DNA from: Oxalobacter formigenes
GTDB taxonomy: Bacteria; Pseudomonadota; Gammaproteobacteria; Burkholderiales; Burkholderiaceae_D
Direction of reading: 5' to 3'
NCBI GenBank assembly: GCA_949290765.1
Contig: CASETG010000091.1
Coordinates: 1 to 35,047 of the forward strand
Length of the DNA stretch: 35,047 bases
The notes below the pieces were generated by a model. It searched no databases and was not told where the DNA came from. It saw nothing but the letters and a program-made list of their open reading frames with translations. Of this stretch, positions 1 through 35,047 are shown in pieces (positions within the stretch are counted from its first letter, which is position 1; the number at the start of each line of letters is the position of its first letter). The position numbers and the translations under genes are program-made.

Positions 1-64
1 CCTGTTTCTGTGCTATCTGAAACAGTGCCTCGGCATATGGGCGCGCTACAGTAGCTATTTCCAT
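1..64 (-). CDS. atpH: ATP synthase F1 delta subunit, N-terminal fragment
   Basis: Only the first 21 codons are in the window; the gene runs off the left edge. The readable N-terminus contains ATVARPYAEALF, the typical opening of the delta subunit (OSCP family), which links the F1 head to the peripheral b-subunit stalk. The start codon lies 2 bases beyond the atpF stop, the tight spacing expected inside the atp operon. The identification rests on this short match plus position after atpF, and both agree with the usual bacterial order I-B-E-F-H-A-G-D-C. Confidence 0.9.
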   Translation of the reverse strand, partial: MEIATVARPYAEALFQIAQKQ

Positions 65-66
65 AA

Positions 67-537
67 TTAAAGTTCAGCAGAAAGTTTGTTTAACAGATCA
101 GCATGGGCTTTAGCGTCAATTTCGCGTTTGAGAATCTGTTCCGCTCCCTTGACAGCCAGCGAGGCCACTTCTGCACGAAGCTGTTCCCTGGCCTGCTTGA
201 TTTGCAATTCGGCCTGGGCCTTTGCCTGAGCGATGATTTCAGCGGCTTCGTTTTCGGCATCCTGCTTGATGTCGTCAGCGATTTGCTGAGCACGTGTTTC
301 AGCTTCCTGAACACGTTTCTGACCTTCTTCTCTTGCTTTGGCCAGCTCGCTCTGAACGTGCTTTTGTACGGCGATCATTTCCTGCTTGCTGCGGTCGGCC
401 GCAGTCAAACCTTCCTGGATTTTTTTCGCGCGCTCATCCAGAACCTTAACTAAAGGTGGCCATACTACTTTTGCCGTGAATATGGCAAGAACAATAAAGA
501 CCACGAATTGCGCGAATAATGTCGCATTTAAATTCAC
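67..537 (-). CDS. atpF: ATP synthase Fo b subunit
   Basis: The 156-residue protein forms the peripheral stalk of the F1Fo ATP synthase, holding the F1 head against the a subunit in the membrane. It has one N-terminal hydrophobic helix (about residues 5-26, starting [13 protein letters not shown]). A long charged, Ala/Glu/Gln/Lys-rich stretch follows to the C-terminus, as expected for the dimeric right-handed coiled coil. The length matches the usual 156 residues. It sits between atpE and atpH on the same strand and should be co-transcribed from the promoter upstream of atpI. Confidence 0.97.
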
Positions 538-607
538 GGTATTTCCCTTTTAAAATAGTATTGCGCCATGTTCAAGTTTCGGATGTTTCCATCCGAACCC
601 AACTTGT

Positions 608-883
<276 letters not shown>

Positions 884-905
884 TTAAAACAAAGGGTTGA
901 AAAAA

Positions 906-1748
906 TCAGTGTCCTTCATGGGCAAGACCGAGGTAAACCAGGGTCAGCATCATGAAGATGAATGCCTGCAGGAAAACGATCAGGATATGGAAAATCGCCC
1001 AGATCGCGCCTGCAACGACGTGTCCCAGGAAAAGGAACGAACCGCCGATCGACAGGGAAGCATATGCCCCCAGCATGGCGATCATCAAAAACAGCAGTTC
1101 GCCGGCATACATGTTTCCCCACAACCGCATGGCCAGGGAAACCATTTTAGAGATGTATTCGATGCAGTTCAGAATGAAGTTTGCCGGTGCCAGCGCAAGA
1201 CCAAACGGTGCACCGAAGAGTTCGTGCAGAAAGCCTTTCAGACCTTTGACCTTGATGCCGAAATAAATCATCAGTACGACGACGCCCAGCGAAATACCGA
1301 CCGTACCGTTCAAATCGGATGTCGGCACAACACGATGGTAGGCAATGTATTTATTCAGGCCGGTCCAGGAAAAAAGCTGTCCGAACAGGTCCACAGGCAG
1401 AAAGTCCATGCAGTTCATCAGCGAGATCCAGACGAACATGGTCAACGCCAGCGGTGCGATAAACCGGCGGTCGCCATGAATCTGAGCCTTGGACTGACTA
1501 TCGGCCATTTCCACCAGAACCTCGATCATGGATTGCACGCGGTTTGGCGTGTCGGAAGTGGCTTTCCTAGCCACGATATACATGAAAATGCAGGCGAAAG
1601 CACCACAAAAAACGGACCAGAAAACCGTATCGAGATTGATAATGGAAAAATCGATGATTTTTTCCTGATGGCTAGTTCCGAAGTTTTGAAGGTGGTGGGT
1701 TACGTATTCTGCCAATGTTGGCGTATGAGCATCTGCAGACATGATCAA
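906..1748 (-). CDS. atpB: ATP synthase Fo a subunit
   Basis: The 280-residue polytopic membrane protein provides the two proton half-channels against which the c ring rotates. The essential arginine is Arg208 within SLAMRLWGNMYAGE, equivalent to E. coli Arg210, and the conserved Glu217 and His254 are also present. The C-terminus has the usual aromatic, hydrophobic helices. Its start overlaps the atpI stop by four bases (ATGA), which suggests translational coupling. Nothing is truncated or unusual. Confidence 0.97.
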   Translation of the reverse strand: MIMSADAHTPTLAEYVTHHLQNFGTSHQEKIIDFSIINLDTVFWSVFCGAFACIFMYIVARKATSDTPNRVQSMIEVLVEMADSQSKAQIHGDRRFIAPLALTMFVWISLMNCMDFLPVDLFGQLFSWTGLNKYIAYHRVVPTSDLNGTVGISLGVVVLMIYFGIKVKGLKGFLHELFGAPFGLALAPANFILNCIEYISKMVSLAMRLWGNMYAGELLFLMIAMLGAYASLSIGGSFLFLGHVVAGAIWAIFHILIVFLQAFIFMMLTLVYLGLAHEGH

Positions 1749-2101
1749 CTCTTCAATTTTAACAATAATAAAATATAACTCTTAAGAATCAGGATGTAGC
1801 TCACTATAAACGCTATCCATTTGATATCCCGATAAAACCAGAAGGCCAGTATTACCAGCAGAATCGAGATCGCAATCTTCAAGAATTCCATTACAAAAAA
1901 GGTGGCGGGTATGATTTTGTGAAATATTTTTTGCGCGAGAAACAAGCCTGCAAAAAAACACACATTCGGAATCACACAACACAAGCCGGCCAAAATTGCC
2001 GCAATTCCGGAAGGAACTCCTCCTATCAACACCGCAATCAGCGCAATGATTATCGCAAAAGCCGATTGCCATAAAAGAACACGCCCCATTTTTGATCTCA
2101 A
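1745..2101 (-). CDS. atpI: ATP synthase assembly protein I
   Basis: The 118-residue protein has four predicted hydrophobic segments and is the first gene of the atp operon. AtpI-family proteins help assemble the c ring and are poorly conserved in sequence. The call therefore rests on position directly upstream of atpB, length, membrane character and the N-terminal RSKMGRVLLWQ pattern. It overlaps atpB by four bases. The leader between the predicted transcription start and this gene is about 80 nucleotides. Confidence 0.85.
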   Translation of the reverse strand: MRSKMGRVLLWQSAFAIIIALIAVLIGGVPSGIAAILAGLCCVIPNVCFFAGLFLAQKIFHKIIPATFFVMEFLKIAISILLVILAFWFYRDIKWIAFIVSYILILKSYILLLLKLKS

Positions 2102-2190
2102 TTTGCCGCTGTTATCAAATCAGGAGCCACAACCGGAACAAATTCCCCACATTGGAAGAATCTGTATCCGGATTGCCACCAAACCCCCGA

Positions 2191-2220
2191 ATTATACTTG
2201 TGTTACAAATTTGCGGTCAA
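2191..2220 (-). promoter_or_regulatory. Promoter of the atp operon
   Basis: On the minus strand there is a -35 box TTGACC, an 18-base spacer and a perfect -10 box TATAAT, placing transcription start near 2184. The DNA upstream of the -35 box (about 2221-2300) is rich in A and T runs, resembling an UP element, which fits a strongly expressed operon. The rest of the 233-base gap to the upstream hydrolase gene holds no other gene that I can see. Confidence 0.75.
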
Positions 2221-2334
2221 TGAAATTTTGCCTACAAAATATGCAAATTTTTTCTTATTTGGCGGTTATTGAAAAAACTTTTTTTCTTTTGAAAAGAACC
2301 GTTTCCAAACAATATCTGATGTAAGTTATCGGAA

Positions 2335-2976
2335 TTAATTTTTGTCCCGGACGAACGCGTTGTTGCGCCGTTCCTGACCGATCGACGAGACCGGTCCATG
2401 GCCCGGAATGAACTGCACGTCATCGCCCAGTTTGTACATGTTTTCACGGATGGATTTTTCCAGCGCCTTGAAGCTGCCCTTGGGCAGATCGGTACGTCCG
2501 ATCGAGCCCGCGAAAAGCACATCGCCGGAGATGGCGACTTTTGTCGGAGCATGAAAGAAAATGACATGACCCGGCGAGTGTCCGGGGCAATGAAAGACTT
2601 TCAGGGTTTCGTTGCCGACAGTGACTTCGTCGCCCTGTTCGAGCCAGCGGTCAGGTGTGAACGGTTGTCCCGGCGGCAATCCCCACATGCGGGTCTGTTC
2701 CGAGCCGAGTTGTTCAAGCAGCCAGTCATCGGCCTTGTTCGGCCCTTCGATGGGTACGTTGTAAAGGTCGGCCAGTTTTCTGGCGCCGCCGCAATGGTCC
2801 AGATGGCCATGCGTTACCAGAACCTTTTCCAGTGTCAGATTATGCTGTTTGATGGCATCGCTGATTCGTTCGATATCGCCGCCCGGATCGACGACAGCGG
2901 CCTTGTTTGTGTTTTCATCCCACATCAAGGTGCAGTTTTGCTGAAAAGGAGTAACAGGAATGATTTGAAACTTCAT
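2335..2976 (-). CDS. MBL-fold metallo-hydrolase (glyoxalase II-like, YcbL type)
   Basis: The 213-residue protein belongs to the metallo-beta-lactamase superfamily. The dinuclear metal motif THGHLDH is at residues 55-61 (His56, His58, Asp60, His61), followed by His133 (PGHSPGH), Asp152 (SGD) and His193 (PGHG). This short, single-domain form resembles E. coli YcbL, related to glyoxalase II but lacking its C-terminal substrate-binding domain. A thioester hydrolase role, for example on S-lactoylglutathione, is likely but not shown by the sequence. It lies on the same strand as the atp operon but 230 bases upstream and is separately promoted. Confidence 0.88.
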   Translation of the reverse strand: MKFQIIPVTPFQQNCTLMWDENTNKAAVVDPGGDIERISDAIKQHNLTLEKVLVTHGHLDHCGGARKLADLYNVPIEGPNKADDWLLEQLGSEQTRMWGLPPGQPFTPDRWLEQGDEVTVGNETLKVFHCPGHSPGHVIFFHAPTKVAISGDVLFAGSIGRTDLPKGSFKALEKSIRENMYKLGDDVQFIPGHGPVSSIGQERRNNAFVRDKN

Positions 2977-3078
2977 GGTTGCTCGCAGTTAAAAGGTGGA
3001 TAGGGGAAAAGTGCAGGCCGAACCGCTCAAGTGCCCGTTTTTGTTTCAGTTTTTTACTGAATGTAAAAAAACAGGAGC

Positions 3079-3084
3079 ATTATA
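3079..3084 (-). promoter_or_regulatory. Probable -10 box for the MBL-fold hydrolase gene
   Basis: A perfect TATAAT on the minus strand lies about 100 bases before the hydrolase start, in the 152-base gap after the SPOR gene. No good -35 box sits 16-18 bases upstream (CATCTT at 17), so strength is uncertain. A small inverted repeat TTCAGT/ACTGAA follows in the leader. Confidence 0.4.
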
Positions 3085-3128
3085 GCCAACTTTTGCGATT
3101 TAAGATGCCTGCAATGAAAATACTCCGG

Positions 3129-3806
3129 TTATTGTGTTGCAGCATCCTGCAATGGGCAATCTTTTCGGGTGATTTGCGGAAATTCAGGCAACAATGCATC
3201 GATTCGTTCAAGCTGATGCCTGTCGGGATTGCTTATGCCGAGCGTGACGGTTTCCGTCTGCTTGCCGCGTCCGGCAATAGCCAGGTCGCGGATACCTTGT
3301 GTTTCCAGCTCGGCCAAAAGTTTTTTGGCGGACGCTTCCGTTTTGAAAATACCCAATGAAATGGCGTTCCGGAATTTGCCGTCCTGAATCAGGAAATAAT
3401 TGGTGATGTGTTTCGCTTTCAGTTCCGCAATGCGTGCTTCTGCAGCTTTCATGGTTTTCGATGGCGGTATGTACACCATATAGCTTGATGGGGTACTGGC
3501 GATCGTGCGTTTGAAGGTGCCTGCGGGGAATGCCAGTTTTTTCTCAAATCTGTCGGCATTTTCAGAATCGAAACCTTCGAAAGCGATGCATGATACTGCC
3601 GTTTTTTTCGGCATATCCTGTCCGGATGCCGGTTTCGATGCCTGCACCGGTGCGGCAGACTGCGGCAGTATGCGGATTCGCTCCGGCAAGACCGGGGTGG
3701 TCTCTGTGGATGCGGTACGGGTGCCGGATGTGCCGGAAAAATCCAGTGCCGACGCAAATGCCATGATATTGGCTGCGAGCAGAACCCAGAAGGCGAATTT
3801 CAGCAT
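3129..3806 (-). CDS. SPOR-domain membrane-anchored protein
   Basis: The 225-residue protein has an N-terminal hydrophobic segment (residues 2-20) that should act as a membrane anchor or uncleaved signal. A Pro/Ser/Thr/Ala-rich linker with a single Cys follows. The C-terminal half contains a SPOR-like unit around residues 105-180 (YMVYIPP, then NYFLIQDGKFRNAISLGIF). SPOR domains bind denuded septal peptidoglycan. It starts four bases after coaX ends, so the two are co-transcribed, an arrangement common in betaproteobacteria. Its specific role in division is not shown by the sequence. Confidence 0.8.
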   Translation of the reverse strand: MLKFAFWVLLAANIMAFASALDFSGTSGTRTASTETTPVLPERIRILPQSAAPVQASKPASGQDMPKKTAVSCIAFEGFDSENADRFEKKLAFPAGTFKRTIASTPSSYMVYIPPSKTMKAAEARIAELKAKHITNYFLIQDGKFRNAISLGIFKTEASAKKLLAELETQGIRDLAIAGRGKQTETVTLGISNPDRHQLERIDALLPEFPQITRKDCPLQDAATQ

Positions 3807-3810
3807 AACT

Positions 3811-4590
3811 TCAGTTAGTTTGTCGTGTCGAAGATGTGTGCAAACCGATCAGGACAAGATTATCTATTATTCTGCAAGGGATAGAAAGATTTGGGGCAAT
3901 ATATGGCGCGGCGCCGCCTGATAAAAGACAGTGTACGTCTGAAAAACGTTTCCGGTGGGTCGAAACGGCACGTTCGATGGCACCCGCCTGTGCGTTGATG
4001 CAACCGCTCAGAATGGCACCGCTGGTATTGTCGGCAAACGGCGGCAGATGGCGGACCATCTGTTCTATTTCGGGCAGCAGTGCGGTATTGTGCGCCAGCG
4101 AATCGGACATCAGTTTCAGTCCCGGCAATATCATGCCGCCGAGAAAAGTGCCGTCCGGCGACAGGGTATCTATGGTGGTGGCGGTACCGGCGGTCACGAC
4201 GACCAGCGCTTTTCCGGGCATGAGCGAACGTGCGCCGATCATCGAGGCGAAACGGTCACAGCCCAGCTTGCGGTAATCCTGATAGGTATTGGTGATGCCA
4301 CCCAGCGATGGCGCGGACCGGAACCATTCGACCGATACAGGATGCGGATTCAACGTTTCCAGCAATCCGGACAAAGTATCGCCGAGTTGCTTTCCGGCAA
4401 CATTTGAGATCAGGACATGGCGAATCGGCATGTCTTCGTGGAGCCTGTGCCAGGCTGCTTTCAGAGCGTCCATTTCATGATGACGTACTGCGCCGAAATT
4501 TTTCCAGTTGACGGTTTCCGTGCGGAAGGTCTGGTCAGGCGCCGGTCTGGCCCATTTGATAAATGTATTTCCTGCGTCGACAAGCAACAT
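3811..4590 (-). CDS. coaX: Type III pantothenate kinase
   Basis: The 259-residue enzyme phosphorylates pantothenate in the first step of coenzyme A synthesis and belongs to the ASKHA fold. It shows the phosphate motif DAGNT (residues 5-9), the catalytic GCDR (110-113, Asp112) and the adenosine/phosphate loop TAGTAT (133-138). Length is normal. In many betaproteobacteria birA lies directly upstream of coaX; here no birA precedes it, and the 293 bases up to the divergent transporter operon are non-coding. It is followed closely by the SPOR gene. Confidence 0.95.
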   Translation of the reverse strand: MLLVDAGNTFIKWARPAPDQTFRTETVNWKNFGAVRHHEMDALKAAWHRLHEDMPIRHVLISNVAGKQLGDTLSGLLETLNPHPVSVEWFRSAPSLGGITNTYQDYRKLGCDRFASMIGARSLMPGKALVVVTAGTATTIDTLSPDGTFLGGMILPGLKLMSDSLAHNTALLPEIEQMVRHLPPFADNTSGAILSGCINAQAGAIERAVSTHRKRFSDVHCLLSGGAAPYIAPNLSIPCRIIDNLVLIGLHTSSTRQTN

Positions 4591-4883
4591 GATGTTTTGA
4601 GTTTTTCTGGACTGGAAACGGATTGTAGCGGTTATTCTACCGCGTAGGTGGAATCAGGGTACCTTTAGGTGTATTTGTCCGGTTTTTGCGCAAATCCGGT
4701 ATGTCGTGTCAAATGAGCGGACTATTATGCGAAGTGACGGGGCTGGTATAAGGTTCGGATGCAAATAGCAGAAATACGCTGTTTTTCGTGTAATATTCAG
4801 ACAATAGCGGATATCGTAAATACATAATCGATACGGTACAGTATAGTAATGCTGTTGCGCATAACAGGAAAAAACTGACAGGT
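4591..4883. promoter_or_regulatory. Divergent intergenic region between coaX and the Mla-type operon
   Basis: This 293-base non-coding stretch must hold promoters for coaX (minus) and the transporter operon (plus). I see a hairpin-forming GCGGT/ACCGC pair at 4628-4643 and an imperfect inverted repeat CCGG-TTTTTGCGCAAAT-CCGG at 4679-4699. A TATAGT lies near 4848 and a TATAAG near 4749 on the plus strand, neither with a convincing -35 box. No open reading frame with recognisable features is present. Confidence 0.4.
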
Positions 4884-6008
4884 ATGTCGATTAATCAGAA
4901 TCAGAGTCCCAGTATTGACAGAAATGGAAGCTCAGTCGTCTTGCTTCGCGGGAACTGGCGTGTGGAATCGCTGGCGGCCTCGGGAGCTGTCGACAGGATC
5001 CGCTCGTCCGTTTCGCTTTTTGCGGAAAAAGACGATATGACCTGGGACCTGACGCAACTGTCGGGGCTGGATTATATCGGGGCGCAGTTGTTGTGGGACG
5101 GCTGGAAAAGGATACGTCCGTCCAGTCTTTTGCTGACGGCCGAGCAGGACCGGCTTTTCGCCAGACTCGAAAGCGCAGGCAGTCTGGCGATGCCGGAGAC
5201 AGGCAAGACGCCCTGGGTACCCTTTTCCAGACTGAGGAATTTCCCGCGTCTGGCGATGGACCATATTTCCGCCATGGTCGCCATGCTGGGACAGCTGATG
5301 ATCGATTTGCTTCGTTTCATCCGTGCGCCGCACAGGGGGCCATGGACGGAAATATCGGCCAATATCTATCATGCCGGGGCACAGGCGCTGACGATTACGG
5401 CGATTGTCGGTTTTCTGATCGGGGTCGTCCTGTCGTATCTGTCAGGACAGCAGCTGCATATCTTCGGCGGCGATATATTTCTTGTGAACCTGTTGGGCAT
5501 GAGCGTCGTTCGCGAACTGGGTCCTTTGCTGGCTGCCATTCTTGTCGCCGGACGTTCCGGTTCGGCCATGACCGCGCAGCTCGGGGTCATGCGTGTGACT
5601 GAAGAACTCAATGCCATGCAGGTCATGGGGATGCCCCACGGGTTCAGGTTGATATTGCCGAAAGTCATCGCCCTGTCCATCGTCATGCCGTTACTGATAA
5701 TCTGGACGGATATTCTGGCATTGCTGGGCGGCATGCTGGCAGGAAGTTTTGAAATCGGTCTGTCCATCCCCTACTTCATTTCGGCGTTGCCCAAAGCCGT
5801 TCCTATCGCGAATTTCTGGATAGGTCTCGGCAAGGGGTTCGTTTTCGGCATATTGATCGCGCTGATCGCCTGCTATTACGGTATGCGAATCAAGCCCAAT
5901 ACGGAAAGTCTGGGACAGGGAACGACCAGTGCCGTCGTCACGTCCATCACGGTCGTCATTCTGGCCGATGCGATTTTTGCGATAGTACTTCAGGGCGTGG
6001 GGTTCTGA
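4884..6008 (+). CDS. STAS-MlaE fusion: lipid ABC transporter permease
   Basis: The 374-residue protein combines two parts. Residues about 15-105 form a STAS-like domain (GLDYIGAQLLWDGW), corresponding to the separate MlaB protein of E. coli. Residues about 130-374 are an MlaE-type permease with five or so membrane helices and the family signature VVRELGPLLAAILVAGRSGS. It should act in the inner membrane with the next two genes to move phospholipid-like substrates between membranes. Its stop overlaps the start of the ATPase gene (ATGA-type junction), showing tight coupling. The natural fusion is common outside Enterobacteria. Confidence 0.92.
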   Translation: MSINQNQSPSIDRNGSSVVLLRGNWRVESLAASGAVDRIRSSVSLFAEKDDMTWDLTQLSGLDYIGAQLLWDGWKRIRPSSLLLTAEQDRLFARLESAGSLAMPETGKTPWVPFSRLRNFPRLAMDHISAMVAMLGQLMIDLLRFIRAPHRGPWTEISANIYHAGAQALTITAIVGFLIGVVLSYLSGQQLHIFGGDIFLVNLLGMSVVRELGPLLAAILVAGRSGSAMTAQLGVMRVTEELNAMQVMGMPHGFRLILPKVIALSIVMPLLIIWTDILALLGGMLAGSFEIGLSIPYFISALPKAVPIANFWIGLGKGFVFGILIALIACYYGMRIKPNTESLGQGTTSAVVTSITVVILADAIFAIVLQGVGF

Positions 6009-6817
6009 TGGAAGCGAATGCGATAGAGATTCAGGGATTGTGGACGCAATTCGGCAGCCATGTCGTTCACAAGGATTTGAATCTGACAATCAAAAGAGGC
6101 GAAATCGTTTCGATTGTCGGCGGTTCGGGTTCCGGAAAAACGACATTGCTTCGGGAAATTCTTGGGCTGCAAAAGCCGGCGCGTGGTACCGTGAAGGTAC
6201 TGGGAACCAATATCGGCACGGCCAGTGTGCAAGAGATGCGGCAACTCAATGACCGCTGGGGGGTATTGTTCCAGCAGGGGGCACTTTTTTCGGCCATGTC
6301 GGTGTTCGACAATGTCGCCCTGCCCATGCGTGAATTGCACGGATTGCCGGAAGATTTGATCGCCGATGCTGTCTTGCTGAAATTGCAGATGGCCGGACTG
6401 ACGGCGCGGGATGCAGCCAAGATGCCATCGGACCTGTCAGGCGGCATGATCAAACGGGTTGCTCTGGCCAGAGCGTTGTCGCTTGAACCGGATTTGTTGT
6501 TCCTCGATGAGCCGACGGCCGGTCTGGATCCCGCATTGTCCGACAGTTTTGTGGAACTGGTGCAAAGTCTGCATGATGAGTTGAAGCTGACGGTTGTGAT
6601 GGTTTCGCACGACCTGGACACCATTCTGGATTTGTCGACCCAGATTGTGGTGCTGGCCGATCAGACGATTGTCGCCAGCGGTCCGCCGGAAAAGGTTCTG
6701 GCAGTACGCCATCCCTTTATAGAAGCTTTCTTTCTGGGGCCGAGAGGCAGGAAAGTGCTGGCCGGTTTGCCGAAGTTGAATATCGCGAAAGTATTGAGAG
6801 GATGCGATGGAAAATAA
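6008..6817 (+). CDS. MlaF-type ABC transporter ATPase
   Basis: The 269-residue ATPase drives the MCE transporter. All ABC motifs are intact: Walker A GGSGSGKT at 38-45, signature LSGGM at 143-147, Walker B LLFLDE at 163-168 followed by the D-loop TAGLDP, and the switch histidine His201. It overlaps both neighbours by a few bases. The C-terminal tail after residue 240 is basic, as in MlaF, and may contact the STAS partner. Substrate is inferred from context as lipid. Confidence 0.94.
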   Translation: MEANAIEIQGLWTQFGSHVVHKDLNLTIKRGEIVSIVGGSGSGKTTLLREILGLQKPARGTVKVLGTNIGTASVQEMRQLNDRWGVLFQQGALFSAMSVFDNVALPMRELHGLPEDLIADAVLLKLQMAGLTARDAAKMPSDLSGGMIKRVALARALSLEPDLLFLDEPTAGLDPALSDSFVELVQSLHDELKLTVVMVSHDLDTILDLSTQIVVLADQTIVASGPPEKVLAVRHPFIEAFFLGPRGRKVLAGLPKLNIAKVLRGCDGK

Positions 6818-7685
6818 GTCTCATGCGTTTATCGCCGGATTGTTTACGGTCTGTCTGGTTGCAGCGGCCCTGTTTATCGTCTGGTATCTGAATATGGACA
6901 AGACCGTTCAGCTGCCCTACATGATTTCCACCGATCAGTCCATTCCCGGGCTGAACCCGCAGGCCACAGTGCGTTATCGCGGAATGGATGTCGGACGGGT
7001 GACCAGTATCGGGTTCAACCCTGCCAAACCGGGAGAAATCCTGATTCATTTCGAAGTCAAGGAAGATACTCCCATGACGAAATCGACCTATGCCACCCTG
7101 TCGTATCAGGGTGTTACCGGAATCGCTTCGGTGGAATTGAGCGATAGCGGCACGAATATAACGAAACTGGAAACGTCGGCGGAAAATCCGGCGGAAATTC
7201 CGATGCATCCAGGTTTGCTCGCACAACTCCAGCTGCGGGGGTTGCATATTATGCAGGAAGTGCAAAGCATCACATCGCGCCTGTCTTATATCTTCAACAA
7301 GGAAAACAGTCAGACGCTGGTCGAATCTTTCAAAAATATCGGCAGTGCAGCCAGAAGCTGGGAAAAGGTGCCGAAACAGCTCGAACCGGTACTGGCAGAA
7401 ATGCCGCAAATGACGAAAGATGCCCGGCAGATGATTCATTCCATTACCGAATTGTCGCAGGAACTTAAGAAATTGAGCGAAAAGGCGAATATGATGCTAG
7501 CAAATGATGTGCACAGCGATACCGTTCCGCATCTCGAGTCACTGACGCAGGAAGCGAAAATAACGTTGAATAACCTCAACAAGGTGCTGGAACAATACCA
7601 GCAGCGACCAGCCGGACTGCTTTTCGGCGCCAGGGGGCCTGCCCCCGGTCCGGGGGAATCCGGATTTAATGCAAATGGGCAATAA
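6807..7685 (+). CDS. MCE (MlaD-family) lipid-binding protein
   Basis: The 292-residue protein has one N-terminal membrane helix (about residues 9-27) and a single MCE domain (about 35-115). The domain contains VRYRGMDVGRV and the conserved YQGVTGIASVEL segment. A long helical region follows to about residue 265 and then a Pro/Gly-rich tail. A long helix after one MCE domain suggests a periplasmic needle or barrel, as described for PqiB- and LetB-like members, rather than the short MlaD ring. It starts 11 bases inside the ATPase gene and is followed by the lipoprotein gene. Confidence 0.9.
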   Translation: MENKSHAFIAGLFTVCLVAAALFIVWYLNMDKTVQLPYMISTDQSIPGLNPQATVRYRGMDVGRVTSIGFNPAKPGEILIHFEVKEDTPMTKSTYATLSYQGVTGIASVELSDSGTNITKLETSAENPAEIPMHPGLLAQLQLRGLHIMQEVQSITSRLSYIFNKENSQTLVESFKNIGSAARSWEKVPKQLEPVLAEMPQMTKDARQMIHSITELSQELKKLSEKANMMLANDVHSDTVPHLESLTQEAKITLNNLNKVLEQYQQRPAGLLFGARGPAPGPGESGFNANGQ

Positions 7686-7709
7686 GAAACGAGTTCTGGG
7701 GAATCGGTC

Positions 7710-8312
7710 ATGATGAAGCGGATAAGATTTTGTTTTACGCTGGTGTTTGCGGCAGCTGTGTTGACGGCTTGCGCATTGGGGGACAATCGTCCGGCAGCGA
7801 TGCTGTATGATCTGGGACCGTTCGAAATGGAAAGCGGAACATCTTTGCCGGCAGGCATGCCCGCAGTCCATACCAAGGTCACGGCACCAGGATGGATGAA
7901 TGAAAATCTGATGTTTTACAGGCTGGATTACATCAATAACCAGCAAATCCGCTTTTATACGGAAAGCAGCTGGAATGCGATGCCGTCGCGTCTTTTCAAA
8001 AGTCGGCTTGAGGCTTTTCTGGTTTCATCCGGCAATCCCGTCATTGGCGCAAGGACAGTTTCTTCACCGCTCGTATTGCGTATCCATATCGAGGATTTCA
8101 GCCAGCATTTCAGCAGTCCGACCGACAGCGTGGGGCGTGTCGCGCTTTGTGCCACCCTGTTCAAGGGACGTGAGCTGATCGCGCAAAAAATTTTCATCAA
8201 GGAAGTAGTCGCGCAGACACCGGATGCACAAGGCGGTGCACGGGCGCTTGCGCAAGGCAGCGATGCACTGGTAGTTGAAATCATGCAGTGGATGCTGGAA
8301 CAGCAGTTATGA
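7710..8312 (+). CDS. ABC-type transport auxiliary lipoprotein (PqiC-like)
   Basis: The 200-residue protein has a lipoprotein signal with lipobox LTAC ending at Cys21, so the mature protein is lipidated. Family members of this type (DUF330/PqiC-like) are anchored in the outer membrane and complete MCE transport systems. Supporting sequence features are YDLGPFE near residue 32, the W-x-x-x-P-x-x-L pattern around WNAMPSRLFKSRLE, and a C-terminal amphipathic helix. It is the fourth gene of the transporter operon, 24 bases after the MCE gene. No MlaC-type periplasmic shuttle is encoded nearby. Confidence 0.85.
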   Translation: MMKRIRFCFTLVFAAAVLTACALGDNRPAAMLYDLGPFEMESGTSLPAGMPAVHTKVTAPGWMNENLMFYRLDYINNQQIRFYTESSWNAMPSRLFKSRLEAFLVSSGNPVIGARTVSSPLVLRIHIEDFSQHFSSPTDSVGRVALCATLFKGRELIAQKIFIKEVVAQTPDAQGGARALAQGSDALVVEIMQWMLEQQL

Positions 8313-8349
8313 CGAACTGGCTGGTCGGGCATCACGACGGGAGATAAGG

Positions 8350-8973
8350 ATGAATGCGGATACGAAACAGTTTTTTCTGACCGGAGAAGCCGGAAATCTT
8401 GAGTGTGCGCTGGATTTGCCCAAAACCGAACCTGTCGGTATCGCCCTGCTTGCACATCCTCATCCGCTGTATGGCGGTACCATGAACAACAAGGTCGTCC
8501 AGATGATGGCGCGGTCTTTTGTCGGACTGGGATACGCTTCGGCAAGAATGAATTTTCGTGGCGTCGGACGTTCCGCGGGAATGCACGATGGCGGAAACGG
8601 TGAAACGGACGATATGGCACGGCTTCTGGATTATATGCGGAAACTGTATCCCGGTCTGCCGTTCGTACTGGGTGGATTTTCATTCGGAACCTATGTCCAG
8701 TCCCGTTTGCAGCAACGTCTTGCACAAGAAGGAATCCCCCCGGAAAAGATGGTGCTTGTCAGTGCGACCGCCGGAAAATGGGCTGTGGAAAAAGTCCCGG
8801 GCAACACCGTACTGATTCATGGTGAACTGGATGAAGTCGTGCCGCTGACCGATGTATTTGACTGGGCGCGTCCTCAGGATTTGCCGGTGACGGTCGTTGC
8901 CGGAGCCGATCATCTGTTCAATCACAAATTGCATCATATCCGCAATATCATCACGGCGTTTTTCCGCACTTGA
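8350..8973 (+). CDS. Alpha/beta hydrolase of the Tex30/KANL3-like group
   Basis: The 207-residue protein has the alpha/beta hydrolase catalytic triad: Ser111 in GFSFG, Asp161 in HGELDEVVP and His188 in GADHLF. The oxyanion-side motif AHPHPLYGGTMNN (35-47) is typical of this small family. The start chosen at 8350 follows a good GGAGATAAGG ribosome site; a longer reading frame from 8275 would overlap the lipoprotein gene without such a site. The substrate is unknown. It follows the transporter operon and precedes the PBP5-like gene. Confidence 0.85.
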   Translation: MNADTKQFFLTGEAGNLECALDLPKTEPVGIALLAHPHPLYGGTMNNKVVQMMARSFVGLGYASARMNFRGVGRSAGMHDGGNGETDDMARLLDYMRKLYPGLPFVLGGFSFGTYVQSRLQQRLAQEGIPPEKMVLVSATAGKWAVEKVPGNTVLIHGELDEVVPLTDVFDWARPQDLPVTVVAGADHLFNHKLHHIRNIITAFFRT

Positions 8974-9009
8974 GCGTAGCGCGCGTTTGCAGTCCTGAAT
9001 CACATTCCT

Positions 9010-10155
9010 ATGAGAAAAAGTCTCTGGCAGCTTTGCATACTGTTTTTTGCCATGCTGGTATATCCGGCATATTCTCTTGCGGCGCCGAAAATGACGGCGA
9101 AAGCCTGGTTACTGATGGATACGGTTAGCAATCAGGTATTGGCTTCCAGAAATGCCGACATGAAAATGACCTCGGGCACGGCCTCGAAACTGATGACGGC
9201 TTGTCTGGTATTCGATGCGCTAAAAGATGGAAAAACAGGCCTTGAACAGGAAGTGGTCATATCGGAAAAGGTCTTGCAGGCCGTCTCCAATGGTCCCAGC
9301 ATGTTTTTGCAACAGGATCAGACAGTTACGGTACAAGAACTGTTGCAGGGCTTGCTGGTTCATGGCGCAGACGATGCCGCGCAGGCGTTGGCGTTGACGG
9401 TTTCCGGCGATGAACGGAAATTTGTCGAGCTGATGAACCATGAGGCCGGCAGAATCGGCATGAAATCGACACACTTTGTGCATCCTTATGGTTCTCCCGG
9501 CAAACAGGGATATTCGACGCCGGCCGATCTGGCGGTTCTGTCCGGACACATCATCAGGAATTATCAGGCGTATTATGATTATTTTTCGGTACGCGAGATA
9601 ACCCATAACCGGATCAAGATGCGCAATCCCAACCGACTGTTGTGGCTGGATGCCGCCGTCGATGGCCTGATGGCGACAAACAGTGCCGGTGAAGGGCATA
9701 CCCTGGTGGCTTCAGCAAAACGCCAGAGCGTATCGGGCGAACGCCGGATGCTGGCGATCGTGACGGGACTGTCATCCGAGCAGGCCAGCGCGCAGGAAGG
9801 TCTCAAATTGCTGAATTGGGGATTTCAGGATTTCGACATGATTCGCCTGTTCAGGAAAGGACAACCTGTTTCATCGCCCGTGGTCTGGAAAGGCTCGTCA
9901 GGGGAAGTGGATATCGGTTTCGAGGAAGATACATATCTTTCAGTGCCGAAAGGAAAAGCGTCCCGGTTGCGATCTGTGCTTGTCAGACAGGACCCCCTGA
10001 TTGCGCCGATCGACGAAGGGACTCGGATAGGCATACTGAAAGTCATGATTGACGACAAGGTGATTGCCGAATTGCCGGTTGTTGCGCTGGAACAAATCAA
10101 TGTCGCCAGCTTTCTCGGGCGATTGTGGGATACTATCTGCCTGTGGTTCAAATGA
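9010..10155 (+). CDS. PBP5-like D-alanyl-D-alanine carboxypeptidase homologue, probably catalytically inactive
   Basis: The 381-residue protein has the full layout of the DacA/PBP5 family. It has a signal peptide (residues 1-25, ending LAA), the S11 peptidase domain to about 265, the PBP5 C-terminal beta domain (about 285-365), and a terminal amphipathic segment with Trp and Phe that fits a membrane anchor. It lies just before ybeD-lipB-lipA, the standard dacA position. All three catalytic motifs are changed. SxxK reads T57-A-S-K60, so the nucleophilic serine is threonine. SxN reads G119-A-D121. KTG reads M221-A-T223. Flanking family sequence is well kept (KLMTACLVF, LLVHGADDAAQALA, LVASAKR). 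I infer a pseudoenzyme that may still bind peptidoglycan or act as a scaffold. The ribosome site is weak. Confidence 0.9.
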   Translation: MRKSLWQLCILFFAMLVYPAYSLAAPKMTAKAWLLMDTVSNQVLASRNADMKMTSGTASKLMTACLVFDALKDGKTGLEQEVVISEKVLQAVSNGPSMFLQQDQTVTVQELLQGLLVHGADDAAQALALTVSGDERKFVELMNHEAGRIGMKSTHFVHPYGSPGKQGYSTPADLAVLSGHIIRNYQAYYDYFSVREITHNRIKMRNPNRLLWLDAAVDGLMATNSAGEGHTLVASAKRQSVSGERRMLAIVTGLSSEQASAQEGLKLLNWGFQDFDMIRLFRKGQPVSSPVVWKGSSGEVDIGFEEDTYLSVPKGKASRLRSVLVRQDPLIAPIDEGTRIGILKVMIDDKVIAELPVVALEQINVASFLGRLWDTICLWFK

Positions 10156-10173
10156 AGGAAATAGGAGCTCACG

Positions 10174-10449
10174 ATGAGTTGTTTTCTTGGAAACGAAGAT
10201 CCGATTGAATATCCTTGCGATTTTCCCATCAAAATCATGGGAGAAAGAAAGGACGAGTTCGCCGATACTATTGTGGACGTGATTCGCCTGCACGATCCCT
10301 TGTTCGATGCCGCGTCGTTGGGCATGCGCCTTTCTTCCAGGGGGAATTATCTGAGTCTGACCGCGGTGATTCGTGCGACCAGTCGCGAACAGCTGGACAA
10401 TCTGTATCGTGCCTTGTCCTCTCACCCGATGGTTCGGGTGGTCTTGTAG
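10174..10449 (+). CDS. YbeD-family DUF493 protein
   Basis: The 91-residue protein matches the small DUF493/YbeD family in length and pattern: YPCDFPIKIMG at the start, SSRGNYLSLT in the middle and a C-terminal MVRVVL. The fold resembles regulatory ACT-like domains; its function is not established, though it commonly sits between dacA and lipB as here. It starts 18 bases after the PBP5-like gene with a GGAG-type ribosome site (AGGAGCTC) and is followed by lipB after 33 bases. Confidence 0.9.
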   Translation: MSCFLGNEDPIEYPCDFPIKIMGERKDEFADTIVDVIRLHDPLFDAASLGMRLSSRGNYLSLTAVIRATSREQLDNLYRALSSHPMVRVVL

Positions 10450-10482
10450 TCCTGCTATTCGGAAAACACGGTTTGGCAAACG

Positions 10483-11178
10483 ATGAATACCGAAGCAATC
10501 ATGGTGCGTCGGCTGGGGCGGGTACCCTATGCGCCTGTTTTCCGGAAAATGACCGAGTTTACCTGCCAGAGAAACGTCTCGACGCCCGATGAAATCTGGG
10601 TGGTCGAGCATGACCCGGTTTTCACGCTGGGACAGGCGGCTTCGCGTGCACACATTCTGGATGCGCACGGGATTCCCGTGTATGAAACGGACCGTGGAGG
10701 AGAAGTGACCTATCATGGGCCGGGACAGCTGGTCGTCTATTTGCTGATCGATCTGAGACGCCGGTTCAGGAAACTGTATGTTCGCGAACTTGTGTACCGG
10801 ATAGAAGAAACGATTATCCGTGCATTATCCGTTTTTCATCTCGATGGTGAACGTCGCAAGGGAGCACCCGGTATTTATATTCCGGCACATCCCATGTATG
10901 GGGGCTTGCAGGGAGCCAAGATCGCAGCTCTGGGATTGAAGGTCAGGAGCAACGGTTGCATGTATCACGGCTTCGCGCTGAACGTCGCCATGGATCTGGA
11001 GCCGTTCAAATGGATCGATCCATGCGGTTATCATGGATTGGCCGTTACCGATATGCGGTCGCTCGGATTTTCCGGTCGGAAGGATGAGGTGATGCAAACG
11101 GTACTGGCATGTCTGTCTTCCGAACTGGCATGCAGTCTGAAAATCGCAGATGGCATGGAGACGGAAGATGACCGATGA
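10483..11178 (+). CDS. lipB: Octanoyl-[ACP]:protein N-octanoyltransferase
   Basis: The 231-residue enzyme moves octanoate from acyl carrier protein onto lipoyl domains of 2-oxoacid dehydrogenases and the glycine cleavage H protein. The conserved [12 protein letters not shown] is at residues 71-82, the catalytic Lys146 in GAKIAALG, and the acyl-binding Cys181 in DPCGYHGL. The stop overlaps the lipA start by 11 bases, so the two steps of lipoate synthesis are translationally linked. Confidence 0.96.
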
Positions 11179-12136
11179 TACCGGAAAGACAAGAAAGGCG
11201 CTTCTTTCGCAAAAGCAGAAAGGCGCCATCAAAACATCGAGAATCCCAATCAGGATACAACCGACGGAAAAATTGCCGAAGCCGCCATGGATCAGAGTGA
11301 AAGCCGGGACATACCGTTCACGTTTTTATGAAGTGAAAGATCTGATTGCATCTCACAAGCTGGTGACGGTTTGCGATGAAGCCAGTTGTCCGAACCGCGG
11401 GGAATGTTATGGAAGCGGGACGGCGGCTTTTATGATTATGGGCGACAAATGCACGCGTCGTTGTCCGTTTTGCGATGTGGCGCATGGTCTGCCGGATCCG
11501 CTCGATGCCCGTGAGCCGGGACAGCTCGCTGATACGATCGCCCTGCTGGGATTGTCCTATGTCGTGCTGACTTCAGTCAATCGTGACGATCTCAAGGATG
11601 GTGGTGCCGCACATTTCGTCGCCTGTCTCAAGGCAATCAGGGCTGCGTCTCCGGAAACGAAAATCGAGATACTGACGCCGGATTTCAGGGGGCGGATGGA
11701 GCGGGCACTGGATGTGCTGTGCGCATATCCTCCCGATATCTTCAATCACAATCTCGAAACAGTACCGCGCCTGTATCTTCAGGCAAGGCCCGGTGCCGAT
11801 TATCTGTCGTCGCTGGCATTGCTGCGTGCCTTCGGAGAACGGTGTCCACATATTCCGACCAAATCGGGATTGATGGTCGGTCTGGGAGAAACGGACGAGG
11901 AAATTATTCAGGTAATGGCTGATTTGAGAGCGCATCAGGTTTCCATGCTGACTATCGGCCAATACCTGATGCCCTCTTCCGATCATTTGCCGGTTCTGCG
12001 ATATGTCAGTCCGGAAACGTTTGCCAGATTCGAGCGGCTTGCCGGTCAGATGGGTTTTGCCCATGCGGCGGTCGGTCCATTGGTACGGTCAAGCTATCAT
12101 GCAGACGTGCAGGCAAAAAAAGCGGGAATGACGTAA
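11168..12136 (+). CDS. lipA: Lipoyl synthase
   Basis: The 322-residue radical-SAM enzyme inserts two sulfurs into octanoylated lipoyl domains. The auxiliary cluster cysteines are Cys69, Cys74 and Cys80 ([12 protein letters not shown]), the radical-SAM cysteines Cys95, Cys99 and Cys102 (CTRRCPFC). The C-terminal RSSYHA that supplies the fourth ligand to the auxiliary cluster is present. The start at 11168 has a GGAAG site and gives the usual length; an in-frame ATG at 11150 would add six residues. The stop codon lies inside the loop of the downstream terminator. Confidence 0.96.
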
Positions 12137-12150
12137 TCATTCCCGCTTTT
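12118..12150. terminator. Bidirectional intrinsic terminator between lipA and the type IIG-like gene
   Basis: A perfect 14-base inverted repeat (AAAAGCGGGAATGA / TCATTCCCGCTTTT) encloses the five-base loop CGTAA. A-runs on the left and T-runs on the right give a U-tract in either direction, so it can end both the plus-strand lip operon and the minus-strand gene that stops at 12169. The last codons of lipA form the left arm and its TAA stop falls in the loop. Confidence 0.9.
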
Positions 12151-12168
12151 CCAAAGGAATGGAATGGA

Positions 12169-13755
12169 TCAGACCGTTCTTTCGATCAGGTCGATTTCAT
12201 CCGGACTCAGGCCGAACAATTCATAAACGATCAGGTCGATTTCCTTTTCGGCACGTGCGATATCGGCATTCATGTTGAAGACCTTGTTTCTTTCCTGATA
12301 AAAATAGTCGTTCCAGAGTTGAAGGTCGTCTGCCGGAATATCCGTCTTGAAGGCGTCGATGATTTCGTTTCGGAATACATCGAATTCATGTGCGAACCAG
12401 TTATGCAGTCGCTGGGTCAGTTTCGACGAGAGGCCGTCAGGCAGCAGATTGTAGGCAGTCATGCCACGGAAGTGTCTGACCAGATCGTCTCTTGAAACGG
12501 AAGCCTCCTGACAAAAATCGGAAAGCTGTCCCATACGTGCGCGAACCAGACCCGGCGCATCGGGAACCGGCAGCGTTTCGATACCTGAAACCGTCAATTC
12601 ATAGGTTCCGTCAGGTTTTTTGATGGAATTGTTCCGGATCAGATACCAGAGTACGGAAGAATTGAGCAATGCGACAAGGTAATAATCCTGTTCGGTTGTG
12701 TAAAGGCCGGAGTGGTTGAACGCGCCACCGTTCTTGTCGATGGAGAATGTCGGGTTGTGAGACTGTTCGGAAAATCCCAGTTTGGCGCTGAACATTTTTT
12801 CCGGATTTTCGCTGACCTGCTGCAATTCAAACCATTTCTGTGCGCCGGGTCTTGCTTCCAGCTTTTCACGGAACGGCAGCAAGTGTTTTTTGACAGCCGG
12901 ATATTTTTCGATATCGTACTGATTCTGCGGTGTGTAGATGAGCCACTGTGACCGCGATTCAGCCGTCCATTTATCCCGGTCTTCCTTGCTGACATAAGGT
13001 TTCAGAATATCGGCGGAATTCGGGTCTTCCTTGACCAGACTTTCTTTCGTTTTGTCATCGATGATGAAGGCTTCATCAAGCCCGGTGACGATGCCGCGAT
13101 ATACAGGACCATACATTTCGCGCAGCGTCTGATAAGAGCCCTTGAGTTTTTCATCCAGAAAACGGCGAGCGCTTTCCTGCAACCAGACCGTCGTTTTGCC
13201 GGAAAGCAGGTTGATGGCATTCAACAGCAGGTAAAACCGGGAAAATGCGGCATCATCCCCGAGCATGTCCGCAAGAACGAAGCGTTCGTATGATTTGACC
13301 TTGCGGTTTCTGGGGTACAGGCGGATTTCGTTCAGATCGGTCAACAGATAGAAACCGTCCTTTTGCAATTCACCGAATTTCCAGGCTTCCTTTTCAAAAA
13401 GTGCCACGGCGTCAGAAGACAGATCCGCTTCGCCTTCCAGTTTCCATGCGGCGACGGCTTGCTGGTTGGCAGGTTTGAACTGCCCGAGGAGAATGTCGAA
13501 GAAAGGTTCGGGAGTGGAATCCGGCGCGATCGTCACCGTATTTCCGGATGCACTGTAACCGAGAAGTTTTTCCAGAATTTCGGAAGTGAAGGCTGAAACC
13601 TGGGATGCATGGTCTTTCTGGCGAAGTTCTCCAAGGCGGTTGCACCATTCCTGCAAAACCATTTTTCGGGAATCAAGGTTCAACTGCTTTAGTTCGGATT
13701 CTAGAATCTGCGTATGGAAAAGTGTCTGTGAAGGATTCTGTTGTGTATTTTCCAT
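12169..13755 (-). CDS. Orphan type IIG-like protein: N-terminal nuclease-like region plus TaqI-type target recognition domain, no methyltransferase
   Basis: The 528-residue protein resembles the two ends of a type IIG (Eco57I/TaqI-like) restriction-modification enzyme. Residues about 80-185 match the N-terminal nuclease region in layout (EPFFDILLGQ, AAWKLEGEADL, then LTDLNEIRLYPRN and SRFYLLLNAINLL). Residues about 212-400 look like the C-terminal specificity region (YGPVYRGIVTGLDEAFIID, ILKPYVSKEDRDKW, KYPAVKKHLLPFREKLEARP, VALLNSSVLWYLI, ETLPVP). The methyltransferase core with its NPPY motif is absent; the halves join near residues 186-212. The expected E-x-K reads K105-L-E107, suggesting a dead nuclease. 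A charged helical C-terminus follows. No partner methyltransferase lies nearby. It could be an internally deleted relic or a repurposed DNA-binding protein; the frame is intact. Confidence 0.65.
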   Translation of the reverse strand: MENTQQNPSQTLFHTQILESELKQLNLDSRKMVLQEWCNRLGELRQKDHASQVSAFTSEILEKLLGYSASGNTVTIAPDSTPEPFFDILLGQFKPANQQAVAAWKLEGEADLSSDAVALFEKEAWKFGELQKDGFYLLTDLNEIRLYPRNRKVKSYERFVLADMLGDDAAFSRFYLLLNAINLLSGKTTVWLQESARRFLDEKLKGSYQTLREMYGPVYRGIVTGLDEAFIIDDKTKESLVKEDPNSADILKPYVSKEDRDKWTAESRSQWLIYTPQNQYDIEKYPAVKKHLLPFREKLEARPGAQKWFELQQVSENPEKMFSAKLGFSEQSHNPTFSIDKNGGAFNHSGLYTTEQDYYLVALLNSSVLWYLIRNNSIKKPDGTYELTVSGIETLPVPDAPGLVRARMGQLSDFCQEASVSRDDLVRHFRGMTAYNLLPDGLSSKLTQRLHNWFAHEFDVFRNEIIDAFKTDIPADDLQLWNDYFYQERNKVFNMNADIARAEKEIDLIVYELFGLSPDEIDLIERTV

Positions 13756-13877
13756 CGATTTGTCCCGTTAAAAAGTAGTTTGATATTCAGAAAAACAAGT
13801 TTAATCGTTTATCGCTCAAAAAAACAATATACCCCGTATCGGGTCAAAACCATATCCTGCCGCGTGATACCGGCCAG

Positions 13878-13901
13878 CCGTTTCCGGTATTCCGGAAACG
13901 G
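13878..13901 (-). terminator. Hairpin just after dsbA
   Basis: A perfect 10-base inverted repeat CCGTTTCCGG / CCGGAAACGG with a four-base loop lies two bases past the dsbA stop. It lacks a U-run on the minus strand, so it may act as an mRNA 3' end stabiliser or a weak terminator rather than a classic intrinsic terminator. Confidence 0.45.
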
Positions 13902-13903
13902 AA

Positions 13904-14593
13904 TCATTTGTGTTGCGCGGCTTTGTCCTTTTTGGCCTGGCGGACAAGCGCATCCATCACTTTCAGCGTCTGCCGGTGCATTTCTTCTTCGGAAAAATCC
14001 ATATTGTTACCCGAACTGACGATTGCCGGGGAAGTCAGGTATTTTCCGTCGATGGCGATCATGGGAACGCCCTCGATTTCATAGGACGATTGCATTTCGA
14101 CCGCCTTGTTGCACAGTACCTGCACATAAAACGACTGGAACATCTCCATGAATTTCTTGCGGTCTATACCGTTTTGTTCGATGAAATCGAAAATCTGCTC
14201 ATCCGTTCTCAGGGAAACATGCTGGACTTGAATGGCATCGAAAATCTTGTGGTGCAGTTCGTTGGTCAGCGCATCCATCGCGGAAAGTGTGTAAAACAGT
14301 TTCTGGTGCAGCGCCATGGATTCGCTGAACTTGACGACGACGCGTTTGAACACGACATCTTTCTTGTGTTTTCTGGCCCAGTTCGTCAGGGACGTGTCGA
14401 AAGCATAGCAATGCGGACAGAAATAGCCGAAAAATTCGATGACTTCGACCTTGTTTCCGGTATCGACAGGCTGCGGGGTGGAAAGCACCTGGTAATCGAC
14501 GTTTTTCTGGGGAGCCGAAGGGGATGCGAAAGCGGCGAAGGTCATGAAGCCGAGCAACATGACCACAATCCAGCGAGAAAAAGATTTCATCAT
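13904..14593 (-). CDS. dsbA: Periplasmic thiol:disulfide interchange protein DsbA
   Basis: The 229-residue protein introduces disulfides into exported proteins. It has a signal peptide (about residues 1-23, ending AFA), the active site Cys59-Pro-His-Cys62 within a thioredoxin fold, and the cis-proline loop GVPMIA (Pro177). There is one extra cysteine at 161. The start at 14593 (ATGATG; the second ATG is equally possible) lies four bases after the stop of the SPOR gene. The longer in-frame start at 14635 would overlap that gene and precede the signal peptide awkwardly. Confidence 0.95.
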   Translation of the reverse strand: MMKSFSRWIVVMLLGFMTFAAFASPSAPQKNVDYQVLSTPQPVDTGNKVEVIEFFGYFCPHCYAFDTSLTNWARKHKKDVVFKRVVVKFSESMALHQKLFYTLSAMDALTNELHHKIFDAIQVQHVSLRTDEQIFDFIEQNGIDRKKFMEMFQSFYVQVLCNKAVEMQSSYEIEGVPMIAIDGKYLTSPAIVSSGNNMDFSEEEMHRQTLKVMDALVRQAKKDKAAQHK

Positions 14594-14597
14594 TTCG

Positions 14598-15116
14598 TTA
14601 TTTCGTTGAGCGGGAGACCGTGGTATGGATGCCATGCTGTTTCAGGCGGTTCTGTGCGTTGAGCGCGGCAGCATTGCCTTTATAGGGACCCAGTCGTACA
14701 CGGTAGATGGTGCCGCTGCCTGATGTGACTTCGGAAATGTGCGAGCCGAAGCCGAGCAGAGCCAGATTGCCGCGCATGTTCTCGGCCTCGTTCTTGTTGC
14801 GGAAAGCACCTGCCTGAAGATAACAGACGTTTTTGTCTTCCTGCACATCCTGTGGCAACACCGTTTGCGCGGTTGATGTATCCGCAATAACCGGTTTCGG
14901 CATTTCCTTGCCATAGAGAGACTGGTTCGGGTCGGCCGCCGGAGAACTGACCGTAGCCGGAACCGGCGTATTGTCGGGTTTGTCCTTGCGGGAGGCGAAC
15001 GGAATCGGGGTTTTCGTCACCATCATGGCGACGACAACCGCGATGACCAGACCGGTTATCAGACCGACTATGAAACCGAAAAGCGCACCGCCTTTTTGTT
15101 TTTTCTGGGTTGCCAT
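14598..15116 (-). CDS. SPOR-domain protein, FtsN-like
   Basis: The 172-residue inner-membrane protein has a short basic N-terminus, one transmembrane helix (about residues 13-32), a Pro/Ser-rich periplasmic linker and a C-terminal SPOR domain (about 97-170: CYLQAGAFRNKNEAE, then YRVRLGPYKGNAAALNAQNRL). This is the layout of a small FtsN-type divisome protein that binds septal peptidoglycan. It lies seven bases after argS and just before dsbA, a common betaproteobacterial order, so the three are probably one operon. Confidence 0.88.
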   Translation of the reverse strand: MATQKKQKGGALFGFIVGLITGLVIAVVVAMMVTKTPIPFASRKDKPDNTPVPATVSSPAADPNQSLYGKEMPKPVIADTSTAQTVLPQDVQEDKNVCYLQAGAFRNKNEAENMRGNLALLGFGSHISEVTSGSGTIYRVRLGPYKGNAAALNAQNRLKQHGIHTTVSRSTK

Positions 15117-15123
15117 ATGACAC

Positions 15124-16839
15124 TCACATTTTTACCGGAGCGGAAACACCCAGCAAAGCCAGTCCGTTGCGCAAGACTTGCCGGGTTGCCTTCAGCAGGG
15201 CCAGCCGAGCCAGTTTTGTCGGCTCGTCATCGACAAGAAAACGTTCGGCATTATAGTATCCGTGCAGTTCTCCTGCGAGTTCGCGCAAGTAAAAGGCGAT
15301 CAGATGCGGGCTCAGTTCATCCTGTGCGCGGGCAAGCATTTCCGGATAATCGGCCAGTTTGGTAAGCAGCGCATTTTCGTGGGAAGAAACCAGTGGAGAA
15401 AGATCCACGTTTTCCAGAACGGACTCGTCGCCGCCCCATTGTGCAAAGACGGAACAGATGCGGGCATGCGCGTACTGTACGTAATACACCGGATTCTCAT
15501 CGGACTGCGAAAGCGCCAGATCGATATCGAATACGAATTCGGTATCGGCCTTTCTTGAAATCAGGAAGAAACGGACGGCGTCGCGTCCTCTGGCGATATC
15601 GCCTGCACCGGACCATTCGATCAAATCCCGAACAGTCACATAAGAACCGGCACGTTTTGAAATCTTGACCTCTGCGCCGTTTTTCATGACAGTGACCATC
15701 TTGTGCAGGACGTAGTCGGGAAACCCTGCCGGAATTCCCTGATTGACCGCCTGAAGACCGGCGCGGACACGGGCGACGGTGCCATGATGGTCGCTGCCCT
15801 GTACGTTGATGACCTTGTCGAAACCGCGTTTCCATTTGTTGATATGGTAGGCCACATCCGGTACGAAATAGGTGTAGGTGCCGTCCGTCTTTCGCATGAC
15901 ACGGTCCTTGTCGTCGCCGTATTCCGTGGTTCTCAACCACAGCGCACCTTCGCTTTCGAAAGTCTTGCCTTCGCGGGACAGTGTCTCGACAGCTTCCTGA
16001 ACCTTGCCGTCACGGTAGAGTGATGATTCCAGAAAGAAATTGTCGAAGTGAATGCCGAAAGCGTTCAGGTCATTGTCCTGTTCGTTGCGAAGGTAAGCGA
16101 CCGAAAATTCACGAATCGATTGCAAATCGTCGGCGTTTCCCGATGCCGTTACGGTTGGGCAGTTTCTGGCAGTGACAGTTTTTTTCGCCATGAAGTCGGC
16201 CGCGATATCGGCGATATAGTCACCGTTATAGGCGCTTTCCGGCCAGCCGGCATCACCCGGTTTCAGACCTTTGGCGCGAGCCTGTACGGAACGTGTCAGG
16301 TTATCGATTTGCACACCGGCATCGTTGTAATAAAACTCGCGGGTGACTTCGTAACCCTGCGTTTCGAAAAGCGCCGAGATGGCGTCGCCCAGTGCCCCCT
16401 GGCGGCCATGGCCGACATGAAGCGGGCCGGTCGGATTGGCGGAGACGAACTCGACCATGACTTTCTTGCCGGTTCCCCGGTTACCATAGCCGTATTTTTC
16501 TTTTTGTTCCAGTACGGCGCGGACGACGCTTTGCTTGGCCGCCGGCGTCAGTCGCAGATTGATGAAACCGGGACCGGCGATTTCGCCGGATGCAATCAGT
16601 TCGCGGGAGTCCGGCGCGGCCAGAACGGTATCCAGAACAGTTTTCGCGATTTCACGCGGATTTTTCCTGAGTGGTTTGGCCAGTTGCATGGCGATGTTGC
16701 AAGCGACATCGCCATGGGCGGCATCACGTGGTCTTTCAAGCGAAATGACAGGCTGTTTTGCGAGATCGCTTCCCTTCGTCAGGGTATCGACCGCATTCTG
16801 AAAGAGACTGGTGATCTGTTGTTTCTGTTGAGCAAGCAT
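15124..16839 (-). CDS. argS: Arginyl-tRNA synthetase
   Basis: The 571-residue class I synthetase charges tRNA-Arg. It carries the N-terminal Add-1 domain, the HIGH-type motif HVGH (141-144) after ANPTGPL, the KMSKS-equivalent KISKRAG, and the C-terminal anticodon-binding all-helix domain ending SAPVKM. Length matches the family. It leads the argS-SPOR-dsbA cluster and has a -10 box about 60 bases upstream. Confidence 0.96.
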
Positions 16840-16900
16840 GAAAATAGAAAAACGGTATTAAAACAATATGTCAGAGCGCCATGTAAGGCTTTAAAAAGAA

Positions 16901-16906
16901 ATTATA
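16901..16906 (-). promoter_or_regulatory. Probable -10 box of the argS promoter
   Basis: A perfect TATAAT lies about 60 bases before argS on the minus strand, in the 187-base gap after the LTXXQ gene. No good -35 box is seen at 16-18 bases, so the promoter is inferred mainly from position. Confidence 0.45.
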
Positions 16907-16971
16907 CTGTTTGTCCGTATTGAATGGGGTGATTGCAGGGCGCTTTGCCGCAATACGATGGAATTGCTGCA

Positions 16972-17001
16972 AAAAACGCCTGACCATCGTCAGGCGTTTT
17001 T
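16972..17001 (-). terminator. Intrinsic terminator after the LTXXQ-protein gene
   Basis: A perfect 13-base inverted repeat AAAAACGCCTGAC / GTCAGGCGTTTTT with loop CATC lies 25 bases after the minus-strand gene. It ends in a U-run, giving a strong intrinsic terminator that also insulates argS. Confidence 0.9.
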
Positions 17002-17026
17002 CCGAAAATACTGTCGCGTCAGCGGA

Positions 17027-17539
17027 TCAGCGCCGTGCCGGACCGCCACGGCGGAAGCGCGGATAGTACATGGATTCACTATCGAATGTTTTTTGCTGTT
17101 CTGGCGTCAGCGTCGCATAGAAGGTTTTCAGTGCGGCCAGCTGATCGGTCATCGCCTGTTCATGGGCTTTCATCCGGTCGATCATGGCCTGCATTCTTTC
17201 AGGCGATGTCATTTTTTCGAGATCGGCACGGCGAACCGGTTTCCATGCTTCCAGATTCTTGTCGGTTACGGCTGTATAGTCGGCCCACGCCTTTTCCTGT
17301 TCGGCATTCAGTTTGAGTTTGTCATGCAATGCGGTACGGCGCTGGTGGTGATAGTCTTTCCAGTGTTCATGGGAACGGGCATGATAACCATAACCCGGAC
17401 CAGGGCCGCCTACGGGACAACCGACGTAATCGTCGTTGCCTGTGGAACTGGTTTGCGCAAGCGCGCCGGTGGTGATACCGGCTGTGCAAAGTCCGGCAGC
17501 AGTGAGGCAGGCGACAAGAAGTTTGTTGAGCTTTCTCAT
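17027..17539 (-). CDS. Spy/CpxP-family LTXXQ periplasmic protein
   Basis: The 170-residue protein has a signal peptide (about residues 1-28, KLLVACLTAAGLC with a possible cleavage after ALA). The mature region is helical, rich in Gln, Met, Lys and Ala, and contains the LTxxQ motif LTPEQ near the C-terminus. Spy and CpxP are envelope-stress chaperones of the periplasm, and a similar role is likely. The start at 17539 has an AAAGGAAA ribosome site; the frame is open 66 codons further upstream but that stretch has no secretion signal. It has its own promoter and terminator. Confidence 0.85.
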   Translation of the reverse strand: MRKLNKLLVACLTAAGLCTAGITTGALAQTSSTGNDDYVGCPVGGPGPGYGYHARSHEHWKDYHHQRRTALHDKLKLNAEQEKAWADYTAVTDKNLEAWKPVRRADLEKMTSPERMQAMIDRMKAHEQAMTDQLAALKTFYATLTPEQQKTFDSESMYYPRFRRGGPARR

Positions 17540-17584
17540 ACGATTTCCTTTCAGAGCGGATGGAACATGAATGTGTCGGAAAAT

Positions 17585-17614
17585 AGTATAAGGTGGCGAA
17601 AAGCGGCATGTAAG
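17585..17614 (-). promoter_or_regulatory. Probable promoter of the LTXXQ-protein gene
   Basis: On the minus strand there is a -35-like CTTACA (four of six matches), an 18-base spacer and -10 TATACT, starting transcription about 40 bases before the gene. I do not see a clear paired CpxR box. Confidence 0.45.
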
Positions 17615-17720
17615 GGGGTTGAAGAAGTATTGTGTAACAGTTTGTTGCCGGTATTTTGATGAAAATTGAATGAAGATAAGAGAAGATGCAGGCGAGAATG
17701 GGGTTGGCGGACAGACAAAA

Positions 17721-17754
17721 AAACGGCAGGCAGCCATTTGGCTGCCTGCCGTTT
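17721..17754 (-). terminator. Intrinsic terminator after the fumarylacetoacetase-family gene
   Basis: A perfect 15-base inverted repeat AAACGGCAGGCAGCC / GGCTGCCTGCCGTTT with loop ATTT lies 16 bases past the stop. A seven-base A-run on the plus strand (17717-17723) becomes the U-tract in the minus-strand transcript. Confidence 0.93.
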
Positions 17755-17770
17755 CCGTACCGGTTGCGAA

Positions 17771-18544
17771 TCAGGCTTCGTACTTGTTGACCAGATGACC
17801 GACACCGTCGATGATGACTTCGACAGTGCTGCCCGGTTTCATGGAACCGACGCCGACAGACGTACCGCAGGAGATGATGTCGCCCGGTTCAAGGGTCATG
17901 TCATGGGAGATCATGCTGACGAGCTTGAACGGCGGGAAAATCATGTCGCTGACAGGATAGTTCTGGCGTTCCTGACCATTCAGAATGGTCTTGATGACCA
18001 GCGTGTTCGGGTTGTCGATACCGGAAACGATACCGGGGCCGAAGGAGCCGAAAGTATCGAAACCTTTTGCTCGGGTCCATTGTGCGAAAGTCGGGTCTTT
18101 CTGGATCAGCTGGCCGGCGGTGACGTCGTTGGAACAGGTGTAGCCGAAAATATAGTCTTTTGCTTCAGCTTCGGAAACTTCCTTGCAGCGTTTGCCGATG
18201 ACGATGCCCAGTTCGCCTTCATAGACGACCTTGCCGTCATAGGAATTCGGTTTTCTGACGACGTCGCCGTCAGCGATATAGGCAGTGCTTGGTTTCAGGA
18301 GATAGAGCGGTTCTTCCGGAATGGCGACGCCCAGTTTGGTTGACAGTGCATAGAAATTGTTCCACAACAGAATCATTTTGCTGGGCGAACAAGGCGTCAG
18401 CAACTTGACATCGGCCAGCTTGACCGATTCACCGGCAGGTTGCGGATTGTCGAACATATTGCCGTTGTAAACGGAAATCGTATCTCCTTCAAGTGTGCCG
18501 AATTTGACTGCATCGCCTTGTTGAAAGCGTACCCAAGTTTTCAT
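17771..18544 (-). CDS. Fumarylacetoacetate hydrolase family protein
   Basis: The 257-residue enzyme belongs to the FAH superfamily, which cleaves or decarboxylates 2-oxo acids with a divalent metal. The metal ligands Glu, Glu and Asp are present in YEGELGIVIG and CSNDVTAG, together with the family's LLKPSTAY and RAKGFDTFGSFGPGI motifs. The N-terminal WVRFQQGDAVKFGTLEGD is typical of bacterial members. The exact substrate cannot be told; catechol meta-cleavage-type and fumarylpyruvate hydrolases share this build. It is monocistronic: a terminator on both sides and a GGAGAG ribosome site. Confidence 0.88.
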   Translation of the reverse strand: MKTWVRFQQGDAVKFGTLEGDTISVYNGNMFDNPQPAGESVKLADVKLLTPCSPSKMILLWNNFYALSTKLGVAIPEEPLYLLKPSTAYIADGDVVRKPNSYDGKVVYEGELGIVIGKRCKEVSEAEAKDYIFGYTCSNDVTAGQLIQKDPTFAQWTRAKGFDTFGSFGPGIVSGIDNPNTLVIKTILNGQERQNYPVSDMIFPPFKLVSMISHDMTLEPGDIISCGTSVGVGSMKPGSTVEVIIDGVGHLVNKYEA

Positions 18545-18698
18545 CTTCTCTCCTTAGTAAACATTCAGATCCCTGTCCGGGACATGAAAATGGTATTCCA
18601 TAAAACCGGAAACGGTATGTCCGGCGTCTGACCGGACGATTGTTATCATTAACAGTCAGTCAAGATGAATCATCATAACCGAACTGATGGAAAATTTG

Positions 18699-18734
18699 TA
18701 TCGACAATAAAAAGTTTTCGTTCTTTTATCGACA
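18699..18734. repeat. Two direct repeats TATCGACA upstream of the FAH-family gene
   Basis: The 8-mer TATCGACA occurs at 18699-18706 and 18727-18734, 28 bases start to start, in the 272-base non-coding gap between the icd terminator and the FAH-family gene. The spacing is close to three helical turns, so they could be binding sites for a regulator of that gene. No gene is visible in the gap. Confidence 0.4.
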
Positions 18735-18784
18735 CAGATTTTCAGGCAAAAACGGCGGCGGGCAACTTGCCGGGCCGCAAAAAC

Positions 18785-18808
18785 CGGACAGCCTGAAAAG
18801 GCTGTCCG
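18785..18808 (-). terminator. Intrinsic terminator after icd
   Basis: A nine-base inverted repeat CGGACAGCC / GGCTGTCCG with a six-base loop is followed, on the minus strand, by GTTTTTG. It lies eight bases after the icd stop. Confidence 0.88.
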
Positions 18809-18816
18809 ACAAGGTT

Positions 18817-20070
18817 TTACATGAATGAAATCATGATATTGCCGAATTCGGACGTGGAAACTTCCCTTGCGTCGCTCATCAGGCGTGCGAAATCGCTGGT
18901 GACCTGTCTGGAGGAAATGGCTTTTTGCATGGACGCGATGACCAGATCGGCCGCTTCGGTCCAGCCGATATGACGCAGCATCATTTCTGCCGACAGAATC
19001 AGCGAACCCGGATTGACGTTGTTTTGTCCTGCCAGCGAAGGAGCTGTTCCGTGAGTCGCTTCGAAAATGGCGACGGAATCCGAAATGTTTGCTCCCGGAG
19101 CGATGCCGATACCGCCGACCTGTGCTGCCAGTGCGTCCGAGATGTAGTCACCGTTGAGGTTCAGTGTCGCCAGTACGCTGAATTCGGCAGGACGCAGCAG
19201 GATTTCCTGAAGGAAAGCATCTGCCAGAACGTCCTTGACGACGATTTCACGACCGGTTTTCGGATTCCTGAAACGGCACCATGGTCCCTTGCCGATGACT
19301 TCGGCTCCGAATTCGCGCTTGGCCAGCGCATAGCCCCAGTCACGGAAACTGCCTTCCGTGAATTTCATGATATTGCCCTTGTGAACCAGCGTGACGGATG
19401 GACGGTCGTTGTCGATGGCATACTGGATGGCCTTGCGCACGAGCCGTTCGGTACCTTCGCGGGAAACCGGTTTGATGCCGATGCCGGACGTTTTCGGGAA
19501 GCGGATCTGGCTGACGCCCATTTCGCGAACCAGAAAATCGATGACCTTTTGCGCTTCGGGAGTGCCTTCCGCCCATTCGATACCGGCATAAATGTCTTCG
19601 GTGTTTTCACGGAAAATGACCATGTCGGTTTTTTCCGGTTCGCGCAACGGCGAAGGAACACCCTGGAAATACCGTACCGGACGCAGGCAAACATAAAGGT
19701 CAAGCCGCTGTCTCATGGCCACGTTCAGGGAGCGGATACCGCCGCCGATCGGCGTGGTCAACGGACCCTTGATGGAAATGACGAATTCTTTCAGTGCATC
19801 CAGTGTTTCTTCCGGCAGCCAGACATTATCGCCATATACCTTGAGGGATTTTTCCCCGGCGTAGACTTCCATCCATTCGATTTTCCGTTTGCCGGCATAG
19901 GCTTTCTCGACCGCGGCGTCGATGACCTTGCGCATGACGGGCGTGACATCGATACCGATGCCGTCGCCTTCGATAAACGGGATGATGGGGTGATCGGATA
20001 CGTTCAGCGAAAAGTCGGGATTTACCGTGATTTTTTCACCGGACTGCGGTACTTGAATATGTTGGTACAT
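18817..20070 (-). CDS. icd: Isocitrate dehydrogenase, E. coli Icd type
   Basis: The 417-residue enzyme converts isocitrate to 2-oxoglutarate and CO2. Residues matching the E. coli active site are kept: Ser114, Asn116, Arg120, Arg130, Arg154, Tyr161, Lys231 and Asp284. The phosphorylation loop serine (Ser114) is present. The cofactor pocket is unusual. E. coli Lys344, Tyr345 and Tyr391, which grip the NADP 2'-phosphate, correspond here to Ser345, Leu346 and Ser392, while the Val351 and Arg395 equivalents (Val352, Arg396) remain. NADP preference is therefore uncertain. It follows secF by 62 bases and has a GGAGAATC ribosome site. Confidence 0.95.
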
Positions 20071-20132
20071 CTGATTCTCCGGATAAATACGAGCTGTAAT
20101 TTGAAATTGAAAACGGTTGATGATATGTCCGT

Positions 20133-21074
20133 CTATACGACGGCGCCGTCGGCATTGCCCTTTTCCTTGACGGGTTTGACGAGATCTTCACGCTTGATGC
20201 CCAGCCACATGGCGACGGCTGCCGCCACGAATACAGAGGAATAAATACCGAAGCAAATACCGATGGTGAGCGCCAGCGCGAAATTGTGAAGCGTCGGGCC
20301 ACCGAAAATCAGCATGGACAGCACCATGATCTGGGTGGAGCCATGGGTAATGATCGTTCGGGAAATGGTGCTGGTAATCGCATGGTTGACGATTTCCATC
20401 ACGCTCTTTTTTCGAAGAATACGGAAATTTTCACGGATTCTGTCGAAAATGATGACGGATTCATTGACGGAATACCCCAGAATCGCCAGAACGGCCGCCA
20501 GAACCGATAGCGAAAATTCCCATTCGAAAAAGGCGAAAAAGCCCAGAATGATGACGATATCGTGCAAGTTCGCGATGATCGCCGATACGGCGTATTTCCA
20601 TTCGAAGCGGAAAGCGAGGTAGATGATGATGCCGATGACCACCATGCCCAGCGCCATCAGTCCGTCATGCGTCAGGTCATCGCCGACTTGCGGGCCGACA
20701 AATTCGACGCGCTGGAGACGGGCATCCGGATTCTGCTCAAGGAGGGCGGCCATGACTTTTTCGCTTTGTTGTGCGGATGTCAGGTCTTTCTGGATAGGCA
20801 GGTTGATCATGACGTCCTGTGCACGTCCGAAGTTCTGCACCTGAAAATCATCGCCGAAACCGAGTTTTCTGACCGTATCGCGAATGCGCTCCAGATCAGC
20901 GGCATTCTGGTAGGAAACTTCCATGACGGTTCCGCCCGTGAATTCCACGGAAAGATGAAGCCCCTTTTGCCACAGAAAGAATACGGCGGCCAGAAAAGTG
21001 ATGAATGAAATGATATTGAAAATCAGCGCATGGCGCATGAAGGGAATATCTTTTTTGATGCGAAAGAATTCCAT
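20133..21074 (-). CDS. secF: Protein translocase subunit SecF
   Basis: The 313-residue inner-membrane protein works with SecD and YajC to drive late protein export using the proton gradient. It has six membrane helices, a periplasmic domain after helix 1 (about residues 35-130), and the RND-type signatures [12 protein letters not shown] and [16 protein letters not shown]. Length is normal. It is 27 bases after secD. Confidence 0.96.
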
Positions 21075-21101
21075 GTCGTATCCTGTTTTCCTGTCTAAAT
21101 C

Positions 21102-22976
21102 CTACTTTTTGTCCTTCGTTGCGGAATCATCCGGTCGCCATATCTGTCCGATGGACAGCGATGTCAGTTTCTTCCTTCGGCCATACCAGAGGTTCGCCAG
21201 ACCGCGGGAAACGAAAACTGACGAGAACAACGACGTCAGAATGCCGAGAACATGCACCACGGCAAACCCGCGAATCGGTCCTGTACCGAATACCAGAAGG
21301 GCCACGCCGGCGATCAGGGTGGTTACGTTGGAGTCGAGAATGGTCGCCCATGCGTGACCGAAGCCGTTGGCGATGGCCGTCTGCGGGCTGTTGTTGGCTC
21401 TCAGCTCTTCACGAATACGTTCGTTGATCAGCACGTTGGAGTCGATTGCCATGCCCAGTGCCAGCGCGATAGCGGCAATCCCCGGCAAGGTCAGGGTAAT
21501 CTGCATCAGCGACAGAATGGCAATCAGCAGCAGCACGTTGACCGACAGCGCGATCACGCTGAAAAAACCGAATACCATGTAATACACGATCATGAACAGC
21601 GAAACCGCCACGAAACCGTACAACGTGGAAAGGAAGCCCTTGGTGATGTTTTCTGCGCCCAGTTGCGGTCCGATCGTCCGTTCCTCGATGATTTGCATCG
21701 GAGCGGCAAGCGAACCGGCACGAAGCAGCAGCGCAAGGTCGGTAGCCGCTTCAGGCGTATCCATGCCGGTGATCTGGAACTTGGAACCCAGTTCGTCGCG
21801 AATCGAGGCGACGGTCAGGACTTCGCCCTTCCCTTTCTCGAACAGGACGATAGCCATCAGCTTGCCGATCTTGCCGCGTGTCGCCTGACGCATCTTTCTG
21901 CCGCCATCCCCGTTCAAATCGATACTGACGGCAGGTTGCTGATACTGGTCGAAACTGGCCGATGCATTCGAGATATATTCGCCGGTCAGAACGGGTTCCT
22001 TGTAGAGAATGACCGGAGCACCCTTGCCCTGGCGGAAGATTTCGGAGCCGAGCGGTACGGCGACGCTTTCTTCCGTGCCGCGCGTGATGGATTCATCGAC
22101 CATGCGGACTTCAAGCGTGGCGGTACGGCCGATGATGTCTTTCGCTCTGGATACGTCCTGAACCCCCGGGAGCTGGACGACGATTCTGTCGGCCCCCTGT
22201 TGCTGGATGACCGGTTCGTTCACACCCAGTTCGTTGACACGTTTGGACAGCGTGGCGATATTCTGTTTGACGCTGTTTTCGCGAATCTGTTTGATGGCGT
22301 CTGCGCTCAGGGCGATAATCAGCTTGTTGCCTTCCGCTTCCTCACGCAAGGTGATTTCGGAGAGCTGGCCCGTCAGGATTTTTTCGGCGCGCTGGCGCGT
22401 CTGCGGGTCGTTGAATTGCAGTTCTACCGTATCGCGTACCCGAACGAGACCGGAATAGCGGATGCCGTTTTCCCTGAGCAGGTTTCTGGCGGAAATCTGG
22501 AGACCCTGTATGCGGGAATTGATGGCGGCATCCACATCGACCTGCATGAGGAAATGCACGCCGCCGCGCAAATCGAGGCCGAGATACATCGGCAATGCAT
22601 GCAGGCTCTGGAGCCATTGCGGCGTATTCGGCAACAGGTTGAACGCGATACTGAATGTCGGATCCTGCGGATCTGTATTGAGCCTGCTTTCCAGAACTTC
22701 CTTGGCCTTGAACTGGATGTCGGTGCTGGTGAAACGGACCTTGATGGTGGAGTGCATGCCGCTGGCATCGAAATAAATCCCGTCGACGGGGATTTGATTG
22801 TCGCGGAGAATGCGTTCGATACGATCCATCATTTGCGTATCGACCTTGACGGTCGAGCGTACGCTGCTGATCTGAACGGCCGGCGATTCTCCAAAGAAAT
22901 TCGGCAACGTATAGATGATGCCGAAAATGATCGCGGCGACAATAACGAGATATTTCCAGAGTGGGTAACGGTTCAT
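21102..22976 (-). CDS. secD: Protein translocase subunit SecD
   Basis: The 624-residue partner of SecF has one N-terminal helix (PLWKYLVIVAAIIFG), a large periplasmic P1 region with LGLDLRGGVHFLMQVD, and five C-terminal helices containing the conserved GMAIDSNVLINERIREE. It is of usual proteobacterial length. It lies in the queA-tgt-yajC-secD-secF cluster common in Proteobacteria. A 587-codon frame on the opposite strand is a compositional shadow. Confidence 0.96.
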   Translation of the reverse strand: MNRYPLWKYLVIVAAIIFGIIYTLPNFFGESPAVQISSVRSTVKVDTQMMDRIERILRDNQIPVDGIYFDASGMHSTIKVRFTSTDIQFKAKEVLESRLNTDPQDPTFSIAFNLLPNTPQWLQSLHALPMYLGLDLRGGVHFLMQVDVDAAINSRIQGLQISARNLLRENGIRYSGLVRVRDTVELQFNDPQTRQRAEKILTGQLSEITLREEAEGNKLIIALSADAIKQIRENSVKQNIATLSKRVNELGVNEPVIQQQGADRIVVQLPGVQDVSRAKDIIGRTATLEVRMVDESITRGTEESVAVPLGSEIFRQGKGAPVILYKEPVLTGEYISNASASFDQYQQPAVSIDLNGDGGRKMRQATRGKIGKLMAIVLFEKGKGEVLTVASIRDELGSKFQITGMDTPEAATDLALLLRAGSLAAPMQIIEERTIGPQLGAENITKGFLSTLYGFVAVSLFMIVYYMVFGFFSVIALSVNVLLLIAILSLMQITLTLPGIAAIALALGMAIDSNVLINERIREELRANNSPQTAIANGFGHAWATILDSNVTTLIAGVALLVFGTGPIRGFAVVHVLGILTSLFSSVFVSRGLANLWYGRRKKLTSLSIGQIWRPDDSATKDKK

Positions 22977-23039
22977 GATTTAACGTCGGGAATGCATGAT
23001 CTGATACGGGCGTGAACAGGCGAAGCCGCCTGCCGCCGA

Positions 23040-23366
23040 TCAGAGTGTTTCGATCGTGCCGTTGGGCAGCATGGAAACGACAGAGGCTTTCTGGACGATG
23101 ATTTCCGTGCCTTCGGCGATTTCCAGCGTGATGAAATTTTCGGATACTTTCGTGATTTTTCCAACAATGCCGCCTGCAGTGAGTACTTCATCACCGGCCG
23201 ACAGGGAGCTTAACATGTCCCGTTGCTCTCTCTGTTTTTTCTGTTGCGGCCGTATCATCAGGAAATACAGAACGACGAACATCAGCAGGATAGGAAGAAA
23301 ACTTCCCATACTGTCCAGCGAGAATCCGGAAGCGGCGGATTGGGCATAAGCATTGGTGATAAACAT
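23040..23366 (-). CDS. yajC: Sec translocon accessory protein YajC
   Basis: The 108-residue protein has a single membrane helix (about residues 18-40) followed by MIRPQQKKQREQ and a small beta-rich cytoplasmic domain (LSAGDEVLTAGGIVGKI). This is the YajC signature. It joins SecD and SecF in the holotranslocon and lies 63 bases before secD. Confidence 0.96.
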   Translation of the reverse strand: MFITNAYAQSAASGFSLDSMGSFLPILLMFVVLYFLMIRPQQKKQREQRDMLSSLSAGDEVLTAGGIVGKITKVSENFITLEIAEGTEIIVQKASVVSMLPNGTIETL

Positions 23367-23515
23367 GTATTCTCCAGGTCGGATTTTTGGTTTAACTCAT
23401 GATTCTAGCACCATGTGTCGCGTTTTCATGAATTTATGCGTAATGGCATGCCGGAACGCAAGGTATGCGGCATCGTTTCCGGTGCGCGCATACCGGATCC
23501 GTGCGGTGGCATTTC

Positions 23516-25692
<2,177 letters not shown>

Positions 25693-25720
25693 AAAAAATT
25701 CATCCAGTGTGGCGGATGAA
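25693..25720 (-). terminator. Terminator-like hairpin abutting the queA start codon
   Basis: On the minus strand, TTCATCC and GGATGAA form a seven-base stem around an eight-base loop, followed by six T and then directly by the queA ATG. It has the look of a weak intrinsic terminator for malQ transcription, or a leader hairpin that buries the only purine-rich candidate ribosome site (GGATGAA) of queA. Confidence 0.45.
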
Positions 25721-25764
25721 AACCATAACTGAAAATACCTGAAAAAACGCCAGTATAGCCGCGT

Positions 25765-27264
25765 TTATCGTCTGGAATAAGTCCGGCCGTATATTTCCGT
25801 CATTTCCGCCAGATAGGACGCATGCCAGGATGTGACTTGTCGCCAGTCGAAACGCCATGCCCATGAACCGTTTTTTTCGCCGGGCGTGTTCATGCGGCCG
25901 GAAGAATCCAGACCGAGAATGTTCTGGAAAGGCGTCATGGCCAGTGCGGCGGTGGATGACCATGCGGCGCGGATGAGATCCCAGTGAATCCAGTTGCCAT
26001 CGATGCTCAGATAGCGGCGGACGAAATCACGCTCCTTCTCGGGCAGGTTGTTCCACCAGCCCCGGATGGTGTCGTTGTCGTGCGTACCGGTATAGACGAC
26101 GGTGTCATGGTTGTAATTGTAGGGCAGATAGGGATTATCTTGATTGCCGTCGAATGCGAATTGCAGGATACGCATGCCCGGCAGCGCGTATTTTTTGCGA
26201 AGCGCTTCGACTTCCGGTGTGATGACGCCCAAATCTTCAGCGATGAAGCGCAGTGTGCCGAATGACTGTTTGAGTGCATCGAAAAAAGCGTCGCACGGGC
26301 CTGCGATCCATTTCCCGTCGGAAGGCGATTCGCTTTCGGCCGGTATGGCCCAGTACGCCTGAAATCCCCTGAAATGATCCAGACGGACATAATCGTAGAT
26401 GGTCATGGAATGTTTCATGCGCTTGAGCCACCAGTCATAACCGGTACGCACATGCTGTTCCCAGTCATACAGGGGATTGCCCCAGTGTTGTCCGCTGGTA
26501 CTGAACCGGTCTGGCGGGACGCCTGCGACAGTGCGGGGATATCCAGAAGCATCCAGATCGAACAATTCAGGGTGTGCCCAGACGTCCGCACTGTTTAAGG
26601 AAACGAAAATCGGGATGTCGCCGATAATGTCGATACCTTTTGAATGAGCGTAGGTGCGCAAGGCCTGCCACTGCTCGTAAAAACACCACTGGCAGAATTT
26701 CCAGAAACGGATATCGCCGGCGTGTTCTTCGGCAAATCCGGCCAGTGCTGCGGGTTCTTTGCGGGCGAATGCCGCGGGCCATTGCTGCCAGGTGGTGCCG
26801 TAGCAGTCGCTCAATGTCCTGAACAGGGCGTAAGTATCCAGCCAGAAAGCGTTTCGCTCGCAAAAAAGTCCGAAAGCATGGTCAGGGGCGGCATTTGCAG
26901 AGCCGAAAAAACGGTCGGCAGCCAGTTTCAGGCGGGACATCCTGAATGCGATTACGGCAGGATAATGGATGCGATACGGTTGAAATGCATTGTCAGGGAC
27001 CAGTTCTTCCTTTTTCAGCCAACCTGCCTCACGAAGAGCGTCGAGTCCGATGAGGAAAATATTGCCGGCGAAGGCAGAAGGACTCATATAGGGGGAATTG
27101 CCGGTGCCGATATCGCACAGCGGGAGCATCTGCCAGCACGTCTGGCGCGCGGAAGCGAGCCAGTCTGCGAAATAATAGGCGTCCGGCCCGAAATCGCCGG
27201 AACCGTAAGGCCCCGGCAAAGACGTGGGATGGAGCAAAATGCCGCAGCGGCGTGTCGAGTCCAT
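25765..27264 (-). CDS. malQ: 4-alpha-glucanotransferase (amylomaltase)
   Basis: The 499-residue GH77 enzyme transfers glucan chains between maltodextrins. The catalytic residues are in their standard motifs: nucleophile Asp296 (RLDHFRG), acid/base Glu343 (IAEDLGV) and Asp396 (THDNDTIRGWW). The N-terminal CGILLHPTSLPGPYGSGDFG is typical. Length fits the short bacterial amylomaltases rather than the longer E. coli form. No glycogen genes are nearby. It is divergent from recG across a 164-base gap and is upstream of queA on the same strand. Confidence 0.95.
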   Translation of the reverse strand: MDSTRRCGILLHPTSLPGPYGSGDFGPDAYYFADWLASARQTCWQMLPLCDIGTGNSPYMSPSAFAGNIFLIGLDALREAGWLKKEELVPDNAFQPYRIHYPAVIAFRMSRLKLAADRFFGSANAAPDHAFGLFCERNAFWLDTYALFRTLSDCYGTTWQQWPAAFARKEPAALAGFAEEHAGDIRFWKFCQWCFYEQWQALRTYAHSKGIDIIGDIPIFVSLNSADVWAHPELFDLDASGYPRTVAGVPPDRFSTSGQHWGNPLYDWEQHVRTGYDWWLKRMKHSMTIYDYVRLDHFRGFQAYWAIPAESESPSDGKWIAGPCDAFFDALKQSFGTLRFIAEDLGVITPEVEALRKKYALPGMRILQFAFDGNQDNPYLPYNYNHDTVVYTGTHDNDTIRGWWNNLPEKERDFVRRYLSIDGNWIHWDLIRAAWSSTAALAMTPFQNILGLDSSGRMNTPGEKNGSWAWRFDWRQVTSWHASYLAEMTEIYGRTYSRR

Positions 27265-27295
27265 GACGTGTCGCGCCAGAAAGTGAAAAGCCTAT

Positions 27296-27340
27296 TATGA
27301 CAAAATCGGCGACTTTCGTAACGGGTTCATATGACAAAAT
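27296..27340. repeat. Two 11-base direct repeats TATGACAAAAT between malQ and recG
   Basis: TATGACAAAAT occurs at 27296-27306 and again at 27330-27340, 34 bases apart start to start, inside the divergent promoter region. The second copy lies just upstream of a GATAAT (27351-27356) that could be the recG -10 box, and the first overlaps a CATAAT on the minus strand that could serve malQ. They could be operator half-sites. Confidence 0.5.
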
Positions 27341-27428
27341 AAAAGTCTGGGATAATACCGGCTGGAATATCAGGAAGATGGCGATATGAAATACCGGGCG
27401 ACCGGCATTCCATGCTGCGGTTTCGAAC

Positions 27429-29453
27429 ATGAATAAACTGGAACGTCTCGGCATTCGTACGGATATGGAACTCGCGCTCCATTTGCCGTCGCGCTATGAA
27501 GATGAAACGACACTGACGCGTATTTCGGATGCCCTGTTCCGTTGCGAGGGCACTGTCCAGATCGAGGGGCAGATCGTTGCATCGGATGTGCAATACAGAC
27601 CGAAACGCCAGCTGGTCGTGTCGGTCTCGGACGGAACCGGAGTGATGCATTTGCGTTTCCTGCATTTTTATCCGAGCCAGCTCAAACAGTTTGCCCAAGG
27701 GAAGCGGATTCGCGCCAGAGGCGAGTTGAGGCAGGGATATGGCGGTACCGGGATGGTGCATCCCGCTTGCCGTGTCGTCGGGGAAGACACGCCGTTGCCC
27801 ACGGCGCTTACGCCCGTCTATCCGACCTGTGCGGGTGTATCGCAACAGTATTTGCGCAAGGCAATCTCTGCCGCGCTAGGCAGGCTGGATATGACTGATA
27901 CCTTGCCGCCGTCATGGCTGGACGAGCTGGATTTGCCGGCATTCGGCGCGGCCTTGCGCTATTTGCACAATCCGCCGGCAGATGCCGATGAAACGGCATT
28001 GCTGGAACGCACGCATCCTGCATGGCGGCGCATGAAATTCGACGAATTGCTGGCACAACAGCTCTCGATGCGTCGGGCCCAGCGTGCAAGACGCCGCCTG
28101 AAGGCTCATGCATTCGGTGCAACCGGGCATTTCACCGGACAATTCATGCAGATGTTGCCGTTTGCCTTGACAAAGGCGCAGTTGAAAGTGGTATCGGAAA
28201 TCCGGCATGATCTGGGGCGCGCTTATCCGATGCAGCGTCTGCTTCAGGGGGATGTGGGCAGTGGCAAGACGGTCGTTGCGGCCATGGCGGCCTTGCAGGC
28301 CATCGATAACGGTTTTCAGGTCGCCATGATGGCGCCGACGGAAATTCTGGCGGAACAGCATTTCCGGCGCTTGTCGGACTGGCTGACGCCATTGGGCGTG
28401 CCCGTAGTCTGGATAAGCGGCAGCATGAAAAAGAAAGCGCGCGAGCAAACCGTATCCATGATACAAACGGGAGAGGCTTCTCTTGTAATCGGGACGCATG
28501 CGCTGATTCAGGATGCAGTACAGTTCGCATGTCTGGGACTGGTAATCGTCGACGAACAACACCGTTTCGGTGTCGGGCAGCGGCTTGTCCTGCGAAACAA
28601 GGGAGAATCGCAAACGATGTTGCCTCATCAGCTGATGATGAGTGCCACACCGATTCCGAGAACGCTGGCCATGACGTTTTATGCCGACCTGGATGTGTCC
28701 GTGATCGATGAATTGCCGCCCGGACGCAAACCGGTCGTCACACGGCTGGTCAGTCAGGAAAGAAGAGAGGAAGTGATCGGGCGGATTCAGGCGGCTGCGA
28801 TGCAGGGACGGCAGGTTTACTGGGTGTGTCCGCTGATTGAGGAATCGGAAAGTCTCCAGCTGCAAACGGCGATCGATACGCATGCCGTCCTGAGCGAAGC
28901 ATTGCAGGGCTTGTCTGTCGGACTGGTGCATGGCCGGATGAAACCGGATGAAAAACAGCATGTCATGGCGGCGTTTCAGGAAGGTCGTATCGATGTGCTT
29001 GTCGCCACGACCGTAATCGAGGTGGGCGTGGATGTGCCCAACGCTTCCCTGATGGTCATCGAGCATGCCGAACGTTTCGGTCTGTCGCAGCTGCATCAGT
29101 TAAGAGGGCGTGTCGGAAGGGGGCAGGCCGAAAGCGTGTGTCTTTTGATGTATCAGAAACCGCTGGGCGATACGGCCCGACAGCGCTTGCTGACCATGCG
29201 TGAGACGAATGACGGATTTGCGATTGCACAGCGCGACCTTGAAATCCGCGGTCCCGGAGAATTTTTGGGCGCGCGTCAGTCGGGACAAGCCATGCTCAGA
29301 TTCGCCGATCTGGAAAAAGACCAGGATCTGATCGACAAGGCGGCGCACTGTGCGCAAGCGCTGCTGGAAGACAGGGTGGCGAATGCCGATACGATCATAT
29401 CGGCGCATTTGTCGCGGTGGCTGGACAATCGTGAGGAGTATCTGAATGTCTGA
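27429..29453 (+). CDS. recG: ATP-dependent DNA helicase RecG
   Basis: The 674-residue superfamily 2 helicase remodels stalled forks and Holliday junctions. It has an N-terminal wedge/OB region (LPSRYEDET, then VSDGTGVMHLRFLHFYPSQ), Walker A GDVGSGKT at 274-281, the DEQH box at 375-378, motif VI region HQLRGRVGRG and the C-terminal TRG motif region (GPGEFLGARQSG). It starts at NKLERLGIRTDMELALHLP, so it lacks the short N-terminal extension of E. coli RecG; a stop lies 14 codons upstream in frame. Confidence 0.96.
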   Translation: MNKLERLGIRTDMELALHLPSRYEDETTLTRISDALFRCEGTVQIEGQIVASDVQYRPKRQLVVSVSDGTGVMHLRFLHFYPSQLKQFAQGKRIRARGELRQGYGGTGMVHPACRVVGEDTPLPTALTPVYPTCAGVSQQYLRKAISAALGRLDMTDTLPPSWLDELDLPAFGAALRYLHNPPADADETALLERTHPAWRRMKFDELLAQQLSMRRAQRARRRLKAHAFGATGHFTGQFMQMLPFALTKAQLKVVSEIRHDLGRAYPMQRLLQGDVGSGKTVVAAMAALQAIDNGFQVAMMAPTEILAEQHFRRLSDWLTPLGVPVVWISGSMKKKAREQTVSMIQTGEASLVIGTHALIQDAVQFACLGLVIVDEQHRFGVGQRLVLRNKGESQTMLPHQLMMSATPIPRTLAMTFYADLDVSVIDELPPGRKPVVTRLVSQERREEVIGRIQAAAMQGRQVYWVCPLIEESESLQLQTAIDTHAVLSEALQGLSVGLVHGRMKPDEKQHVMAAFQEGRIDVLVATTVIEVGVDVPNASLMVIEHAERFGLSQLHQLRGRVGRGQAESVCLLMYQKPLGDTARQRLLTMRETNDGFAIAQRDLEIRGPGEFLGARQSGQAMLRFADLEKDQDLIDKAAHCAQALLEDRVANADTIISAHLSRWLDNREEYLNV

Positions 29454-29463
29454 AACGGTTTTT

Positions 29464-29471
29464 AAAGGAGG
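29464..29471 (+). promoter_or_regulatory. Shine-Dalgarno site deciding the ubiA start
   Basis: AAAGGAGG lies nine bases before GTG 29481 and is the strongest ribosome site in the region. It favours the GTG start over the in-frame ATG at 29502, which has a weaker GGAAG site. Confidence 0.6.
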
Positions 29472-29480
29472 AAATAGCAG

Positions 29481-30356
29481 GTGATACAGGCAGGAAGAGT
29501 CATGACACGCTTGCAGCTTTACTGGCAGCTGGTGCGGATGGACAAGCCTATCGGCATTTTGTTGCTACTGTGGCCGACATTATGCGCCCTGTGGATTGCG
29601 GCGAAAGGAAAACCGTCTGTATCGCTGGTACTGGTTTTCACGTTGGGAACGGTGCTGATGCGTTCAGCCGGATGCGCTATCAACGATTTCGCCGATCGTG
29701 ATATCGACCGGTATGTCAAAAGAACCGTCATGCGGCCGCTGACGTCGGGGAAGATAAGACCTGCGGAAGCGATCTGGGTCGCCGTTGCGTTGTCGGCAGT
29801 GTCGTTTTTGCTGGTATTGTTCCTGAACAATCTGACGATCGGACTGTCGTTCGTCGCGCTTTTCGTTGCGGCGACCTATCCGTGGTTCAAACGGTTTTTC
29901 GCATTGCCGCAGGCCTATCTCGGTATCGCCTTCGGATTCGGAATTCCGATGGCATTCGCTGCCGTTCAAAATACCTTGCCGTTGAATGCATGGCTTTTGT
30001 TGTTGGGCAATGTATTCTGGTCGCTGGCATACGATACTGAATATGCCATGGTCGATCGCGATGACGATCTGAAAATCGGTATTTGTACCTCGGCCATTAC
30101 GTTCGGGCGGTTCGATGTGGTGGCGGTGATGGGCTGTTATGCAGCGATGCTGTCGATACAGCTGTATGTCGGCTTGCGGGAAAATCTGGGCGGGTGGTTT
30201 CTGGCAGGATGGGTCTGCGCGCTTTGCTGTGTCTGGCATCATTACCGGTTGATTCGTGACCGTGATCGAGAGGGCTGTTTCCGTGCGTTTCTGCATAACA
30301 ACTGGCTGGGCGCTTTCCTGTTCGCCGGCATTGTGCTGGACTACGCATTGCGGTAA
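29481..30356 (+). CDS. ubiA: 4-hydroxybenzoate polyprenyltransferase
   Basis: The 291-residue membrane enzyme attaches the prenyl tail to 4-hydroxybenzoate in ubiquinone synthesis. Both Mg-diphosphate motifs are present: NDFADRDID (68-76) and [12 protein letters not shown] (185-196). About eight hydrophobic helices surround them. The GTG start is used with the strong ribosome site; the ATG seven codons later is an alternative. It follows recG by 27 bases and may be co-transcribed. A ubiquinone pathway fits an organism with at least some respiratory capacity. Confidence 0.94.
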
Positions 30357-30468
30357 GGTTATTCTATAAGAAGGCCATGAAAGTTCTGGCGATAGCAATG
30401 CTTGTCTGTTAAATTGTTTATGACTGAAAAATGGCTTTTCATTCAACGTTGACAGGAAGGAAAAGAAT

Positions 30469-30792
30469 ATGGAAATTCTGGAAAATGCCGGACAGGCCGG
30501 CAACAAGATCATGGGCAGTCTGAAATCGATTATCAGCGATGCAGAAAAAGTGCTGGAAAACAGCACCCAGCACGGAAGTGAAAGCTATCAGAATGCCAAG
30601 AGAAAACTGGAATCGACGATTACCGATGCCAAGTTCGTACTTCGCGAACTGGAAGAAGTCGTGGTCAACAAGGCAAAGGATGCAGCTGTCTGCACGGCGG
30701 AATTCGCCAAGGAACATCCCTGGAAAGCCGTTGGTGCCGTTGCCGCTGTGGGCGTACTGCTTGGCATCCTGATCGCCCGCTCCAAGAAATAA
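30469..30792 (+). CDS. DUF883 family protein (ElaB/YqjD-like)
   Basis: The 107-residue protein has a long amphipathic helical region (residues 1-80) and one C-terminal membrane helix (about 84-104) ending in ARSKK. This is the layout of ElaB/YqjD proteins, which are tail-anchored in the inner membrane and can bind ribosomes in stationary phase. It opens a three-gene set with YqjE- and YqjK-like genes, as in E. coli yqjDEK. A GGAAGG ribosome site precedes it. Confidence 0.9.
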   Translation: MEILENAGQAGNKIMGSLKSIISDAEKVLENSTQHGSESYQNAKRKLESTITDAKFVLRELEEVVVNKAKDAAVCTAEFAKEHPWKAVGAVAAVGVLLGILIARSKK

Positions 30793-30805
30793 GCACGATA
30801 CAGAT

Positions 30806-31171
30806 ATGGCGGTGGTCGATAACCTGGCTAAGGTGGCAGGCACGTTGCTTGCCATCGTGAAAACCCGTTGCGAGCTGATGGCCATCGAGCTGGAAGAAGA
30901 ATGGCTCAGGCTTCTGACATATCTGTTATTGTCCCTGATCGCGCTGTTTTGTCTGGGATTGACGGTGCTGCTGGCAGTCGTTCTGGTACTCGTTCTTTGC
31001 TGGGATACCTGCCGTATTCAGGCTATTGTCGGCATGATGGTGCTTTTCGGCGTCATAACCTGTGCGATCTGGATCGGCGTCCGGCGCAGTTTCAGCAAAA
31101 AACCGAAACTGCTCGAACTGACACGACAGGAAATCGCCAGGGATATCGATCGCCTGACACCATCCGTATGA
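30806..31171 (+). CDS. YqjE-like inner-membrane protein (phage-holin-like family)
   Basis: The 121-residue protein has two closely spaced membrane helices (about residues 36-60 and 68-90) between a cytoplasmic N-terminal helix (ELMAIELEEEWLRLL) and a basic tail (RRSFSKKPKLLELTRQEI). This is the pattern of the YqjE/DUF1469 family. Its function is unknown. It lies 14 bases after the DUF883 gene. Confidence 0.85.
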   Translation: MAVVDNLAKVAGTLLAIVKTRCELMAIELEEEWLRLLTYLLLSLIALFCLGLTVLLAVVLVLVLCWDTCRIQAIVGMMVLFGVITCAIWIGVRRSFSKKPKLLELTRQEIARDIDRLTPSV

Positions 31172-31192
31172 CAGTCATTTTCCGTTACCGTT

Positions 31193-31519
31193 ATGGCCAA
31201 AGCGACCAAAAACCTGACACAGCGCAAAGCGGAACTGCTCATACAAAGCACCCTGCTCCGTGAAAAACTGGCTGTCGAAACATTGTCCATGATGCAAATG
31301 CCCGATGTGGTGAGCAAGGGGCTGAATCTGTGGAACAACCTGAGCAGGTTTGGAAAACGACCAATACTGATCGGCGCGCTGGGTCTGTTTCTGCTGGCCG
31401 TCAAGCCACGGCGTCTGTTGTCGTGGCTGTTGTCGGCGACAGTGCTTTTCAAGACATGGCGGCGTTTCGGGCCGTTCATCGTGCCGCTTGTCCGCTATCT
31501 GACGAAACGTCCTCAATAA
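31193..31519 (+). CDS. YqjK-like protein
   Basis: The 108-residue protein has an N-terminal basic helix (KATKNLTQRKAELLIQSTLLREKL), a hydrophobic segment (about residues 60-87) and a basic C-terminus. These features and its position after YqjD/YqjE-like genes suggest the YqjK family. Similarity at sequence level is weak, so the name rests mostly on context. Function is unknown. Confidence 0.7.
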   Translation: MAKATKNLTQRKAELLIQSTLLREKLAVETLSMMQMPDVVSKGLNLWNNLSRFGKRPILIGALGLFLLAVKPRRLLSWLLSATVLFKTWRRFGPFIVPLVRYLTKRPQ

Positions 31520-31523
31520 GCCG

Positions 31524-31559
31524 GGCAAAATCCTTTGCCATGGGGGTTTCTGATACCCC
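31524..31559. terminator. Tandem hairpins between convergent YqjK-like and yggS genes
   Basis: Two small hairpins fill the 40-base gap: GGCAAA/TTTGCC (31524-31539) and GGGGT/ACCCC (31543-31559). Neither has a clear U-tract, so their role in ending the two convergent transcripts is tentative. Confidence 0.35.
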
Positions 31560-32270
31560 TCATCGTTTTTCGGGATAATGTCGCTGGCCGAAAATGGCCG
31601 TGCCGATGCGTACGGTCGTCGCACCTTCCTGTACTGCGGCTTCCATGTCGTCCGACATCCCCATCGACAGGGTATCCAGATCATATCCAGCCCGTTTCAA
31701 TTGCTCAAAGAGCATTTTCATGGCATTGAACGGTTGCCGCTGTTTTTCCGGGTCGGATTGCGGTTCCGGAATCGCCATCAGCCCCCGCAGTTTCAGGCGA
31801 GGCATGCCGGAAACTGCCCTGACCAGAGCCGCCAGCTCTTCAGGGCGGACGCCGCTTTTGCTGTCTTCTCCGCTGATATTGACCTGAAGACAGATATTCA
31901 GCGGCGGCAGGTCATCGGGACGCTGTTCGGAAAGCCGTCTGGCTATCCGTTCACGATCCACGGAATGCACCCAGTCGAAATGTTCGGCGATGGCGCGGGT
32001 CTTGTTGCTCTGTATCGGGCCGATGAAATGCCATTCCAGTTTCAAATCCGGTCGTTCCTGACGAATCGCCAGAATCTTGCGAACCGCTTCCTGTTCATAG
32101 TTTTCGCCGAATGCAGATTGTCCCGCTTCGGCGGCCTCGAGAATGGCGGAAACGGGTTGTGTTTTGGATACCGCCAGCAAGTTGACGGATGACGGATCAC
32201 GCTGCGCCTGTCGCGCGGCCTGGGAAACACGTGTCCGGACGGACTGCAAGTGCTCGGTAATGGCGGACAT
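31560..32270 (-). CDS. yggS: YggS family pyridoxal phosphate homeostasis protein
   Basis: The 236-residue PLP-binding protein has a fold-type III barrel and no known catalytic activity; it buffers cellular PLP. The PLP lysine is in LLAVSKTQ, and the conserved HFIGPIQSNK, VHSVDRE and GMSDDMEAAV motifs are present. It is often next to proC and yggT; here yggT and yggU lie about 2 kb away. It is divergent from the PP0621-type gene. Confidence 0.94.
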   Translation of the reverse strand: MSAITEHLQSVRTRVSQAARQAQRDPSSVNLLAVSKTQPVSAILEAAEAGQSAFGENYEQEAVRKILAIRQERPDLKLEWHFIGPIQSNKTRAIAEHFDWVHSVDRERIARRLSEQRPDDLPPLNICLQVNISGEDSKSGVRPEELAALVRAVSGMPRLKLRGLMAIPEPQSDPEKQRQPFNAMKMLFEQLKRAGYDLDTLSMGMSDDMEAAVQEGATTVRIGTAIFGQRHYPEKR

Positions 32271-32350
32271 GATGAATAAAACTTGAATAAACTGATTGAT
32301 GGCCTAATATATTTCCTGTTCATTATATGACGAATGGTTTGCGCAGAGCC

Positions 32351-32359
32351 TGATAAAAT
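32351..32359 (+). promoter_or_regulatory. Extended -10 promoter of the PP0621-type gene
   Basis: TGATAAAAT fits the extended -10 pattern TGnTAtAAT with one mismatch, about 50 bases before the gene. No clear -35 box is seen, as is usual for extended -10 promoters. Confidence 0.4.
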
Positions 32360-32407
32360 GATGCGTACAGTCCTGATGAGGGCTGCCCCGAAGTCGGACA
32401 GGAGAAA

Positions 32408-32725
32408 ATGATGGCTTGGATGTGGTTGCTGGTGCTGGTTCTGGTGATTGTGGCGATAGTCGTGAAATTGCGGCGGAGCTCACGAATTTTCATTATCCGG
32501 CATAATCCGTTTGAATCGGCGCGGCAAGAACAGTCACAGTCGGAGATTCCACAATCGCCGTTTTCGCAGGAAAACCGGTATTCGTCGGGCGAAGTCGAGC
32601 ACATGGTCTGTTGCGAATATTGCGAGTTGTATGTCCCCGTATCCGAAGCCGTGGAGCGTTCAGGAAAAATCTTCTGTTGCCGTGAGCATGGTGTCGCCTA
32701 TTTTTCGGAAAAACGTTCGTCCTGA
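32408..32725 (+). CDS. PP0621 family zinc-ribbon membrane protein
   Basis: The 105-residue protein has an N-terminal membrane helix (residues 3-21), a polar linker, and a C-terminal metal-binding motif C-E-Y-C-ELYVPVSEAV followed by FCCREH. This is the small PP0621-type family of unknown function found in beta- and gammaproteobacteria. An AGGAG site precedes two adjacent ATG codons; the second (32411) is better spaced. Its last 66 bases overlap the 3' end of the convergent acetyltransferase gene, including the second half of the metal site. Confidence 0.85.
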   Translation: MMAWMWLLVLVLVIVAIVVKLRRSSRIFIIRHNPFESARQEQSQSEIPQSPFSQENRYSSGEVEHMVCCEYCELYVPVSEAVERSGKIFCCREHGVAYFSEKRSS

Positions 32726-33253
32726 ACCGGCAGGCGTCCAGTCCTGTTTGCGGATGCGATAGACAAGATGGGGCATGGTGTATCCTGCGTAATATCGGAT
32801 ATCGGTCCCGACCATGGTCATGCCGTTTCGGACAGCCACGTTTTGCGAGGCGATGTTGTTGTCCCGAATGATGGAATATACTTCCGTCGACCCAAGTCGG
32901 CAAAAGGCATAATCCCTGCATGCAGAGGCCGCTTCGGTCGCATATCCATGATGCCAGTAGCGGTGGTTGAACAGGTAACCGATTTCATGAACCTGCCGGT
33001 TTCGCCAGGGTTGCAGTGTGATGCCGGCCTGACCGATCAGTTTTCCGTTTTGTTTGAGGACAACGGCCCATAAACCGAAACCGTTTTCGCGATAACGTTG
33101 CAGTTGCCGGTTCAGCCAGTGCAAGACTTCTTCATCTGAAAAAGCATGCTCGTAGGCGTACATGACCTTTTCGTCCTGAAGGATAGCGCACAGACCTGCA
33201 TAGTCGTTTGACGTCAGCGTTCTCAGGAAAAGGCGTTCGGTTTCCAGAATCAT
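32660..33253 (-). CDS. GNAT family N-acetyltransferase
   Basis: The 197-residue protein is of the RimJ/RimL-like GNAT type. It starts LETERLFLRTLTSNDY, has the GLWAVVLKQNGKLIGQAGI strand pair, the acetyl-CoA loop HHGYATEAA, and NIASQNVAVRNGM, all usual for this branch. The acceptor is unknown. The conserved domain ends near VYRI; about 25 further residues form an extension encoded antisense to the end of the PP0621-type gene. It is divergent from ampD across 50 bases. Confidence 0.88.
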   Translation of the reverse strand: MILETERLFLRTLTSNDYAGLCAILQDEKVMYAYEHAFSDEEVLHWLNRQLQRYRENGFGLWAVVLKQNGKLIGQAGITLQPWRNRQVHEIGYLFNHRYWHHGYATEAASACRDYAFCRLGSTEVYSIIRDNNIASQNVAVRNGMTMVGTDIRYYAGYTMPHLVYRIRKQDWTPAGSGRTFFRKIGDTMLTATEDFS

Positions 33254-33303
33254 TTGAAAAACAGACAGGTTTCAACACAGTAAAATTCTTCAGTTATATT
33301 GCC

Positions 33304-33906
33304 ATGAATATCGACAAGGACGGATGGTGTGCGGATGCGGTTCGCATGATGTCGCCGAACCAGAACGATCGGCCGGACGGTCAGGCGATCGATTTGCTGG
33401 TCATTCACAATATCAGTTTGCCACCCGGGGAATTCGGCGGTCCTTTCATCGAGGATTTGTTTCTGAACAGGCTCGATTGCGATAGTCATCCCTTTTTCGA
33501 CCAGTTGCGTTCGTTGCACGTGTCATCCCATTTCCTGATACGGCGTGACGGAGCGTTGCTCCAGTTCGTGTCGGCCGACAAACGGGCCTGGCATGCCGGC
33601 GTGTCCGATTTTTGCGGACGGACGGGATGCAACGATTTTTCCATCGGTGTCGAAATCGAGGGGACAGATTACGAGCCGTTCATGCCGGAACAATATGATA
33701 CGCTGGTTTCCCTGACGGAAGCATTGTGTCGTCATTATCCGATTCGGGCGGTTACCGGACATCAGCATATCGCTCCTGAACGGAAAACCGATCCGGGACC
33801 GTTTTTCGACTGGACGTACTATCGCAAGAGACTGGAGTCTGCAGGTGTGTTTTCAGCGGAAAAACCACTGGATTTCTGGTTCCGGCAGGAAGCCAGTCAG
33901 TTCTGA
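33304..33906 (+). CDS. ampD: 1,6-anhydro-N-acetylmuramyl-L-alanine amidase
   Basis: The 200-residue cytosolic zinc amidase recycles cell-wall anhydromuropeptides. The zinc ligands His35, His153 and Asp163 and catalytic Glu117 and Lys161 match E. coli AmpD residues 34, 154, 164, 116 and 162. The start at 33304 gives the normal length; the frame is open back to 33208, inside the divergent acetyltransferase gene. In many bacteria AmpD activity also sets beta-lactamase induction, but no ampR or ampC is seen here. Confidence 0.95.
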   Translation: MNIDKDGWCADAVRMMSPNQNDRPDGQAIDLLVIHNISLPPGEFGGPFIEDLFLNRLDCDSHPFFDQLRSLHVSSHFLIRRDGALLQFVSADKRAWHAGVSDFCGRTGCNDFSIGVEIEGTDYEPFMPEQYDTLVSLTEALCRHYPIRAVTGHQHIAPERKTDPGPFFDWTYYRKRLESAGVFSAEKPLDFWFRQEASQF

Positions 33907-34193
33907 AGCAGTCGCTCGATATCTTCCAACGTCACGTCAGCCGTGATTTCCAGCAATTTTCGCCGGTTGGTCTGTCCATGCGTGATCGTGACCTGCTTGC
34001 GTGGTATCTGCAATTTTTTCGCCAGAAACTGTACAAGTGCATCATTGGCTTTCCCGTCGACGGGTGGCGCCTGCAACTTGATACGCAATGTATCGCCGTC
34101 ACCGGATACGATTTCCGATTTGCGGGCGTTCGGACTGACCTGCACGGCAATACGGATACCTGCTTTCGTTCGGGATAGCCAGAGCGCACTCAT
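33897..34193 (-). CDS. yggU: YggU family DUF167 protein
   Basis: The 98-residue protein matches DUF167: RTKAGIRIAVQVSPNARKSEIV, then LKIQLQAPPVDGKAND-like RIKLQAPPVDGKANDALVQF and the terminal VTITHGQTNRRK. Function is unknown. Its start overlaps the yggT stop by four bases, and its end overlaps the ampD end by ten bases. Confidence 0.93.
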   Translation of the reverse strand: MSALWLSRTKAGIRIAVQVSPNARKSEIVSGDGDTLRIKLQAPPVDGKANDALVQFLAKKLQIPRKQVTITHGQTNRRKLLEITADVTLEDIERLLQN

Positions 34194-34735
34194 ATGAGAT
34201 TCGACAGAATGAGACTGGTCGCCATTCGTGAGATGAATTGCAACAGGAAAAATACAACCAGTGCGGAAAAATCGAATCCGCCCAGCGTCGGGAGAATGCG
34301 TCTGACCGGTTGCAGCAGGGGGCGATTCATGTCACGGACGAAGCCGGCGACAGGATTGTACGGATTGATCCAGCTGAAAATGACCTCGATGAACAGCAAT
34401 GCCATGAATCCGTAAACAATCCAGTTCAGCAAGGACAAAGCCGTCAGAAAGAGGATGATGCGCGGCGAAAAGAAATTGATGAGCCAGGTATCGAACAGGG
34501 CCGAGACAATCGCCATCAGGACGGCGGCAACGAGGGTGGACCAGTCGTAACCGCCCCATCCCGGTATGGATTTGCGAAGCGGCTTGACGAACCAGTCGGT
34601 TATCCGCAGCAACAGTTGTGCAAATTGCATGGGTGGCCTTGCACGGGTGAGCTGTATCCAGAAACGGAGCAGAAATGCGCCGCCCAGTATGGTAGTGGCG
34701 GCATCGGCTATCATTTTCAAAAGGCTGTACAACAA
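34190..34735 (-). CDS. yggT: YggT family membrane protein
   Basis: The 181-residue protein consists of two YGGT repeats, each with a pair of membrane helices (LLRFWIQLTRARPPMQFAQ in the first, FSWINPYNPVAGFVRDMNRP in the second). Family members have been linked to osmotic stress and cell morphology, but the mechanism is unknown. The start is TTG at 34735, chosen because of the AAGGAG site seven bases upstream; the first ATG would remove seven residues. It is coupled to yggU. Confidence 0.92.
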   Translation of the reverse strand: MLYSLLKMIADAATTILGGAFLLRFWIQLTRARPPMQFAQLLLRITDWFVKPLRKSIPGWGGYDWSTLVAAVLMAIVSALFDTWLINFFSPRIILFLTALSLLNWIVYGFMALLFIEVIFSWINPYNPVAGFVRDMNRPLLQPVRRILPTLGGFDFSALVVFFLLQFISRMATSLILSNLI

Positions 34736-34742
34736 ACGGTTT

Positions 34743-34748
34743 CTCCTT
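34743..34748 (-). promoter_or_regulatory. Ribosome site supporting the TTG start of yggT
   Basis: AAGGAG on the minus strand lies seven bases before TTG 34735. No equivalent precedes the later ATG at 34714. The remaining bases up to the terminator at 34915 show no gene and no convincing promoter. Confidence 0.6.
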
Positions 34749-34914
34749 GCGGCTTCGGATGGATAGCTGAGGCGGCGTCAAACGGTTTCCGACGATGTGG
34801 GCAGTTTGCGCCGATGATTGTGCGGGATATTGACAAATGGACAGATAGCGACGCTTTCGGCCGTTTTCCCGCTTTTTCCGAAGAAGGTATATTACTGACG
34901 TGGCGTCGAAAACA

Positions 34915-34940
34915 CAAACGCCCGCAGGAGCGGGCGTTTG
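34915..34940 (-). terminator. Intrinsic terminator of the gene at the right edge
   Basis: A perfect 11-base inverted repeat CAAACGCCCGC / GCGGGCGTTTG with loop AGGA is followed on the minus strand by TGTTTT. It lies 21 bases after the stop of the partial gene. Confidence 0.9.
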
Positions 34941-34961
34941 AAGAGACACAAAAGGAAGCGA

Positions 34962-35047
34962 TCAGGAACGGGAAAGCGCTTCTTCCGCGGCACTGACATG
35001 CTGGTTGGCATAGGACTGGTGAGCGGCAGCCTCCGCTTCGCCGACCT
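34962..35047 (-). CDS. Unidentified protein, C-terminal 27 residues
   Basis: A reading frame enters from the right edge and stops at 34962. The visible end is rich in Ala, Glu and Ser (SYANQHVSAAEEALSRS) and looks helical. It is followed by a strong terminator, which supports a real gene end. I do not recognise the product; proC, often upstream of yggT, does not end this way. Confidence 0.6.
   Translation of the reverse strand, partial: VGEAEAAAHQSYANQHVSAAEEALSRS

Follow-up and report, generated by a model that had tools for sequence, protein, structure and literature searches.

The DacA-locus protein encoded in a 35,047-nucleotide stretch of Oxalobacter formigenes DNA (the window) is probably a dead, membrane-tethered PBP5 pseudoenzyme that has been kept for a structural role in one Oxalobacter clade. 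PBP5, the commonest DD-carboxypeptidase, is viewed chiefly as a D-Ala-trimming enzyme. There is good support here both for the loss of catalysis and for continued constraint: judged from its sequence and those of its relatives, the protein is almost certainly without catalytic activity and is very likely still under selection as a protein. Whether a structural or binding role is the reason for its retention we consider evenly balanced.

The window belongs to contig C91 of a 1.37 Mb assembly comprising 108 contigs with a completeness of 72.7% (genome G000), which we compared within a sample of 13 Oxalobacter genomes (G000–G012, several of them incomplete). Three of the 13 (G000, G011, and G003, referred to below as the trio) encode a full-length DacA without the active-site motifs, with open reading frames in all. 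The window gene starts with ATG, encodes 381 amino acids without an internal stop, and matches Peptidase_S11 (161.8 bits, residues 24–240) and PBP5_C, both above cut-offs, so that the full-length PBP5-type protein of the preliminary description is borne out. The features of the locus are as follows.

8347–8973, forward strand: alpha/beta hydrolase, upstream flank of the dacA slot (Pfam Hydrolase_4, 31.0 bits)
9010–10155, forward strand: PBP5/S11 open reading frame without the motifs (Peptidase_S11 and PBP5_C matches; AlphaFold mean pLDDT 89.1)
9010–9081, forward strand: probable signal peptide, residues 1–24 (hydrophobic N-terminus; pLDDT below 50 for residues 1–20)
9178–9189, forward strand: degenerate SxxK, here TASK, residues 57–60, the Ser nucleophile replaced by Thr (codons ACG GCC TCG AAA)
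9295–9297, forward strand: S96, a near-invariant Ser, replaced by Pro, as in all of the trio and in G009
9364–9372, forward strand: degenerate SxN, here GAD, residues 119–121 (codons GGC GCA GAC)
9628–9630, forward strand: R207 replaced by Pro (P/G/P in G000/G011/G003)
9670–9678, forward strand: degenerate KTG, here MAT, residues 221–223 (codons ATG GCG ACA)
9832–10098, forward strand: PBP5_C stalk domain (PF07943), residues 275–363, conserved (71.4 bits)
10111–10146, forward strand: C-terminal helix, residues 368–379, probable amphipathic membrane anchor (helix on the AlphaFold model)
10174–10449, forward strand: ybeD, downstream flank of the slot (NCBIfam HP0495_fam, 46.5 bits, above cut-off)
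10483–11178, forward strand: lipB (TIGR00214, 165.2 bits)
11150–12136, forward strand: lipA (TIGR00510, 396.1 bits)

Domain order, gene slot, and predicted fold all identify the window protein as a PBP5/DacA ortholog by descent. The order hydrolase, dacA, ybeD, lipB, lipA is kept in relatives, with 18 bases between the end of dacA and ybeD; the synteny with ybeD-lipB-lipA noted earlier is confirmed by family profile matches and by this comparison. The hydrolase was found in 10 of 11 other regions of the genus compared, and none was found on the small contig of G009. Preservation of the signal peptide and the anchor, also proposed earlier, agrees with a reading of the sequence and with the predicted C-terminal helix, and remains a prediction on both counts. 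Beyond lipA, the reverse strand of the window encodes a 528-aa protein (12169–13755) with a weak match to the TaqI_C specificity domain (22.6 bits, below cut-off), no other match in Pfam, and none in NCBIfam. Its relatives occur in seven other Oxalobacter regions (partial in G009), with none in the compared stretches of G004, G005, and G010, and it may be a second protein that lacks its catalytic part.

The window protein has none of the three motifs of S11 DD-carboxypeptidases, namely SxxK with its Ser and Lys, SxN, and KTG, and the replacements reported at residues 57–60, 119–121, and 221–223 proved exact to the base. SLTK or SLAK, SGN or SAN, and KTG are present in all 80 DacA loci of a scan of relatives (the best 80 of 564, two of the 80 being Oxalobacter; one of the search patterns adjoins SxxK), as well as in 21 of 21 DacA loci from outside the genus that were read individually; six further non-genus genomes yielded no DacA locus and fall outside this count. 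Position 207, which we take to be the equivalent of Arg198 in E. coli PBP5, is Arg in 80/80 of the same best 80 of 564 relatives and Pro in the window. The motif losses are not a matter of chance, given that the motifs are intact in all DacA compared outside the genus.

Within Oxalobacter, the dacA slot occurs in several states. Full-length DacA with the motifs present is encoded by five of the 13 genomes (G001, G006, G007, G008, and G012), and in one (G002) a contig end truncates the gene, in which SLTK and SGN can still be read. In the trio, the motif positions outside the window read TASK, GGD, and FAT in G011, and TPAR, GSE, and a four-residue gap at KTG in G003. A further genome, G009, has lost SxxK (GMAQ) and KTG and has kept SGN and the Arg at 207. 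No dacA match was obtained in G004, G005, or G010 (3/13; completeness 91, 87, and 99), where a ybeD match follows the hydrolase stop after 43–57 bases with no dacA between them. The gene is therefore dispensable in some Oxalobacter. No frameshift, which would have pointed to decay, was encountered in the relatives read, and the single-contig genome G003 lacks the motifs just as the window does.

A tree of eight concatenated neighbor proteins (coverage partial for G009 and the outgroups) grouped the trio with an ultrafast bootstrap of 99 and placed G004, G005, and G010 adjoining it, with support of 100 for the split of both groups from outgroups and intact species. In the rpoB tree, in which G004 and G005 had no match and G002 was partial, the trio grouped with G010 (99), and G010 fell inside the trio at low support (79, 56). 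The dacA-less species thus form a lineage that is sister to or nested within the trio, and gene loss and motif loss may have occurred in either order. G009 fell with the intact species in both trees, beside G007 and G008 at 72 in the eight-protein tree. Five residues, T57, P96, G119, H158, and Y160, are common to the trio and absent from 103 intact sequences, P96 being found in G009 too. The intact set comprises 26 of 30 individually read loci and 77 of the 80 scan loci (L061, L062, and L100 were dropped as repeat contigs). The agreement of the trio in T57, P96, and G119, none of which occurs in the intact set, speaks for a loss in their common ancestor, and the simplest account is a single loss in the ancestor of the trio and a separate one in G009. 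Recent decay with intact orthologs in sister species was rejected for the trio, which has derived residues in common.

The preliminary description had taken the damage to be limited to the three motifs, and this does not hold: R207 and other invariant positions are gone and the whole catalytic domain is clearly relaxed. Among 90 near-invariant positions (conservation of at least 97% across the 103 intact sequences), 66 are retained in G000, 69 in G011, 67 in G003, and 73 in G009. Seventeen of the 90 are changed in all three proteins of the trio (E54, P55, A56, S57, L58, T59, S96, S119, N121, E129, A171, R207, K221, T222, G223, T225, and V363). These cluster at the active site, with 12 of the 17 lying within three residues of a motif versus 8 of the 73 others (Fisher p = 1.7e-6; p = 5.0e-5, 3.4e-7, and 2.8e-5 under other thresholds). 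Identity inside the trio rises along the protein, from 55–62% in the catalytic domain to 70–75% in the PBP5_C stalk and 78–89% in the last 37 residues (345–381). This pattern is reversed in pairs of the intact species G001, G006, and G007, whose catalytic domains are 91–98% and stalks 76–92% identical.

When protein distances in the trio are divided by those in pairs of G001, G006, and G007, the catalytic domain gives 7.52 and PBP5_C 1.68, compared with 0.64–2.32 for eight neighbor genes (two more that were extracted were left out). The stalk value lies inside the range of the neighbors, yet above seven of the eight. Neutral evolution is rejected for the motif-less DacA. An omega of 1 was rejected on the trio branches (2dlnL 208 and 181 for the two domains, 373 for the entire gene), in pairwise comparisons (98 and 90 for G000-G011, 128 and 114 for G003-G011), and on the G009 branch as well (about 39). 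Whole-gene pairwise omega was 0.117 for G000-G011, 0.057 for G003-G011, and 0.027 for the intact pair G001-G006, sizes that are unreliable because of saturation; pairwise dS was 2.0 and 4.3 for the two motif-less pairs computed. Branch models gave no significant difference in omega between trio and intact branches (2dlnL 0.01 and 0.46 for the two domains, about 1.1 for the entire gene) and unrealistic dS on several branches, and synonymous saturation makes the sizes of their omega estimates unusable. For these reasons we rely only on the rejection of neutrality and on the distance ratios. The dN/dS check proposed in the preliminary description was therefore informative in part, in that omega = 1 could be rejected but its size could not be reliably estimated. 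Of simulated neutral copies, 2.8% of 500 still had an open frame at 0.1 substitutions per site and 0/500 at each of 0.3, 0.5, 1.0, and 2.0. With the catalytic domain relaxed, some of the constraint may serve only to preserve folding.

AlphaFold, run on an alignment in which the window protein was joined by 45 of the best 80 of 564 relatives (46 sequences in all), returned a confident model (pTM 0.84) in which the N-terminal 20 residues are the sole run with pLDDT below 50. Since the aligned relatives are motif-intact, the model speaks for compatibility with the fold and not for stability. Its top fold matches in the PDB are PBP5 and PBP6 (best E 3.9e-41).

A second S11 protein with intact motifs, which had been suggested as a source of the missing activity, was found elsewhere in the genome, together with an S13 PBP4. 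The former, presumably of the PBP7 type, carries SITK (SVTK in G003), SEN, and KTG and occurs in 12 of the 13 genomes, G012 showing only DacA. S13 PBP4 was matched in 10/13 genomes, and the nine proteins read, G012 being the tenth, all have SxxK, SNN, and KTG. Other loci probably supply DD-peptidase activity in G000, G003, and G011, each of which encodes PBP4 and PBP7-type proteins whose motifs are complete. No S13 PBP4 match was obtained in the dacA-less G004, G005, and G010; the S11 protein of these species has a long N-terminal part rich in Lys, Ala, Pro, and Thr, in frames of 530–583 aa. VanY was not matched in any of the 13 genomes, several of which are incomplete. The YkuD family was matched in one genome (1/13) and the S12 family in 12/13, the exception in both cases being G009, a long-branch species.

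Class A beta-lactamases bear no clear relation to the state of DacA among the 13 genomes. Matches to PF13354 of at least 106 bits number two in G003, two in G011, and one in G008, and G007 has a weak 104-aa fragment. The matches in G003 and G011 form neighboring class A beta-lactamase-like pairs of 125–146 bits (G003:C1:1603752-1605666 and G011:C2:783187-785994). According to the portion consulted of a study of the genus, which includes cultured species, two bla genes are found in all Oxalobacter species but O. vibrioformis (PMC9812493), and pairs of this kind are present in G003 and G011.

The proposal of a maintained pseudoenzyme, made from the window sequence alone, is strengthened by its occurrence in three species, the open frames, the rejection of omega = 1, the confident fold prediction, and the concentration of losses at the active site. 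A single loss of catalysis would have occurred in the ancestor shared by the trio, in which other DD-peptidases were sufficient. Thereafter the protein would have been kept as an exported stalk-and-head body, tethered by its C-terminal helix and perhaps self-associating, and its action would be to bind, position, or mask either cell-wall enzymes that are its partners or pentapeptide that has not been cleaved, rather than to trim D-Ala, leaving the DD-peptidase work to PBP4 and PBP7-type enzymes. Somewhat tentatively, we suggest that the stalk and anchor are the selected part and may serve as a cell-wall scaffold or pentapeptide guard in species that have no VanY or YkuD match and would rely on PBP4 and PBP7-type enzymes. 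Counting against a structural role, the gene is dispensable in G004, G005, and G010, though these also lack an S13 PBP4 match.

The main rival to a retained structural role is slow decay under a folding constraint, in which an unneeded gene loses its most-constrained part, the active site, first, the remaining selection acts only against a misfolded or toxic periplasmic protein, and the dacA-less species are the end point. We regard this as unlikely overall, though it would account for a catalytic domain whose divergence is some 7.5-fold that seen in intact species, for the absence of dacA from G004, G005, and G010, and for the further partial motif loss in G009. It fits poorly with three species that have neither stop nor frameshift, the two pairs computed having dS of 2.0 and 4.3, with the failure of simulated neutral copies to keep an open frame, and with a stalk whose divergence is within the range of its neighbors and a C-terminus (last 37 residues) with 78–89% identity within the trio. 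Protection of the downstream genes from polar effects could also keep a frame open, and the short distance to ybeD and the conserved order lend this some plausibility; it leaves the amino-acid constraint in stalk and anchor unexplained, however, and dacA is absent in three species with the downstream genes in place, which makes it very improbable as the sole reason.

Two further alternatives concern the loss of catalysis itself. Threonine serves as the nucleophile in other enzyme families, and G000 and G011 have Lys60 alongside Thr57, so that a remodeled site might still act as a hydrolase or be acylated by other chemistry. SxN, KTG, R207, and S96 are gone in all three species, though, and G003 has Arg in place of the Lys in addition to its gap at KTG. 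As the replaced residues differ among G000, G011, and G003, an active site built on Thr57 is judged extremely unlikely. Sequencing or assembly error would be a natural suspicion in a genome as fragmentary as that of the window, but the same state recurs in G003 (one contig) and G011 (two contigs), both listed as 100% complete, and error was rejected on these grounds as having a negligible probability.

Nature has in effect performed a separation-of-function experiment in a lineage that has lost the active site of PBP5 and kept the stalk and anchor: whatever remains selected in the motif-less DacA would be a noncatalytic role of PBP5. If the structural reading is correct, this would be a duty that PBP5 may perform, unnoticed, in other bacteria. 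The presence of intact, dead, and absent states in one slot of one genus opens the question to comparison between species. A proteome study of OxCC13 reports 1822 of 1867 unique proteins as detected (PMC4764995). In the literature covered, which consisted of titles, abstract openings, and selected passages and left most subscription journals outside, we found no published natural motif-less PBP5 and no published Oxalobacter DacA.

The window protein resembles PBP5/DacA of Gram-negatives in its predicted fold (4k91, 6ntz, and 3itb; TM 0.77–0.85 by query length), in the order of S11 and PBP5_C, in the predicted C-terminal helix, and in having ybeD-lipB-lipA beside its gene. It differs in lacking SxxK, SxN, KTG, and Arg 207, and catalysis is not expected. 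The intact DacA of G001, G006, G007, G008, and G012 are orthologs in the same slot that are 50–55% identical to it, but they have the motifs and a catalytic domain conserved as much as or more than the stalk.

The closest experimental parallel is the S44G mutant of E. coli PBP5, likewise a full-length, inactive, exported PBP5, and one that self-associates in a FRET study (PMC2909392; PMC5596342, both consulted in part). The mutant has neither penicillin binding nor carboxypeptidase activity, as the first of these states citing earlier work, is absent from midcell, and does not complement shape, so that in E. coli the midcell localization and shape function of PBP5 are tied to an intact active site (PMC2909392). 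Because inactive E. coli PBP5 misses midcell and fails in shape complementation, PBP5 is not known to act as a scaffold. The portion seen of the FRET study reports that dimer FRET is altered by S44G and that the cells bulge, so that an inactive PBP5 shows altered self-association and morphology, and proposes that the terminal D-Ala may be shielded by PBP6a while cross-links form (PMC5596342), a proposal that could, by analogy, provide a model for the guard role. S44G is a point mutation made in the laboratory that leaves the remainder of the site unchanged, whereas the Oxalobacter proteins represent a natural multisite loss across species. PBP2B of B. subtilis is unlike the Oxalobacter protein in being division specific and not a carboxypeptidase, and in having had its active site removed by mutation. 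Like the role proposed here for the motif-less DacA, that of PBP2B in division is, in the part of the report consulted, a structural one that is independent of catalysis (PMC5656894).
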